Below the pieces are notes generated by a model. That model saw only the letters and a list, made by a program, of their open reading frames with translations, did not search any database and was not told where the DNA came from. This document shows, piece after piece, positions 1 through 64,000 of a stretch of 64,000 bases of DNA. The DNA is from Flavobacterium paronense (GTDB lineage Bacteria; Bacteroidota; Bacteroidia; Flavobacteriales; Flavobacteriaceae). The stretch is taken from NCBI RefSeq assembly GCF_030409795.1, contig NZ_JAUFQN010000019.1:744001-808000 (forward strand), given 5' to 3'. Every line of letters starts with the position of its first letter. Position 1 is the stretch's first letter. Position numbers and translations under genes: made by a program.

Positions 1-914
1 CAGGTAATGTTGGCGCAACATGCGCAGACGCTATTGCTTACAGAAGAATTGCCAGCGAAATTGTGTTGGTAGATATTAGAGAAGGATTTGCTGAAGGAAA
101 AGCGTTAGACATTATGCAAACGCAAACTACTTTAGGTTTTAATACCAAAATGGTTGGAAGCACCAATGATTATGCTAAAACAGCCAATAGTGATGTAGTA
201 GTTATTACGTCTGGAATTCCAAGAAAACCGGGAATGACACGTGAAGAATTGATTGGGATTAATGCCGGAATTGTAAAATCGGTTGCAGAAAGTTTATTGC
301 AACATTCTCCTGAAGCGATTTTTGTAATTGTTTCAAATCCAATGGATACGATGACTTATTTAACTTTCAAGTCGTTAGGTTTGCCAAAAAACAGAATCAT
401 CGGAATGGGCGGAACGCTTGATAGTTCCCGTTTCAAAACCTATTTGTCATTGGCTTTAGATAAACCGGCAAATGATATTCAGGGTATGGTAATTGGTGGT
501 CACGGAGATACAACTATGATTCCGTTGACAAGATTGGCTTCTTATAATGGTGTTCCGGTTTCTGAATTTTTATCGGCAGCTGAATTAGAAAAAGTTTCAG
601 CCGATACTATGGTTGGTGGAGCTACTTTGACCGGATTATTAGGAACATCTGCTTGGTATGCGCCAGGTGCATCGGTTTCTTTTTTGGTAGATAGCATTTT
701 GAATGATCAAAAGAAAATGATTCCATGTTCTGTTTACCTTGAAGGTGAATATGGACAAAGCGATATTTGTATCGGAGTGCCTTGTATCATTGGTAAAAAC
801 GGAGTAGAAAAAATAGTTGATATCACTTTAAATGCTGATGAAAAAGCAAAATTTGCTAAGAGTGCGGATGCCGTTAGAGCTATGAATGGTGACTTGAAAT
901 CGATATTAGGATAA
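1..914 (+). CDS. mdh: Malate dehydrogenase, 5' end cut by the window edge
   Basis: NAD-dependent malate dehydrogenase of the lactate/malate dehydrogenase family, interconverting malate and oxaloacetate in the TCA cycle in the cytosol. The frame is open from base 3, before the first possible internal start at 63, and reads GNVGATCA, the glycine-rich NAD loop normally close to the N-terminus, so only about ten residues are missing. Visible family motifs are the substrate-binding arginines in PRKPGMTREE, VSNPMD, the SSRFKTYL segment and the catalytic histidine in GGHGDTTMIP. The length fits the usual 310 or so residues. The gene is followed directly by a strong hairpin terminator, so it ends its transcription unit. 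Confidence 0.95.
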   Translation, partial: GNVGATCADAIAYRRIASEIVLVDIREGFAEGKALDIMQTQTTLGFNTKMVGSTNDYAKTANSDVVVITSGIPRKPGMTREELIGINAGIVKSVAESLLQHSPEAIFVIVSNPMDTMTYLTFKSLGLPKNRIIGMGGTLDSSRFKTYLSLALDKPANDIQGMVIGGHGDTTMIPLTRLASYNGVPVSEFLSAAELEKVSADTMVGGATLTGLLGTSAWYAPGASVSFLVDSILNDQKKMIPCSVYLEGEYGQSDICIGVPCIIGKNGVEKIVDITLNADEKAKFAKSADAVRAMNGDLKSILG

Positions 915-933
915 TAATTATATAGTTATTCAT

Positions 934-963
934 AAAAGACTGCTTATATGCAGTCTTTTTTTT
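934..963 (+). terminator. Rho-independent terminator after mdh
   Basis: A 10-bp perfect stem, AAAGACTGC-type at 934-943 paired with 950-959, has a 6-nt loop and continues into a run of T. It lies 20 nt after the mdh stop codon. Confidence 0.9.
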
Positions 964-982
964 GATATTAATCAGTAAAATA

Positions 983-1013
983 TTGGTTAATCTTATCTAT
1001 AATTATATATTTG
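983..1013 (+). promoter_or_regulatory. Bacteroidota-type promoter for secDF
   Basis: TATATTTG at 1006-1013 matches the TAnnTTTG -7 element of Bacteroidota, with TTG at 983-985 spaced 20 nt upstream as the -33 element. It leaves a leader of about 110 nt before secDF. Confidence 0.6.
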
Positions 1014-1128
1014 CACGTTTCAAAAAAAATGAAAGTATTGTAAATTCGAACCTTTAGCTTCTAATGTTTTGAATTTCAGTATATTTTTATAAAAATAACA
1101 ACAAAAAAATTAATTAATTTTAGTAATA

Positions 1129-4092
1129 ATGCAGAATAAAGGACTAGTTAAATTTTTCGCAATACTATTTGCATTGGTAAGTATCTATTCGCTTTCGTTC
1201 ACTTTTGTGGCCAATAAAGTAAAAGAGGATGCCAAAAACTTCGCAGGAGGAAATCCGGCAAAAGAAATTAAATATCTTGACTCTATTGGAAAAGAAAAAG
1301 TCTTCCTTGATTTTTTTACTTACAATGAAGTAAAGGACAAACAAATCAATAAAGGTCTTGACCTTGAAGGAGGAATTAACGTAATTCTTCAAATATCTGT
1401 AAAAGATGTTTTGAAACAATTATCTAATAATTCTAAAAACCCTGTTTTCAACAAAGCATTAGAAGATGCAAAATTGAATCAAAAAGGAAATCAGTCTTAT
1501 CTTGATGCGTTTTTCGAAGCATTTGATGCGAATAAAGGAACTACAAAATTAGCTTCACCTGATATTTTTGCCAACAGAAATCTTCAAGGACAAATCGATT
1601 TTAATATGACGGATGACCAAGTGAAAAAAGTCTTGGTTAAAAAAATTGACGAATCAGTTGAATCGGCTTTTGGTGTATTAAGAAGTCGTATTGATAAATT
1701 TGGGGTAACCCAACCAAACATCGTTAAACTTGGACAAACAGGAAGAATCCTTATCGAATTACCAGGTGCAAAAGATGTTGACCGTATTAAGAAATTAGTT
1801 TCAAGCAAAGCTGAATTAGAGTTTTGGGAAACCTACAAAGCAGAAGAAATGATGGGCTTTTTGCAACAAGCAAACGAAGCTTTGAAAGCAACTGTTAAAA
1901 GTGATGAGAAAGTTGCCGCTGCTAAACCAACAGATACGTTGACTAAATTATTAACGGATAAGAAAACAGATTCGGCTTCGACTAAAAAAGGAAACAATCC
2001 ATTATTTGATAAATTCATTTCTCAAGGTGGTGGACCGGTTTTAGTAATTGCTTCACCAAAAGATACAGCAACAATCAACTCGTACTTGAAAAGACCTGAA
2101 ATTCTTAATTTATTACCGGCAGACAAACGTTATGCAAAATTTGCTTGGGGTAAACCAGATGTAAAAGTTGATGAGAAAACTAAAAAAGAAACTGAAACAG
2201 TTGAATTATATGCTTTAAAAGGTAACAGAGACAATACTGCTCCAATGAGTGGTGGTGTTATTGTTGACGCTAGAGATACGTTTGACCAAATGGGCAAACC
2301 AGCGGTTTCTATGAAAATGAATGGTGCCGGAGCAAAAATTTGGGAAGAATTAACAGGAAGAGCTTTTACTCAAAAAGGGTATATAGCCATTGCTTTAGAT
2401 AACGTCGTTTATTCTGCACCTGGAGTTACTTCTGGACCTATTTCAGGAGGAAGCTCAGAAATAACAGGTAGCTTTGAAGTTGCTGAAACTAAAGATTTAG
2501 CCAACGTTTTAAGAGCTGGTAAATTGCCTGCTGCTGCCGAAATTATACAATCAGAAGTAGTTGGACCTTCTTTGGGAGACATCGCAATTCATGCGGGTTT
2601 AATTTCTTCTATCGTTGGATTCCTTATCGTATGTTTCTGGATGGTTTTCTATTACGGAAGAGCTGGTTGGTATGCTAATGCTGCTTTGATATTGAACTTA
2701 CTTTTCTTGTTTGGTGTAATGGCAAGCTTTGGTTTTGTATTAACATTACCCGGAATTGCAGGTATCGTTCTTACATTAGGAACTGCAGTTGATGCAAACA
2801 TCATTATATATGAAAGGGCAAAAGAAGAACTCCGTGACGGAAAAACATTAGGCGATGCTGTAGTTACTTCTTATGGTTGGAAAGGTGCTATGCGTTCCAT
2901 CATTGACGCGAACGTAACACACGTTTTGACCGGAACAATCTTATATGTTTTCGGAACAGGATTAGTTCAAGGATTTGCTTTAACGCTTTTAATTGGTATC
3001 GTTACTTCATTGTTTACATCAATTTTTATTGCTAGAATATTTATTGATAGAGATATTGCTCACAACAGAAAATTAACATTCTCAACTAATATCACTAAAA
3101 ATTGGTTTACAGGTTTCCACTTTGATTTCGTTGGAATTAAAAAATGGACTTACTTGTTCTCCTCTGCAGTAGTAGTTGCTAGTTTAATTTCTATTTTCTT
3201 TGTTAACGGATTGGATCAAGGTGTTGATTTTGTTGGTGGAAGAACTTTTCAAGTGAAATTCGAAAAACCAGTTGAACCAACTCAAGTTTCAGAAGAATTA
3301 TCAAAAGCTTTTGGTACTACTGTTGAAGCCAAAGTATTTGGAACAGATGACCAATTGAAAATTACAACCAAATACAAAATCAAAGAAGAAGGTGTTGAGG
3401 TTGATAAAGAAGTAAATGAGAAATTATTCGCCAGTTTGAAAAAGTATTTTAATGCTAATCAGACGTATGAAAAATTCATCAACTCTTATGATGGAAAAAC
3501 ATTTGGAGTATTGCAATCTTCTAAAGTAGGAGCAGCGATTTCTGCGGATATTAAAACAAACTCATTCTGGGCCGTTATTGGTGCCATGTTAGTGGTTGGT
3601 TTATACCTTGTGATTTCATTCCGTAAATGGCAATATTCCCTTGGAGCATTAGCCGCTGTTTTCCATGACGTGATTTTTGTATTGGGTATTTACTCTTTAT
3701 TATATAAATATATGCCTTTCCACATGGAAATGGATCAGCACTTTATTGCAGCTATTCTAACCGTTATTGGATACTCAATGAATGATACCGTAATTGTATT
3801 TGACAGAATTAGAGAGTTCTTAGCTGGTAACAGAAAAGGACACTTTAAAGATGTAGTAAACGCTTCTATTAATACTACACTTTCAAGAACATTAAATACC
3901 TCTTTAACGATGATCATGGTATTGTTAATCATGTTCATCTTTGGTGGCGATTCTATCCGAGGATTTATCTTCGCGATGTTAGTAGGTATTGTCGTTGGAA
4001 CGTATTCTTCCTTATTTATTGCAACACCAGTATTGGTTGATACAATGAGTAAAGAAGCCATTGAAGATATTGAAAAAAGACACGGTAACTAA
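1129..4092 (+). CDS. secDF: Protein translocase subunit SecDF (fused SecD-SecF)
   Basis: Membrane component of the Sec translocon that uses the proton gradient to pull proteins across the inner membrane. At 987 aa it is a natural fusion of SecD and SecF, as is usual in Bacteroidota. The SecD half has GLDLEGGINVIL near residue 77, a large periplasmic domain (about 90-470) and a six-helix bundle with TAVDANIIIYERAKEEL. The SecF half starts near residue 675 with GVDFVGGRTF and has MNDTVIVFDRIRE near 885. About twelve membrane segments are expected. It stands alone between its own promoter and a terminator. Sec export is the first step for all of the T9SS cargo proteins encoded downstream. Confidence 0.97.
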   Translation: MQNKGLVKFFAILFALVSIYSLSFTFVANKVKEDAKNFAGGNPAKEIKYLDSIGKEKVFLDFFTYNEVKDKQINKGLDLEGGINVILQISVKDVLKQLSNNSKNPVFNKALEDAKLNQKGNQSYLDAFFEAFDANKGTTKLASPDIFANRNLQGQIDFNMTDDQVKKVLVKKIDESVESAFGVLRSRIDKFGVTQPNIVKLGQTGRILIELPGAKDVDRIKKLVSSKAELEFWETYKAEEMMGFLQQANEALKATVKSDEKVAAAKPTDTLTKLLTDKKTDSASTKKGNNPLFDKFISQGGGPVLVIASPKDTATINSYLKRPEILNLLPADKRYAKFAWGKPDVKVDEKTKKETETVELYALKGNRDNTAPMSGGVIVDARDTFDQMGKPAVSMKMNGAGAKIWEELTGRAFTQKGYIAIALDNVVYSAPGVTSGPISGGSSEITGSFEVAETKDLANVLRAGKLPAAAEIIQSEVVGPSLGDIAIHAGLISSIVGFLIVCFWMVFYYGRAGWYANAALILNLLFLFGVMASFGFVLTLPGIAGIVLTLGTAVDANIIIYERAKEELRDGKTLGDAVVTSYGWKGAMRSIIDANVTHVLTGTILYVFGTGLVQGFALTLLIGIVTSLFTSIFIARIFIDRDIAHNRKLTFSTNITKNWFTGFHFDFVGIKKWTYLFSSAVVVASLISIFFVNGLDQGVDFVGGRTFQVKFEKPVEPTQVSEELSKAFGTTVEAKVFGTDDQLKITTKYKIKEEGVEVDKEVNEKLFASLKKYFNANQTYEKFINSYDGKTFGVLQSSKVGAAISADIKTNSFWAVIGAMLVVGLYLVISFRKWQYSLGALAAVFHDVIFVLGIYSLLYKYMPFHMEMDQHFIAAILTVIGYSMNDTVIVFDRIREFLAGNRKGHFKDVVNASINTTLSRTLNTSLTMIMVLLIMFIFGGDSIRGFIFAMLVGIVVGTYSSLFIATPVLVDTMSKEAIEDIEKRHGN

Positions 4093-4111
4093 GTTACTTC
4101 GTCTATAAAAT

Positions 4112-4144
4112 AAAAGGGTTGTCAGTTTGACAGCCCTTTTTTTG
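4112..4144 (+). terminator. Terminator after secDF
   Basis: A 13-bp stem with one G-T wobble (AAAAGGGTTGTCA at 4112-4124 against TGACAGCCCTTTT) is followed by a T run. Confidence 0.9.
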
Positions 4145-4218
4145 TTAGATTTGTTTTTGGATGATGCCGATATTGAGAACTAGACAACCACACATTAACA
4201 GATTAATAAAATCAAAAT

Positions 4219-4650
4219 ATGAATTTTAAAGCCATTAAAATATTAACGATCATTTTAAGTTTATTAATATTTTTTATCTCGTTGAATAAAAACGCTGTTA
4301 CAATAGATTATCAAGGAATAAAAACAGTTCCATCGTTAGATTACTTTTTTATGGGAAGTATTGCCTTCTTGGGAGGTGGACTTTTAGAAGAAATTATATG
4401 GTTGGCAAATCCGTTATCTTTAATTTCAATATTTCTATTATTAATGAATAAAAGAAGTTCATATAAATTGAGTTTATCAGCTTTAATATTAGCTGTTTCA
4501 TTTTCATCTTGGAATGAATTACTTGGCGCAGAAAGTGGTGCGTCGGCTAAAATAATATCTTTAGAGTTAGGTTATTATCTTTGGGTGTTGAGTATATTAA
4601 TATTGACAATTGGAACTTATATATATTTTAAATTACAAAAAGACGAATAA
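4219..4650 (+). CDS. Hypothetical four-helix membrane protein
   Basis: A 143-aa protein that I do not recognise. It is almost entirely hydrophobic, with predicted membrane segments at about residues 5-23, 43-76 (possibly two helices around a GGG turn), 83-100 and 116-138, and short charged loops such as NKRSS and a KLQKDE tail. There is no signal peptide cleavage site and no catalytic motif. The start ATG follows an A-rich leader. It is convergent with the next gene, with a minus-strand terminator between their ends. It could be an integral inner-membrane protein of any role. Confidence 0.7.
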   Translation: MNFKAIKILTIILSLLIFFISLNKNAVTIDYQGIKTVPSLDYFFMGSIAFLGGGLLEEIIWLANPLSLISIFLLLMNKRSSYKLSLSALILAVSFSSWNELLGAESGASAKIISLELGYYLWVLSILILTIGTYIYFKLQKDE

Positions 4651-4653
4651 ACA

Positions 4654-4680
4654 AAAAAGCCAAACTTACTAGTTTGGCTT
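4654..4680 (-). terminator. Minus-strand terminator overlapping a gene end
   Basis: A 10-bp perfect stem (AAGCCAAACT at 4657-4666, AGTTTGGCTT at 4671-4680) gives a T run only on the minus strand, so it serves the leftward gene. The stop codon of that gene lies inside the hairpin. Confidence 0.8.
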
Positions 4681-5055
4681 ATCATTTTTAATAATATTTC
4701 TCAACACCGCTTTATCAGGATAATTAAGTACTTCTAAAGTGATAGCTGCATTCTTGCTGGTTTTTCCATAAATGATATATAGTTTTCCACCTTCTTCCTT
4801 GATATTGCTTTTGTCAAAATCAACATCGCCATGGGTTAAAACGCTTTTGATATCGGTTGTATCAACCCAATCTTCTGAAAGTCTTCGCGAAGCTTCGGTA
4901 TCATAGATAAAAGGTTTGTTTCTAAGGTCATTTAAAACTCTGGCATTGGGGAAATAATTGCAACGCGTATCTTTTCCGCTAAGTACCATAGCTACAAAAA
5001 AACAGCCCATAACCAAACCCACTAAATAGTAGGCAAAACGTTGGTAAAACTTCAT
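4669..5055 (-). CDS. Membrane-anchored small protein, DUF4258-like
   Basis: A 128-aa protein with one N-terminal membrane anchor (about residues 7-28) followed by a soluble domain that begins with a conserved-looking CNYFPNARVLNDLR and ends in a short beta-rich part (LYIIYGKTSKNAAITLEVLNYP). It resembles proteins annotated in flavobacteria as DUF4258; this is by memory of the pattern, and no function is known. The start at 5055 is preferred over an upstream ATG at 5085 because a TACTTTTG -7 element lies at 5073-5080, between the two. The gene stands alone and ends in its own terminator. Confidence 0.7.
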   Translation of the reverse strand: MKFYQRFAYYLVGLVMGCFFVAMVLSGKDTRCNYFPNARVLNDLRNKPFIYDTEASRRLSEDWVDTTDIKSVLTHGDVDFDKSNIKEEGGKLYIIYGKTSKNAAITLEVLNYPDKAVLRNIIKNDKPN

Positions 5056-5072
5056 ATTGATTAATTTTTGGG

Positions 5073-5099
5073 CAAAAGTAATCAATGTTAGTTTGTCAA
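5073..5099 (-). promoter_or_regulatory. Promoter for the DUF4258-like gene
   Basis: On the minus strand TACTTTTG (5080-5073) has TTG 16 nt upstream (5099-5097). It leaves a leader of roughly 13 nt and decides the start at 5055. Confidence 0.5.
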
Positions 5100-5121
5100 T
5101 AAATTTTAATGAAGATTTATT

Positions 5122-6315
5122 TTAGAAAACAATCAAATTAATATCATTATCCGGAAGATTAAACCAATCGCCAATGGCTTTGTTGGTCAAAATGCCATGG
5201 TATAAATAAACACCATTTTTCAAACCTTTGCTACACCGAATGGCGCTTTCTAAACCACCATCTTCTGCAATTTGCAATAAGTAAGGCGTAATTATATTAC
5301 TAATAGAAAGTGAAGCCGTTTTAGAATAACGTGAAGGAATATTAGGCACGCAATAGTGAATGACATTGTTCTTAATAAATGTAGGGTTTTCATGTGTAGT
5401 TACTTCCGAAGTTTCAAAGCAACCGCCAGTATCAATACTAACATCAACTATCACTGCACCTTTTTTCATGTGTTCAACCATAGTTTCAGTAACCACAACC
5501 GGGCAACGTTCTTTACCACGTAAGGCTCCAATGGCAACATCACATCGGCGCAACGCTTTTAATAAGGATTTGGGTTGTATGGTTGATGTAAATATTCTTT
5601 GATTTAAATTATTTTGCAATCGGCGTAATTTTGTAATTGAATTATCAAAAACCTTCACATTGGCACCTAAACCTAACGCTGTTTTGGCTGCAAATTCTCC
5701 GGCTGTTCCCGCACCAAGAATCACAACATCGGTAGGAGGAACACCCGTAATGTTTCCGAATAATAACCCTTTACCAAATTCGTTGTTAATCATTAGTTCG
5801 GCCGCAATCAAAACGGATGCTATTCCCGCAATTTCACTTAAAGACTTTACTGCCGGATAAGAACCGTCTTCGTCTTTAATATATTCAAAAGCTAATGCTG
5901 TAATTTTTTTCTTTGATAGTGCTTCGAAGTATTCTTTTTTTCTGGTTTTTAATTGAATGGCTGAGATAACAATCGCGTTCATGTTTACTACCTCAATTTC
6001 AGCCATGGTTAAAGGTTCAACCTTCAAAATCATGGGACAACTCAATACTTTCTTAGTGTCATTTGTAATCGTTGCTCCGGCATCGCTAAATTCTTTATCG
6101 GTATAGCTTGAACTCAATCCGGCTCCCGACTCAATCATTACTTTGTGGCCATGTGAAGTAAGAGAATTGACAGCATCAGGCGTTAAACAAATACGTCTTT
6201 CCTGATATGAAGTTTCTTTTGGAATTCCGATAAAGAGTTCGCTTTTATGACGATATACTTCTAATTTTTCCTCTTGAGGTAAAAGTTGCTGCTTTGTGAA
6301 AGGTGTAATAGCCAT
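5122..6315 (-). CDS. ald: Alanine dehydrogenase family protein
   Basis: A member of the AlaDH/PNT family, which normally catalyses NAD-dependent interconversion of alanine with pyruvate and ammonia. The N-terminal domain has IGIPKETSYQERRICLTP; the NAD-binding Rossmann domain starts with VVILGAGTAGEFAAKTALG near residue 195. The 397-aa length is slightly above classical Ald (about 370) because of an N-terminal extension of about 25 residues. The ATG at 6315 is preferred to a TTG three codons earlier. An oddity: where classical Ald has the catalytic histidine in TYLHLA, this protein reads SAIQLK, so activity on alanine should not be assumed. It is third in a leftward run after porX and tsaE, 43 nt from tsaE. 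Confidence 0.8.
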   Translation of the reverse strand: MAITPFTKQQLLPQEEKLEVYRHKSELFIGIPKETSYQERRICLTPDAVNSLTSHGHKVMIESGAGLSSSYTDKEFSDAGATITNDTKKVLSCPMILKVEPLTMAEIEVVNMNAIVISAIQLKTRKKEYFEALSKKKITALAFEYIKDEDGSYPAVKSLSEIAGIASVLIAAELMINNEFGKGLLFGNITGVPPTDVVILGAGTAGEFAAKTALGLGANVKVFDNSITKLRRLQNNLNQRIFTSTIQPKSLLKALRRCDVAIGALRGKERCPVVVTETMVEHMKKGAVIVDVSIDTGGCFETSEVTTHENPTFIKNNVIHYCVPNIPSRYSKTASLSISNIITPYLLQIAEDGGLESAIRCSKGLKNGVYLYHGILTNKAIGDWFNLPDNDINLIVF

Positions 6316-6358
6316 AATGGACAATTAATTTTGCTCCAAATTACAAAAAAATATTCAA

Positions 6359-6766
6359 TTATGTCAATCTGAGATTTCTTTTGCCATCAACAGATTGAGA
6401 CAAAATAATGGTAGAGAAATCATCGGGAAGTAAATTTGGAATCTTTTCAGCCCATTCAATAAAGCACCAATTTCCGGAATATAAATAGTCTTCGATTCCG
6501 ATATCCAAAGCTTCGATTTCTGATTTTAATCGGTACATATCAAAGTGATAAACCTTCACATTATCCTCGGCTTGATATTCATTTACTAAAGAAAATGTTG
6601 GGCTACTGGTCGCATCAGTCACACCCAATTCTTTTGCTAAAGCTTTAATCAAAGTTGTTTTTCCAACGCCCATATTGCCATGAAAAAGGATTACTTTATG
6701 CGGTTTTTCAAGTATGATTTTTTTGGCTACTTGTTTTAGTTCGTCAAGTGAAAAAATGATTTCCAT
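6359..6766 (-). CDS. tsaE: tRNA threonylcarbamoyladenosine biosynthesis ATPase TsaE
   Basis: P-loop ATPase that works with TsaB, TsaC and TsaD to make the t6A37 modification of ANN-decoding tRNAs. The 135 aa match the family length. The Walker A motif GNMGVGKTT is at about residues 29-37, followed by the TSSPTFSLVNEY switch-like segment, HFDMYRL, and CFIEWAEKIPNLLP near residues 107-120. It lies between porX and the alanine dehydrogenase family gene on the same strand, probably co-transcribed with at least the latter. The spacer to porX is filled by an inverted repeat. Confidence 0.95.
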   Translation of the reverse strand: MEIIFSLDELKQVAKKIILEKPHKVILFHGNMGVGKTTLIKALAKELGVTDATSSPTFSLVNEYQAEDNVKVYHFDMYRLKSEIEALDIGIEDYLYSGNWCFIEWAEKIPNLLPDDFSTIILSQSVDGKRNLRLT

Positions 6767-6770
6767 AAAT

Positions 6771-6836
6771 GAGTTATGAGTTATGAGTTATGAGTTATGA
6801 ATTATAAGTTGGACTCATAACTTATAATTCATAACT
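6771..6836. repeat. GAGTTAT heptamer array with 18-bp inverted repeat
   Basis: Four perfect GAGTTAT heptamers (6771-6798) run into a perfect 18-bp inverted repeat, AGTTATGAATTATAAGTT at 6793-6810 and its complement at 6819-6836, with an 8-nt loop. It fills the porX-tsaE spacer. It could attenuate or process the transcript, or simply be one of the dispersed GTTAT-type repeats seen elsewhere in the window. Confidence 0.85.
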
Positions 6837-6843
6837 AAAATTA

Positions 6844-8427
6844 CTATTTTGGATTAAAAACTAAAAATGGCACTATCATTTCTTCTAACGAAATTCCACC
6901 GTGCTGATAGGTGTTTCTGTAATAACTCACATAATGATTGTAATTATTGACATACGCCAAGAAATAATCATTCTTTGCAAAAATATAGGAACTGCTCATA
7001 TTAATTGTTGGCAAACCAATTTTCTTAGGATCTTTAACGGCATAAACTTCTTTGTCTTCATAAGTCAGACTTCTTCCGGTTTTATAACGCAAATTCAAAC
7101 TGGTGTTTTTATCGCCAATTACTTTGGAAGGATTTTTTACGTTAATCGTTCCGTGATCAGTTGTGATTATCAATTTAAAACCTAACTTTTGTGCTTGTTG
7201 GATGATTTCCAGCAACGGTGAGTTTTTAAACCAGCTTAAGGTTAAAGAGCGATAGGCTTTATCGTCTGAAGCTAATTCTTTTACTACATCCATTTCGGTT
7301 TTGGCGTGAGATAGCATATCCACAAAGTTGTAAACTACTGTAACCAAATCATTATCTTTTAATCCTTTGAAGTTTTCTGCTAACTTTTTACCGCTTGTCA
7401 AATTGGTTATCTTGAAATAATCCTGTTTGATATTTAGTCCTAATCTTTTTAAATGTGCCTTTAAAAATTCGGCTTCATAGAGATTTTTTCCGCCATCTTC
7501 CACATCATTTTTCCAATATTGCGGAAACTGTTTTTCCATTTCTAAAGGTGTTAAACCCGAAAAAATGGAGTTTCTTGCATATTGTGTGGCTGTTGGTAAA
7601 CTTGCAAAATAGGGAACTTCTTTTTCTAGTTTATAATGATTTGCAACAACGCTTTCCATTACTTTCCATTGATCATAGCGAAGGTTATCAATTACGACAA
7701 AAAGTACGGGTTTAGCTTTACTCAGTTCGGATCCGCCTCGGGTATCTTTTTTTACCAGTTCGGGAACAACTAATTCTCTGAATAGTGTATGCGATTGAAT
7801 TGGCCTATCGGCTTTTGGTTCGAACCAGTCTTCATAATTACGCTCAATAAATTTACTGAACTGTGCATTGGCTTCCACTTTTTGGCTTTCGAGAATTTCG
7901 AACATACTTTGGTCGTTGATGTTTTCTAGTTCCAATTCCCAAAAAATAAGTTTTTTATAAAGTTCAACCCAATCTTCATAACTGTTTACCATTGCCATTT
8001 CCATTGCAATTTTTCTAAACTCTTTTTGGTAATCAAGTGTAGTTTTTTCAGAAATCAATCTGGAATGGTCTAAGTTTTTCTTCAAACTCAACAATATCTG
8101 ATTTGGATTTACAGGTTTTATCAAATAGTCGGCAATCTTGGAACCAATAGCTTCCTCCATGATATATTCTTCCTCACTTTTGGTAATCATAATCATAGGT
8201 GTAGACGATTTTTTTTCTTTCATTTCCGAAAGCGTTTCCAAACCACTCATACCAGGCATATTTTCATCTAGAAATACAATGTCGAAGTTGCCATCTTCAA
8301 AAGCATCAACAGCATCCCGTCCATTGTTGAAAGTAGTTACTTTATAGTTTTTCTTTTCCAGAAATAGAATGTGTGGCTTTAATAAATCAATTTCATCGTC
8401 AACCCAAAGTATTTTGATAGGATCCAT
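6844..8427 (-). CDS. porX: T9SS response regulator PorX (receiver plus PglZ domain)
   Basis: Two-component regulator of the type IX secretion system, phosphorylated by PorY. The receiver domain covers residues 1-120: acidic pair D10-D11, phosphoacceptor D54 in IVFLDENMPG, MIMITKSEE, and the lysine in DYLIKPVNP. After a helical linker, a PglZ-type domain of the alkaline phosphatase superfamily occupies about 205-527, with FVVIDNLRYDQW and LIITTDHGTINVKNP carrying likely metal ligands. PorX is known to bind zinc and to dimerise on phosphorylation; the PglZ part has reported phosphodiesterase activity in other species. The length of 527 aa is typical. No PorY is in the window, but several T9SS cargo genes are. 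Confidence 0.95.
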   Translation of the reverse strand: MDPIKILWVDDEIDLLKPHILFLEKKNYKVTTFNNGRDAVDAFEDGNFDIVFLDENMPGMSGLETLSEMKEKKSSTPMIMITKSEEEYIMEEAIGSKIADYLIKPVNPNQILLSLKKNLDHSRLISEKTTLDYQKEFRKIAMEMAMVNSYEDWVELYKKLIFWELELENINDQSMFEILESQKVEANAQFSKFIERNYEDWFEPKADRPIQSHTLFRELVVPELVKKDTRGGSELSKAKPVLFVVIDNLRYDQWKVMESVVANHYKLEKEVPYFASLPTATQYARNSIFSGLTPLEMEKQFPQYWKNDVEDGGKNLYEAEFLKAHLKRLGLNIKQDYFKITNLTSGKKLAENFKGLKDNDLVTVVYNFVDMLSHAKTEMDVVKELASDDKAYRSLTLSWFKNSPLLEIIQQAQKLGFKLIITTDHGTINVKNPSKVIGDKNTSLNLRYKTGRSLTYEDKEVYAVKDPKKIGLPTINMSSSYIFAKNDYFLAYVNNYNHYVSYYRNTYQHGGISLEEMIVPFLVFNPK

Positions 8428-8523
8428 AGTTGTGTATTGTTTAATGCAAATTACTACAATTATAAAACGTAGTAATATTAAAATTATTATAAAAAAATAA
8501 AGTTTTTTAGATGTTATGGCTTC

Positions 8524-8541
8524 AAATGATAATTATCATTT
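8524..8541. promoter_or_regulatory. 18-bp perfect palindrome, candidate operator
   Basis: AAATGATAATTATCATTT is a perfect palindrome placed just upstream of the -7 element at 8562-8569 (TAGCTTTG), over the -33 region, in the divergent spacer between porX and the persulfide dioxygenase gene. The TGATAATTATCA core resembles a shortened Fur box, but a different dimeric regulator is equally possible. Confidence 0.5.
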
Positions 8542-8561
8542 TTATAAGACTTAGTGTTTAA

Positions 8562-8569
8562 TAGCTTTG
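8562..8569 (+). promoter_or_regulatory. -7 element of the persulfide dioxygenase gene
   Basis: TAGCTTTG matches TAnnTTTG and lies 14 nt before the ATG at 8584. It supports that start over an upstream in-frame codon at 8554. Confidence 0.5.
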
Positions 8570-8583
8570 AGGTAATAGTAAAT

Positions 8584-10002
8584 ATGAAAATTGAACAAAT
8601 TTACACAGGATGTCTGGCTCACGCTGCCTATTATTTAGAAAGTAATGGAGTAGCTGCTATTTTTGATCCATTGCGTGAAGTGCAGCCTTATATTGACAGA
8701 GCAAGAAGGGATAATGCTAAAATAAAGTATGTTTTTGAAACTCATTTTCATGCCGATTTTGTGTCGGGGCATTTAGATTTAGCCGCAAAAGAAAAGGCAA
8801 CAATTGTATATGGTCCGACTGCAAAGCCTAATTTTGAAGCTCTGATAGCTTATGACAATCAAGTTTTTGAAATAGGGAAGTGCAAGGTTAAAGTAATTCA
8901 TACTCCGGGGCATACTATGGAAAGTACCTGTTATTTGCTTATTGATGAAAATGGGAAAGAGCATGGAATCATTACGGGTGACACGCTTTTTATTGGTGAT
9001 GTTGGAAGACCTGATTTAGCTCAACATGTTATAGCCGATTTAACTCAGGACAGATTAGCCCGTTTGCTTTTTCATTCTTTAAGAGAAAAAATCATGCCTT
9101 TGTCAGATGATCTAATAGTGTATCCAAATCACGGTGCCGGAAGTGCTTGCGGCAAAATGATGAGCAAAGAAACCACAGATACTTTGGGTAATCAAAAGAA
9201 AACGAATTACGCTTTGAATCCAAAATTTACGGAGGATGAGTTTGTTGTTGCCATTTTAACCGGATTGACAGCACCACCTGCTTATTTTCCTAAAAATGTG
9301 CTACTGAATATTCAGGGATATGAAAGTCTAGATACTGTCATTCATCGCGGTCAGAATCCGTTTGATGTTAAAACCTTTGAAATTGTTGCTAATGAAACAA
9401 AAGCATTGGTTTTGGATACCCGTAAAGCATCAGAATTTGCCAAAGGATTTATTCCGAATAGCATTAACATTGGTTTGGATAGTAATTTTGCTATGTGGGT
9501 AGGCGAATTGATACCCGATTTGAAACAACCAATACTACTTGTGGCTGAAGACTCCGAGAAAGTTCAGGAAGCTATTATCAGACTGTCAAGAGTAGGTTAT
9601 GATTACTGCATAGGTTATTTGAAAGGTGGATTTGAGGCATGGAAAAATGCTAATAATGAAATCAATACGGTTGAAAGAGTTACGGCTGAGGATTTGGTTA
9701 TTTTAGAAGAGATTCACGAAACACCCATTTTTGATGTCAGAAAGCAAAGTGAATTTCAATCGGAACATATTAAAGGAGCCAAAAATATTCCGTTAAATGA
9801 AATTAATAACTATTTAGATGTTTTTCCAAAAGACAAGTTTTTTGTCATTCATTGTTTAGGTGGTTACAGAAGCATGATAGCAGCTTCTATTTTAAAACAA
9901 AGAGGTTTTGAAAATTTTGCAGATGTTACCGGTGGATTTAACGAAATTAAAATGACAAACATTCCAATAACTGACTATGTATGTCCGACAACATTGTTAT
10001 AA
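8584..10002 (+). CDS. CstB-like persulfide dioxygenase/double rhodanese
   Basis: A 472-aa three-domain protein. The metallo-beta-lactamase fold (about 1-240) has the mononuclear-iron motif THFHADFVSGH (H54, H56, D58), HTPGHTMEST, TGDTLFIGDVGRPDL and YPNHGAGSACG, as in ETHE1-type persulfide dioxygenases that oxidise glutathione or other persulfide to sulfite. The first rhodanese-like domain (about 265-365) has LLVAEDSEKVQEA at its active-site loop and no cysteine, so it is a pseudo-domain. The second (about 370-465) has HCLGGYRS with C424. This order, dioxygenase, pseudo-rhodanese, active rhodanese, is that of CstB, which detoxifies sulfide-derived persulfides. A palindromic candidate operator sits at the promoter. 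The exact substrate is not shown by the sequence. Confidence 0.85.
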   Translation: MKIEQIYTGCLAHAAYYLESNGVAAIFDPLREVQPYIDRARRDNAKIKYVFETHFHADFVSGHLDLAAKEKATIVYGPTAKPNFEALIAYDNQVFEIGKCKVKVIHTPGHTMESTCYLLIDENGKEHGIITGDTLFIGDVGRPDLAQHVIADLTQDRLARLLFHSLREKIMPLSDDLIVYPNHGAGSACGKMMSKETTDTLGNQKKTNYALNPKFTEDEFVVAILTGLTAPPAYFPKNVLLNIQGYESLDTVIHRGQNPFDVKTFEIVANETKALVLDTRKASEFAKGFIPNSINIGLDSNFAMWVGELIPDLKQPILLVAEDSEKVQEAIIRLSRVGYDYCIGYLKGGFEAWKNANNEINTVERVTAEDLVILEEIHETPIFDVRKQSEFQSEHIKGAKNIPLNEINNYLDVFPKDKFFVIHCLGGYRSMIAASILKQRGFENFADVTGGFNEIKMTNIPITDYVCPTTLL

Positions 10003-10024
10003 AAAAATCAAAGTATTGTTAAAG

Positions 10025-10032
10025 TATATTTG
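10025..10032 (+). promoter_or_regulatory. -7 element before small exported peptide
   Basis: TATATTTG matches TAnnTTTG, about 65 nt before the ATG at 10097. No clear -33 TTG is at the right distance. Confidence 0.4.
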
Positions 10033-10096
10033 AACTCTAATTTATTATTTACATTTATACCGTTATTTATTAAACTATTAATTAAAAATTATACAA

Positions 10097-10279
10097 ATGA
10101 AAAAAGTAATTTTATCAATGGCAGTAGTAGCGTTTTTGTTTTCAGCAAATGTAAATGCTCAAGAAAAGAAAGATCCTAAAGCTAAAACAGAAAAAGCATG
10201 CACAGCTTCTGAAAAAAAATCTTGTAATAAAGATAAAAAAGCATGTTGTGCTGCAAAAAAAGTTGAGGAGAAAAAATAA
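10097..10279 (+). CDS. Small exported Lys/Cys-rich peptide
   Basis: A 60-aa protein with a clear Sec signal peptide (residues 1-21, MKKVILSMAVVAFLFSANVNA, cut after NVNA). The mature part of about 39 residues is almost only Lys, Glu, Ala, Ser and Cys, with four cysteines in CTASEKKSCNKDKKACCAA. The CxnCxnCC spacing could bind metal or form disulfides in the periplasm, but no family is recognised. It has its own -7 element and a strong terminator, so it is a monocistronic, probably well-expressed gene. Confidence 0.8.
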   Translation: MKKVILSMAVVAFLFSANVNAQEKKDPKAKTEKACTASEKKSCNKDKKACCAAKKVEEKK

Positions 10280-10296
10280 TTTCCTCTAAATAATTA

Positions 10297-10329
10297 AAAA
10301 GGTGTCCTGATTTTTGGGACACTTTTTTT
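10297..10329 (+). terminator. Terminator after small exported peptide
   Basis: The stem AAAAGGTGTCC pairs with GGACACTTTTT with one wobble, and is followed by a T run. Confidence 0.85.
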
Positions 10330-10361
10330 GTTTTATCACTTTTCAATTAGTCATAAAATTA

Positions 10362-10369
10362 TATATTTG
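10362..10369 (+). promoter_or_regulatory. -7 element of the M13 peptidase gene
   Basis: TATATTTG, matching TAnnTTTG, lies 49 nt before the ATG at 10419. Confidence 0.45.
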
Positions 10370-10418
10370 GTAACTTTTACATCTTTATAGTACCAATGAT
10401 TATCAAAACAATAAATTT

Positions 10419-12458
10419 ATGCAATTAAAAAACAAAATCACTATCAGTTTACTATCAGTTTTATTCGCAATAAGCTGCAGCAAAAAAGAAGTTCATTACG
10501 AAGATCCATTAGTTACCAATCGCGATACTACTGTAAATCCGGGGGATGATTTTTTTCATTATGCTAATGGCGTTTGGTTTAAAAAGAATCCTATTCCAAG
10601 TACAGAAAGTAGTAACGGTATTTTTAGAACGATAGCAGATACTATTAACGCACAAGTCAAAAATATTTGTGAAAAATCAGCCAAAAACAAAGACGCTGCA
10701 AAAGGAAGTAACGAGCAAAAAATAGGTGATTTTTATGCCTCAGGTATGGATACTTTGGCTATTGAAAAAGCGGGGTTGAAACCTTTGTCAGCAGCAATGT
10801 CAAAAATTGAAGCGATTACTGACGTACCAACTTTGATGAATACTATGGGTTATCTTCATACTATAGGTGCTGGCCCAGCCTTCTCTTTTTATGTTTCGCA
10901 AGATGATAAAATAAGTTCCAAAAATGCTTTATTTTTTGGTCAAGGTGGCTTGGGTTTAGGTCAAAGAGATTATTATTTTAACACTGACCCCGAAACTGTA
11001 AAAATTAGAACGGAATATGTTAAGCATTTGGAAGCAATGTTTAAATTAATCGGTAACGATGACACTTCAGCAAAAAAGGCTGCAACTACAATTATGAAAT
11101 TGGAAACCGATTTGGCTAAAAACAGCCGGAAACTGGAAGCACTTCGTGATCCAATTAAAAATTATAACAAGATGACTTTGGCACAGTTCAAATCGTCAAC
11201 GCCTTCAATTGCTTGGGAAAATGTTTTACCACAATTGGGAATTACTAAAGCGGATACAGTTATTGTTGGGCAACCAGAATTTTACAAAGGATTGGATAAA
11301 ATTGTTGCAACCTATACTATTGCAGATTGGAAAACCTATTTGAAATGGAATGTTGTAAACTCTTATGCTTCCTATTTGAATAGTGCTATTGAAAATCAAA
11401 ATTTTTATTTTTATTCAACGGTATTGAATGGTGTAAAAGAGCAAAAGCCAAGATGGAAAAGAATAGTAGAACAAACTGATGGCTCATTAGGTGAATTGAT
11501 AGGACAAGTATATATTACTGATTATTTGCCAAAAGGTTCTAAAGAAAAATTGTTAGAAATAGGCAATAATATTCGGGATGTGTATGCAGATCACATCAAG
11601 AAATTGGATTGGATGAGTGAGGAAACCAAGAAAAAGGCACTCTTTAAATTGAGTAAAATAGTAATGAAAGTTGGTTATCCTGATAAATGGAAAGACATGA
11701 GCAGTGTTACTATCAACAGAAACACCTATTGTGCCAATGTGATGGCTGTTAACCAATGGTCATACAATTATATGATTAAAAAGTATGGCAATCCGGTTGA
11801 CAGAACCGAATGGGGAATGTTCCCACAAACGTATAACGCGTATTACAATCCAAGTAATAATGAAATATGTGTTCCAGCCTGTAATATTTTAGTTCCTGGA
11901 TTTGAAGGAAGAATGCCCGATGATGCTATTTTATATGGTATCATCGGTGGCTCTACCTTTGGTCATGAAATTACACATGGTTTTGATGATCAGGGAAGTC
12001 AGTACGATGATAAAGGAAACCTAAAAGACTGGTGGACAGCCGAAGACAAAGCGAAATTTACTCAAAAAACAAAAGCTATCGTTGCTCAGTTTAATAAATT
12101 TGAACCGCTGAAAGGTAAATTTGTAAATGGTGATGCAACACAAGGAGAAAACATAGCCGATTTAGGTGGAGTTGTAATGGGTTATGAGGCTTTCAAAAAA
12201 ACGAATCAATTCAAGAGTAAAGAAAAAATAAGCAATTTTACACCAGACCAAAGATACTTTTTAGCCTATGGCTATGCTTGGATGGTGAATGCAAAAGACG
12301 AAGCATTAGCAAGACAAATTATGTCTGATGTACATTCTCCGGCACAATTCAGAATAAATGGGCCATTGATGAATATACCAGAATTTTATAAAGCATTTAA
12401 TGTCAAACCGGGAAACAAAATGTATGTACCTGAAAAAGACAGAGTAGTCATTTGGTAA
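10419..12458 (+). CDS. M13 family zinc metallopeptidase, lipoprotein
   Basis: A 679-aa neprilysin/PepO-type endopeptidase. The N-terminus is a lipoprotein signal with lipobox AISC at residues 17-20, so it is expected to be membrane anchored on the periplasmic side or exposed at the surface. The M13 N-terminal domain starts at NPGDDFFHYANGVW. The catalytic domain has NAYYNPSNNEICVPA, the zinc motif HEITH at about 516-520, and ENIADLGGV with the third zinc ligand glutamate. It ends with the family-typical MYVPEKDRVVIW. It is monocistronic between a TATATTTG promoter element and a perfect-stem terminator. Confidence 0.93.
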   Translation: MQLKNKITISLLSVLFAISCSKKEVHYEDPLVTNRDTTVNPGDDFFHYANGVWFKKNPIPSTESSNGIFRTIADTINAQVKNICEKSAKNKDAAKGSNEQKIGDFYASGMDTLAIEKAGLKPLSAAMSKIEAITDVPTLMNTMGYLHTIGAGPAFSFYVSQDDKISSKNALFFGQGGLGLGQRDYYFNTDPETVKIRTEYVKHLEAMFKLIGNDDTSAKKAATTIMKLETDLAKNSRKLEALRDPIKNYNKMTLAQFKSSTPSIAWENVLPQLGITKADTVIVGQPEFYKGLDKIVATYTIADWKTYLKWNVVNSYASYLNSAIENQNFYFYSTVLNGVKEQKPRWKRIVEQTDGSLGELIGQVYITDYLPKGSKEKLLEIGNNIRDVYADHIKKLDWMSEETKKKALFKLSKIVMKVGYPDKWKDMSSVTINRNTYCANVMAVNQWSYNYMIKKYGNPVDRTEWGMFPQTYNAYYNPSNNEICVPACNILVPGFEGRMPDDAILYGIIGGSTFGHEITHGFDDQGSQYDDKGNLKDWWTAEDKAKFTQKTKAIVAQFNKFEPLKGKFVNGDATQGENIADLGGVVMGYEAFKKTNQFKSKEKISNFTPDQRYFLAYGYAWMVNAKDEALARQIMSDVHSPAQFRINGPLMNIPEFYKAFNVKPGNKMYVPEKDRVVIW

Positions 12459-12476
12459 TAACTGCCTAATCCAATA

Positions 12477-12510
12477 AAATCCCTATCAATTCGATAGGGA
12501 TTTTTTTTTT
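12477..12510 (+). terminator. Terminator after the M13 peptidase
   Basis: CCCTATC (12481-12487) pairs with GATAGGG (12493-12499) within flanking A/T pairs and is followed by ten T. Confidence 0.9.
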
Positions 12511-12834
12511 GAATTTACTTTTTTATATCACACAAGAGTAGCCTAAGACATATCTTACGCTACAATAATATTATGTAAGATTAATTAATTATTAATTATA
12601 AAAAAGATGTATTTCATCGAATATATATGCTTTTAATAGATTTATTTAAATTAAACTAAATACTTTTGAATTATAAGATTTGCGATATATAATGCTAATT
12701 TACAGCTATAAAGTATCTAAAATTTTAACCCCTCCCTAAAAGATTAAAAATTGGTTTCGGCCGAAAAAATAGTAAAACATTAAAAATTAAAATCTGATTT
12801 TAATTCAATTATTAACGCATAACATCTTTTAGCT
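12511..12834. other. AT-rich intergenic spacer
   Basis: No gene or RNA was recognised here. A TACTTTTG at 12661-12668 fits the -7 consensus but is about 165 nt from the next ATG and lacks a clear -33. A long leader for the surface-protein pair downstream is possible. Confidence 0.4.
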
Positions 12835-15354
12835 ATGAAAATTAAAATTACTCTCCTTTTAACAGTTTTATTCTCCGTTGGAGCTGTTATTAATGTTAAC
12901 GGACAAACAGGCAATACATTTACAGGTGAAAATTCAGGTGTCAATAATACAGGTAATTACAACACCGGTTATGGCGTAAACACACTGATGAACAATACCA
13001 GCCAAAGTAATAATGCTTTTGGAGTTGGTACATTAACTAATTCATCCGGAGGTTTTAACTGCGCCTTTGGTAATGAAGCATTGTCTTTGAATGGAATTGG
13101 AAGATTAAATTGTTCATTAGGAACCAGAACTTTATATTATAACGATTCGGGTTCTGCGAATATTGCAATTGGTCATAGAACGTTAGAATCTAATGTTGAT
13201 GGGAATAACAATACTGCCGTCGGTTATGCATCATTATTAACCAATAAGGGTAGTTCTAACACGGTCATAGGAAGTTACAGCCCAAGGAGTTTACTGACGG
13301 GTGATTTTAATATCTTTGTTGGTGCCGAGACTGCTATCAATTTGTTAAATGGAAGTTATAATGTCTTTTTAGGGAATAGAATAACTTTTCCGAGATTTCC
13401 ATCTACACCAATTTTAGCAGGAAACGACACTAGTAGATCAATAATTATTGCAGATGGTATAGGAAATCAAAGAATTTTTATCAATCGAAATGGAAATATG
13501 GGAATTGGTCTTGGCAACAATGTAATTCCAGTTAACAAACTAGATATAAAAGGTGGCGTTGCAATTGGTAGAAATTTCACTCCGAATGGAGTAACTCCCG
13601 GAATTGTAGCACCTGCCAATGGTTTGTTAGTCGAGGGTAATGTTGGAATAGGAACGGATTCACCAGGAAATAAAGTTGAAATAACTCATGGAGCAACAGG
13701 TAATTCAGGACTTCGTTTTACAAATTTAACCAGCAGTTTTAATCCAGCAGCCAATCAGACAGCTAATAAGTTTTTAAGTGTCGATCAAGAAGGAGATGTT
13801 GTTTTAAAAAATGTAGCCAATGCTGTTGAAACCAATGTACTTCAATCAAATGCAAATTTGATGACCAGTAATGTGAATAATATTACTGATTCAGCGACAA
13901 TTATCAATTCAATTTCTAATGCTGTTAATAACAGTAATCAATTAATAACTACAGTAAACGGAGTTGCCAGTGTACCGGTAAATTTACCAACATTTACAGA
14001 TACTGATGCACAATCTTTGTCATTATCGGGCAATACATTATCTATTTCAAACGGGAATAGCGTGACGCTACCAACTTATGTTGATGTTCCACAAACCATT
14101 TCTCAATCTGAAAATACCATCACACTTTCCAATGGCGGTGGTTCTTTTAATCTGCCAATATTTATAGATATGCCACAAACACTTTCACAATCCGGAAATA
14201 CAGTAACACTTTCAAACGGTGGCGGTACATTTACCTTGCCAACATTCACTGATACAGATACAGACGCACAAGCATTATCATTAACAGGTAACACTTTGTC
14301 AATATCAAATGGAAATAGTGTGACACTTCCAACTTATGTAGATACGCCACAAACAATTTCACAATCTGGGAATACAGTGACACTATCTAACGGTGGAGGA
14401 ACATTTACCTTACCAACATTCACGGATACAGATACAGACGCACAAGCATTATCATTAACAGGTAACACTTTGTCAATATCAAATGGAAATAGTGTGACAC
14501 TTCCAACTTATGTAGATACGCCACAAACAATTTCACAATCTGGGAATACAGTGACACTATCTAACGGTGGAGGAACATTTACCATACCAACGTTTACAGA
14601 TACAGATGCACAAGCACTATCATTAACAGGTAACACTTTATCAATATCAAATGGAAATAGTGTGACGCTTCCAACCTATGTAGATACACCACAAACGATT
14701 TCTCAATCAGGAAATACAGTTACACTTTCTAATGGCGGTGGTTCATTTTCATTGCCAACTACAACGGTTACAGCCGGAACTAATGTTACAGTAACAGGAA
14801 CAGGTTCGGTTGCGACACCTTATGTTGTTTCCGCTGCAGACACTAGTCTTTATGCCAATAACGGAACTATAAATTCAGCTACAACAACCAGTGGGAACAG
14901 AATTGTTAGCATGAATGATAATAATATTTGGTTCAAATCGGAACCAACTGATACCAATGGCAAAATCTACATAGGGACAAATGCTGTGTATCCTACAACA
15001 ACTGGGAAATATAAACTGTTCGTGGAAGGCGGAATTCTAACCGAAAAAGTAAAAGTAGCTTTAAGAAGCACCGCTAATTGGGCAGATTATGTTTTTGAAA
15101 AGAACTACAAATTAATGCCTTTGAAAAATGTGGAAGAATTTATTGCTACAAATAAACACTTGCCTGGAATTGATTCTGCAGCTGAATTATCAAAAAACGG
15201 ACTTGACTTAGCCGAAATGCAAGCCAAACACATGGCCAAAATTGAGGAAATGATGCTTTATATCATTGAGCAAAATAAAACCATTGAAAAGAATATAAAA
15301 GACATAGAGGAATTAAAAAAGCAAGTAAAAGTACTAACAGCTAACGAAGATTGA
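12835..15354 (+). CDS. Secreted tail-fibre-like repeat protein
   Basis: An 839-aa exported protein with a signal peptide (about residues 1-24, ending VNVNGQ). Residues 25-190 are short repeats of the type NNTAFG/NNAFG seen in trimeric adhesin heads and phage-tail-like Bacteroidota proteins. Residues about 380-645 are 56-58-residue repeats containing NGNSVTLPTYVD and TVTLSNGGG. The C-terminus (about 740-839) has WADYVFEKNYKLMPL and a coiled coil from LAEMQAKHMAKIEEMM to the end, the conserved tail-fibre ending common in Bacteroidota surface proteins. There is no T9SS sorting domain. It is separated by one base from the next T9SS cargo gene, so the pair is probably co-translated. Trimeric surface fibre is the likely role. 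Confidence 0.75.
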   Translation: MKIKITLLLTVLFSVGAVINVNGQTGNTFTGENSGVNNTGNYNTGYGVNTLMNNTSQSNNAFGVGTLTNSSGGFNCAFGNEALSLNGIGRLNCSLGTRTLYYNDSGSANIAIGHRTLESNVDGNNNTAVGYASLLTNKGSSNTVIGSYSPRSLLTGDFNIFVGAETAINLLNGSYNVFLGNRITFPRFPSTPILAGNDTSRSIIIADGIGNQRIFINRNGNMGIGLGNNVIPVNKLDIKGGVAIGRNFTPNGVTPGIVAPANGLLVEGNVGIGTDSPGNKVEITHGATGNSGLRFTNLTSSFNPAANQTANKFLSVDQEGDVVLKNVANAVETNVLQSNANLMTSNVNNITDSATIINSISNAVNNSNQLITTVNGVASVPVNLPTFTDTDAQSLSLSGNTLSISNGNSVTLPTYVDVPQTISQSENTITLSNGGGSFNLPIFIDMPQTLSQSGNTVTLSNGGGTFTLPTFTDTDTDAQALSLTGNTLSISNGNSVTLPTYVDTPQTISQSGNTVTLSNGGGTFTLPTFTDTDTDAQALSLTGNTLSISNGNSVTLPTYVDTPQTISQSGNTVTLSNGGGTFTIPTFTDTDAQALSLTGNTLSISNGNSVTLPTYVDTPQTISQSGNTVTLSNGGGSFSLPTTTVTAGTNVTVTGTGSVATPYVVSAADTSLYANNGTINSATTTSGNRIVSMNDNNIWFKSEPTDTNGKIYIGTNAVYPTTTGKYKLFVEGGILTEKVKVALRSTANWADYVFEKNYKLMPLKNVEEFIATNKHLPGIDSAAELSKNGLDLAEMQAKHMAKIEEMMLYIIEQNKTIEKNIKDIEELKKQVKVLTANED
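13978..14760 (+). repeat. Coding tandem repeat, 174-bp units
   Basis: Units start at 14227, 14401 and 14575 (174 bp apart), with a 168-bp fourth step to about 14743 and a more diverged copy before 14227. Units one and two are almost identical at DNA level, which shows recent expansion or conversion inside the tail-fibre-like gene. Confidence 0.9.
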
Positions 15355-15355
15355 T

Positions 15356-17335
15356 ATGTATAAGATACTAAAAACACTAATAGTTTGTGCTATTTGTTTT
15401 AATTCTTATGACATTTCAGCACAGCTCAATGAGTATTTGAATTCTGAAAACAATAGAATTTCAAGTGCTAAACAAATCGAAGTAGAGATTAAGAAATTTA
15501 TCAATGATAATTTTGATAATTATATATTATCTCAAGAAATTAATGATGATATAATTGCACATCTCAGAGCAGAAGAGCAAGATGAGTTTACTCAGGAAGA
15601 ATTAGATAAAGCAATAGTAAACACTAAAATTTATGAATTAAGAAAGTTGTTTTTTGTTCAAAATCCGGATAGAAAAGATAGCTATTTCGCTAAAGGGATT
15701 CCGATTTCAGTGCAGCAACAATGTGTGAATGGTGATTTTGAAAATGATACAGCAGGTTATTCTTTTTGGTCTGATGCACATCCACAACCAGCTACAGGAA
15801 CAGCTTTTTTTCTTTCCTGCGCTACACCATCAGTAGCAACAGCGCTAAATGTTGTAACACCGGTAACCAACGATTTTAATGCAGCGGCAACATTAATTGA
15901 TAATACTAGCCCTGGTTACCAGCAGTTTGATCCAACATTAGCGGGTTTAGGGGTAAACATTCCAACTTTGTATACAGCCGGTGGAAACAAATGTATCAAA
16001 CTAAATAATGAACAAGGTTTTGGTTCTTCTGATATTACCACCGTTTCACGTTATTTTCCGAATATAAATCAAGCAACAATTGATTTTAATTTTTCGTTGA
16101 TAATGGACAATAAACCGTCTCATGGTCAACCAATTCAACCCTTTTTTAGAGTTAGAGCTTTAGATCAATTTGGTAATGTTGTTGATGAAATTTGCATAGT
16201 TGCCAATCCCGATAACTGCTTGTTTAATGTAATTTATGTAAACAGTAAAAGAAGAGTGCTTTATACCGATTGGATTTGTGCCCGATTGAATGTTGGTGAA
16301 ATTCTAAACCAACCGGGAACAATCGAATTTACTATAAGCGATTGCCAGCCATCGGCGCATTTTGGAACAGTTTATATTGATAATATCTGTGGTTCTGTAT
16401 GTGCTTTCCCGCAGTTGGGAGCGCTAAATACAAACCCAACCAATATTAATTGTCCAGATACCATTGGTAATACACCTATTCAGGTTTGTGGAACTTATTC
16501 GCCACCTTACAATGCTACATTAAGTTCAATGATATTAAATATTACCCAAAACGGTACGGTCATCGGAACGATAAATGCTCCAACTCAACTTACAGCAAAT
16601 ACCTTTTGTTTTAACGTTTTACCGAGTATTTTTGGCGCAAATCCAACTGGTGATTTCGAATTCCAGATTGATGCCAACTTTACTATCAATTGTCCCGCGG
16701 GAACATTTTTATACACGATATCGGATAACTCAGCCAATATTGGTCCGGATGTCACTTTTATAGATTGTTGTCTGCCCACATTGACCTTAGCATCTCCGGC
16801 AGATGATGTCAATAATTTGGCTACGCTACCATTAAAAAACAAGGAAAGATCAAATTGGATTAAAGCGACAAATATTGTATCCGTTGGCGACAATGTTTTA
16901 TCTAATGGAGTAGTATATCATGCAGCGAATTACGTCGAACTAAACCCAGGTTTTGAAGCCGTTTTAGGTGCGCAATTCTCGGCTTATCCCGAAGGCTGTA
17001 CGGCAAACTATATTTATAAAACACAACTGCCAAATGCAAGTCCAAGAAACACCGAAGTAGCAACTGTAGAAGAAACAATCCACTTAATAAAAGTCTCCAG
17101 AGATTTTGCTATAGTGCCAAATCCGTCAAGCAGCACTATCGAAATTATAATGAAAGATGCCCAGTTCGATAAGATTAGCATCACAACCATAGATGGTAAA
17201 GTGGTTAATGAAAGAAATCTCGAAAAAACAGATAAAACCATGGTAGATGTTAGTCGCTATGCTAATGGAATTTATATAATTAACGTTACATCTGATGACG
17301 GAAAAGTATACACTAAAAAATTAATTAAAAATTAG
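15356..17335 (+). CDS. T9SS type A sorting domain protein
   Basis: A 659-aa secreted protein with signal peptide (1-22, ending DISA). The N-terminal part (25-100) is charged and helical. The middle holds a beta-sandwich-like region with CVNGDFEN near residue 122 and YIDNICGSVC near 342, typical of proteins with a choice-of-anchor fold. Residues about 490-550 (LSNGVVYHAANYVELNPGFEAVLGA) resemble the three-coathanger repeat of Bacteroidota surface proteins. The last about 75 residues (PNPSSSTIEI, YANGIYIINV, KKLIKN) are a T9SS type A sorting domain that directs export across the outer membrane and is cleaved there. It starts one base after the upstream gene stops, suggesting that the two products act together on the cell surface. 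Confidence 0.85.
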   Translation: MYKILKTLIVCAICFNSYDISAQLNEYLNSENNRISSAKQIEVEIKKFINDNFDNYILSQEINDDIIAHLRAEEQDEFTQEELDKAIVNTKIYELRKLFFVQNPDRKDSYFAKGIPISVQQQCVNGDFENDTAGYSFWSDAHPQPATGTAFFLSCATPSVATALNVVTPVTNDFNAAATLIDNTSPGYQQFDPTLAGLGVNIPTLYTAGGNKCIKLNNEQGFGSSDITTVSRYFPNINQATIDFNFSLIMDNKPSHGQPIQPFFRVRALDQFGNVVDEICIVANPDNCLFNVIYVNSKRRVLYTDWICARLNVGEILNQPGTIEFTISDCQPSAHFGTVYIDNICGSVCAFPQLGALNTNPTNINCPDTIGNTPIQVCGTYSPPYNATLSSMILNITQNGTVIGTINAPTQLTANTFCFNVLPSIFGANPTGDFEFQIDANFTINCPAGTFLYTISDNSANIGPDVTFIDCCLPTLTLASPADDVNNLATLPLKNKERSNWIKATNIVSVGDNVLSNGVVYHAANYVELNPGFEAVLGAQFSAYPEGCTANYIYKTQLPNASPRNTEVATVEETIHLIKVSRDFAIVPNPSSSTIEIIMKDAQFDKISITTIDGKVVNERNLEKTDKTMVDVSRYANGIYIINVTSDDGKVYTKKLIKN

Positions 17336-17363
17336 AAAGTTAGGATTATTGTTTTAGTTTAGG

Positions 17364-17393
17364 AAAGCTTCTCATTTTTGAGGAGCTTTTTTT
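17364..17393 (+). terminator. Terminator after the surface-protein pair
   Basis: AAAGCTTCTC (17364-17373) pairs with GAGGAGCTTT (17380-17389) with one wobble, then a T run. Confidence 0.85.
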
Positions 17394-17454
17394 ATGAAAT
17401 CAGTAAAGTAAGAACTTAAAATTAAGAATAATTTATATTTCGAATTGCTTTCTT

Positions 17455-17462
17455 TATATTTG
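17455..17462 (+). promoter_or_regulatory. -7 element of the guanidino hydrolase gene
   Basis: TATATTTG, 48 nt before the ATG at 17511. No -33 TTG is seen at the standard distance. Confidence 0.4.
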
Positions 17463-17510
17463 CTCAAACAAGCGTAAGCAGACTTACGATGTAATGCCAA
17501 AAGCAAATCT

Positions 17511-18425
17511 ATGTTACAATTAAATGTAAATAACGAAACTTCACGACTACGAGCAGTTGTGTTAGGTTCAGCACTAAATAATGGTCCGACACCTACTGCT
17601 GAAGAAGCCTATGACCCAAAATCATTAGAACATATTTTAGCAGGAACCTATCCAGTAGAAGCCGATATGGTTAAAGAAATGGAAGCTTTCAATCAGGTTT
17701 TTAAAAAATATGATGTACAAGTTTTTCGACCTCAAATGATTGAAGGTTGTAATCAGATTTTTACTCGTGATATCGGTTTTGTTATTGGAGATGTGTTTAT
17801 AAAAGCTAATATTCTGCCCAATAGAGAAGAAGAATATGATGCTATTCAATATGTTATTGATCAAATAAATCCCGCGAAAGTAATTACGTTGCCCGAAGAA
17901 GTGCATATTGAAGGTGGTGATGTCATGCTTTGGAACGATTATATTTTCATCGGAACCTATAAAGGCTCTGATTATAAAGATTACATTACGGCAAGAACCA
18001 ATATTGAGGGAGTGAATTATATCAAAAACTTATTCCCCAACAAGAAAGTCAAAGAATTTGATTTAGTAAAATCAAAATTGGAAGCTCGTGACAATGCATT
18101 ACATTTGGATTGTTGCTTTCAACCGGTCGGAAAAAATAAAGGTATCATTTATAAAAGTGGTTTCCGTGAAGAAGCAGATTATGTTTTTTTGCTTAACCTC
18201 TTTGGTAAAGAAAACCTATTCCACATAACCCGTGATGAAATGTACGACATGAATTCCAATGTGTTTTCTATTGCTGAAAATGTAGTGGTTTCTGAACAAA
18301 AATTTACCCGATTAAACAATTGGCTTCGGGCAAATGACTTTATTGTCGAAGAAATTCCATACGCAGAAATAGCCAAGCAGGAAGGACTTTTACGATGCTC
18401 AACTTTACCTTTAATAAGAGATTAG
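17511..18425 (+). CDS. Dimethylarginine dimethylaminohydrolase / arginine deiminase family enzyme
   Basis: A 304-aa member of the guanidino-group modifying superfamily, whose members hydrolyse arginine, methylarginines or related compounds through a covalent Cys intermediate. Seen here are an acidic pair in FTRDIGFVIGD, the EVHIEGGDVML segment, the catalytic histidine in ALHLDCCF near residue 200, and the C-terminal nucleophile C296 in LRCSTLPL. It is followed after 134 nt of repeat by ctlX from the same superfamily. Two such enzymes side by side suggest an arginine/citrulline breakdown step, but the substrate of this one cannot be read from the sequence. Confidence 0.8.
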   Translation: MLQLNVNNETSRLRAVVLGSALNNGPTPTAEEAYDPKSLEHILAGTYPVEADMVKEMEAFNQVFKKYDVQVFRPQMIEGCNQIFTRDIGFVIGDVFIKANILPNREEEYDAIQYVIDQINPAKVITLPEEVHIEGGDVMLWNDYIFIGTYKGSDYKDYITARTNIEGVNYIKNLFPNKKVKEFDLVKSKLEARDNALHLDCCFQPVGKNKGIIYKSGFREEADYVFLLNLFGKENLFHITRDEMYDMNSNVFSIAENVVVSEQKFTRLNNWLRANDFIVEEIPYAEIAKQEGLLRCSTLPLIRD

Positions 18426-18483
18426 TTTTAAAGGTTTTCGGTTATTCGTTATCTTTTTCCTGATAAGTTAAAAATACAGAGTC

Positions 18484-18558
18484 GAGAACAGAAAACCAAT
18501 AACAGAAAACCAATAACAGAAAACCAATAACCAATAACCGACAACTGATAACAGAAAC
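18484..18558. repeat. AATAACAGAAAACC short repeat array
   Basis: Degenerate 7-mers, in register ATAACAGAAAACC, fill the spacer before ctlX. They are the reverse complement of the GGTTTTCTGTTAT repeats found in other spacers of this window. Confidence 0.85.
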
Positions 18559-18559
18559 A

Positions 18560-19495
18560 ATGAAACAAACCACAAACTCCATATTAATGATTCGTCCGGT
18601 AGCTTTTCGTATGAATGAGCAAACTGCAATTAACAATTATTACCAAAAAGTACTTGACGGACTTTCACCTGAAACAGTAAACTCAAAAGCGCAAAAAGAG
18701 TTTGATACTTTTGTTACCAAATTGAGAAAAGTAGGCGTAAATGTCATCGTTGTAGAAGATACGATAGAGCCTAATACACCAGACAGTATTTTCCCAAACA
18801 ACTGGATTTCCTTTCACGAAAGTGGCGATGTGGCATTATATCCTATGTTTGCCGAAAACCGCCGTGCCGAAAGAAGAGAAGACATACTCGATACTCTTGA
18901 AGACGAAGGTTTTAAAATTAACCAAATTGTAGATTACACTTCAGCAGAAGAAGATGGTGTTTTCCTGGAAGGAACCGGAAGTTTACTACTTGACAGAGAA
19001 AACGGAAAAGCCTATTGCGCACTTTCACCAAGAGCCGACGAAGAAGTAATGATTGAATTTTGTGAGGATTTCGAATTGACTCCGGTTATTTTTGAAGCCT
19101 TTCAAACCGTTAATGGGGAACGAAAATTGATTTATCACACCAACGTTATGATGTGTCTTGGAGATACGTTTGCCGTACTTTGTGCCGATTGTATCGATGA
19201 TAAAAAAGAACGCAAAATGGTTCTTGACAGTCTTCGTGGCGACGATAAAGAAATTATTCTCATTACAGAAGAGCAAGTCAATAACTTTGCTGGAAATATG
19301 CTTGAAGTAAAAGGGAAAAACGACGAGAGATATTTAGTCATGAGTGAATCAGCCTATAAGAGTTTGACCAAAAAACAAATAGCCCAACTCGAAGCACACG
19401 TCGAAATTATCCATTCCAGTTTAGACACTATCGAAGCTTGCGGCGGCGGAAGTGCCAGATGTATGATGGCAGAAATATTTTTACCAAAAGAATAA
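18560..19495 (+). CDS. ctlX: Citrulline utilization hydrolase CtlX
   Basis: A 311-aa member of the guanidino-group modifying superfamily, of the CtlX type described as a citrulline ureidase. Family marks are the start SILMIRPVAFRMNEQTAINN, the TPDSIFPNNWISFH segment with the substrate-binding acidic residue, the FLEGTGSLLLDR glutamate motif, the catalytic histidine in YHTNVMMCLG, and the C-terminal GGGSARCMMAEIF with C301 as nucleophile. The ATG directly follows a repeat array; 60 or more codons match the family start. A strong terminator follows. Confidence 0.88.
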   Translation: MKQTTNSILMIRPVAFRMNEQTAINNYYQKVLDGLSPETVNSKAQKEFDTFVTKLRKVGVNVIVVEDTIEPNTPDSIFPNNWISFHESGDVALYPMFAENRRAERREDILDTLEDEGFKINQIVDYTSAEEDGVFLEGTGSLLLDRENGKAYCALSPRADEEVMIEFCEDFELTPVIFEAFQTVNGERKLIYHTNVMMCLGDTFAVLCADCIDDKKERKMVLDSLRGDDKEIILITEEQVNNFAGNMLEVKGKNDERYLVMSESAYKSLTKKQIAQLEAHVEIIHSSLDTIEACGGGSARCMMAEIFLPKE

Positions 19496-19516
19496 TTGGT
19501 ATTGACAACACAAAAG

Positions 19517-19553
19517 AAAAAACCCAAATTCTGTCTTGAATTTGGGTTTTTTT
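19517..19553 (+). terminator. Terminator after ctlX
   Basis: The 13-bp perfect stem AAAACCCAAATTC (19519-19531) with GAATTTGGGTTTT (19538-19550) has a T run on the plus strand. Confidence 0.92.
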
Positions 19554-19583
19554 AGTACTATCTCCTTGGGGTTTTGTTCGGGT

Positions 19584-19639
19584 TTTGTTCGGTATTGTAC
19601 TACCCTAAACGCCTTTTTTGCGAACAAATACCGAACAAA
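19584..19639. repeat. 13-bp inverted repeat of unknown role
   Basis: TTTGTTCGGTATT (19584-19596) and its exact complement (19627-19639) enclose 30 nt. An additional partial direct copy, GGGTTTTGTTCGG, precedes it. It lies between the ctlX terminator and the end of the MarC-family gene, and no gene overlaps it. Confidence 0.75.
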
Positions 19640-19719
19640 GGTCGAATGAAGTAGGAAGAAGACCATTCCGTTACAAAAAAATCCCCATTCGTAATTTGTA
19701 ATTTTCAATTCGTACTTAA

Positions 19720-20343
19720 TTAAATTCCTCTGACAATACTCAAAACGGAACTGATAATGTATTGAATTCCAATAGCGATAGTCAGAAAACCTATGATTCT
19801 CGAAATAGCTACAATTCCGGATTGCCCTAGTATTTTTGCCAAATAATCAGCACTGCGTAAAATCAAAAAAATAACAATAGATACAACAAAAATAGCAGCC
19901 GAAGATATAATAATATCAGAGGTAGAGTTGTGTTCCTGGTAAAAAGCGATTAATAAGGATATAGAACCGGGTCCGGCAAGCATGGGCATTGCCAATGGTG
20001 TTAATGCGATTTCATTTCTGTTTTCAATATCCTGCTGTACTTTTTTATCAATACCGCGGTTCTTACTGAATTTACCGTTCAACAAAGAAAAACCCGAACT
20101 GGCAATGATGATGCCACCAGCAATTCGAAGTGCTGTAATTGTGATACCAAAAAAGGTTAAAACATATTGTCCGACAAAGAACGAAATGATTAGAATAATA
20201 AAGACGTTAATAGCGGTCCAAAGCGAAACACGAGAGCGCTCTTTTTTGGTATAATCATGCGTTAAACTAACAAATATGGGTACGGTTCCGATGGGATTCA
20301 GAACCGAAAAAAGGGCTGCTAATAGAAAAATAAATAGCTCCAT
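19720..20343 (-). CDS. MarC family integral membrane protein
   Basis: A 207-aa inner-membrane protein of the MarC (UPF0056) family with six predicted helices. It starts with ELFIFLLAALFSVLNPIGTVPIF and has the family motifs ALRIAGGIIIASSGF and PLAMPMLAGPGSIS. MarC proteins were once linked to multiple antibiotic resistance but have no established function. The length is typical. It is convergent with ctlX and divergent from the CoA-binding gene. Confidence 0.9.
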   Translation of the reverse strand: MELFIFLLAALFSVLNPIGTVPIFVSLTHDYTKKERSRVSLWTAINVFIILIISFFVGQYVLTFFGITITALRIAGGIIIASSGFSLLNGKFSKNRGIDKKVQQDIENRNEIALTPLAMPMLAGPGSISLLIAFYQEHNSTSDIIISSAAIFVVSIVIFLILRSADYLAKILGQSGIVAISRIIGFLTIAIGIQYIISSVLSIVRGI

Positions 20344-20429
20344 TGTTTTTTTGGCAAAGGTAATTCGGGAGTCCTGCTTTAATTATTAAATAGAAGTTAA
20401 ATAAATTCCCCTAAATATAAAGTTACCAT

Positions 20430-20437
20430 TATCTTTG
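20430..20437 (+). promoter_or_regulatory. -7 element of the CoA-binding gene
   Basis: TATCTTTG, matching TAnnTTTG, lies 18 nt before the ATG at 20456. Confidence 0.5.
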
Positions 20438-20455
20438 ACACCAAGAAATTAAATC

Positions 20456-20821
20456 ATGAAAAATAAAAAAACGGTAGTGCTTGGTGCTACAACAAAACCG
20501 GACAGGTATGCTTTCAAAGCGATTACAATGCTAGTCGAAAAAGGACATACTGTATTGGCAATTGGTCAAAATCAGGGCGAAGTGGCCGGAGTTAAAATTT
20601 ATACCAAACAAATTCCGCTTACCAAAATTGACTCGGTGACGTTATATCTAAATCCGTTGCGTCAAAGAGACTATTATAACTACATTATAGAAACCAAACC
20701 AAAACGGGTTATCTTCAATCCGGGAACAGAGAATCCTGAATTTTATCAGTTGTTACAAAGCAACGGAATTAAAGTCGAAGTAGCGTGTACGTTGGTTTTA
20801 TTGGCGACGAATCAGTATTAA
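20456..20821 (+). CDS. CoA-binding domain protein (YccU-like)
   Basis: A 121-aa single-domain protein of the CoA_binding_2 family with a Rossmann-like fold. The start KKTVVLGATTKPDRYAFKA is the nucleotide-binding loop, followed by GHTVLAIG and NPGTENPEF. Its biological role is unknown in most species. Its stop codon overlaps the stop of the convergent symporter gene by 4 bp, with no terminator hairpin visible between the two. Confidence 0.85.
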   Translation: MKNKKTVVLGATTKPDRYAFKAITMLVEKGHTVLAIGQNQGEVAGVKIYTKQIPLTKIDSVTLYLNPLRQRDYYNYIIETKPKRVIFNPGTENPEFYQLLQSNGIKVEVACTLVLLATNQY

Positions 20822-22314
20822 TAACGTGTATTTTCCGTTGCCGGTTTACTAATTAAAAGTAATCCAATAAATGTAATCAAACCATTGACAATAATCAGTT
20901 CGTTATCGATTACATAATTGCCAAAAAGCGTTGCTGAATTTTTACTAATTATAAAGCAAATTGCAGGAGAAAGCAAGCAAATAATAGGCACTAACTTATC
21001 GTGCACCGTTTTTGATTTCATAAACAACCCAAAAGCATACAATCCCAAAAGTGGTCCATAAGTATAACTTGCCACTTTAAAAATCATCGTGACAACCGAC
21101 TTGTCATTCAGCGAATTGAAAATAATTATCACCAAAAACATCAGCATTGAAAAGCCAACATGCACTAAATGACGTGTTCTGATAATATTGGGTTTGTTTT
21201 GATTCTCAGTTTTATCCATACCCAAAAAATCGACGCAAAACGAAGTTGTCAAAGCCGTCAAAGCCGAATCGGTTGTGGCAAAAGTAGCAGCTGTTAGTCC
21301 CAATAAAAAGATGATAGCCGGCACAATACTCAAATGTTTAAAAGCAATTTCGGGGAACAAATAATCAGTTCTTGCCACGCCATCAACCATTGGAATTGCG
21401 ATACCATTTTTGTCGGCATATAAATATAACAAAGCACCAACACTCAAAAAGAAAATATTGATAATCACAAAAACGGTAGTAAACGTAAACATGTTTTTTT
21501 GCGCTTCACCAATGTTCTTGCAGCTTAAATTCTTTTGCATCAAATCCTGGTCAAGTCCAACCATGGCAATGGTTACAAACATGCCGCCCAGAATTTGTTT
21601 GAGTACAAAGTTGCCTTTTAAATAATCTTCATAAAAAAAGACTTTAGAGTAATTGCTGTTTTTTACCGCTTCAAAGGCTTCTATAGCACTAAAATTCAGG
21701 CTGTGGCAAACAAAAATTATGGTTAAAAACACAGATGAAACCAGGAAGAATGTTTGTAAGGTGTCGGTAATAATTATGGTCTTTAATCCACCGCGATACG
21801 TGTAAGCAAAGATTAATCCGAGTGATATTAAAACTGTTACAGCAAACGGAACCTGAAAAGCATCAAACACATACCGTTGTAGAACAATCACAACTAAATA
21901 CAATCGGAAAGAAGAACCAATTGTTCTGCTAATTAGGAAAATAGTAGCGGCAGTTTTATAACTTATACTGCCCAAACGCTGTTCAATATAACCATAAATC
22001 GACGTCAGATTCATGCGGTAATAAAGTGGAAGCAGGACTTTGGCAATGATTATAAAACCAAGCGCATTTCCCAAAACAAACTGAAAATATTTGAACTGTA
22101 AATCAGGATTTCCAACCTCGCCGGGAACCGAAATAAAAGTCACACCAGACAAGGCTGTTCCTATCATTCCAAAAGCAACCAAATACCATTTTGAGTTTTT
22201 ATTAGCCTTGAAAAAAGTATCATTGTCGGAGCTTTTTTTGCTGACCAAATTGGAAATCAATATCAATAAGCCAAAATAAATAATGATGATGATCAGAATG
22301 GTTGTTGGTGACAT
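20818..22314 (-). CDS. Sodium:solute symporter (SSS family)
   Basis: A 498-aa polytopic inner-membrane transporter with about 13 helices. SSS-family signatures include the N-terminal FKANKNSKWYLVAFGMIGTALSGVTF, SIYGYIEQRLG, AYTYRGGLKTIIITDTLQ and AATFATTDSALTALTTSF, which carries sodium-site residues. The substrate cannot be told from sequence. The start at 22314 (MSPTTILI) is chosen because it puts the first helix at the N-terminus as in the family; 44 upstream codons are open but fall in the AT-rich promoter region shared with recR. Confidence 0.9.
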   Translation of the reverse strand: MSPTTILIIIIIYFGLLILISNLVSKKSSDNDTFFKANKNSKWYLVAFGMIGTALSGVTFISVPGEVGNPDLQFKYFQFVLGNALGFIIIAKVLLPLYYRMNLTSIYGYIEQRLGSISYKTAATIFLISRTIGSSFRLYLVVIVLQRYVFDAFQVPFAVTVLISLGLIFAYTYRGGLKTIIITDTLQTFFLVSSVFLTIIFVCHSLNFSAIEAFEAVKNSNYSKVFFYEDYLKGNFVLKQILGGMFVTIAMVGLDQDLMQKNLSCKNIGEAQKNMFTFTTVFVIINIFFLSVGALLYLYADKNGIAIPMVDGVARTDYLFPEIAFKHLSIVPAIIFLLGLTAATFATTDSALTALTTSFCVDFLGMDKTENQNKPNIIRTRHLVHVGFSMLMFLVIIIFNSLNDKSVVTMIFKVASYTYGPLLGLYAFGLFMKSKTVHDKLVPIICLLSPAICFIISKNSATLFGNYVIDNELIIVNGLITFIGLLLISKPATENTRY

Positions 22315-22368
22315 AGGTTTGGTTTTTACTGTTGCCAAAATACAAAAATTAATGTCTCGATTTGAAGA

Positions 22369-22413
22369 TTTGAAAATTTGAAAATGATAAGCGTTAATTT
22401 TCAAATTTTCAAA
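22369..22413. repeat. 17-bp inverted repeat in the recR-symporter divergent spacer
   Basis: TTTGAAAATTTGAAAAT (22369-22385) pairs perfectly with 22397-22413 around a 10-nt loop. It ends right at the -33 element of recR, so it may be regulatory or cruciform-forming. Confidence 0.8.
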
Positions 22414-22442
22414 TTGATTAATTTTCAAATTAGTTACTTTTG
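22414..22442 (+). promoter_or_regulatory. recR promoter, leading to a nearly leaderless mRNA
   Basis: TTG at 22414-22416 and TACTTTTG at 22435-22442 are 18 nt apart. The ATG of recR is only 5 nt after the -7 element, so transcription should start at or near the A of the ATG. Confidence 0.6.
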
Positions 22443-22446
22443 CCAA

Positions 22447-23067
22447 ATGGAATTTTCTTCAAAATTGCTTGAAAAAGCGGTAAACGAAATGGCACAATTA
22501 CCCGGAATTGGAAAGCGAACGGCTTTGCGATTGGTTTTGCATTTACTAAAACAGCCTACGGAGCAAACCCAATTTTTATCACATGCGTTAACAACTATGC
22601 GTGAAGAAATTAAGTTTTGCGCCAGTTGTCATAATATTTCTGATGTTGAAATCTGCGAAATCTGCAATAATCTAAACAGAAATCACAAAATTATTTGTGT
22701 AGTAGAAGATGTTCGCGATGTTATGGCTATTGAAAATACGAACCAATTTAAGGGAATTTATCATGTTTTAGGTGGTAAAATATCTCCAATAGATGGTGTT
22801 GGTCCTAGTCAATTAAATATTGATTCTTTGGTTGAAAAAGTAAAATCTGGAGAAATTGAAGAATTAATTTTTGCGCTAAGCTCAACCATGGAAGGTGATA
22901 CAACGAATTTTTATATCTTCAAAAGAATCAAAGAGTATTCGATAAAAACATCCACAATTGCCAGAGGAATTGCCGTTGGTGATGAATTAGAATATGCTGA
23001 TGAGGTTACTTTAGGAAGGAGTATTTTGAATCGGGTACCCTTTGAAAATACCCTAAAAAATATATAA
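22447..23067 (+). CDS. recR: Recombination mediator protein RecR
   Basis: A 206-aa protein that with RecO (and RecF) loads RecA on gapped DNA. Domains are an N-terminal helix-hairpin-helix ([15 protein letters not shown] type, about 12-30), a C4 zinc finger ([16 protein letters not shown], about 56-71), and a Toprim domain starting [14 protein letters not shown]. The C-terminal Walker-B-like segment covers [13 protein letters not shown]. The ATG at 22447 is chosen because it gives the normal family N-terminus, and because earlier in-frame codons overlap the promoter. Confidence 0.96.
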
Positions 23068-23090
23068 CAAAATAATAGCAAACTACATTT

Positions 23091-23119
23091 TTGTAATTAG
23101 AATTGAAAAACTATCTTTG
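23091..23119 (+). promoter_or_regulatory. Promoter of the exopolysaccharide locus
   Basis: TTG at 23091-23093 and TATCTTTG at 23112-23119 are separated by 18 nt, 24 nt ahead of the first gene's ATG. No terminator is seen inside the following gene run, so this may drive several genes. Confidence 0.6.
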
Positions 23120-23143
23120 TTTGCTAATTTTTTAATTAAAATA

Positions 23144-23932
23144 ATGAATAAAACCAAAATATATTTACTACTACTGTTAAGCGTTATAGTTACTTCGTGC
23201 ATACCCAAAAAAGATTTGATTTATTTACAAGATAAAAAAAGTGCTGTCAATGAAGTGGTAACTCCTTTAAATCAAAATCCATATCGACTTCAAACGAATG
23301 ATATTTTAAATATCACTATCAAAGCTATTGATTCAAAATTAGTTTCAATATTTAATGGTTCTCAAGGAGCGGGTGTTGGATCATCTTCAGAACAAGGCAG
23401 TTATTTCAGCGGTTATTATGTTGATGATCATGGCAATATTAGATTGCCAATACTAGGTGAAATGAATGTTTTGGGTTTTACAACAGAAGAGGTCCGAGTT
23501 AAAATTGAAAAGATGCTTTTGGATAAATATTTTAAAGAGGAAGCTGGTATCTATGTTGTTGTCAAGTTATCTGGTTTTAAATATACCATAAATGGTGAAG
23601 TAGGTAACACAGGTACAAAAACACTGTATCAGGAAAAAGTAAACATAATGGAAGCCATTGCCAATTCTGGTGACATTAATATTACGGGTGATAGAAAAGA
23701 TGTAAAAGTAATACGAAGATTTCCAAATGGGAATGAAACTTTTAGTATTGATTTAACAGACGCTAATGCAGTTAAATCGCCTGCTTTTAATCTCCAGCCC
23801 AATGATTATATATTAGTAAATCCTTTGAAACAAAAAACATGGGGTACAGGGAAAACGGGCATAGAGTCACTAACTACCATTATTACTTTATTATCATTAG
23901 CAACAACAACTTTTCTGTTACTTAGAAATTAA
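23144..23932 (+). CDS. Polysaccharide export outer-membrane lipoprotein (Wza-like)
   Basis: A 262-aa lipoprotein with lipobox VTSC (C18). The poly_export domain begins YRLQTNDILNITIKAID near residue 47 and continues with GNIRLPILGEMNVLGFTTEEV. A SLBB-like segment (YTINGEVGNTGTKTLYQEKVNIMEAIANSGDI type) spans about 140-185. A hydrophobic C-terminus (TTIITLLSLATTTFLLLRN) acts as the membrane-spanning segment of the octameric export channel. The start at 23144 is preferred over 23117 because the latter lies in the -7 element. It is followed 11 nt later by the Wzc-like gene, the usual pair for capsule or exopolysaccharide export. Confidence 0.9.
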   Translation: MNKTKIYLLLLLSVIVTSCIPKKDLIYLQDKKSAVNEVVTPLNQNPYRLQTNDILNITIKAIDSKLVSIFNGSQGAGVGSSSEQGSYFSGYYVDDHGNIRLPILGEMNVLGFTTEEVRVKIEKMLLDKYFKEEAGIYVVVKLSGFKYTINGEVGNTGTKTLYQEKVNIMEAIANSGDINITGDRKDVKVIRRFPNGNETFSIDLTDANAVKSPAFNLQPNDYILVNPLKQKTWGTGKTGIESLTTIITLLSLATTTFLLLRN

Positions 23933-23943
23933 TACTATTTTTC

Positions 23944-26424
23944 ATGTTAGACGTTAAAGATTTTACTTTTTTTGATAATCAAAGCAGTTTCGATTTTAAA
24001 GGTTTTTTAATTAAAACTTTAAGTTATTGGAAGTGGTTTGTAGTGGGTTTAATTATAGCTTTTTCAATTGCCCATCAAGTTAACGTCAGAAAACAAAAGA
24101 TATACGGAATTGAAACTACCATAGCGGTTCAGGAAGCAAACAATCCTCTTTTTACTTCAACTACAAGTTTGGTTTTTAATTGGGGCGGAACATCAGATAA
24201 AGTTCAGATGATTTCAACATCATTAAAATCAAGATCTCATAATGAATTAGTGGTTGACAAACTGCAATTTTATATTGACTATTTTAAACAAACAAAATAT
24301 TTTTTGCAAGATGTTTATGGTCAGGTTCCCTTTAAAGTTATATTAGATAAAAACCAAAACCAATTATTTGGACAGTTTGTAAAGGTAAAAATGGTTTCGT
24401 CTAATTCGTATCAAATAACCATACCCTTTCAATCAAATAGCGCACCAGTTATAAGATATATTGATAATAAAGAAGATATAATTCCTATTGATAATAAAGA
24501 ATTCAAAGCAATCTATAAATTTGGTGAAGATGTTAATCTGCCTTTTCTTCATTGGAAACTAGTGGCATCAAACTTTGATAATAATAATTTTAATGAAGAG
24601 ATATTAGTTAGGTTTAACTCGTTTGATAACACAGTTTCAAGTTGCATGGGATTGACGGTTCTTTTTGATGACAAAGCCGGTTCAATTCTAAAAATTGGTT
24701 TTCAAGGCACTAATAAAGACAGAATGGTCGATTTTCTTAATACTACAGTTGAAGTATTAATTAAAAGACAATTAGATAATAAAAACAAATTTGCCGAAAA
24801 CACTATTAATTTCATTGATGAAACTTTAGGTTCAATGGAAGAACAATTAAAAAATTCGGGTGATGAATTAAAGAATTTCGGTAAAAATAATAGTATAATT
24901 GACATTGAAGAAGGAGGTAAAAATTTTAATGGTCAATTAATACAATTTGATGCTCAAAAAGCAAGTGTAGATAGAAAAATAGCCTACCTGAATTCATTAA
25001 AAAGTTATTTAAAAGGAAGTGTTGATTTTTCAAAATTACCGGCCCCAACTGTTGCAGGAATTGATGAACCAAACATAAACACAAATGTTTCTAAATTAAT
25101 AGCACTGTCTATTGAACGTTCAGAATTGGCTTATTCTGTAAAAGGCGCCTTTTCATACGAGAGAATAGACAATGAAATACAATCAGTTAAAAAAGTGCTG
25201 CTTGAAAACGAGTCTACTTATAGAAATACATTGTTGTATGACTTAAATGTGGCCAATCAAAAAATAGCTGAAATAGAAAGCGAAATAAGCAAACTTCCTG
25301 AAAACAAACAAGAATGGTTAAAGTTATCCAGAAAATACAATTTGAGTGATAACATTTACAACACATTTCTACAAAAAAGAAGCGAAGCCTCTATTGTAAA
25401 AGCCGCTAACCTATCAGACATTCAATTTATTGACCCTGCCAAAGATGTTGGTGGCGGATTACTAGGTCCGAAAACGGGTGTGAACTACGTACTGGCATTT
25501 TTTATGGGATTATTAATTCCGTTAATATTAGTATTCTTCATCTTCTTTATTAGTAATTCTATTCAGAATATCGATGATATTTCTACACAGACGCAATTGC
25601 CTTTAATAGGTATCGTTGGCGTAAAACACTCAGAAAGTAATCTGTCGGTTCTGGAAAGACCAAAATCAGCACTTTCTGAATCATTCAGGGCTATTCGCTC
25701 CTCATTACAATTTTTATACAAAAAACAAAATATTGATGGTTCGAAAACATTGATGTTAACTTCTTCTGTCAGTGGTGAAGGAAAAACATTTTGTTCTTTA
25801 AACATAGCAACAGTATTTGCATTGAGTGAAAAGAAAACCATAATACTAGGATTGGATTTAAGAAAACCTAAAATATTTGATGATTTTAATATAAAAAATG
25901 ATTTAGGAGCCGTTAATTTTTTAATTGGACAAAAAACACTTGATGAAGTCATCCAAAAAACACATATTCCATTTCTTGATGTTATAACATCTGGTCCAAT
26001 TCCACCTAATCCTTCTGAATTATTTCTGGGAGAGGCGATGAAAGACCTGATGGAACAATTAAAGAAAAAGTATGATTATATAATTCTTGATACACCACCG
26101 GTTGGATTAGTATCTGATGCTTTAGAATTATCTCAATTTTGCGATGTAACCTTATATGTTGTTCGACAAAATTTCACTAAAAAAGAAATGCTGACACTAC
26201 TAAATAACAGAACCAAACGAGGTGAACTTGTTAATGTAAGTATCATTTTTAATGGCTATGAAAATAAAGCTAAATACGGTGTTGGTTATGGTTACGGTTA
26301 TGGTTACGGTTACGGATACGGTTACGGCTACGGCAGCGGTTACCATGAAGAAGAAGAACCAAAAGAATTTTTTGCAAAATGGAAGTATCGAATAGTAAAA
26401 AAATTCAGTAAAGGTGGAAAATAA
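23944..26424 (+). CDS. Polysaccharide co-polymerase/tyrosine autokinase (Wzc-like)
   Basis: An 826-aa inner-membrane protein that controls polymer length and export through cycles of autophosphorylation. A Wzz domain is bounded by helices at about 30-47 and 520-545, with a long periplasmic part rich in coiled coil (about 270-480). The cytoplasmic BY-kinase domain has Walker A SVSGEGKTF near 607-615, Walker A' ILGLDLRKPK and Walker B YIILDTPPVG near 711-720. The tyrosine cluster (about 779-801) has ten Tyr mostly alternating with Gly. The following epimerase starts inside its last codons. A separate phosphatase is not seen in the window. Confidence 0.92.
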   Translation: MLDVKDFTFFDNQSSFDFKGFLIKTLSYWKWFVVGLIIAFSIAHQVNVRKQKIYGIETTIAVQEANNPLFTSTTSLVFNWGGTSDKVQMISTSLKSRSHNELVVDKLQFYIDYFKQTKYFLQDVYGQVPFKVILDKNQNQLFGQFVKVKMVSSNSYQITIPFQSNSAPVIRYIDNKEDIIPIDNKEFKAIYKFGEDVNLPFLHWKLVASNFDNNNFNEEILVRFNSFDNTVSSCMGLTVLFDDKAGSILKIGFQGTNKDRMVDFLNTTVEVLIKRQLDNKNKFAENTINFIDETLGSMEEQLKNSGDELKNFGKNNSIIDIEEGGKNFNGQLIQFDAQKASVDRKIAYLNSLKSYLKGSVDFSKLPAPTVAGIDEPNINTNVSKLIALSIERSELAYSVKGAFSYERIDNEIQSVKKVLLENESTYRNTLLYDLNVANQKIAEIESEISKLPENKQEWLKLSRKYNLSDNIYNTFLQKRSEASIVKAANLSDIQFIDPAKDVGGGLLGPKTGVNYVLAFFMGLLIPLILVFFIFFISNSIQNIDDISTQTQLPLIGIVGVKHSESNLSVLERPKSALSESFRAIRSSLQFLYKKQNIDGSKTLMLTSSVSGEGKTFCSLNIATVFALSEKKTIILGLDLRKPKIFDDFNIKNDLGAVNFLIGQKTLDEVIQKTHIPFLDVITSGPIPPNPSELFLGEAMKDLMEQLKKKYDYIILDTPPVGLVSDALELSQFCDVTLYVVRQNFTKKEMLTLLNNRTKRGELVNVSIIFNGYENKAKYGVGYGYGYGYGYGYGYGYGSGYHEEEEPKEFFAKWKYRIVKKFSKGGK
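26279..26345 (+). repeat. GGTTAY microrepeat encoding Gly-Tyr tail
   Basis: About eight hexamers of GGTTAC/GGTTAT encode (Gly-Tyr)n at the kinase C-terminus. The unit is in frame, so slippage would change the number of tyrosines by one per hexamer without breaking the gene. Confidence 0.9.
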
Positions 26425-27391
26425 AACTATAATATTGATTACAGGCGGTGCTGGATTTATCGGTACTAATTTGTGCGAGTATTTTTTATCAAAAGAATAT
26501 TTTGTAGTTTGTTTTGATAATTTTTCGACAGGTCATAAACATAATATTGAACCTTTTTTAAAGTACGAAAATTTCAAATTAATAGAAGGAGATATTAGAG
26601 ATTTGGAACAATGTAGAAAAGCGGTGGCAGGTGTTGATTATGTTTTGCATCAGGCGGCTTTAGGTTCTGTTCCTCGTTCCATAAATGACCCAATCACAAC
26701 AAATGATGTAAATGTTTCCGGCTTTTTAAATATGCTTGTGGCTTCCAGAGACGCAGGTGTTAAAAGATTTATTTATGCTGCAAGTTCCTCCACTTACGGA
26801 GATTCAGAGAGTTTGCCAAAAGTGGAAGACAAAATTGGGAAACCACTTTCCCCTTATGCGATTACCAAATATGTAAATGAGTTATACGCAGCAATTTTCG
26901 GCAGTACCTATGGATTTGAAACTATTGGGTTACGCTATTTCAATGTGTTTGGAAGAAGACAAGATCCACAAGGAGCTTATGCTGCTGTTATTCCAAAATT
27001 TGTAATGCAACTTATAAAGCATGAGAGTCCGGTTATTAATGGTGACGGGAATTTTTCAAGAGATTTTACCTATATTGACAATGTTATTCAAATGAATGAA
27101 TTGGCCATGTTAACTAAAAATCCGGAAGCGATTAATACCGTTTACAATACCGCTTTTGGAGACAGAACGACTTTAAATGATATGGTTTCTTATTTAAAAG
27201 AATACTTGTCTGAATTTGATTCAGCAATTTCAAATGTAAAAGTAATACACGGGCCAAATAGAGTAGGCGACATACCTCATTCTTTGGCAAGCGTTGATAA
27301 GGCTAAAAAATTATTAAATTATAGTCCGAAATATTCTTTTCAGGATGGGTTAAAAGAAGCTGTGAAATGGTATTGGAGTAATTTAAAATAG
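26414..27391 (+). CDS. UDP-N-acetylglucosamine 4-epimerase-like SDR (WbpP/TviC type)
   Basis: A 325-aa extended short-chain dehydrogenase. The NAD loop TGGAGFIGTN is at about 10-19, the serine cluster and tyrosine in AASSSTYGDS, and the catalytic YAITK near 150. The segment HQAALGSVPRSINDP is typical of the WbpP/TviC group, which interconverts UDP-GlcNAc and UDP-GalNAc or their uronates. It begins with GTG at 26414 inside the end of the kinase gene (11 bp overlap); no better in-frame start keeps the dinucleotide loop. With the TviB-like dehydrogenase downstream it would make UDP-GalNAcA. UDP-galactose or uronate epimerase are alternatives. Confidence 0.85.
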   Translation: MENKTIILITGGAGFIGTNLCEYFLSKEYFVVCFDNFSTGHKHNIEPFLKYENFKLIEGDIRDLEQCRKAVAGVDYVLHQAALGSVPRSINDPITTNDVNVSGFLNMLVASRDAGVKRFIYAASSSTYGDSESLPKVEDKIGKPLSPYAITKYVNELYAAIFGSTYGFETIGLRYFNVFGRRQDPQGAYAAVIPKFVMQLIKHESPVINGDGNFSRDFTYIDNVIQMNELAMLTKNPEAINTVYNTAFGDRTTLNDMVSYLKEYLSEFDSAISNVKVIHGPNRVGDIPHSLASVDKAKKLLNYSPKYSFQDGLKEAVKWYWSNLK

Positions 27392-27394
27392 ACT

Positions 27395-27540
27395 TTATCA
27401 GTTATCGGTTGTTAGTTATCAATTATAGATTTGTTTAAATAGAGTTCCAGAATATAGAGAATAGAATATAGACCCGAGGCGTAGCCGACACAAAGCTTTA
27501 GCGAATTGGCGAAGCAATTGTATGGAGCGCAGCGGAATAA
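27395..27540. repeat. Spacer of two dispersed repeat types
   Basis: 27395-27426 carries GTTATC-type heptamers (TTATCAGTTATCGGTTG). 27470-27540 is a GC-richer segment with AGGCGTAGCCGACAC, AGCGAATTGGCGAAGC and GGAGCGCAGCGGA, three related GCG-AGC blocks unlike the surrounding DNA. No gene was found here. Confidence 0.7.
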
Positions 27541-27552
27541 AAATAGAAAGAA

Positions 27553-28944
27553 ATGAAAATTAAAAATATTTGTTGTATTGGTGCAGGCTATGTTGGTGGA
27601 CCTACTATGGCAGTTATAGCACAAAAATGTCCAGATATTAAAGTTACTGTAGTCGATTTAAACGAAGCCAGAATAGCAGCATGGAATGATAAAGATGTTA
27701 GCAATATTCCAATATACGAACCAGGATTGAATGAAATGGTTGGCAATGTTCGTGGTAAGAATTTGTTTTTTTCTACCGAAGTCGACAAAGCCATTGAAGA
27801 AGCTGATTTAATTTTTATATCGGTTAATACACCAACCAAAACCTATGGAACAGGAAAAGGTATGGCTGCCGATTTAAAACATATCGAACTTTGTGCCCGT
27901 CAAATTGCCAAAGTAGCCAAAAACAATAAAATAATAGTTGAAAAATCAACATTACCCGTTAGAACAGCCGAAGCATTAAAGAGCATTTTAGATAATACTG
28001 GGAATGGTGTACAATTCCAAATTCTTTCTAATCCCGAATTTCTTGCAGAAGGAACAGCGGTTCAGGATTTATTAAATCCGGATAGAGTTTTAATAGGTGG
28101 AGAATCTTCGCCTGAAGGTCAAAAAGCTATCGATTCTCTGGTTGGAGTTTATGCGAATTGGGTTCCAAAGGATAGAATTTTAACAACTAATGTTTGGTCT
28201 TCTGAATTGTCAAAATTAGTAGCTAATGCCTTCTTGGCACAACGTGTTTCTTCTATCAATGCTATTTCTGAATTGTGTGAAAAAACAGAAGCCAACGTAA
28301 ATGAAGTAGCAAAAGCTATTGGAATGGATAGCCGAATTGGATCAAAATTCCTGAAAGCTTCCGTTGGTTTTGGAGGTTCTTGTTTTCAAAAAGACATTTT
28401 AAATTTAGTTTATATTTCAAAAGCATTCGGATTGAATGAAGTGGCCGATTATTGGGAACAAGTAATCATCATGAATGATCATCAAAAAAGACGTTTCTCC
28501 AAAAATATAGTGCAAACACTTTACAACACCGTTTCGGGTAAAAAGATAACCTTTTTAGGCTGGGCTTTCAAAAAAGACACCAATGATACCAGAGAATCTG
28601 CGGCTATTTATGTTGCCGACGATTTAATAAATGAACAAGCTAATATTGCCTTGTATGATCCTAAAGTTGCGCTAAAACAAGTGCTCTCCGATTTGGATTA
28701 TCTAGACACCAGAAAGCCATCAGAAAACGAAAAACATATCACTTCTTATAACAACGCATACGACGCTTGTAAAAATTCTCACGCTATTGCAGTCTTAACA
28801 GAATGGGACGAGTTTAATGACTATGACTGGCAAAAAATTTATGACAGTATGTTAAAACCTGCTTTTGTTTTTGATGGAAGAAATCTTTTAGATGGTGATA
28901 AATTGAAAGCTATTGGTTTCGTATACCAATCGATTGGGTGTTAG
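27553..28944 (+). CDS. UDP-glucose 6-dehydrogenase (long, eukaryote-like type)
   Basis: A 463-aa NAD-dependent dehydrogenase converting UDP-glucose to UDP-glucuronate in two oxidation steps. The N-terminal Rossmann loop is [11 protein letters not shown], followed by the VNTPTK motif, [24 protein letters not shown] and the catalytic cysteine in [11 protein letters not shown] near residue 277. The C-terminal domain has [16 protein letters not shown]. The length and [11 protein letters not shown] insert are those of the animal-type UGDH found in many Bacteroidota. It is on the same strand as the other sugar-nucleotide genes, separated from them by repeat-filled spacers. Confidence 0.9.
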
Positions 28945-28992
28945 TTTTCAGTTATCTGTTTTCAGTTATTGGTTATCGGTTATTAGTTTAAG
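28945..28992. repeat. GTTATC/GTTTTC heptamer array
   Basis: Tandem degenerate 7-mers (TTTTCAGTTATCTGTTTTCAG and similar) lie between the UGDH stop and the four-helix-bundle gene. Confidence 0.85.
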
Positions 28993-29003
28993 AGTAGAAA
29001 AAT

Positions 29004-29378
29004 ATGAAAAGTTACAAAGATTTAGCTATTTATACTTTAAGTTTAAATTTGTTTTACAAAACACATCAAATTTCTTTGAAACTTCCAAAACACGAATTAT
29101 ATGAATTGGGTAGTCAAATTAGAAGGTCATCAGATTCTGTTTCAACCAATATTGTTGAAGGTTATGGTCGCAAAAGATATAAAGCTGATTTTATTAAATT
29201 TTTGACCTATTCGTATGCTAGTAATTTGGAAACACTCTGTCATTTTGAAAAGATACAAGTTCTTTACCCCAATTTTGAGAATGAAATTAAACTCCTTCAA
29301 AGTGATTACGATATTCTTGGAGCTAAAATTTTTAACTTCATAAAGTATGTTGAAAATAATTGGAATAAATTTGAGTAA
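29004..29378 (+). CDS. Four-helix-bundle protein (23S rRNA-IVS type)
   Basis: A 124-aa protein of the family named for open frames in 23S rRNA intervening sequences. It has the typical start KDLAIYTLSLNLFYK, the LYELGSQIRRSSDSVSTNIVEG motif, and the GRKRYKADFIKFL and ASNLETL segments, which form a four-helix bundle thought to oligomerise. Its function is unknown. It lies between two nucleotide-sugar dehydrogenases, with heptamer repeats on both sides, so it looks like an insertion into the polysaccharide locus rather than a pathway member. Confidence 0.9.
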   Translation: MKSYKDLAIYTLSLNLFYKTHQISLKLPKHELYELGSQIRRSSDSVSTNIVEGYGRKRYKADFIKFLTYSYASNLETLCHFEKIQVLYPNFENEIKLLQSDYDILGAKIFNFIKYVENNWNKFE

Positions 29379-29446
29379 ACAGTTATCGGTTTAAAACGGA
29401 TAACAGAAAACGGATAACAGATAACAGAAAACAGACCACAGACAAC
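29379..29446. repeat. GTTATC / GATAACAGAAAAC array, both orientations
   Basis: One forward unit (CAGTTATCGGTTT) is followed by several inverted units (GGATAACAGAAAACGGATAAC) up to just before the next ATG. Confidence 0.85.
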
Positions 29447-29456
29447 AAATAAATAT

Positions 29457-30734
29457 ATGAATATTAAAATAGCAGTTATTGGATTAGGTTACGTCGGATT
29501 ACCATTAGCACGTTTGTTTGCAACAAAATATCCTGTTGTTGGTTTCGATATCAATCAAAATAGAATTAACGAATTGAATCAAGGTGTTGATTCTACTTTA
29601 GAAATTGATTCGGTTACATTGAAAAATGTACTTGTCAATTCGCTATCCGATGCAAATGGCTTGTTATGTAGTAGTACTTTAGAAGATATAGCTTCTTGCA
29701 ATTATTATATTGTAACGGTTCCAACTCCGGTTGATAAAAATAACCGCCCAGACTTAACGCCATTGTATAAATCGAGTGAAACAGTTGGAAAGGTTTTGAA
29801 AAAAGGCGATATCGTTATTTATGAATCTACTGTTTATCCGGGTGTGACTGAGGAAGAATGTATTCCCGTTTTAGAAAGAGTGAGTGGCTTACAATTCAAT
29901 GTTGATTTCTTTGCGGGCTATTCTCCCGAGAGAATTAATCCGGGCGATAAAGAGCATACCGTAGAAAAAATACTAAAAGTAACTTCAGGTTCTACGCCTG
30001 AGATTGGTCAAAAAGTAAACAACTTATACAAATCGGTTATTACAGCCGGAACGCATTTGGCACCTTCTATAAAAGTGGCTGAAGCAGCTAAAGTAATTGA
30101 GAATTCGCAACGCGATATCAATATTGCCTTTGTAAATGAATTGGCTAAGATTTTTAATTTATTAGAAATTGATACACATGCCGTCTTGGAAGCTGCCGGA
30201 ACCAAATGGAATTTCCTGCCTTTCAAACCAGGATTAGTTGGCGGACATTGCATTGGCGTTGATCCTTATTACTTAGCTCAAAAAGCACAAGAGAAAGGAT
30301 ACCATCCCGAAATCATATTAGCAGGAAGACGATTGAATGACAGTATGGGCGAATACGTTGCCTCACAAGTAGTGAAGCTAATGATTAAAAAAGGCGTAGC
30401 TATCAATGGTGCCAAATTACTAATGTTGGGGATCACGTTTAAAGAAAATTGTCCGGATGTTAGAAATACAAAAATCGTAGATGTCGTTCATGCTTTAGCC
30501 GATTATGGCATTGAAGTTACTATTTTTGATCCATGGGCAAGACCTTCAGAGGTGCAGCATGAGTACAAATTAGCCACTACAAATGAACTGCCAACGACTA
30601 CTTTTGATGCTATCGTTCTTGGTGTAGCGCATAAGGAATTTACAACTATCGATTTATCTAAATTAAAAAAACCGAATGGGGTTTTATTTGATGTAAAAGG
30701 GGTGTTGAATGAAAAGGCGGATGGGAGGTTGTAA
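29457..30734 (+). CDS. Nucleotide-sugar dehydrogenase, TviB/WbpO type
   Basis: A 425-aa UDP-N-acetylhexosamine 6-dehydrogenase. It has the Rossmann loop VIGLGYVGLPLA, the VTVPTPVD motif, YESTVYPGVTEE, YSPERINPGDKEH and the catalytic cysteine in PGLVGGHCIGVDPYY near residue 268. The C-terminal domain has LGITFKENCPDVRN. These marks are those of TviB/WbpO, which make UDP-GlcNAcA or UDP-GalNAcA; together with the WbpP-like epimerase two genes upstream this suggests N-acetylgalactosaminuronate as one sugar of the polymer. The UDP-ManNAc dehydrogenase WecC is a related alternative. Confidence 0.87.
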   Translation: MNIKIAVIGLGYVGLPLARLFATKYPVVGFDINQNRINELNQGVDSTLEIDSVTLKNVLVNSLSDANGLLCSSTLEDIASCNYYIVTVPTPVDKNNRPDLTPLYKSSETVGKVLKKGDIVIYESTVYPGVTEEECIPVLERVSGLQFNVDFFAGYSPERINPGDKEHTVEKILKVTSGSTPEIGQKVNNLYKSVITAGTHLAPSIKVAEAAKVIENSQRDINIAFVNELAKIFNLLEIDTHAVLEAAGTKWNFLPFKPGLVGGHCIGVDPYYLAQKAQEKGYHPEIILAGRRLNDSMGEYVASQVVKLMIKKGVAINGAKLLMLGITFKENCPDVRNTKIVDVVHALADYGIEVTIFDPWARPSEVQHEYKLATTNELPTTTFDAIVLGVAHKEFTTIDLSKLKKPNGVLFDVKGVLNEKADGRL

Positions 30735-30750
30735 AACAGGTTCACTTGAA

Positions 30751-30965
30751 GAGCACTGAAAGTTTCTCGCAAAGAGCGGAGAGAGTTTCACGCAAAGTAC
30801 GCTAAGATTTTCGCAAAGAGCGCAGAGTTTTTTCGCAAAGAGCGCAGAGATTTTTTTAAAGTTTTTGGCAATTAGGGCTTAAGTTTTATGAACCACTTGA
30901 TATAAATAATTTTTACCTTTGTGGCCTTTGCGTGAAATCCTCTGCGCACTTTGCGTGAAATAATA
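30751..30965. repeat. Left CGCAAAG array and direct repeat, copy 1
   Basis: Degenerate TTTCRCGCAAAGMGCGSAGAG units start near 30755. The 100-bp core 30827-30926 recurs at 31454-31553 with only three mismatches by eye. It includes TTTTTGGCAATTAGG and a TACCTTTG (30914-30921) that fits a -7 element, so each copy may bring a promoter to the gene after it. Copy 1 continues with two TTTGCGTGAAA units up to the GxxExxY gene. Confidence 0.9.
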
Positions 30966-30975
30966 TTTTAAAACG

Positions 30976-31353
30976 ATGACTGAAAATGAACTATCCTATA
31001 AAATAATCGGAGTTGTAATTGAACTTCATAAGCAAATAGGACCTGGTTTATTAGAATCTGCTTATGAGAATGCACTGGCTTATGAATTACGTTCTTTGGG
31101 ATTAGAAGTGTCACAACAAGTAGCAATGCCATTTGTTTATAAAGAGGTTCATTTAGATGTTGGGTACAGGATAGATATTTTGGTAGAGAATAAAATTATT
31201 CTTGAAATTAAATCAGTAGAGAGTTTGGCACCGGTTCATTATTCACAACTTTTGACTTATTTGAAATTATCTGATAAACGTTTGGGTTTGTTGGTAAATT
31301 TTAATTCGAAATTGGTTAAAGATTCTATACATAGGATAGTTAATAATTTGTAA
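30976..31353 (+). CDS. GxxExxY protein, predicted PD-(D/E)XK nuclease fold
   Basis: A 125-aa protein of the GxxExxY family. The name motif is seen as GLLESAY (about 26-32 in GPGLLESAYENAL). A PD-(D/E)XK-like core follows: YRIDILVENKIILEIKSV gives the conserved D and the ExK pair near residues 68-81. The family is common in Bacteroidota and other environmental bacteria, and its function is not established. The gene sits between the TviB-like gene and rfbB and is flanked on both sides by near-identical direct repeats built of CGCAAAG units, unlike any pathway gene around it. The repeat copy upstream carries a likely promoter. Confidence 0.9.
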   Translation: MTENELSYKIIGVVIELHKQIGPGLLESAYENALAYELRSLGLEVSQQVAMPFVYKEVHLDVGYRIDILVENKIILEIKSVESLAPVHYSQLLTYLKLSDKRLGLLVNFNSKLVKDSIHRIVNNL

Positions 31354-31612
31354 AGGTTTCACGCAAAGCGCGGAGAGAGTTTCACGCAAAGCGCGCAAAG
31401 ATTTTCGCAAAGCTCGCAGAGAGTTTTTTGAAGTTTCACGCAAAGAGCGCAAAGTTTTTTCGCAAAGAGCGCAGAGATTTTTTTAAAGTTTTTGGCAATT
31501 AGGCCTTAAGTTTTATGAACCATTTGATTTAAATAATTTTTACCTTTGTGGCCCCTGCCTGCCGGCAGGCAGGTTTGCGAAAAAACTTAGCGCACTTTGC
31601 GTGAAAAAAAAA
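31354..31612. repeat. Right CGCAAAG array and direct repeat, copy 2
   Basis: Array units (TTTCACGCAAAGCGCG and similar) at 31357-31453 lead into the second copy of the 100-bp core at 31454-31553. Compared with copy 1, a 20-bp palindrome is inserted between GTGGCC and TTTGCG. TACCTTTG at 31541-31548 could drive rfbB. Confidence 0.9.
31554..31573. repeat. 20-bp perfect palindrome CCTGCCTGCCGGCAGGCAGG
   Basis: It is a perfect palindrome inside copy 2 of the direct repeat, and absent from the same place in copy 1 (between 30926 and 30927). Four near-identical palindromes occur around the toxin-antitoxin pair at 41.9-43.1 kb. Confidence 0.92.
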
Positions 31613-31617
31613 TAACT

Positions 31618-32664
31618 ATGAAAAAGATTTTAATTACCGGCGGAGCAGGATTTATAGGTTCACATGTCGTAAGACGGTTTGTAACTCAATATCCTAATTA
31701 TCAGATTTTCAATTTGGATGCCTTGACTTATGCAGGGAATCTTGAGAACATTGCCGATGTTGACAAATCACCCAATTATACGTTTATAAAAGGCGATATT
31801 GTCGATGCCGATTTCATTACCGATTTATTTCAGCAACATCAATTTGATGGTGTGTTGCACTTGGCTGCCGAGTCGCATGTTGACCGTTCTATTACGGATC
31901 CATTAGCGTTTGTAAAAACCAATGTTATTGGCACAATGAACTTATTGAATGCGGCTAAAACAATTTGGAAGGACAACTTTGAAGGCAAACGTTTCTATCA
32001 TATTTCTACCGATGAGGTGTACGGAAGTTTAGGTGCAGAAGGCTTGTTTACCGAAACTACAGCTTACGATCCAAACTCTCCTTATTCGGCTTCTAAAGCT
32101 AGTTCTGATCATTTTGTCAGAGCTTATGGCGAAACCTATGGATTGCCTTATGTGATTACGAATTGCTCTAACAATTACGGACCCAATCACTTCCCTGAAA
32201 AGCTGGTTCCTTTGTTTATTCATAATATTATCAATAACAAACCGCTGCCAGTTTATGGCGACGGAAAATACACCCGTGACTGGTTGTATGTTATTGACCA
32301 TGCTATCGCTATTGATTTGGTTTTCCATGAAGGGAAGAATCATGAGACTTATAATATTGGGGGCTTTAACGAATGGCAAAATATTGATTTGGTGAAATTA
32401 CTTTGCCGTCAAATGGATACCAAATTGGGTAGGGCAGCAGGCGAGTCTGAAAAGTTGATTACCTACGTAAAAGACAGACCAGGACACGATTTGCGGTATG
32501 CCATTGATGCCTCAAAAATCAACAAAGAACTCGGTTGGAAACCATCGGTTACTTTTGAGCAGGGTTTGGAAAAAACAATTGAGTGGTATTTAGCCAACGA
32601 GGAATGGCTTCGCAATGTAACCTCGGGCGATTATCAAACATATTATCAAAAGCAATACCTTTAA
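31618..32664 (+). CDS. rfbB: dTDP-glucose 4,6-dehydratase
   Basis: A 348-aa extended SDR that dehydrates dTDP-glucose to dTDP-4-keto-6-deoxyglucose, an intermediate for rhamnose and other deoxysugars. Seen are the NAD loop TGGAGFIGSH, LAAESHVDRSI, the catalytic TDEVYGSLG acid/base segment and YSASKASSD with the active Tyr and Lys, and the C-terminal RPGHDLRYAID. The ATG at 31618 gives the normal family start; the frame is open seven codons further upstream into repeat DNA. The usual partners rfbA, rfbC and rfbD are not in the window, so the product may be used by enzymes encoded elsewhere. Confidence 0.95.
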   Translation: MKKILITGGAGFIGSHVVRRFVTQYPNYQIFNLDALTYAGNLENIADVDKSPNYTFIKGDIVDADFITDLFQQHQFDGVLHLAAESHVDRSITDPLAFVKTNVIGTMNLLNAAKTIWKDNFEGKRFYHISTDEVYGSLGAEGLFTETTAYDPNSPYSASKASSDHFVRAYGETYGLPYVITNCSNNYGPNHFPEKLVPLFIHNIINNKPLPVYGDGKYTRDWLYVIDHAIAIDLVFHEGKNHETYNIGGFNEWQNIDLVKLLCRQMDTKLGRAAGESEKLITYVKDRPGHDLRYAIDASKINKELGWKPSVTFEQGLEKTIEWYLANEEWLRNVTSGDYQTYYQKQYL

Positions 32665-32845
32665 TACCTACCGCGAATACATAAGGAATACAGGCGCTTT
32701 TTACTTGCTGCTTCTATTGCAAAATACTGTCGCTATAAGTCTTCTATACTTTTCCGAGGCTTTGGGAGACAACTTTTCGTGTTGTTGTAAAGATATTTAA
32801 ATTTCTAGTTGAGTAATTTCCGGCTTATAAAAATAAAATCAGCCA

Positions 32846-32890
32846 TTGCGAGAAACCGCTGTTAGCGAAGGTTTTTTACTTATCTCGCAA
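32846..32890. repeat. Structured element with GCTGTTAGCG at a cassette-like 3' end
   Basis: An 8-bp inverted repeat TTGCGAGA (32846-32853)/TCTCGCAA (32883-32890) encloses a smaller hairpin around GCTGTTAGCG (32858-32867). The stop codon of the leftward gene at 32876 lies inside it. The same 10-mer occurs at 33733-33742, again just past a leftward stop codon. The rest of 32665-32845 holds no recognised gene. Confidence 0.7.
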
Positions 32891-33388
32891 CGTATCTATT
32901 ACTTCATAGTAACCAATTTCCAAGTCCGATTGGAATGGATTTTCCATGTGATAGACAATACTTGTATAAAAAGTTGTTGTTTTATCTTCACTTTCAATCT
33001 GCTCGTTAATCTTGATGACATTATCTTTAAAAGGACTATTGGCGAACCAACCATTGAACTTTCTGTATCGTGCTATTTCGCGACTATCTGAATTATCACA
33101 CATGTATATTAATGAGTTTTCTTTATCCTCAAAAAAATGTGTTACAATACAATCCACGGTTGCCTGAACATCTGTATCATGTTTTTCTTTTATGTCAGTT
33201 ACTTTTTCTACAGTTAAACTGTAAACTTTTGAAATTTTTCCATGTGAAGAAGTTCCTTCATAAAAGGAAGTAGAGTCTGAGAAGATAATTTTGTATTCTA
33301 CTTGATTTTTTGTTATGAAAGAATAAATAAAAGTATCTTTGTCAAGAAATACGTTATACGGGCATATTAAGTTTAATTCCTCTTTCAT
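32876..33388 (-). CDS. DUF6169-like hypothetical protein
   Basis: A 170-aa protein, probably cytosolic and beta-rich at the N-terminus (FIYSFITKNQVEYKIIFSDS) with a second half ending MENPFQSDLEIGYYEVIDTLR. No membrane segment or catalytic motif is visible. The pattern resembles proteins annotated DUF6169 in Bacteroidota; this is recognition by eye, and the function is unknown. Its start overlaps the end of the 49-aa gene upstream by 35 bp, so the two are translationally coupled like many toxin-antitoxin pairs. Confidence 0.65.
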   Translation of the reverse strand: MKEELNLICPYNVFLDKDTFIYSFITKNQVEYKIIFSDSTSFYEGTSSHGKISKVYSLTVEKVTDIKEKHDTDVQATVDCIVTHFFEDKENSLIYMCDNSDSREIARYRKFNGWFANSPFKDNVIKINEQIESEDKTTTFYTSIVYHMENPFQSDLEIGYYEVIDTLRDK

Positions 33389-33503
33389 TCAAGGCTTGTA
33401 AAGTTATTTCACCTTTGATGTATGCGCGTATAGCTTTCTTATCTTCCAAAAACTTTTTGGCAGAAGAAACTATTTTAGCTGTATTACTTTGTGATTTGTT
33501 CAT
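33354..33503 (-). CDS. Small 49-aa protein coupled to the DUF6169-like gene
   Basis: A 49-aa protein with a helical, basic central part (SSAKKFLEDKKAIRAYIKGE) and the ending TLQALNERGIKLNMPV. I do not recognise the family with certainty. The ATG at 33503 is preferred to an open frame reaching 33536, because a TACTTTTG -7 element lies at 33518-33511 just upstream, giving a nearly leaderless transcript. The 35-bp overlap with the following gene and the small basic product suggest an antitoxin-like or accessory partner, which is inference only. Confidence 0.6.
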   Translation of the reverse strand: MNKSQSNTAKIVSSAKKFLEDKKAIRAYIKGEITLQALNERGIKLNMPV

Positions 33504-33510
33504 AACGATG

Positions 33511-33541
33511 CAAAAGTATGGTAGTTTATAGAACAAAACAA
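33511..33541 (-). promoter_or_regulatory. Promoter of the 49-aa/DUF6169-like pair
   Basis: On the minus strand TTG (33541-33539) and TACTTTTG (33518-33511) are 20 nt apart. The ATG follows the -7 element by only 7 nt. Confidence 0.55.
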
Positions 33542-33602
33542 CAGTTTAAAGCTATTGTAAAATACTAATTGTATAATTTTAATCTATGGTTATTGAAAAT
33601 CT

Positions 33603-33743
33603 CCGCTAACGTCTCGCGGCTTCATGAAGTGGCGATGAACCAAGACCAAGCCTTTACAAATATAAATAAAACTTTTAATTATAAACCTTTTCCATTTATG
33701 ATAAATCCCGCGCCTCAACATTTCTTGAAACGGCTGTTAGCGG
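33603..33743. repeat. attC-like 141-bp site with CCGCTAAC/GTTAGCGG ends
   Basis: CCGCTAAC (33603-33610) and its complement GTTAGCGG (33736-33743) bound 141 bp between the decayed toxin and the 49-aa gene. The layout recalls an integron attC site, but GTTAGCG departs at one position from the GTTRRRY core and no integrase is in the window. Confidence 0.45.
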
Positions 33744-33748
33744 CTGGC

Positions 33749-33853
33749 TTATTTTCCACGTTCCATTTTTATTGGATTTTGTCGAGTATCAAACACATCA
33801 AAAACTTCGATGCTGTTTTTATCCAAATCAGTCCAATAAATTTCTAACGCCAC
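33749..33853 (-). pseudogene. RelE/ParE-type toxin remnant with internal deletion
   Basis: A 34-codon frame overlaps the end of the antitoxin gene, starting at GTG 33853-33851. It reads ALEIYWTDLDKNS and then directly VFDVFDTRQNPIKM before the stop at 33749. The first part is the usual beginning of RelE/ParE toxins of Bacteroidota and the second is their usual ending (an intact toxin has about 95-105 residues), so about 65 residues of the centre are missing in frame. It lacks the catalytic core and should be inactive. The overlap with the antitoxin is the standard arrangement of such pairs. Confidence 0.75.
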
Positions 33854-34080
33854 TTTTCTATTTCGGAAATTAATTTACCGTTTTCAGTCAATCTTCCATT
33901 TTTAGAATCTTCGGTAGATTGATCAATTCTTTTCTGAAACTCTTTTAGTGTTATTGGTTTCAATTCAGCATTATTTTGGATTTCTTTCTGTAACAGTTTT
34001 TCTAAATGAGAAATTGCTTTCTCACTTTCTATCTTAAGAAAATCTTGAATGAAGTTTAATTTTCGAGTTTGCAAATCCAT
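33844..34080 (-). CDS. Antitoxin-like small protein (partner of decayed RelE/ParE)
   Basis: A 78-aa, all-helical protein beginning MDLQTRKLNFIQDFLKIESEKAI and ending ITLKEFQKRIDQSTEDSKNGRLTENGKLISEIEKW. The ending RIDQSxEDxKNGR is typical of small antitoxins that precede RelE/ParE toxins in Bacteroidota. It appears intact while its toxin has lost its middle. A TAATTTTG at 34105-34098 fits the -7 element. It could still autoregulate, or cross-neutralise a toxin elsewhere. Confidence 0.75.
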   Translation of the reverse strand: MDLQTRKLNFIQDFLKIESEKAISHLEKLLQKEIQNNAELKPITLKEFQKRIDQSTEDSKNGRLTENGKLISEIEKWR

Positions 34081-34105
34081 TTTTTCTTTCTTTTTTTCAA
34101 AATTA

Positions 34106-34591
34106 CAGATTTACTTTAAACGAATTTTTTTTTGTATATTATTTGAGCTTGCCGCCAACACCATACAAAAAAACCTTAGTATGCTTGTTTTACCTTTTTA
34201 ATACCAAGCAAACCCTACTTCAGCAACCCTTTTTTTGCATTATAATAGCTATACTGCTGATTTTCATAACTATTTATTAACATATTTTGCAGTATAGTAA
34301 CATTTTATTATTTTAGCCAGTAAAATTGCGGCACAAAAAGTAAATTTGGTAACAATTTAATAAGATTATAGTTTAATTGGCTAATTACCTACAGACAATA
34401 GAAGTAAAGTAATGCCCTAATATACTGGGTTCCCTAGTTTTTGTCGGTGTTTTTTACAGTTTGTCGAAAAGTATTGCATTTTAACTAGTTAACCCGTATT
34501 AATTTGGTTTTATGACGTATTTTTAGCGTCTTAACCTAAAGACAGTATTTATTTAAAGTATTCTCTTATAATGCTATTATAAAAAAAGTGT
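34106..34591. other. AT-rich spacer before the 2387-aa T9SS gene
   Basis: No gene was recognised in these 486 bases. TAAATTTG at 34341-34348 matches the -7 consensus but has no well-spaced -33. GACGTATTTTTAGCGTC near 34513 is a short inverted repeat. The long leader may be regulatory for the large secreted protein. Confidence 0.4.
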
Positions 34592-37500
34592 ATGAAAAAA
34601 AAGCTACTTAGTTTCCCAAACAGTTTATACAAATCACAAAAACCACTATGGTTTTTTTATGCTTTAGTGCTTGTTATGGTTTTTGGAATTACTACCCAAA
34701 CCCAAGCACAGTGTACCGGACCTTATGCTCGTTTTGAAAGTTTTATATCTGCAACAACTAATCCTGCTGTGGCTACAGCTTCACCTAGTTTTACAACCTC
34801 TTCAGCTGCTACAGTTAATTTTGGTACTGGAATAACAACCGCTCGATCAGGGAATATATTTTGCAATATTAATACTAGTGCAGGATGGTTGAAAACACCT
34901 ACCATTGCATATCCCCGTACTGTTTCTTTTTATATGAAGGCTACTGCTAATACAAGTTCGTATTTAGTCGAATACTCTACCGATAACTTTGCGACAGCGC
35001 CTTCTAATGTATTTAATGTTAGTACATTGAGTGCAGTGACATTACCAGCAACGATTACAGGTGGTGTAACTACTGCAGTATATAAACTTGTCACTTTCAC
35101 TTTTCCAACTGCCTTACCTAGTGTTAATGTTAGAATTACCCGAACCGGTACTGCTGGATTATTTATAGATGATTTTGCATGGGATACCTATGATAATTCT
35201 GGGACTGCTACATTAGGTGATTATTCATATAATGGAACTGTAGCGCCGGTTCAAGTTGGTGATGCGGGAGCGATTGCCAATTGTTCGCCAGTAGCAACAC
35301 CAAGTACTGTATTATTAAGTTCTGGTGCTTCTTATGATTATTATGATAATGGTGGTTCTTCGGATAATTATAGTAACAGTCAAATCAACCAGGTTACTTT
35401 CAAGCCAGACCCCACTGCTTTTGCTGCAGGTTACAGGATAAGGATTAAAATTAACTCCTTAGTGGTCTCTGCGACAGCTGGTGATTTTTTGGAGGTCTTT
35501 GATGATGCCACGGGTACAGCCGGAAATATCATAGGTGCAGCTCTTACAGCTACGCCAACAAACCAATATTATATGGCAGAAACTTCTCCAACCGGAGCGA
35601 TTACCATTAAGTTTACTTCTAATGGTTCTCTAACTGCCTCAGGATTTAATATAAAGGTTGATTGCATTAAATGTGCTAAACCTGCTAATTTAGGAGCAAG
35701 CCCGGTAGGAGCTACCACAGCAACTTTAAACTGGGATACAACAGGTGCCTCACTTTATGAAATTTATTATGTTGAATCAGCTACTCTACCCACACCGCCC
35801 ACTTCAATTACTACTCCTACAATAGCTTATAATAATGCCAGTCCGGTTACAACAAATACCTATGGTCTTACAGGTTTAAATCAAGCAAAAACTTATTATG
35901 TTTGGGTTCGTTCTTATTGTGGTGCTAATAATTTTAGTCCGTGGTCTGCGGTAACCAGTTTTACAACTACGGATTGTACGGCTTATGCTTTAGGGACTTC
36001 GCCTAATAGTAGTAACCAAAGCGTTTGTCAGGGATCGAGTATTTCTTTAACAGCATCAGCTACTGGAGGAACGGTTGCTACTTATCAATGGTATAGTAAC
36101 ACCAGTGCGAGTACTGTTAGTGCCACAGCTGTTGGTACCAATAGTGGTACCTATGCACCCGATACTGCTACCTTAGGAACCACCTTATATTACTATTGCG
36201 TAATCACCAGCACTATTGGCTGTTCGGTTACTAGTGGTTTTTCGGGGGCTATAAATGTTAGTGCTGCGCCTATTGTTATCACAACACCTCCTTCATCAGC
36301 TACACAATCGGTCTGTGTGGGAACTGCAGCGACTGCTTTGAGCGTTGTTGCTTCCGGTACAAGTCCAACGTATCAATGGTATTCTAATGCTAGTAATTCC
36401 AATTCAGGAGGTACTTTACTTTCAGGAGCTACTTCATCTTCTTATATTCCACTGAGTACTGTTGCAGAGGTTGGGACTACTTATTATTATTGTGTTGTAT
36501 CTAGTGTAGCTCCATGTAATAGTGCTGTTTCTAGTGCTGTTTCAGGAGGCGTTACCGTTACCGATTATCCTGCCGTTACTACGGTTAGTCCTAGTACTGG
36601 GGTATTTTGTGGTTCAACGACTTTAACAGCATCTAATGGTTCGATTGGTACTATGTATTTTCAAGGAACTACTTCTGGAGGTACTAGTACAGCTACCCCA
36701 GCCAATACTCAATTGGTGTCTGCTAATGGCACTTATTACTTTAGAGCTTTATCTGCTTCTTGTTGGGGAGCTGAAGGTTCAGCAACGGTATCTTTTACTA
36801 CCCCTATAACGATTACCACACCGCCATCAAGTACGCCACAGTCGGCATGTGTTGGAGGGGCTACAACTACTTTGAGTGTTGTTGCCAGTGGTACCAGTCC
36901 AACGTATCAATGGTATTCTAATACTAGCAATTCTAATACTGGCGGGACTTTACTTGCAGGCGCTACATCGGCTTCTTACGCTCCTTTGAGTACGATTGCA
37001 CAACTTGGCACTACTTATTATTATTGTATAGTATCTAGCGGTGCACCATGTAATAGTGCTGTAACAACTGCTGTTTCCGGAGGTGTTACTATAAACGCTA
37101 TTCCTACCGCTGTTACAGTAACTACAGCAGGTACTTTTTGTACTTCTACTACCTTAACTGCTGCTAATGGCGGAAGTGGGACGATGTATTTTCAAGGAAC
37201 TACTACTAGCGGAACCAGTACAGCAACACCATCAGGCAGTCAATTGATTTCTACTGTTGGAACCAATACTTATTATTTCAGAGCACAATCGGCAGCCGGT
37301 TGTTGGAGTACGGAAGGTGCTGCAATAGTTACTATAGTTTCCGGTGTGCCAACTGCTCCAGTTGCCGCAGCAGGTTCTGGTGCTACAGGTGGTTCGATTA
37401 CGGCCAATTGGGCAGCATCAGTTGGAGCAACAGGGTATTTTCTTGATGTTGCTACCGATAGTGGTTTTAGCTCCATGGTTGTAAACAATTCATCTGTTGG

Positions 37501-40500
37501 GAATGTAACTACTTATGCTGTAACAGGTTTAAGTGGAGGAACAACGTATTATTATAGAGTTCGTGCTATCAATGTTTGTGGTACTAGTGCTAACTCAGCA
37601 ACGATTACTTATGCGACGCTAGCTATTGCTTATTGTGATCCTAGTTATGCTGGCGCTATTGGAACGGGTTATTACATCAGTAATTTCAAAACTACCGGAG
37701 GTCTTACCAATATAGATAATACCAGTGTGCGAAGTACTAACGCTTATGGAAATTATGCTGCTACTTTGTCCTGCTCTCAATATGCAGGTTATCCTATAGA
37801 TTTCAGAATAACCAACAGCATTACCGGTTTTGCTACCTATTATTATTATGCTTGGGTAGATTGGAATTCAGATGGGGATTTTAATGATGCTAATGAAACC
37901 ATTGTTGCCACAACCAATTATGCGACAGGTCCTTATAATGGTATTATCAATGTGCCTGTTGGTCAGGCATCGGGATCCTATAGAATGCGGGTTGCTGATA
38001 GTTATATTCCTGTTTACACCTCTTGTGTTAATGGTGGGGGATCTGGGGAATATGAAGATTATACCCTTAGTGTTGTTCCATCACCGCCTTGCGTTCTGGG
38101 CACACCTACAACCTTAGCCTCTTCAGATGTTACAGCAACTACTGCGCTTGTATCCTGGTCCGATGTTGCTTTAGTGCCTAACAGTACTTATGATTATTTT
38201 GTTAGTAATTCTCCAACCACTCCTTTAGCAGGAGCTACGCCTACTGGAAATGTAGTTGGTACGACTTCCGTAACTTTAACAGGTTTAACATTAGGATTTA
38301 CCTATTATGTTTGGGTGCGTGCCCATTGTGGTGCCAGCTATAATGCATGGGTTGGTTCTACTAGTTTCCTAACAGTTAATTTAGCTACAGTAACTATGAC
38401 TAATGGGTCTCTTACTACCTGTGGGTCTCTTTTTTATGATAGTGGAGGTCCGGGATCAGGAGGAACAACAAGATATCTAAATAATGAAAATTATACCTAT
38501 ACCTTTAATCCGGGTACTGCAGGCAATAAAATAAAAGCTACGTTTAGTTATTTTAATACCGAATCTGGTTATGATTTTCTGTATGTCTATAATGGACCAA
38601 CTACGGCCTCTACTTTAATTGGTGTTTACAGCGGTACTCAGATTACAGCTGGTCAGACTTTTTATTCTACTGACAGCTCCGGTTCCTTAACTTTTAAATT
38701 TGTATCGGATGGTTCAACCAGAAGAAATGGTTGGAATGCAGTAATATCGTGTGCTGTTGTGCCTGTACTAACAAGCAGTAGTATAAGTAGTGCTTGTATT
38801 GGAACAACTCCTTTGGTTACGCTTACCGGTACGGATCTTTCGGGAGTTACTTCGGTGAAATTTAATGGGGTAACGGCTGCTTTTAGCGTGGTAAACAATA
38901 CTACAATTACGGCTACAGTTCCGGTTGGCGCAACTACCGGTTCAATAAGTGTTGCTACACCATTGGCCATTAGCTATAGTAGCTTTAGTTTTGTGATAAA
39001 ACCATTGCCGCCGACACCAAATGCCGGAACTGATGTTACTATCTGTCAAGGAAGCAGTACTACTTTAAATGCTACCAGTACGGTAACTATTAGCCCAACG
39101 GGTATTGGAGGTACAACCTATTCAGATGCCACTTTGCCTTTTAATACCTACTGGCATGATGCAAAATCCCAGTTTTTGATTTATGCATCAGACTTGACTT
39201 CAGCGGGTTATACTGCAGGTAATTTAACCTCTTTGGCCTTTAATGTTTCTACTGTTTATTCCAATCAGGTTATGAATGGTTTTAAGATTGCTATGAAACC
39301 AACAAACATAACTAGTTTTGGATCTGCTTATGAAACAGGATTGACAGATTATTACACAGGTAGCCCGTCAATAAATGCTACAGGTTGGAATACTTTTACT
39401 TTCGGAACTCCTTTTGTGTGGGACGGAACTTCAAATGTGGTTATTCAAGTATGTTTTGATAATTCAAGTTATACCGATTACAATTTAATTTATTATAACA
39501 GAGACCCAAGCGGTGCCAACAGAATGTTATATGAATACGATGATTATGCTACAGGATGTAATTTCACAACCAATTATGCAACCAATGTTATCCCTAATAT
39601 AAAGTTTGGATTTACCGCTCCGACGGTTACTTATAGCTGGACGCCCAATACTACCGCTTTGAGCAATGCCGCTATTTATAATCCGGTTGCTAATCCGACA
39701 ACAACACAAACGTATTCAGTAGTAAGTATCTACAATGGCTGTAACTCACTCAGTGATGATGTAGTTGTTACGGTTACGCCTATCGTAGCTGGTACGGCTT
39801 CGTCTGACCAAACGCTTTGTGGCGGTGCCCCGTCTAATTTAACTTTGACAGGGTCTTCTGGGACTATTCAATGGCAGTATGCTGATGATTTTGGCTTTAC
39901 CGTAAATGTTACTCCTATAGCCGGGGCTACTTCGGCTACGCTTACTTCAGCGCAAATGGGAATTTTGACGGCCAATCGCTATTATAGAGCGGTACTTACT
40001 AACGGTAGTTGTACTCTTTATTCTAATGTAATAACAATAATCACTAGTAACAGTACGACAGTTTGGAATGGATCGGCATGGTCCAATGGAAATCCTACTG
40101 CAACTAAAGCGGTTATTTTTGATGGTCCGTATACTTCGGACCCACTACTTAATTTAGTCTCCCCAGGTGATATCTCAGCTTGTAGTGTTAGCGTAACTTC
40201 ATCGGGTTCTGTTACTATTATAACAGGTCATACCATGACGGTTGAAAAAATTGTAACGGTAGCTACAGGAGGGTCGCTTACTTTCCAAGATGGTTCCAGT
40301 TTGTACCAACCTAATGTGGTAACCAATGCTGCTGGAGTTTATAATGGAGGCAATGTTGGAAATATTACCTATATGAGAACGGCTAGTCCGATGTATAAAT
40401 TTGATTATACTTATTGGTCTTCTCCGGTATATCCTCAAAATTTATTGGCCGTATCTTCGGCATCGCCACTTTTTTACCAGTATGATGGTATTACAGCCAA

Positions 40501-41755
40501 TCAGTGGCAATATGTAAGTCCGGGAACTGCCACTATGGCTGTAGCCAAAGGATACTTAATAAGAGCTCCTACTACTTTCCCTGTCTATGTAACGCCATTC
40601 CCACCATTGCCGGCTAATTTTACCGCTAGTTTTGCAGGAGTTCCAAATAATGGATCGCAGGCTATACAGATAGGAGTAGCGCAAGGGGTGAATCAATTTA
40701 ATTTATTGGGTAATCCTTATCCAAGTGCTTTATTTGCAGATAATTTTATAACTGCGAATGCTAATATTGGTGCTCTTTATTTCTGGACTCACAATACCAA
40801 TATTAACTCTGTTTCCCTACAGTATACCAATGATGATTATGCTGTATATACTTTAGCAGGCGGAGTAGGAACCAGACCATCAGGAGTTGATGGAGCCGGT
40901 TTAAATGTTGCGCCTAATGGTTATATCGGTGCAGGTCAGGGATTCTTTACTAAAGGAGTAGCTACCATCACAGGAGCCGGGCCTCTTTACTATGCAACAT
41001 TTACCAACGCCATGCGTAGAGCCGGAAATAACGGTCAATTCTTTAAAACAGGAGCTACCCATGTTGCACAAAATGACACTAGCTTCGAAAAACATCGGTA
41101 TTGGCTGGATATTGCTAATGCACAAGGTGCTTTTAGAGAGGTATTGATTTGTTATATTGAAACCGCTACGCTTGGTATTGACCGTTTGTTTGATGGCGAG
41201 ACGTCTGTATCTAACAATGTGATTTCGTTTTACACTCCTGTTGAAGATAAAAAAATGGCTATACAGGGTCGTCCTCTTCCTTTTGATGTTACCGATACGG
41301 TGCCTTTGATGTATAAAACTACTATTGCCAGTACTTATACTATATCGATGCCAAAATATGATGGTTTGTTCACTACGCAAACGGTTTATTTAGAGGATAC
41401 TTTATTGCATGTTATTCATGACTTACGTAATAGTCCTTATACGTTTGCAACGGAAATAGGTACTTTTGAAAACCGTTTTATATTGCGATACAATACAGAA
41501 TCTTTAGGTGTTCCGGTATTTAATGAGAATAGTGTAGTTGTTTATAAAAACGAACAAGGATTGTTTATTAATTCGGGTGCCGAAAATATGAAATCGGTTA
41601 CCATTTATGATATTAGAGGTAGAATAATAGCGACTAAAAATCACGTTAGTGCTACCGCTACTTCCTTTACAGACTTACCGGATACTCAAGAAGTTTTATT
41701 AGTTAAAATAGAAGGAGAGAATGGAGTAGTAGTGACTAAAAAAGTAGTTTATTAG
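34592..41755 (+). CDS. Giant multidomain T9SS protein, type C sorting signal
   Basis: A 2387-aa secreted protein with an extended signal peptide (1-40, TQTQAQ). Regions by eye: a CUB-like domain about 230-355; fibronectin type III about 359-460; Ig-like repeats with PTYQWYSN near 497, 592 and 771; fibronectin III about 930-1010; a GEVED domain about 1012-1160 (YCDPSYAG, WVDWNSDGDFND, GEYEDYTL); fibronectin III about 1165-1265; a second CUB-like domain about 1270-1387; and an IPT/TIG-like domain about 1390-1470. The last about 75 residues (VVVYKNEQGLFINSG, VTIYDIRGRI, VLLVKIEGENG, TKKVVY) match the type C T9SS signal known from ChiA-type proteins. It is probably a surface adhesin; no enzyme domain was seen. 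Confidence 0.88.
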   Translation: MKKKLLSFPNSLYKSQKPLWFFYALVLVMVFGITTQTQAQCTGPYARFESFISATTNPAVATASPSFTTSSAATVNFGTGITTARSGNIFCNINTSAGWLKTPTIAYPRTVSFYMKATANTSSYLVEYSTDNFATAPSNVFNVSTLSAVTLPATITGGVTTAVYKLVTFTFPTALPSVNVRITRTGTAGLFIDDFAWDTYDNSGTATLGDYSYNGTVAPVQVGDAGAIANCSPVATPSTVLLSSGASYDYYDNGGSSDNYSNSQINQVTFKPDPTAFAAGYRIRIKINSLVVSATAGDFLEVFDDATGTAGNIIGAALTATPTNQYYMAETSPTGAITIKFTSNGSLTASGFNIKVDCIKCAKPANLGASPVGATTATLNWDTTGASLYEIYYVESATLPTPPTSITTPTIAYNNASPVTTNTYGLTGLNQAKTYYVWVRSYCGANNFSPWSAVTSFTTTDCTAYALGTSPNSSNQSVCQGSSISLTASATGGTVATYQWYSNTSASTVSATAVGTNSGTYAPDTATLGTTLYYYCVITSTIGCSVTSGFSGAINVSAAPIVITTPPSSATQSVCVGTAATALSVVASGTSPTYQWYSNASNSNSGGTLLSGATSSSYIPLSTVAEVGTTYYYCVVSSVAPCNSAVSSAVSGGVTVTDYPAVTTVSPSTGVFCGSTTLTASNGSIGTMYFQGTTSGGTSTATPANTQLVSANGTYYFRALSASCWGAEGSATVSFTTPITITTPPSSTPQSACVGGATTTLSVVASGTSPTYQWYSNTSNSNTGGTLLAGATSASYAPLSTIAQLGTTYYYCIVSSGAPCNSAVTTAVSGGVTINAIPTAVTVTTAGTFCTSTTLTAANGGSGTMYFQGTTTSGTSTATPSGSQLISTVGTNTYYFRAQSAAGCWSTEGAAIVTIVSGVPTAPVAAAGSGATGGSITANWAASVGATGYFLDVATDSGFSSMVVNNSSVGNVTTYAVTGLSGGTTYYYRVRAINVCGTSANSATITYATLAIAYCDPSYAGAIGTGYYISNFKTTGGLTNIDNTSVRSTNAYGNYAATLSCSQYAGYPIDFRITNSITGFATYYYYAWVDWNSDGDFNDANETIVATTNYATGPYNGIINVPVGQASGSYRMRVADSYIPVYTSCVNGGGSGEYEDYTLSVVPSPPCVLGTPTTLASSDVTATTALVSWSDVALVPNSTYDYFVSNSPTTPLAGATPTGNVVGTTSVTLTGLTLGFTYYVWVRAHCGASYNAWVGSTSFLTVNLATVTMTNGSLTTCGSLFYDSGGPGSGGTTRYLNNENYTYTFNPGTAGNKIKATFSYFNTESGYDFLYVYNGPTTASTLIGVYSGTQITAGQTFYSTDSSGSLTFKFVSDGSTRRNGWNAVISCAVVPVLTSSSISSACIGTTPLVTLTGTDLSGVTSVKFNGVTAAFSVVNNTTITATVPVGATTGSISVATPLAISYSSFSFVIKPLPPTPNAGTDVTICQGSSTTLNATSTVTISPTGIGGTTYSDATLPFNTYWHDAKSQFLIYASDLTSAGYTAGNLTSLAFNVSTVYSNQVMNGFKIAMKPTNITSFGSAYETGLTDYYTGSPSINATGWNTFTFGTPFVWDGTSNVVIQVCFDNSSYTDYNLIYYNRDPSGANRMLYEYDDYATGCNFTTNYATNVIPNIKFGFTAPTVTYSWTPNTTALSNAAIYNPVANPTTTQTYSVVSIYNGCNSLSDDVVVTVTPIVAGTASSDQTLCGGAPSNLTLTGSSGTIQWQYADDFGFTVNVTPIAGATSATLTSAQMGILTANRYYRAVLTNGSCTLYSNVITIITSNSTTVWNGSAWSNGNPTATKAVIFDGPYTSDPLLNLVSPGDISACSVSVTSSGSVTIITGHTMTVEKIVTVATGGSLTFQDGSSLYQPNVVTNAAGVYNGGNVGNITYMRTASPMYKFDYTYWSSPVYPQNLLAVSSASPLFYQYDGITANQWQYVSPGTATMAVAKGYLIRAPTTFPVYVTPFPPLPANFTASFAGVPNNGSQAIQIGVAQGVNQFNLLGNPYPSALFADNFITANANIGALYFWTHNTNINSVSLQYTNDDYAVYTLAGGVGTRPSGVDGAGLNVAPNGYIGAGQGFFTKGVATITGAGPLYYATFTNAMRRAGNNGQFFKTGATHVAQNDTSFEKHRYWLDIANAQGAFREVLICYIETATLGIDRLFDGETSVSNNVISFYTPVEDKKMAIQGRPLPFDVTDTVPLMYKTTIASTYTISMPKYDGLFTTQTVYLEDTLLHVIHDLRNSPYTFATEIGTFENRFILRYNTESLGVPVFNENSVVVYKNEQGLFINSGAENMKSVTIYDIRGRIIATKNHVSATATSFTDLPDTQEVLLVKIEGENGVVVTKKVVY

Positions 41756-41772
41756 CTTTTTTTCTTTTAGTT

Positions 41773-41809
41773 AAAAAGAGACCCAAAAGTAGTTGGGTCT
41801 TTTTTTTTG
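41773..41809 (+). terminator. Terminator after the 2387-aa gene
   Basis: AGACCCAA (41779-41786) pairs with TTGGGTCT (41793-41800), followed by nine T. Confidence 0.92.
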
Positions 41810-41886
41810 ACTATTTTTTGTGATTCCTATTTAGTTTTCACTATAGGGTAACTATTGAATTGAAATGCAAATCAAATTGTTATTTG

Positions 41887-42048
41887 TTTTCATGCAAACC
41901 TGCCTGCCGGTAGGCAGGGGGCGCAAAGGTTCACGCTTTCTTTGTAATGGCAAGATTATTCGTTTTCAGTTGTCTGTTTTCTGTTATTTGTAATCCGTTA
42001 TTTGTTTTCATGCAAACCTGCCTGCCGGCAGGCAGGGAGCGCAAAGGT
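41887..42048. repeat. Left 160-bp repeat of the toxin-antitoxin pair
   Basis: It holds two copies of TTTTCATGCAAA + palindrome + GCGCAAAGG, with palindromes at 41899-41918 and 42017-42036 (118 bp apart). Between them are a TTCACGCTTTCTTTG segment and GTTAT-type heptamers. The right copy is 42946-43109. 42049-42257 continues with CGCAAAG remnants and CCCGCCTCCGCGGGA, and no gene start is supported there. Confidence 0.9.
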
Positions 42049-42257
42049 TTTTATGCAAAAAAAACGCAAAGTTTCACGAGATTTGGGGAATGACAGGGTT
42101 GTTTGTTTCCCGCCTCCGCGGGAATGACAAGTTATCCGTTGCCTATCATCTATTTTGTTTTAATACCAGACGAAAAGGATTGGGTTTGGTCGAATCTTTG
42201 ATTTCGGTAGTGTTGGGAATTTTTTATAAAAATAGTTTCACTTTAGAGCAACTTTTA

Positions 42258-42265
42258 TATATTTG
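42258..42265 (+). promoter_or_regulatory. -7 element of the toxin-antitoxin pair
   Basis: TATATTTG lies only 4 nt before the toxin ATG at 42270, so the mRNA should be leaderless. Confidence 0.5.
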
Positions 42266-42269
42266 CGTA

Positions 42270-42617
42270 ATGGATAATGAACAAAAGATACGTACTGTTA
42301 TTTTTTACAAAGATTACTTTGATGAATTTTTTATAAAGCAACGTGATAAAGTTAAAAACAAAATTATCTGGACATTTGAATTAATTCAAGAATTAGAAAG
42401 AGTTCCAGAAACGTATCTTAAACATATTGAAAATACTGAAGGATTATATGAAATTAGGGTTCAACAAGGAAGCGATATTTTTAGAATCTTTTGTTTTTTT
42501 GATCAAGGTCAATTAATAATCTTAGCAAACGGATTTCAAAAGAAAACACAAAAGACACCGAAAAAAGAAATTGAAAAAGCAATTAAAATAAAACAGGAAT
42601 ATGAAAGCGAAAAGTAA
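42270..42617 (+). CDS. RelE/HigB-type toxin
   Basis: A 115-aa protein of the RelE/ParE superfamily in the HigB (phage gp49-like) style. It has an N-terminal strand TVIFYKDYFDEFF, helices with VKNKIIWTFELIQELERVPETYLKHIE, the core GLYEIRVQQGSDIFRIFCFFDQGQLIILANGFQKK with the basic residues expected for ribosome-dependent mRNA cleavage, and a Lys-rich end (TPKKEIEKAIKIKQEY). The frame is open 60 codons upstream, but the ATG at 42270 fits the family start and the -7 element. The toxin precedes the antitoxin and overlaps it by 17 bp, the HigBA order. The pair is bordered on both sides by long repeats. Confidence 0.88.
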   Translation: MDNEQKIRTVIFYKDYFDEFFIKQRDKVKNKIIWTFELIQELERVPETYLKHIENTEGLYEIRVQQGSDIFRIFCFFDQGQLIILANGFQKKTQKTPKKEIEKAIKIKQEYESEK

Positions 42618-42906
42618 TATTACTAAAACACTCGACCAATTTAAAGATAAACATTATGGAAAAGTTGGCACTGCAAAACGGGATGAACTTGATGCGGGTT
42701 ATGAAAATTTTAAAATTGGAGCAATGATTCATGATGCGCGAATTGAAAAAGGATTGACACAGGAACAACTTGCAGAAAAAACGGGAACAACAAAATCGTA
42801 TATCTCCAAAATAGAAAACAATGTAAAAGAAGCAAGATTTTCAACCTTACAAAAAATAGTTGAACTTGGTTTGGGTGGGCATTTAGAATTGTCAATTAAA
42901 TTGTAA
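42601..42906 (+). CDS. XRE-family HigA-like antitoxin
   Basis: A 101-aa protein with an N-terminal toxin-binding part (1-40, TLDQFKDKHYGKVG) and a helix-turn-helix XRE domain (about 40-95): IGAMIHDARIEKGLTQEQLAEKTGTTKSYISKIE. It should bind the upstream operator and neutralise the toxin encoded just before it. Start codon and reading frame are clear, with the ATG inside the toxin end. The gene ends a few bases before the right-hand repeat. Confidence 0.9.
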   Translation: MKAKSNITKTLDQFKDKHYGKVGTAKRDELDAGYENFKIGAMIHDARIEKGLTQEQLAEKTGTTKSYISKIENNVKEARFSTLQKIVELGLGGHLELSIKL

Positions 42907-42945
42907 ATAGTTTTCTGTTTTCTGTTATTTGTAATCTGTTATTTG

Positions 42946-43109
42946 TTTTCACGCAAACCTGCCTGCCGGTAGGTAGGGAGCGCAAAGGTTCACGCTTTCT
43001 TTGTAATGGCAAGATTATTCGTTTTCAGTTTTTCTGTTTTCTGTTATTTGTAATCCGTTATCAGTTTTCACGCAAACCTGCCTGCCGGTAGGCAGGGGGC
43101 GCAAAGGTT
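42946..43109. repeat. Right 160-bp repeat of the toxin-antitoxin pair
   Basis: It has the same order as 41887-42048, with palindromes at 42958-42977 and 43077-43096 (119 bp apart), and is more than 90 percent identical by eye. The repeat unit continues to about 43145 with AAGATTATTCGTTTTCAG, present also in the left copy. Confidence 0.9.
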
Positions 43110-43137
43110 CATGCTTTCTTTGTAATGACAAGATTAT

Positions 43138-43362
43138 TCGTTTTCAGTTTTCAGTTATCAGTTATCAGATGTCTATGATCTATTATCCTATTATAGATTT
43201 TCTGTTATCGCGGTAATGACAAGTTTTTAGTTTTTTTTCACGCAAAGTTAACTTGATTTTGGTAATAAAAAGCTTGTCTGTTCTCCGTTTTCAGTTATCT
43301 GATGTCTATTATCCATTATCCATTATCCATTATCCATTATCAATTATCCATTATCAATTATT
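43138..43362. repeat. GTTATC and CCATTATC short tandem repeats
   Basis: GTTATC-type heptamers at 43138-43172 are followed by a tandem 8-mer array CCATTATC/CAATTATC at 43305-43362. 43363-43612 is AT-rich with no recognised gene and contains the leader of the giant gene. Confidence 0.85.
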
Positions 43363-43612
43363 CGTTTTGTTTAACGCTTTTTTTTTGTGTTTACAATTTC
43401 TTCTTTCTTCTTTTTTCTTTCTTCTTTACTGCTATTTTGTCTGTAAGGTTACTTTTGGCGTGTAAGAAATTGTTAATTTTTGTTGCCTTTCATCGAAAAA
43501 AGGTGTTTTTTGTCGAATATTAATAAAATGTTAAGAAAATGCATCTTTAAGATAGTAATTGTTTAAAATATAATTTCTATTTTGCTCAGCTATTGTAATT
43601 AAAACTAATTTT

Positions 43613-46600
43613 ATGAATCAGAATTACTCCACCTCAGACTTGAACAAAAATGCTTCAACAAGAAACAATTCTTCGATTGCTTCAATAAGCCATTTTAAAA
43701 CTATGAAAACCTCTTGGTTAGTCATGTTTTTAATGCTTTTGAGTTTGGCCATTGGTCAAAAATCTTGGGGGCAGATTACTACTTATTCACAAAATTGGTC
43801 TGCCACAGGATTAAATAGTTGGACTACTTCTGGTGCTGGTGTAGCTGCTGCCAGGATTACTACAGCCGCTCAAATTTGTGCTACTACAGGCACAATTAGA
43901 ATGGAACAATATTATGGAAGTTCGGGACAATTTATTTCACCTTTATTGGGTACTTCAAATGGTGGTCTTGTTACGATGAACTACCTTTACAAAGTAACTA
44001 AATTTGGTGCTGCTACTACTGCTGAAGCATCTGCTAACATAGGTGTTATAACGGTTGAGTATGCTTCATCTACTTCGGGGCCATGGACGGTAGCTCAAAC
44101 AATCAATTCGGCAAATCACGTTTCGGCAAATACATGTGCTTCAAAAACGGTTACGTTTACACCACTTCCAGGAAATTTATATGTGAGATTTAATGTTGTT
44201 TCAAACATAAATTATGATGATTATTATTATTTTGATGATTTGACTATTTCGCAAGGTAGTGTAACCACGCCTACTATTACTCTTGCCACCAATAATATTG
44301 CCGCAAGTAATAAAACGCAGGGTACCACCAACAATCCTATTTATAGTTTTGCTATTTCACCAACTGTTGCCGATGCAACACTTACGGGATTAACAGTTAC
44401 GACTGCGGGTACTTATGTTGCAGCCGATCTTACCAATTTAAAAGCATGGTATCAAACGTCCGCTCAGGGATCCACTTTTACAGGTACAGGAACGTTATTG
44501 TCAACTAAAACCTTAACCCTTGGAGCGGGTTCGCAAGTATTCCCAACTTTTGCAAGTCAAACGATAACAAATGGTGCCACCGGTTATATTTTCATCACAG
44601 CCGATGTGCCTTGTACGGCTATCGCTACTAATACGATTGCTGTAAGTGCAGTGACAGGTTCTAACACTACTTTTGCATTAGGAACGGCAACAGGAACGCC
44701 AGCTGCGGGAAATACACAAACTATTTCGGCAGCAACACTTAGTAATGTTACATCAGTATCTGCAGCTTCTACAAGTAATGTCTCCGCTACGATTGCCTGG
44801 ACTGCTCCATCATGTTATGACCAAGTTTTGATTGTTGGACGTGCTGGTTCTGCCAATGATGGCACGCCTACAGGTGATGGTTCTGCCTATACGGGTAGTT
44901 TAGTATTTGGATCAGGAACGCCATTAAGCAGTGGTTTTGTAGTGTATAAAGGGACGACTTCCCCACAAACTATAACAGGACTTATTTTCGGAACAACCTA
45001 TTATTTCAAGATATTTACACGATTGGGCACAACATGGAGTGCTGGTGTTGAAGTAAGTGTAATACCTACTTATTGTACACCTAGTGGTACTATTGCTAGT
45101 ACTTATATCAGTAACTATACTATTTCAGGAGCTACTACAAATATTAATAATACCAGTACTTATTCGGCTGGAGGATATGGTAATTATTCCTCGACTATCG
45201 CTGCTTCTCAGGTTGCAGGAAGTACAGTAAATTATTCCATAACATTTGTTACCGGAACAGTTGGACTAGGCATATGGGTAGACTGGAATCAAAACGGTTC
45301 GTTTACTGATTCAGGGGAAAATGTATATAACTCAACGGGATATACATCATCAGGAGTATTAACTTATTCAGGTAGTTTTACAGTGCCATTAGGAGCTACA
45401 GTGGGGACAACTAGAATGCGTGTAATTGCTGATTATAATGGTTCAACACCAGCATCATGTGTAGCTGCGACTTCTGGGCAAGGAGAAGCTGAAGATTATG
45501 GTTTTACAGTTTTGGCTCTAACTCCTGCCGTTACTTTGGCAGATAATGGTACACAAGTAAGTGCTGCCAGTATATCACAAGGTGCTACCAATCTTGTTTT
45601 GCATAAATCAAAATTGACCGTTGCTACAGCGGCAACCTCTTTAACCGGGATGACCTGTACTACTGCAGGAAGTTATGTTTCAGGCGATATTACTAATCTT
45701 AAAGTTTGGTATTCAACTGCTAGTACTTTTGCTGTGGGGACTTCTACTTTGTTAAGTACGTTTACTACGCCAGGAACTGCAGGAGCTAAAACATTCCCAT
45801 CCTTTACAACACAAGCTTTGCCTATTGGAGTCTATTATATTTACATCACTGCAGATGTTTCGGTTAGTGCAGTAAATGCCAATACGATTAATGTAAATGC
45901 TTTGGCTACTACTGATTTCACTTTTGCCTCGGGAACAAAATCAGGCAGCACTACAGCGGGAGGTGTTCAAACCTTTTCAGCATCTTCTATTGCTTTAAGT
46001 GATAATGGTACTCAAGTACTTGCCTCTAATGTTACTCCAGGAACAAATAATGTAGTTTTGCATAAATCGGCGCTCACTGTTACTAATGCTTCGGCTTCTT
46101 TAACAGGGTTGACTAGTACTACTGTTGGATCGTATGTATCAGCAGATCTAACTAACCTTAAAGTGTATTATTCAACTAGTTCAACTTTTGCTGTAGGAAC
46201 CTCAACCTTATTAAGTACTTTGGTGACTCCAGGTGCAGCAGGAGGTAAAACATTTACTTCTTTTGTCTCTCAAAACCTACCCGTTGGAACAGGTTATATT
46301 TATATTACTGCCGATGTTTCGGGATCAGCAGTAGTTGGAAATACCCTAAACGTTTCTGCTTTAGCGCCTTCTGATTTCACCTTTGCATCGGGTACGGTAA
46401 CAGGAAGTACCGCAGATGGTGGGGTACAAACCATCACCTCACCAGTAATTGTATTGGCCGATAATGGAACTCAGGTTGCAGCGGCTAATGTTTTTGCAGG
46501 AACAACGAATTTAGTTTTACATAAATCACAACTTACTGTTGCTGCCATTAATGCTTCGCTTACTGGTATGACCTGTACAACAGCAGGGACTTATGCTTCT

Positions 46601-49600
46601 GCGGATCTTACTAATCTTAAAGTGTATTACTCTACTAACAGCACCTTTGCTGTTGGAACTTCTACCTTATTAAGTACTTTCACTACTCCGGGAATCGCAG
46701 GTGCTAAAACATTTCCTTCGTTTACCAGTCAAAATTTACCGATTGGTACAGGGTATATTTATATTACTGCCGATGTGGCAGCAGCAGCAACGAATACTAA
46801 AACCATTAATGTTGCGGCCATTACTACTTCCAATTTTACTTTTGCAATAGGAACAAAATCAGGAAGTACCACTGTAGGAGGTGTACAAACCTTTTTAGCT
46901 TATTGTGCTTCAACAGGTGATGCAGATACGGATGGTATTACAGGTGTTTCATTCAGTAATATGACCAACACTACTTCTAATGCGGCAACTAGTGCCTATA
47001 CAAATTATACTTCATTAGTAGCAACAGTTACACAAGGATTTACGTACTCAGGATCTACAGGGTTAAATGTTTATATTAATACAGGAGGTGCTTATACAAA
47101 TTATCAAACAGTCTATATAGATTGGAATCAAAATGGAGTATTTACCGATTCTGGAGAGACTTATGCTTTAGGTACTGTCAACACTGTTACAAATGGAGTA
47201 AGTAGTTTATGTCCTTTAAGTATTACAGTCCCAATAGGAGCTATTATTGGAAATACGCGGATGAGAGTTCAAACAAAATATAGTTCGGCTACTACTGATT
47301 CTTGTTTAACAGGGATGGACGGTGAAGTTGAAGATTATACCATTAATGTTCTTGTGGCACCTGCTTGTGTTACTCCAACTGATAATACAACAGCCATTAC
47401 GTTTGGTACAACAACTGCGACAACTATTGCCGGTTCCTTTACAGCTGCATCAACTGCGCCAAGTGGGTATTTGGTTGTAAGAAGTACAAGTGCTACCTTG
47501 TCTGCAAATCCTATTGACGGAACTAGCTATGTTTCCGGAAATACTATTGGTGGCGGAACTGTGGTTCAGGCACCAGGTGCAAGTTTGACTTTTTCTGAGA
47601 CAGGATTAACGTCTAATACACAATATTACTATTTTGTCTTTGCCTACAACAATACGGCTTGTACAGGAATAAAATATACGGCTTCATTTAGCAACAGTAA
47701 GATTACCTGCCCTGCGGCACCTACTGTGCCTACTACTTCAGCTATTACAACAACAACAGCTACTGTTTCGTGGACTGCATCTGTAGTGGGAGGTTCCGCT
47801 ACAGCACAAAGTGCGTTAACATACACTTTAGAAGTGTATACTGATTCAGGGCGCACGACACTTTTTGCTGCTGCTTATACTCCTGGCGCAGGCATTACAA
47901 CTTATGACCTGACAGGCTTAACACCAGGCTATACATATTATTATCAAATTAAAGCCAATAACGGTGCTTGTGATTCAACTTATCTTCAAGATACTTTTAC
48001 AACAACCGCAGCTTTACCTACCATAACTAATTTCACTCCTACAAACTTATGTGTTGCAGGAGGACAAACGGTAACTATTACAGGAACAAATTTATCTAGT
48101 ATTTCTGCTGTATCTTTTGGAGGAACAGCAGCAGCTTCATTCACTACGGGTACAGGTACCTCTTTAACAGCGGTAGTTCCTGCCAACGTTGTGAATGGAA
48201 TTATTACTATTACTAACCCTGCGGGTCAGGCTTCTACTGCCGCTTATGAGGTTAGAACTACACCAACTACACCAACTACTGCTGGTGCTGGTGCTGCTTG
48301 TTCAACGGCTACAATAACTGCCAGTAATGCCGGAGATATTTCAGATGGAAATAACGACACAGCGGCTCTTATATATTATCAGGGTACTTCGTCGACAAGT
48401 ACTACAACGACTACGCAATCAGCATCTCAATCAGTAAGTGCCTCCGGGACTTATTATTTCAGAGCGATTTCATCTTATGGATGTACAAGTGCTGCAGCTT
48501 CGGCTGTAGTTACAATCAGTACGCCTTTAACATTGTCATCACAAGCAACAGCCACACAATCAAAATGTGTTGGTGGAACAGCATTTGCTGCCCTTACCGT
48601 GACCGTAGCAGGTACAGGTACCCCTTCTTACCAATGGTATAGCAATGATACAAATTTGAATACAGGAGGAACTACTGTTACAACCGGAACAGGTGGGACA
48701 ACTGCTTCATATACTCCAGCGGCACCAATAGCCGGTAACGTAGGAACTAAATATTACTACTGTGTTATTACTGGAGTGGTTCCTTGTAGTACTAGTTTAA
48801 CTAGTGCAGTATCAGGGGCTATTACTGTAAATGCATTGCCAACGATAACGCAAACAGCGCCAACTACCTGTACAGGAAAAACAGTTACTTTAACTGGTTC
48901 AGGTATTGCTGCTGTTACAACACCATGGGTTTCCTCTAACACTGCAGTTGCTACGATTACTCCTGGAGGTATTGCTTCTGGTGTTTCAAGTGGAACAGCT
49001 GGTATTACTTATACTGATTCAAATGGCTGTTCGTCAGCAGCAACAACGCTGACTGTTAATGTTACCCCAACTGCCCCAACGGCAAGTGCTTCGGCTACAC
49101 CTTGTTTGGGAGGTACTATTAATTTGTCATCTACAACAAGTTCTGCAGCAGTCTATACAACAGAAAGTTTTGAAACATGGCCTCCAGCAGGATGGACATT
49201 TATCAATGCGGGCAACGGAAACTCTTGGGCAACCTATACTACAGCTGCTGGTGTTCGTACCGGTTTAGCTTCAATGTATTATAATTATAATATCTCTAAT
49301 GCTGCAAATGCATGGGCTATTTCTCCGGCTAAATATCTGATTGCAGGTGTTACCTATAATGTATCTGCCTGGTATAAAACGGAATCCTATAATGAAAAAT
49401 TCCAAATTACAGTCGGTAATGCAGCTACTGTTTTAGCACAAACTACACAATTGGCGAATTTCCCTGCGGGTCAACAAACGACTTATACCCAAATAACAGG
49501 AACGTATACGCCAACAACAAGTGGAACCTATTATTTTGGTATTAATTGTACTTCAGCATCTAACAAATTCAATTTATATATTGACGATGTAGTGCTTCCA

Positions 49601-52600
49601 AATGAATCCACTATCAATTATTCCTGGACTAGTAATCCATCAACTACTATTGCTGCGGTACAAAATCCAACAGGAATTACACCTGCGGCAGGACTAAATA
49701 CTTATACCGTTACTGCTAATACTGCTTCTTGTGCATCAACTGCTTCAAATACTGTTTCGGTGACGCCAAATGCCTTACCAACGGCTGGAATTACTGGAGT
49801 TAGTTCATTCTGTCCAGGTGGAAATACACTTCTTACTTCGAATGGTGTAGCAGGCAGTGGATCGATTTCTTCCTACCAATGGAAATATTCGGCTGACGGA
49901 ATTGCTTATGCTAATGTTGCAAGTGGTGGTACAAGTGATACTTATACTGCTACTGCTGCAGGGTTTTATACCGTTACTGTAACCAACACTAATACCTGTT
50001 CCGTTACTTCAATTCCATTCCAAGTAACGCAAAATACACCAGCAACGATAACTGTTTCCGGTACGGCAACTATATGTAATGGGCAACCTACTAGTTTATT
50101 AGCTAGTGGTGCTGTTTCTTATTCTTGGAGTTCTAGTTCTATTGCACCTGCACCTAGCGGAAATAACCCATCCGTTTCTCCATCAGTTACTACAACGTAT
50201 ACTGTTACTGGTACTGATTCTAATGGATGTACTACTAATTCGCCAACAGTTACTGTAACGGTGCTGTCTCCACTTGCTGCTATTACAGCATCTGCTCCTG
50301 ATTATTGTATTGGAAGCAGTATTAATTTAAGTACTACATCCGCTTTTGTTGATGCTCCGGTTACTTATTCCTGGACTTCTAATCCATCAGGATTTACTTC
50401 TACTGTTCAAAACCCAACAGGTGTTTCTCCTAGTGGTACTGTTACGTACACAGTAACTGCAACTAATGGCTACTGTTCAACAAATTCAAGTGTAACGGTA
50501 CATCAAAATCCATTACCAACTATTGCAGTATCTGATGAAACTATCTGTAATGGTAGTTCAGTATTCTTGTCGGCTACAGGTGCTACTAATTATACATGGG
50601 CACCTGCTACAGGTTTATCAGCAACTACCGGAACATCAGTAACGGCTAATCCAACAGCTACACAAGGGTATACGATTACAGGTACTGATGATAATGGTTG
50701 TGTTAATACTACAACAGCAACGGTTACTGTAACGCAGCCAGGTAGTATAACTTCTGCTACACCACTTCAGGTGGTTATTCCAGGGCAACAAGCTACATTC
50801 CATGTTACTACAGCTGCTGGACCAGTTGCTTATAGTTACCAATGGCAGGTTTCGACTGATAGTGGAACTTCTTGGACTAATTTAAGCAATGATTATATTG
50901 CCAGCCCAGTTTCCGGAAATTATTCTGGGGTAAATACCAATACATTAAACATTGATAATATCTTAGCGGATCCTTCTTTTGATGGGTATCTTTACCATTG
51001 TTTGGTTACTGGTGATGCACCTTGTACCGCCTTAACTTCAACTCCTGGTACTTTAACTATGAGTAATGTTGGATATCTTAACCAACCCGTTTCAGCAACA
51101 AAATGTTCCTCAGATACTACTGTTACTTATACTGCTGTAACTACTGGTGATGATCCCTATGCTGTAAGTGAAGAGGGTGTTGAACCTATTGTTTATGCTA
51201 CAGGATGGCAAATATTTACAGGTGTAATTGATGCAGGTAATGAAGTATATGATTCTATAGTTGATGGTTATGATACTAATACGGGTCTTACCTATGCAAC
51301 TAGCGATGTTAGAACAATTCTTCAAGCAGATCCTTTAATTGTATCTCATACTTTAACATTAACAGTTACCGGATTTACACCAGCCAATAGTGGTTATAAA
51401 TTTAAATCCTTAGTAAACTTCTACTTATCTAGTAGTTCAGCTAGTTTAACAGTTAACCCTGCTGTTGGTATTACTACTCCTCCTGCAGATAAAACTATTT
51501 GCTCAGGAACTACTACTAGTTTAAGTGTGGTTGCTACTAATGCAACTGCTTACCAATGGCAAGTTGATACGGGTTCTGGATTTACGGCTATTAGTAACGC
51601 TAATGCTGCAACATTGAGTTTAACTAGTGTTCCTTATGCCTCAAATGGTAATGTTTATAATTGTATTGTAACAGGTTTAAATGGCTGTAGTTCTGTGACT
51701 ACTGCTTCTGCTACTTTAACAGTTAACGATGCTGTAGCCGTGCAAACTGCTCCAGTAACTGCAGTATCTTTATGTAGTGGCGAATCGACAGTACTTTCAG
51801 TAGCGGCTACTGCTACAGATATAGCCTATCAATGGCAATTAAGTACCAATGGAGGAAGTACTTATACTGATATTGTTTCAGCTACTTCAGCTTCATATAC
51901 TATTACTACTGCTACGCCATCAATGAATGGGTATAAATATCAAGTAGTTATTTCTGGTGCGGCACCCTGTAGCGCTGTGACTCCTACTGCAACAACTTTA
52001 ACAGTAAATACTCCAGTGGTTGTAGGAACTCCTCCAGCTTCAGCTACAGTTTGTTCCGGAACTACCGCAACTTTCACTGTAGGTGCTACAGGTACTGGAT
52101 TAAATTATCAATGGCAGGTTAGTACGAACGGTGGTTCATCATGGTCTACTGTGGGAACTAATGCTGCTACTTTAAGTTTAGCAGCTGTTACTGTCGGAAT
52201 GAATAGCAATCAATATCAGGTAATTGTATCGGGTGCTTCGCCTTGTACTAGTTTTACTCCAAGTCCGGTAACTTTAACAGTTAATCCGGCTATTACTACT
52301 ACCAACCCAACTAATCAAACGGTTTGTATTGGAGGTACCGCTACTTATAGTGTTACAGCAAGTAATGTAGTTTCTTATCAATGGGAAGTAAGTACTGATA
52401 CGGGTTCTAATTGGTTACCTATAGGTACAGATTCAGCTAGTTTATCCGTTACGGGTGCTACGGCAGGAATGAGCGGTAACCAATACCGAGTTACAATGAC
52501 AGGTATTGCTCCTTGTAGTTCAATTACAACTACTGTGGCTACTTTAACGGTAAAATCGCCAGTTGCCATCACGCTTCAACCAGCCAGTCAATCGACTTGT

Positions 52601-55600
52601 TCTGTTGGAACTGTTGCAAACACAGCTATATTCAGTGTAACAGCTACAGGTGATAATCTAACGTATCAATGGGAGGTTTCTACCAATAGTGGTGGGTCGT
52701 GGAGTCCTTATGCAGGGGTAGATGCTACTTCAGCGTCTATTACTATAACGAATCCTGCAGTTGGACTTAATAACAATCAGTACCATGTTATTGTTACAGG
52801 TTCAGCTACTTGTAGCAGTAATAGCCAGACCTCAGACTCGGCTACCTTAACGGTTAAAAATCCAACTTTATTAACTCAGCCGGCCAGTAAGACTATTGGA
52901 GTTCCAGGAACTGCAAACTTTACTGTTACAACTGGAGAAAGTTCACCTTCCTACCAATGGCAATATGCAACTTCATTGGGAGGGACTTACAATAATGTTG
53001 CTGCTTTACCAACTGGTTTCGCTTACACAGGTGCTACGACTAGTAGTTTAAATGCATCAGCTACAGCAACCAGTGTTGCCGGAGTCAATAATTGGTACCG
53101 AGTACTTATGACCGCTCAGGGTTGTGCAGTGCCATCAACTCCTGCACAATTGACGGTTGTTGATTACTGTGCTAATACAACGACTACAACAACTACTTAT
53201 ATTAATACTTTCACTACTACAGGTGGTATAACTAATATTAGTAATGCTACAAATGCTATTTCTGCAAATGGTTATGGTAATTTTATAACCCAATCTGTAA
53301 GTCAATATGCTAATAGTCCTATTAATTATACATTAACTATTACTGCTCCTAGTACTGGAAGTGCTGCTATCTGGGTTGACTGGAATGCAGATGGTGATTT
53401 TGTTGATGCAGGAGAAAATACGGTTGCAGCTACTACAAGTTTAACCGGTAGTTTCACAGTTCCTTCAACTGCTGCTGTTGGAAGTTATAGAATGAGAGTA
53501 GTATTCAACAGAACTACTGCTCCTGCTGCTTGTAGTGTTTCAACCAATAGAACTGAAGCCGAAGATTATACTGTTACTGTTGTAGCTATTCCGCCTTGCT
53601 CCGGAGCGCCAACTCCTGGTACAACTACTGTTAGTGCTAGTTCTTTGTGTGGTACTTCGAGTACGGTTACACTTACGAATACAGGATCATCAACCAATTT
53701 AACCGGTCTCACAAAACAATGGTATAGTTCTACGGATAACGTTACTTTTACTCCTATATCCGGAGCTACTGCTACCCCTTACACAACCGCTGCAGTGACA
53801 GTTACTACTTATTACAAATATGTAGTTACCTGTACCAACGGTCCTGCTTCTGCTGATTCAAATACGGTTACTGTAACCGTAAATAATCCAACGGTATCTG
53901 GACTTCAAGATGTTTCTCGTTGTGGACCTGGTACTGTTTCACTGACTGGAACGCCTTCTAGTGGGGCACAATTAGATTGGTATGCTGCTTCTACAGGTGG
54001 TACCTCATTATTTACAGGGAACACTTATCAGCCAAATGTTACAGGTACTACTACATACTATGTTGAGGCGTCAACAGCCGCAGCTGCAACACCTGCAATG
54101 ACCTATTGTTCTTCAACTACAACTGGTACGACTTACTACATAAGCAGTTTCTCTACCACAGGTGGTTCAACAAATATTACAAATGCTTCAGGAAATTTAT
54201 CAGCATCAGGATATGGTGATTTTACTAGTCAAAAGGTTGCCCAAGCTGCTGGTAGTTCTGTCAATTTTAGTGTAAGTCTATATGATGGATTTTATTCTTA
54301 TGGTGTTGGAATTTGGGTAGATTGGAATAACGATGGCGACTTTTTAGATGTCAATGAACGTCCGTACAATAGTGCAGCCTATGTATATAGTGCTTCAGGA
54401 AGTATAACTGTACCTTCTGGTACTCCTAAAGGTACTTATAGAATGAGAGTTAGGGCTGACTATAATGCTACTTCTCCTTCAGAATGTGGAAGTATTGCAG
54501 GTGGTGAAACAGAAGATTATATTTTCGAAGTTACGGCTTGTAAAGCTGCTTCTAGAGTACCTGTGGTCGTTACAGTAACAACTCCACCCGCCATAGCTTT
54601 GTCATCCTCATCAGCAACGATATGTTCAGGAGATACAACTGCAGTTGTTACTATCACTCCTGAAACTATTGGTAATTTTACTAATTATAGTTGGTCGCCT
54701 ACAGGAGTTTCAGGTACCTCTGGTGCAGGATATACATTCAATCCTACTGTAACAACTGCTTATACTTTAACGGCTACAAATGCTAGTTGTTCTAATACTG
54801 CTGCATTTGCTGTAACTGTTAATGCACTTCCTACCGGTGTTACAGCAACAAGCAGCTCAACTGTTATTTGTTCAGGACAAACCATTAATTTGACGGGAGC
54901 AGGAGTAAGTGCACCAGTTGTCAACTTAATTAACCCTACCACTGATGGTGGATTCGAATTGGGAACTACTTTCACTGCTAATGGATGGACAGGTATAACT
55001 GGTGCCAATGGCGCTTGGTACTCTAATACCTCGGCAATAACCAGTGGTACTTCTACCTTTACGCCAACAGGAAACCGTTCGATTTATTTTTCTAATACTT
55101 CAGGAGTTTCGTGGAAATATGGAGCGGCTGATGGAAGCGATATTTCTGGAGCCTCTCATTTCTATAGAAATGTTACTTTCCCTGCAGGTGCTACCAACAT
55201 GAATCTGTCTTTCCGTTGGAATGCCTATGGTAATGATACTACTTATGATGTGTTGTATGTATATCTATGCCCTAACACGCTTACACCAGTGGCAAATTCA
55301 CCGTCTTCAAATTCGAACGCCGTAACTTGGTCAGGTACTGGTTCTGCTACGCTACTTGGAACTTATAGTGCTTTATCTTCAGGAGGTGGTCAAACTAGTT
55401 CTATTACGATAACACCTGCTCAGGCAGCTAATGCTGCAGCAAATTCAAATATGCGTCTGGTATTTACCTGGAAAAATGATGGTACTGGTGGTTCTGAACC
55501 TCCAGTTGCGATTGATGATATAGCATTAAATGTTACTACTCCGGAAACCCTTACCTACGCTTGGACATCGACACCATCTGGTTATTCATCTGCTGTTGTA

Positions 55601-58198
55601 AGTCCAACAAACGTAGTGCCAACACAAACGGCTACTTATAAATTGAGAGTTAGCCGACCAAATGGTTGTTTTGCAGAGGCAACTACGGCACTTGTAACGG
55701 TTAATCCTACTCCAGCAGTACCAACAGTAGCTACAACAGCACCAACATGTTCTGCTGATGGATTTACAACCATCACCAATTATAGTGCTGCTAATACTTA
55801 TACCTTCTTACCTTCAGGACCAACAGTTGGTTCGGGAGGAAGTATAACAGGAGCAACTCTTGGAACACCGTATACGATAACAGCTACTCTTGGTAGTTGT
55901 ACTTCTGGTTCATCGGCTTCCTTTACCAATTTGGTTATGTTACCGACACCGGCAGTACCAACAGTATCCACTGTAGCACCAACGTGTTCTGCAAATGGAT
56001 CTACAACAATCACCAATTATAGTGCTAGTAATACGTATACATTCTCACCTTCAGGACCAACAGCTGGTTCGGGAGGAAGTATAAGCAATGCCACTCTTGG
56101 ACAAGCGTATACTATAACTGCTACTAATGGTAGTGGTTGTACTTCTGGTTCATCGTCATTTACCAATTTGGTTATCTTACCGACACCAGCAGTACCAACT
56201 ATTTCAGCTGGTGGTCCAACCACTTTCTGTTCAGGCGGAAGCGTTGTATTAACTTCAAGTGCAGGAACGAGTTATCTTTGGTCACCAGGAGGAGCTACTA
56301 CAGCAAGTATTACTGTAAGTACTGCAGGAAATTATACAGTACAGGTTACTAATGCTGTCGGATGTCAAAGTTTAGCTTCAGCTGCAACAACAGTTGCCGT
56401 AACGGCGCAACCAGAATGGTTTGCAGATGTTGATAATGATGGTTATTCAAGCAGTTCAGCGGCATCGATTTTCTCTTGTACACGCCCTGTTGGTTATAAA
56501 CTAGCCAGTGAATTAGTAAATGGTGGAGTAGGAAGTACAGCAACAGATTGTGTTGATGTTCCAGCGGATTTATCGGTTAATCCATTAAATGTTTTACCAG
56601 TGAATATTAACCCAGCACGTTCAGAGGTTTGCTACAACAATGTTGATGACAACTGTAGCGGTGTTAAATCAGAAGGTTGTGCTGCCGTTCCGGTAACGGT
56701 TGTAAACGGAAGCCCTGCTAGTTTTTCTTCGTTTTCTTGTTCATTCTATACTTATCCGGGAGCTACGACTATTGGCTATCAAATAGAGATTGAGCGATTT
56801 GCAAATGGGGTAAGTGCAGGACCTGCTGTAACCCTTCCTATACAAACTTCTCGTTTCTTCTCTATTCCAACGAATATGAGAGTGTATACTACTGATAATA
56901 CTCTTACTACATATAAAATACGTGCTTCTGCCGTAATTAACGGAGAAGTAGTAGGCTATTATTATGCTCCTGTTACTTTTGGCAGTTATACAATACCAAC
57001 AGTGCAGTTGTCTGCATGTCCAACGACACTTACAGGTGTATCAGGAAGTCTTTCGGCTAATTTAGGGTTTAATGCCACAGATTATTCGTTCCGTATCCGC
57101 CTGACAAGTGATAATGGTACTAATCCGACGTATTATTATATTAATAATTCGGCCTCTAGATTTGTTAACAGCAATTCTTTTGAAGGATTCCAATTGCAGT
57201 ATGGAGCGAGCTACCAGGTATCCGTAAATTATCGTTTATTGAATAATGGAGTTCAGGAATCATCAGGTTGGGGATCAGATTGTACGGTAACTACACCTTC
57301 TATTCCGGTTATTGGATTGAGTGGACCACTTTGTGGTTCAGAAGTTGCGTCTCTTGGTGCGAGTATTTCAGCTTATACAGCAACGTATGCAGACAGATAT
57401 CAGTTCCGTATTCGTTTATCTAGTGATAATGGACCAACACCTACTTATTATACTACTGCTGAATTGCTAACCCGTTTTTCACAATTGAATGCTTTCCAGG
57501 GAATCATTTTTCAGTACAATACTTCTTATTCTGTTTCGGTTAGATACCGTCTTAGCGGAAGTTTAGTGTGGTCTGATTATGGAGCTGAATGTATTTTATT
57601 TACACCAAATTATCCTACTGTTCAGATAGTTTGTAATTCCGGAATTACTGGTTTGACACAATCTATTACTTATAATACATTTGGTTCGGCTACCGGCTAT
57701 AAAATTAAATTAGAAGAGATTGACAGTAATAATGATGTTATTCCAGGTACTGTTCAATACGCATATCGTCCATCTAACATCTTTAACTTTACGTTGAGTT
57801 TGTTTACGACATATCCACCAACGGTAGGTAAAAGATATAATGCAAGCGTATTGGTATTGCTCAATGGTATTCCGGAAGTAGACGCTTACGGGCGTATTTG
57901 TACTATTGAAACAGTAGCACAAGGTTTACGTCCTACAGCAGCGATAAAACAATCGTTTAAAGCCACGGCTTATCCGAATCCGTTTGCTAATAACTTTATG
58001 TTAGATGTTAAAACGTCTAGTCAATCGGCAGTGAACTTGAAAGTTTACGATATGGTTGGTCGTTTGATAGAACAACGTGAAGTTAGAGTATCTGATTTAG
58101 AAACAGCAACACTTGGAGACAGATATCCTAGTGGTGTTTACAATGTAGTTGTTTCGCAAGAAGATGATGTACAAACAGTACGCGTTGTGAAACGTTAA
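43613..58198 (+). CDS. Giant 4861-aa T9SS surface protein, type A sorting domain
   Basis: One of the longest frames one sees in this group. The N-terminus has a 30-residue polar stretch before a hydrophobic signal (about 31-54, MKTSWLVMFLML to SWGQ); a start at 43703 is possible. Four 153-residue repeats (LADNGTQV to ADVS.. SGTKSGST) occur at about 222-375 and 640-1098. GEVED domains lie near 486-634, 1096-1248, 3185-3325 and 3496-3640. Fibronectin III (1365-1465), IPT/TIG (1470-1550), a choice-of-anchor J-like domain (1851-1996) and many Ig-like repeats with YQWQVSTN fill the rest. WFADVDNDGYSSS to NVDDNCSG (4270-4357) is a MopE-like metal-binding motif. The end (AYPNPFANNF, GVYNVVVSQ, VRVVKR) is a T9SS type A domain. 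Likely an adhesin; it shares its 3' third-kilobase module with the next gene. Confidence 0.88.
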   Translation: MNQNYSTSDLNKNASTRNNSSIASISHFKTMKTSWLVMFLMLLSLAIGQKSWGQITTYSQNWSATGLNSWTTSGAGVAAARITTAAQICATTGTIRMEQYYGSSGQFISPLLGTSNGGLVTMNYLYKVTKFGAATTAEASANIGVITVEYASSTSGPWTVAQTINSANHVSANTCASKTVTFTPLPGNLYVRFNVVSNINYDDYYYFDDLTISQGSVTTPTITLATNNIAASNKTQGTTNNPIYSFAISPTVADATLTGLTVTTAGTYVAADLTNLKAWYQTSAQGSTFTGTGTLLSTKTLTLGAGSQVFPTFASQTITNGATGYIFITADVPCTAIATNTIAVSAVTGSNTTFALGTATGTPAAGNTQTISAATLSNVTSVSAASTSNVSATIAWTAPSCYDQVLIVGRAGSANDGTPTGDGSAYTGSLVFGSGTPLSSGFVVYKGTTSPQTITGLIFGTTYYFKIFTRLGTTWSAGVEVSVIPTYCTPSGTIASTYISNYTISGATTNINNTSTYSAGGYGNYSSTIAASQVAGSTVNYSITFVTGTVGLGIWVDWNQNGSFTDSGENVYNSTGYTSSGVLTYSGSFTVPLGATVGTTRMRVIADYNGSTPASCVAATSGQGEAEDYGFTVLALTPAVTLADNGTQVSAASISQGATNLVLHKSKLTVATAATSLTGMTCTTAGSYVSGDITNLKVWYSTASTFAVGTSTLLSTFTTPGTAGAKTFPSFTTQALPIGVYYIYITADVSVSAVNANTINVNALATTDFTFASGTKSGSTTAGGVQTFSASSIALSDNGTQVLASNVTPGTNNVVLHKSALTVTNASASLTGLTSTTVGSYVSADLTNLKVYYSTSSTFAVGTSTLLSTLVTPGAAGGKTFTSFVSQNLPVGTGYIYITADVSGSAVVGNTLNVSALAPSDFTFASGTVTGSTADGGVQTITSPVIVLADNGTQVAAANVFAGTTNLVLHKSQLTVAAINASLTGMTCTTAGTYASADLTNLKVYYSTNSTFAVGTSTLLSTFTTPGIAGAKTFPSFTSQNLPIGTGYIYITADVAAAATNTKTINVAAITTSNFTFAIGTKSGSTTVGGVQTFLAYCASTGDADTDGITGVSFSNMTNTTSNAATSAYTNYTSLVATVTQGFTYSGSTGLNVYINTGGAYTNYQTVYIDWNQNGVFTDSGETYALGTVNTVTNGVSSLCPLSITVPIGAIIGNTRMRVQTKYSSATTDSCLTGMDGEVEDYTINVLVAPACVTPTDNTTAITFGTTTATTIAGSFTAASTAPSGYLVVRSTSATLSANPIDGTSYVSGNTIGGGTVVQAPGASLTFSETGLTSNTQYYYFVFAYNNTACTGIKYTASFSNSKITCPAAPTVPTTSAITTTTATVSWTASVVGGSATAQSALTYTLEVYTDSGRTTLFAAAYTPGAGITTYDLTGLTPGYTYYYQIKANNGACDSTYLQDTFTTTAALPTITNFTPTNLCVAGGQTVTITGTNLSSISAVSFGGTAAASFTTGTGTSLTAVVPANVVNGIITITNPAGQASTAAYEVRTTPTTPTTAGAGAACSTATITASNAGDISDGNNDTAALIYYQGTSSTSTTTTTQSASQSVSASGTYYFRAISSYGCTSAAASAVVTISTPLTLSSQATATQSKCVGGTAFAALTVTVAGTGTPSYQWYSNDTNLNTGGTTVTTGTGGTTASYTPAAPIAGNVGTKYYYCVITGVVPCSTSLTSAVSGAITVNALPTITQTAPTTCTGKTVTLTGSGIAAVTTPWVSSNTAVATITPGGIASGVSSGTAGITYTDSNGCSSAATTLTVNVTPTAPTASASATPCLGGTINLSSTTSSAAVYTTESFETWPPAGWTFINAGNGNSWATYTTAAGVRTGLASMYYNYNISNAANAWAISPAKYLIAGVTYNVSAWYKTESYNEKFQITVGNAATVLAQTTQLANFPAGQQTTYTQITGTYTPTTSGTYYFGINCTSASNKFNLYIDDVVLPNESTINYSWTSNPSTTIAAVQNPTGITPAAGLNTYTVTANTASCASTASNTVSVTPNALPTAGITGVSSFCPGGNTLLTSNGVAGSGSISSYQWKYSADGIAYANVASGGTSDTYTATAAGFYTVTVTNTNTCSVTSIPFQVTQNTPATITVSGTATICNGQPTSLLASGAVSYSWSSSSIAPAPSGNNPSVSPSVTTTYTVTGTDSNGCTTNSPTVTVTVLSPLAAITASAPDYCIGSSINLSTTSAFVDAPVTYSWTSNPSGFTSTVQNPTGVSPSGTVTYTVTATNGYCSTNSSVTVHQNPLPTIAVSDETICNGSSVFLSATGATNYTWAPATGLSATTGTSVTANPTATQGYTITGTDDNGCVNTTTATVTVTQPGSITSATPLQVVIPGQQATFHVTTAAGPVAYSYQWQVSTDSGTSWTNLSNDYIASPVSGNYSGVNTNTLNIDNILADPSFDGYLYHCLVTGDAPCTALTSTPGTLTMSNVGYLNQPVSATKCSSDTTVTYTAVTTGDDPYAVSEEGVEPIVYATGWQIFTGVIDAGNEVYDSIVDGYDTNTGLTYATSDVRTILQADPLIVSHTLTLTVTGFTPANSGYKFKSLVNFYLSSSSASLTVNPAVGITTPPADKTICSGTTTSLSVVATNATAYQWQVDTGSGFTAISNANAATLSLTSVPYASNGNVYNCIVTGLNGCSSVTTASATLTVNDAVAVQTAPVTAVSLCSGESTVLSVAATATDIAYQWQLSTNGGSTYTDIVSATSASYTITTATPSMNGYKYQVVISGAAPCSAVTPTATTLTVNTPVVVGTPPASATVCSGTTATFTVGATGTGLNYQWQVSTNGGSSWSTVGTNAATLSLAAVTVGMNSNQYQVIVSGASPCTSFTPSPVTLTVNPAITTTNPTNQTVCIGGTATYSVTASNVVSYQWEVSTDTGSNWLPIGTDSASLSVTGATAGMSGNQYRVTMTGIAPCSSITTTVATLTVKSPVAITLQPASQSTCSVGTVANTAIFSVTATGDNLTYQWEVSTNSGGSWSPYAGVDATSASITITNPAVGLNNNQYHVIVTGSATCSSNSQTSDSATLTVKNPTLLTQPASKTIGVPGTANFTVTTGESSPSYQWQYATSLGGTYNNVAALPTGFAYTGATTSSLNASATATSVAGVNNWYRVLMTAQGCAVPSTPAQLTVVDYCANTTTTTTTYINTFTTTGGITNISNATNAISANGYGNFITQSVSQYANSPINYTLTITAPSTGSAAIWVDWNADGDFVDAGENTVAATTSLTGSFTVPSTAAVGSYRMRVVFNRTTAPAACSVSTNRTEAEDYTVTVVAIPPCSGAPTPGTTTVSASSLCGTSSTVTLTNTGSSTNLTGLTKQWYSSTDNVTFTPISGATATPYTTAAVTVTTYYKYVVTCTNGPASADSNTVTVTVNNPTVSGLQDVSRCGPGTVSLTGTPSSGAQLDWYAASTGGTSLFTGNTYQPNVTGTTTYYVEASTAAAATPAMTYCSSTTTGTTYYISSFSTTGGSTNITNASGNLSASGYGDFTSQKVAQAAGSSVNFSVSLYDGFYSYGVGIWVDWNNDGDFLDVNERPYNSAAYVYSASGSITVPSGTPKGTYRMRVRADYNATSPSECGSIAGGETEDYIFEVTACKAASRVPVVVTVTTPPAIALSSSSATICSGDTTAVVTITPETIGNFTNYSWSPTGVSGTSGAGYTFNPTVTTAYTLTATNASCSNTAAFAVTVNALPTGVTATSSSTVICSGQTINLTGAGVSAPVVNLINPTTDGGFELGTTFTANGWTGITGANGAWYSNTSAITSGTSTFTPTGNRSIYFSNTSGVSWKYGAADGSDISGASHFYRNVTFPAGATNMNLSFRWNAYGNDTTYDVLYVYLCPNTLTPVANSPSSNSNAVTWSGTGSATLLGTYSALSSGGGQTSSITITPAQAANAAANSNMRLVFTWKNDGTGGSEPPVAIDDIALNVTTPETLTYAWTSTPSGYSSAVVSPTNVVPTQTATYKLRVSRPNGCFAEATTALVTVNPTPAVPTVATTAPTCSADGFTTITNYSAANTYTFLPSGPTVGSGGSITGATLGTPYTITATLGSCTSGSSASFTNLVMLPTPAVPTVSTVAPTCSANGSTTITNYSASNTYTFSPSGPTAGSGGSISNATLGQAYTITATNGSGCTSGSSSFTNLVILPTPAVPTISAGGPTTFCSGGSVVLTSSAGTSYLWSPGGATTASITVSTAGNYTVQVTNAVGCQSLASAATTVAVTAQPEWFADVDNDGYSSSSAASIFSCTRPVGYKLASELVNGGVGSTATDCVDVPADLSVNPLNVLPVNINPARSEVCYNNVDDNCSGVKSEGCAAVPVTVVNGSPASFSSFSCSFYTYPGATTIGYQIEIERFANGVSAGPAVTLPIQTSRFFSIPTNMRVYTTDNTLTTYKIRASAVINGEVVGYYYAPVTFGSYTIPTVQLSACPTTLTGVSGSLSANLGFNATDYSFRIRLTSDNGTNPTYYYINNSASRFVNSNSFEGFQLQYGASYQVSVNYRLLNNGVQESSGWGSDCTVTTPSIPVIGLSGPLCGSEVASLGASISAYTATYADRYQFRIRLSSDNGPTPTYYTTAELLTRFSQLNAFQGIIFQYNTSYSVSVRYRLSGSLVWSDYGAECILFTPNYPTVQIVCNSGITGLTQSITYNTFGSATGYKIKLEEIDSNNDVIPGTVQYAYRPSNIFNFTLSLFTTYPPTVGKRYNASVLVLLNGIPEVDAYGRICTIETVAQGLRPTAAIKQSFKATAYPNPFANNFMLDVKTSSQSAVNLKVYDMVGRLIEQREVRVSDLETATLGDRYPSGVYNVVVSQEDDVQTVRVVKR
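45530..46907 (+). repeat. Three 459-bp coding repeats
   Basis: GATAATGG landmarks at 45542, 46001 and 46460 are each exactly 459 bp apart, encoding 153-residue repeats. A more diverged fourth relative lies at about 44276-44730. Confidence 0.9.
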
Positions 58199-58258
58199 CG
58201 GTTTTCTGTTTACGGTTTATAAAAAAGACCTTCGAGTGATCGAGGGTCTTTTTTTTGT
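56631..58258 (+). repeat. Shared 3' module, copy 1
   Basis: From GCTACAACAATG at 56631 to the gene end and its terminator this segment matches 62050-63704 with a constant offset of 5419 bp, so no net insertion or deletion separates the two. It encodes the last about 520 residues, including the type A sorting domain. Stretches of about 190 bp are identical. Confidence 0.95.
58222..58257 (+). terminator. Terminator after the giant gene
   Basis: AAGACCTTCGA (58225-58235) pairs with TCGAGGGTCTT (58240-58250) with one wobble, then a T run. The same hairpin follows the 1506-aa gene. Confidence 0.92.
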
Positions 58259-58453
58259 GGGTTAAGGTTGCTAAACCTGACAGGTTTGAATCAATACCCT
58301 TGCAAAGAAGTGATAACGCACAAACAACTTAATAGTCCGCTCCGGTACGTTGCAAGACATGCTTGATATGCAGTAGATTCTCTTTAAAAGAGTGTCTTTT
58401 TAGTGAAATGTCCGAACCAAAACTTTTGGGCTTTTTTATACCCTTACGGTGGA

Positions 58454-58560
58454 GAAGTTGTCGAAGCCACGTCGAGAAGTTGTCGAAGCCTTGTCGAGAA
58501 GTTGTTGAAGCCACGTCGAGAAAATGTTGAAGCCACGTCGAGAAAATGTTCAAGCCCCCA
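58454..58560. repeat. 22-bp minisatellite, about 4.9 copies
   Basis: Units start at 58454, 58476, 58498, 58520 and 58542, each GAAGTTGTCGAAGCCACGTC-type. The first two thirds vary little and the last units carry AAAATG in place of AGTTGT. There are no spacers, so this is not a CRISPR array. Confidence 0.93.
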
Positions 58561-59096
58561 TTTTAAAGTTGTCAACTGCATTTTCAAAAGTTGTCAGTTA
58601 TCTGTTAAGTGTTTTTTAAAAAAATCGAGTAATTGAGGGTATTTTTTTGTTATTGGTTATCAGTTTTTGGTTTTTTTTGCACGCAAAGGGTTATGGTTTC
58701 ACGCAAAGGGCGCTAAGGTTTTCGCAAAGGACGCTAAGGGTTTTGCAAAGTATGGTTAGGTTAATTTTTGGGTGTGTGTTTTTATTGTTTTTATTTTATA
58801 AATTAAATTGCGGCTTAAATTTTCATTTTTATGCAATTATTTAAAATTGTCAACTCTATAATTTTTGTTAGTTATTATTTTAGATTACTTACTTTATTAG
58901 CTTAAAATCAACAATTTATTAACACGCAAACGTTTTCGCTTGTGTAGTAAAAATTCCTTTTGTAAATTAGCTAAGATAATTTTATATTTTTATCATCCCA
59001 AATTCTACAAGTACTGCCCTGCTATGTAATTGATTTTTATCAGTTAGATATAATGTTATAGTCAATTTAACATCAAATTAATTTAAAAATTAGATT
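58561..59096. other. Spacer with CGCAAAG array, no gene
   Basis: 58651-58675 holds GTTATC-type repeats and 58680-58755 four CGCAAAG units, including the stretch CACGCAAAGGGCGCTAAGG (58699 onward), which looks like an unfilled version of the palindrome site at 41.9 kb. The remaining about 340 bases are AT-rich with no recognised gene or consensus promoter. Confidence 0.75.
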
Positions 59097-62000
59097 ATGA
59101 AAAGAATTTTACTAACAACCATTTTTTTACTAACTTTTGCTGTAGGGTTTTCACAACAAAATGTTTTTAATAGAGACAATTCCAATACGGGTGATTTTGG
59201 AAGCGGCAATTTACCTTGGTATTATGAAACGTCGAATAACAATCAAGGCGATCCCGATAATGGTGCCAGTACGAGAAACAATGTTAAAATTGGACACAAC
59301 AATTTTGTAATAATGTCAACTAATGGTCGTTTTTACATTGTTCGAACATTAGAATTTCAAACTGCTGCAACTACTAATCGTACTATTAATAATAGTAGTG
59401 GTGGTTTATCCGCATCATTTGGTATTTATAATAATTCAACCGGTTCACATACATTCAACACACCAATAGGTATTGATGGTTCCCCAGTTCAGATACAAGC
59501 CAATAATGGTCCTTTTACCTTTACAACCAATATCTTTATGAATGCTAACAATGTGGAATTTGGAGGTTCAAATACTACAACCGTTTCAGGAGTTCTTCAG
59601 GGATCTGGAAAACTAGTTAAAAATGGAACTGGAATTTTGAGGTTAAGCAATACTAATACTTACACTGGAAACACTGAACTTGATAACGGAGAACTGTGGA
59701 TAGAAACTACAGGAAATGCTATTGCAAATAACAATATCTTTTTAGGTAATGGTGGCCTATTGGGTAACACAACCAAAATATTCCTTTCAAAGTCTGATGG
59801 AGGCACTACTTTTTCCAGAAATATAACTATTAATGCTGGTAATGCCGGAACCAGAGTAATAGGAAGTTTAAACACTACAAATACAAACACCTTTTCTGGG
59901 AACATTGTGAGAAGCTCAAACCAACCATTAACTATTGAGGTAGTTAATACCGGAGGAACAGTTGCTATTACTGGGGATATAAATGGTTCTGGAACTGTTA
60001 CAAAAACAGGTCTTGGTACAGCGACTTTTTCTGGCACTAATAAAACCTATAGCGGAGCTACAACTGTAAGTGCTGGGACATTAAGAGTAGTAAGAGATGG
60101 CCATACTGCTGATATATCTTCAACTGCAATTGCCTTTACTTTTGCCTCTACTACTCAAGCTGCAGGAACTTATAATTTCTTAGCAGGGCAACTTATTGGA
60201 ACAGGAAGAACATTGTCAAGCAACTTAGTTTCTACCAAATCAGTGTCTTTTGATTATAGTACAAGTACTGTTACTATCTGTGATAATGTGGGCACACCGA
60301 GTACACCAACACCATCGGCAAGTACTATTTGTCAGGCTAGTTCGCCTACAGCTTACACAACATTAGCCACCAATGCTACTAGTTATACCTGGAGTGTAAC
60401 AGGAGCAGGAAATTCTATATCAGGTACCGGAACTACAGGAACTGTAACTTGGGCCGCAGGCTTTACAGGATCAGCTACAGTAAGTGTAGTTGCTAACGGT
60501 TGTAATGGCTCATCGCCTTCTGTAGATACAACAGTAACGGTAACGCCAACAGTGGGTACACCAAGTACGCCATCACCATCAGCGACTACTATTTGTCAGG
60601 CTAGTTCGCCTACAGCTTACACAACATTAGCCACCAATGCTACTAGTTATACCTGGAGTGTAACAGGAGCAGGAAATTCTATATCAGGTACTGGTACTAC
60701 AGGAACTGTAACTTGGGCAGCAGGCTTTACAGGTTCGGCTACAGTAAGTGTAATTGCTAACGGTTGTAATGGCTCATCGGCTTCTGTAGATACAACGGTA
60801 ACGGTAACGCCAACCGTGGGTACACCAAGTACGCCATCACCATCAGCGACTACTATTTGTCAGGCTAGTTCGCCTACAGCTTATACAACATCAGCCACTA
60901 ATGCTACTAGTTATACCTGGAGTGTAACAGGAGCAGGAAATTCTATATCAGGTACCGGAACTACAGGAACCGTAACTTGGGCAGCAGGCTTTACAGGACC
61001 GGCTACAGTAAGTGTAGTTGCTAATGGTTGTAATGGACCATCGGCTTCTGCAGCTACAACGGTAACGGTTAATCCTAATGTGACTTATTATCAAGATTTA
61101 GACGGAGATGGTTTTGGAAATCCTAGTGTTTCTCAAGTAACTTGTACAGGTGCTCCTTTAGGATATGTTGCCAATAATTTAGATTGTTATCCAACACAAT
61201 TAACCTATCAAGATATAGACGGTGATGGCTATGGAAATCCAGCCGTTTTAGTTGCTTGTGGTACTTTTAATAATACGGATTGTAATGACAATCAATTGCA
61301 ATATACCGATGCTGATGGCGACGGATTTGGTTCAGGTGTGTTAACCGATTGTGGTGTTGGCAATAATTTGGATTGTTATCCGACACAATTAACCTATCAG
61401 GATTCAGACGGTGATGGCTATGGAAATCCAGCAGTTTTAGTTGCCTGTGGAACATTTAATAATACGGATTGTAATGACAATCAATTGCAATATACTGATG
61501 CTGATGGCGACGGATTTGGTTCAGGTGTGTTAACCGATTGTGGTGTTGGCAATAATTTGGATTGTTATCCGACACAATTAACCTATCAGGATTCAGACGG
61601 TGATGGCTATGGAAATCCAGCAGTTTTAGTTGCCTGTGGAACATTTAATAATACGGATTGTAATGACAATCAATTGCAATATACTGATGCTGATGGCGAC
61701 GGATTTGGTTCAAGTGTGTTAACCGATTGTGGTGTTGGCAATAATTTGGATTGTTATCCGACACAGTTAACCTATCAAGATTCAGACGGTGATGGCTATG
61801 GAAATTCAGCAGTTTTAGTTGCTTGTGGTACTTTTAATAATACCGATTGTAATGATGGTGACATTTTAACTTGGCAAAATGGAGTATTCTATGTTGATGC
61901 TGATGGCGATAATTATTCACCAACACCAACAACAACCCAAACATTATGTTATGGTGCTACTGAACCAGTCGGATTTAGTTTTGTGATTCACTCTCAAGTT

Positions 62001-63617
62001 GATTGTAATGATACCGTTGCTGGAATTAATCCGGTAGCAACAGAAATATGCTACAACAATGTTGATGACAACTGTAACGGTACTAAATCAGAAGGTTGTG
62101 CGGCAGTTCCTGTAACGGTTGTAAACGGAAGCCCTGCTAGTTTTTCTTCGTTTTCTTGTTCATTCTATACTTATCCGGGAGCTACGACTGTTGGCTATCA
62201 AATAGAGATTGAGCGATTTGCAAATGGGGTAAGCGCAGGACCTGCTGTAACCCTTCCTATACAAACTTCCCGTTTCTTTTCTATTCCAGTCAATATGAGA
62301 GTGTATACTACTGATACTACTCTTACTACATATAAAATACGCGCTTCTGCCGTTATTAACGGAGAAGTGGTAGGCTATAGTTATGCTCCTGTTACTTTTG
62401 GCAGTTATGCAATACCAAAATCTCAGTTGTCTACGTGTCCAACGACACTTACAGGTGTATCAGGAAGTCTTTCGGCTAATGTAGGCTTTAATGCCACAGA
62501 TTATTCGTTCCGTATCCGCTTGACAAGTGATAATGGTCCTAGTCCGACGTATTATTATATTAATAATTCGGCCTCTAGATTTGTTAACAGCAATTCTTTT
62601 GAAGGATTCCAATTGCAGTATGGAGCGAGCTACCAGGTATCCGTAAATTATCGTTTATTGAATAATGGAGTTCAGGAATCATCAGGTTGGGGATCAGATT
62701 GTACGGTAACTACACCTTCTATTCCGGTTATTGGATTGAGTGGCCCACTTTGTGGTTCAGAAGTTGCGTCTCTTGGTGCGAGTATTTCAGCTTATACAGC
62801 AACGTATGCAGACAGATATCAGTTCCGTATTCGTTTATCTAGTGATAATGGACCAACACCTACTTATTATACTACAACTGAATTACCAACCCGTTTTTCA
62901 CAATTGAATGCTTTCCAGGGAATCATTTTTCAGTACAATACTTCTTATTCTGTTTCGGTTAGATACCGTCTTAGCGGAAGTTTAGTGTGGTCTGAATATG
63001 GAGCAGAATGTGAATTATTTACGCCAAATTACCCTACTGTTCAGATAGTTTGTAATTCCGGAATTACCAGTTTGACACAATCTATTACTTATAATACATT
63101 TGGTTCGGCTACCGGCTATAAAATTAAGTTAGAGGAGATTGACAGTAATAATGATATTATTCCGGGCACTGTTCAATACGCATATCGTCCATCTAACATC
63201 TTTAACTTTACGTTGAGTTTGTTTACGACGTATCCACCAACAGTAGGTAAAAGGTATAATGCAAGCGTATTGGTATTGCTCAATGGTATTCCGGAAGTAG
63301 ATGCTTACGGACGTATTTGTACTATTGAAACAGTAGCACAAGGCTCACGTCCTACAGCAGCGATAAAACAATCGTTTAAAGCCACAGCGTATCCGAATCC
63401 GTTTGCTAATAACTTTATGTTAGATGTTAAAACGTCTAGCCAATCGGCAGTGAACTTAAAGGTTTACGATATGGTTGGTCGTTTGATAGAACAACGTGAG
63501 GTTAGGGTATCTGATTTAGAAACAGCAACTATTGGAGACAGCTACCCAAGTGGTGTTTACAATGTAGTTGTTTCACAAGAAGATGATATACAAACAGTAC
63601 GGGTTGTGAAACGTTAA
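59097..63617 (+). CDS. T9SS protein with PATR, PKD-like and MopE-like repeats
   Basis: A 1506-aa secreted protein with signal peptide (1-20, FAVGFSQ). Two autotransporter-associated beta-strand (PATR) segments, GTGILRLSNTNTYTGNT near 175 and GLGTATFSGTNKTYSGATT near 305, suggest a beta-helix-like N-terminal region (about 30-395). Three 88-residue PKD-like repeats (398-661) with TICQASSPTAYTT follow. Then come three and a half 63-residue repeats (about 695-920) of DxDGDGxG loops (YQDSDGDGYGNPA, YTDADGDGFGS), likely calcium-binding and of the MopE type. The C-terminal about 520 residues, with a type A T9SS sorting domain, are nearly identical to those of the 4861-aa protein. Probably a surface adhesin. 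Confidence 0.88.
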   Translation: MKRILLTTIFLLTFAVGFSQQNVFNRDNSNTGDFGSGNLPWYYETSNNNQGDPDNGASTRNNVKIGHNNFVIMSTNGRFYIVRTLEFQTAATTNRTINNSSGGLSASFGIYNNSTGSHTFNTPIGIDGSPVQIQANNGPFTFTTNIFMNANNVEFGGSNTTTVSGVLQGSGKLVKNGTGILRLSNTNTYTGNTELDNGELWIETTGNAIANNNIFLGNGGLLGNTTKIFLSKSDGGTTFSRNITINAGNAGTRVIGSLNTTNTNTFSGNIVRSSNQPLTIEVVNTGGTVAITGDINGSGTVTKTGLGTATFSGTNKTYSGATTVSAGTLRVVRDGHTADISSTAIAFTFASTTQAAGTYNFLAGQLIGTGRTLSSNLVSTKSVSFDYSTSTVTICDNVGTPSTPTPSASTICQASSPTAYTTLATNATSYTWSVTGAGNSISGTGTTGTVTWAAGFTGSATVSVVANGCNGSSPSVDTTVTVTPTVGTPSTPSPSATTICQASSPTAYTTLATNATSYTWSVTGAGNSISGTGTTGTVTWAAGFTGSATVSVIANGCNGSSASVDTTVTVTPTVGTPSTPSPSATTICQASSPTAYTTSATNATSYTWSVTGAGNSISGTGTTGTVTWAAGFTGPATVSVVANGCNGPSASAATTVTVNPNVTYYQDLDGDGFGNPSVSQVTCTGAPLGYVANNLDCYPTQLTYQDIDGDGYGNPAVLVACGTFNNTDCNDNQLQYTDADGDGFGSGVLTDCGVGNNLDCYPTQLTYQDSDGDGYGNPAVLVACGTFNNTDCNDNQLQYTDADGDGFGSGVLTDCGVGNNLDCYPTQLTYQDSDGDGYGNPAVLVACGTFNNTDCNDNQLQYTDADGDGFGSSVLTDCGVGNNLDCYPTQLTYQDSDGDGYGNSAVLVACGTFNNTDCNDGDILTWQNGVFYVDADGDNYSPTPTTTQTLCYGATEPVGFSFVIHSQVDCNDTVAGINPVATEICYNNVDDNCNGTKSEGCAAVPVTVVNGSPASFSSFSCSFYTYPGATTVGYQIEIERFANGVSAGPAVTLPIQTSRFFSIPVNMRVYTTDTTLTTYKIRASAVINGEVVGYSYAPVTFGSYAIPKSQLSTCPTTLTGVSGSLSANVGFNATDYSFRIRLTSDNGPSPTYYYINNSASRFVNSNSFEGFQLQYGASYQVSVNYRLLNNGVQESSGWGSDCTVTTPSIPVIGLSGPLCGSEVASLGASISAYTATYADRYQFRIRLSSDNGPTPTYYTTTELPTRFSQLNAFQGIIFQYNTSYSVSVRYRLSGSLVWSEYGAECELFTPNYPTVQIVCNSGITSLTQSITYNTFGSATGYKIKLEEIDSNNDIIPGTVQYAYRPSNIFNFTLSLFTTYPPTVGKRYNASVLVLLNGIPEVDAYGRICTIETVAQGSRPTAAIKQSFKATAYPNPFANNFMLDVKTSSQSAVNLKVYDMVGRLIEQREVRVSDLETATIGDSYPSGVYNVVVSQEDDIQTVRVVKR
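60288..61079 (+). repeat. Three 264-bp coding repeats (PKD-like)
   Basis: GTGGG landmarks at 60288, 60552 and 60816 show exact 264-bp steps (88 residues). Copies are over 90 percent identical by eye. Confidence 0.93.
61182..61858 (+). repeat. 189-bp coding tandem repeat (DxDGDG loops)
   Basis: Units begin at 61182, 61371, 61560 and 61749 (partial). Units two and three differ by a single base seen by eye (GGTTCAGGT against GGTTCAAGT), pointing to a very recent duplication. Confidence 0.95.
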
Positions 63618-63704
63618 CGGTTTCCAGTTTTCGGTTATCAGTTATCCGTTTTCTGTTAACTTTTATAAAAAAGACCTTCGAGAAATCGAGGGTCTTTTTT
63701 TTAT
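62050..63704 (+). repeat. Shared 3' module, copy 2
   Basis: It is the partner of 56631-58258 at constant offset 5419 through the coding end. After the stop codon the copies differ by a short GTTATC-type insertion (63618-63659) before the same terminator hairpin. Confidence 0.95.
63666..63702 (+). terminator. Terminator after the 1506-aa gene
   Basis: AAGACCTTCGA (63671-63681) pairs with TCGAGGGTCTT (63686-63696), then a T run. Confidence 0.92.
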
Positions 63705-64000
63705 AATTGAATTAAAACTGATTTTAATTATTCAACTTGTTATAGTTATTATAAACATGAAAAATAGTTTTGATATTTAGTATTTCTTCTTAAGTAAATG
63801 TTGTGTAAAAAGAAAGGAATGCTAATTTCATAATTATTTATTTCTCTTTTTCAGCAATAATTATATAGTAATTCGTAAATAAGTATTATTCTTTTTACTA
63901 AATGCGTGGAATTTGATTTTCTATTTTCAAGTCTTTGAATTTATTTTTTCCAAAATAATATAAATTTAATACAACATTACCACAACATTATATTTCTTCA
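63705..64000. other. AT-rich tail of the window
   Basis: No gene, consensus promoter or repeat was recognised in the last 296 bases. Confidence 0.5.

Follow-up and report, generated by a model that had tools for sequence, protein, structure and literature searches.

A 20-bp palindrome, CCTGCCTGCCGGCAGGCAGG, interrupts a repeat in Flavobacterium paronense and is missing from the sister copy of the same repeat, which raises the question of whether it was inserted there as a mobile unit and, if so, by what means. The window, i.e. the whole stretch of 64,000 nucleotides (64 kb) that was analysed, contains five copies of CCTGCCTGCCGGCAGGCAGG with 0-2 mismatches each, where 100 shuffles gave 0 matches (none expected). 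Its relevant features are:

30760 to 30975, no strand: repeat arm of CGCAAAG words, with the empty site inside
30812 to 30823, plus strand: unfilled word CGCAAAGAGCGC, further at 30834, 31439 and 31461
30926 to 30927, no strand: empty counterpart, GTGGCC directly abutting TTTGCG
30976 to 31353, plus strand: PDDEXK_3 (PF13366) open reading frame (ORF), flanked by the two repeat arms
31355 to 31620, no strand: repeat arm with the filled site, from the arm comparison
31554 to 31573, no strand: perfect 20-bp palindrome between GTGGCC and TTTGCG, exact copy, filled site
41899 to 41918, plus strand: palindrome, T variant CCTGCCTGCCGGTAGGCAGG, 1 mismatch
42017 to 42036, no strand: perfect palindrome, exact match
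42958 to 42977, plus strand: palindrome with two C-to-T changes, 2 mismatches
43077 to 43096, plus strand: palindrome, T variant, 1 mismatch
from 58702: unfilled word CGCAAAGGGCGC, from a sequence scan

The preliminary description of the window had taken the palindrome at 31554 as filled and the sister repeat at 30926 as empty, and had listed near-identical palindromes at 41899, 42017, 42958 and 43077 as well as unfilled forms. All of this is confirmed, the copies with 0-2 mismatches and the unfilled CGCAAAGRGCGC words at 30812, 30834, 31439, 31461 and 58702. The GTGGCC/TTTGCG junction was read from the sequence, the aligner's own gap lying a few bases off. Left of the filled site the arms show 4 differences over 115 aligned columns, with a 33-base gap further out; on the right they are alike, yet more diverged than on the left. 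As read from the junction, the empty paralogue at 30926 corresponds to 31554 without the insert. The PDDEXK_3 gene lies between these similar arms, built of CGCAAAG/CTTTGCG words (30760-31620), and its product belongs to a type presumably also named GxxExxY; nothing was found tying this ORF to palindrome movement.

The unit was also said to have been added repeatedly at related sites, and for the four copies between 41899 and 43096 this does not hold. All four have about 20 bp of left flank in common and three of them also about 50 bp of right flank, i.e. they largely represent a larger repeat in several copies rather than four separate clean insertions, and at most some of them may be insertions of their own. 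A Gp49-like and an HTH gene with a few-base overlap (42273-42906), which we take to be a likely toxin-antitoxin pair, lie between the second and third copies of this group, and at 42108-42123 TCCCGCCTCCGCGGGA, which presumably resembles dRS3/CGTC-type repeats, sits inside TTTCCCGC...GCGGGAATGACAA. With arms of at least 8 (at least 5 G/C) and a loop of at most 5, the inverted repeats in the window are the 31554 and 42017 copies only. An Rfam search of the window gave no match at the gathering score, and neither the exact 20-mer nor any description of the palindrome was found in the literature searched, most subscription papers being outside its coverage.

The F. paronense genome (3.64 Mb, 26 contigs) holds the palindrome at 13 distinct places with up to 3 mismatches, in line with the very small repeated unit proposed at the outset; three of the copies (L006, L009, L010) lie inside one longer repeat. 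Another copy, L007, is located downstream of a seryl-tRNA synthetase gene (PF02403 + PF00587). A 3-kb query of this locus matched in 99 of 101 genus genomes, own included, and 30 loci were read (own and 29 from sister species; the other 69 matching genomes were left out), 12 of the sister loci being compared by alignment as well. Both flanks are present in 29/29 sister-species loci, and the palindrome is found in none of the 29, even with 5 mismatches allowed. The gap of nine of them (L373, L375, L376, L377, L379, L380, L381, L400, L401) contains the empty junction GTTAATCTT, where F. paronense reads GTTAA, palindrome, TCTT; the gap at this site in L401 is much longer (833 bases). Since the sisters lack the copy and nine keep GTTAATCTT joined, L007 was gained in the F. 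paronense lineage, and its junction shows neither duplication nor loss of a base. Thus, the search for empty sites in relatives that had been suggested was successful, the absence of target duplication is borne out by the window pair and nine sister loci, and a palindrome always present in its flanks, with no empty alleles, which would have spoken against insertion, was not seen. Where an empty site is readable, the junctions show what appears to be an exact 20-bp insertion without duplication or loss of target. The distribution of the palindrome is patchy: the pattern occurs in 2 of 60 genomes of a first sample of relatives, own included, and in 33/296 genomes and 31/139 genera of a phylum sample, with 0/17 among the other genomes of the own genus in that sample.

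The rules of insertion can be read from 245 unique sites, 44 of them from one genome, which were obtained from all bacterial loci then fetched by removing duplicate flanks and near-end sites. Nested in another copy (up to 5 differences allowed) are 24 sites, 14 of the 44 in the one genome vs 10/201 elsewhere, leaving 221 non-nested ones. Every nested site with an oriented inner copy (21/21) takes the insert at 11|9, counted along the strand with the C-to-T changes, and nesting builds towers of up to three levels (L313). At 96 oriented non-nested sites position -1 holds a purine in 91 cases, C in 5 and T in 0, and a purine|G/T step is found at 77 of the 96 vs 25% at shifted neighbouring positions; 72 fit this step on the wobble strand only, 5 on the other only, 5 on both and 14 on neither. 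The 72 vs 5 strand fit, together with the 11|9 nesting, indicates that insertion has a polarity relative to the target. Flank base counts reveal no fixed target tetranucleotide, only the purine|G/T preference, and the idea of related insertion sites is in general not supported: apart from this step and the bias towards hairpin loops, the target sites are unrelated in sequence.

Direct repeats at the junction measure 0, 1 or 2 bases in 121 of the first 127 sites; zero-length repeats are found at 77 of the 127 vs 90 in shuffles and 7-bp repeats at 4/127 vs about 0 in shuffles. Repeats of 7-8 bp occur at 9/221 non-nested sites, lying in arrays of 7-bp words, and we tentatively attribute them to these pre-existing arrays. 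Many insertions lie within arrays of about 7-bp words such as TATCAAG (L262, L266, L267, L276, L277, window 42940-43070). A constant target duplication and a fixed target sequence are both ruled out by the junction and flank counts. Strong stems around the junction (score of at least 16) are present at 25/219 non-nested sites vs a permuted mean of 13 (p 0.0002); at a score of at least 14 there are 34 sites vs 25 expected (p 0.025), at 10 or more 40% of sites vs 35% at control positions, and an earlier set (118 of 127 sites) gave the same stem peak at the junction. Most non-nested sites have no strong stem. Apart from nesting, the preference for loops is slight, and weak once the threshold is lowered. 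Altogether, the counts show an insertion that uses a preferred strand, occurs mostly at purine|G or T and favours hairpin loops, above all the loop of the palindrome itself, whose DNA strand folds into an 8-bp stem closed by a CCGG loop.

Strand counts were made on contig strands, not on replication direction: the single-T copies listed for a 206-copy genome (G086) split 17 to 17 when counted by eye, and a single contig often has both directions, and the T-variant copies of another (G095) run 21 to 5 toward one contig strand, whole contigs alike. The G095 skew (L262, L266, L267, L271, L276, L277) may stem from a replication bias or from how the word arrays are oriented.

Searching one genome per species yielded at least 119 stretches with the palindrome, and IMG/VR another 41. 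Among the matches listed, the near-identical 20-mer stands under record titles of about 12 phylum-level groups by our own grouping (Bacteroidota, Patescibacteria, Omnitrophota, Nitrospirota, Chloroflexota, Planctomycetota, Verrucomicrobiota, an unassigned PVC bacterium, Elusimicrobiota, Stahlbacteria/WOR-3, WOR-1, Spirochaetota and one deltaproteobacterium), those other than Bacteroidota being MAGs or bins by title, so that binning errors could add some phyla; one MAG titled Streptomyces griseus was excluded as doubtful. The named-strain records among the matches listed are all Bacteroidota, e.g. Winogradskyella, Flavivirga, Olivibacter, Aquiflexum, Agriterribacter and Salegentibacter. The family pattern CCTRYCTRCCGRYAGRYAGG has 1 to 206 forward-strand matches per genome in 50 genomes picked because they hold a copy, and the reversed pattern has 0 matches in 50/50. 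As the search patterns pick near-canonical copies, the constancy of the sequence is partly selection. By a crude ORF call, 101 of 163 sites lie between ORFs, 37 inside and 25 at the locus edge, i.e. we find a palindrome in the range of 20-40 bp with many, mainly extragenic copies, as in REPs in the broad sense.

Clustering of 3468 ORFs near the palindrome gave 22 families present in three or more loci, one of which, a GIY-YIG family, was close in all 4 of its loci (14-118 bp); at higher search sensitivity a fifth ORF came to light, 1.8 kb from the palindrome (L050), resulting in 5 in 120 loci, 4 of them within 118 bp. Having been picked out of 22 families, GIY-YIG was followed up in other loci. 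In copy-rich genomes, many small GIY-YIG genes adjoin an intact tRNA and defective tRNA copies. Units of GIY-YIG gene, tRNA and partial tRNA copy, some in tandem, are seen in L037, L184, L185, L187, L213, L218, L236 and L243, the partial copies having a 5' part to about position 28-37 and a 3' part from about 44; L187 has its tRNA directly behind the GIY-YIG match. These units look like a tRNA-targeting mobile unit. A palindrome copy is present in 8/30 GIY-YIG loci, in 7 of them no more than 600 bp from the locus centre. G095, with 32 copies, has long GIY-YIG open frames only (606 and 480 aa) and no small one.

The palindrome lies in the D-arm of defective tRNA copies in L030, L037/L188, L076/L218, L084, L184, L187, L213, L220 and L247 and further in L291, L334, L338 and L437, with a variant of it in L207, whereas other defective copies carry it in the T-loop (L187, L213), probably in the anticodon arm (L195) or in the variable region (L427), these assignments being made partly by eye, aided by BLAST. 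ARAGORN, applied to the short joined flanks, called no tRNA because most of the copies are partial, and in less selected scans tRNA-like sites make up 4/127 sites and 3/48 viral sites, some of them near-duplicates. In L037/L188, L187, L213 and L220 tRNA copies with and without the insert stand side by side in one locus, and the neighbouring ARAGORN-called tRNA is uninterrupted; in L184 ARAGORN called one uninterrupted tRNA-Arg plus the interrupted one. Other short palindromes are found at like places in defective tRNA copies (L178, L197, L203, L214, L236, L243). They are about 16-30 bases long, belong to several sequence families, occur also in L238 and L334, and sit in loops or replace the anticodon arm. 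In loci where ARAGORN found a tRNA, 21 of 48 partial-tRNA breakpoints open with a hairpin of at least 6 pairs, vs 22/960 random (2.3%) and 71/1320 non-ORF positions (5.4%, one locus skipped) in the same loci; about one third of the 21 hairpins are the 20-bp palindrome or part of it, and some are the two sides of one insert.

The overall best explanation for the palindrome, to which we give a probability of roughly 60%, is a tiny, non-autonomous mobile element of REP type. The inserted form would be a folded single strand, with the 8-bp stem and the CCGG loop, which an enzyme supplied in trans, from a gene that does not adjoin the element, would join to a nicked or extruded loop. An HUH-type single-strand DNA transferase would be the likeliest class, judged by chemistry and not by direct evidence, and the near-identity across phyla may be due to horizontal transfer or to wide conservation of the enzyme. 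The preliminary description had proposed a REP-like unit moved by a protein encoded elsewhere; the REP-like mobile unit stands, and that a mobilising protein acts on it we infer.

A host RAYT or IS200-like (Y1/HUH) transposase could move the palindrome directly, as proposed for GTAG REPs. PF01797 is present in 16/18 and NF047646 in 14/16 of the copy-bearing genomes tested, a small set chosen for copies, F. paronense itself has 3 PF01797 matches in a profile search, and both the hairpin shape and the lack of target duplication fit HUH chemistry. Even the G095 skew would fit replication-linked insertion, although G095 is, with G105 (18 copies), one of two genomes without a PF01797 or NF047646 match. 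Moreover, a copy lies near the gene in only 2/30 IS200-like (Y1) and 1/30 RAYT loci read (L152 and L354 being the same place), there is no GTAG outside the hairpin, and no target tetranucleotide is common to the sites. The co-occurrence with RAYT/IS200 genes that had been suggested as a check is thus weak, and direct movement by such an enzyme is doubtful. Near the IS200-like and RAYT-like genes of F. paronense (L015-L017) there are other inverted repeats, not the palindrome. A RAYT or IS200 gene as obvious neighbour is rejected, copies rarely lying near such genes and two genomes being without either. A structure-specific nuclease, e.g. a small GIY-YIG, might instead open hairpin loops or tRNA genes, with repair capturing short palindromic DNA. 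The GIY-YIG-adjacent tRNA copies with their excess of breakpoint hairpins, the several palindrome families at these breakpoints and the 7/30 GIY-YIG loci with a nearby copy argue for such break capture. We consider it unlikely, however, as G095 has only long GIY-YIG frames, the GIY-YIG ORF occurred in just 5/120 loci of the first scan, and break capture alone leaves the same 20-mer across phyla and the strict 11|9 polarity unexplained. As G095 and G105 have no Y1 or RAYT gene and G095 no small GIY-YIG, no tested family is present in all copy-bearing genomes.

Insertion at the RNA level, followed by reverse transcription, would agree with tRNA copies that carry the palindrome in the D-arm, the T-loop, the anticodon arm or the variable region and with the oriented strand being the one with G-T (G-U) wobbles; yet oriented copies between co-directional genes are 20 sense vs 21 antisense, i.e. 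without transcribed-strand bias, which speaks against insertion into RNA and makes this route highly improbable. We give as little credit to a static repeat word that spreads by duplication of longer segments without any insertion. The shared flanks of four window copies and the longer repeat around L006, L009 and L010 are what it would predict, but discarding duplicate flanks still leaves 221 non-nested sites that have no target sequence in common, and the window paralogue and sister species provide clean empty alleles. As a general explanation, segmental duplication is refuted by these distinct-flank sites and empty alleles.

Small palindromic repeats of this type are usually described genome by genome, and the GTAG kind is tied to a transposase. 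Here, nearly one 20-mer under about 12 phylum-level titles, among the matches listed, comes with measurable insertion rules, empty alleles and no linked enzyme, and the spread of orphan REP-like elements thus becomes a directly testable question. The association with tRNA copies and with small GIY-YIG nucleases suggests that tiny hairpin insertions form a broader class. Going further, we tentatively suggest, though it is rather improbable in this full form, that a structure-guided process in many phyla inserts several short-hairpin families into the loops of hairpins and tRNA genes, with fixed strand polarity and via an enzyme other than a known REP transposase; tRNA-linked small GIY-YIG genes may take part, so that defective tRNA copies would accumulate palindromes beside them.

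Among known systems, the ends of IS200/IS605 elements (Y1 transposases) are hairpins, and insertion is strand-specific and without target duplication. The palindrome shares all three properties but has neither a linked transposase nor a fixed target tetra- or pentanucleotide at its left end, where only purine|G/T is found, and with respect to the bias of such elements to the lagging-strand template its strand counts (17 to 17 in G086, 21 to 5 in G095) are mixed. MITEs are small, non-autonomous and cleanly inserted, like the palindrome, which differs in being 20 bp only, in having no separate terminal repeats, and in lacking the constant-length target site duplication of these DDE transposase-dependent elements, a 7-8 bp repeat occurring at just the nine sites mentioned above. 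GTAG REPs carry their tetranucleotide outside the hairpin and often flank RAYT genes (PMC3733652), and atypical Bacteroidetes hairpins flank their own Y1 genes (PMC6006769). With GTAG REPs and their RAYTs (REPtrons) the palindrome has in common a length of 20-40 bp, many mostly extragenic copies and, for a few families reported, insertion within other palindromes (PMC3733652, PMC6006769); on the other side, flank base counts show no terminal GTAG (or GGAG) tag next to the hairpin, few copies lie near RAYT genes (1/30 RAYT and 2/30 Y1 loci read), and nearly one sequence recurs across many phyla. The CGTC REPs, dRS3 and its relatives, have a different tag and no known transposase, and they resemble the palindrome in being short, in occurring in several phyla without a dedicated transposase and in one family reported inside target palindromes (PMC3733652). 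The palindrome has another sequence and, by flank counts, neither end carries CGTC; for it, the present analysis measured empty sites, the strand rule and self-nesting. By the tests made here the palindrome is thus neither a GTAG nor a CGTC REP, although, as far as its sequence tells, it appears to work like a REP element.
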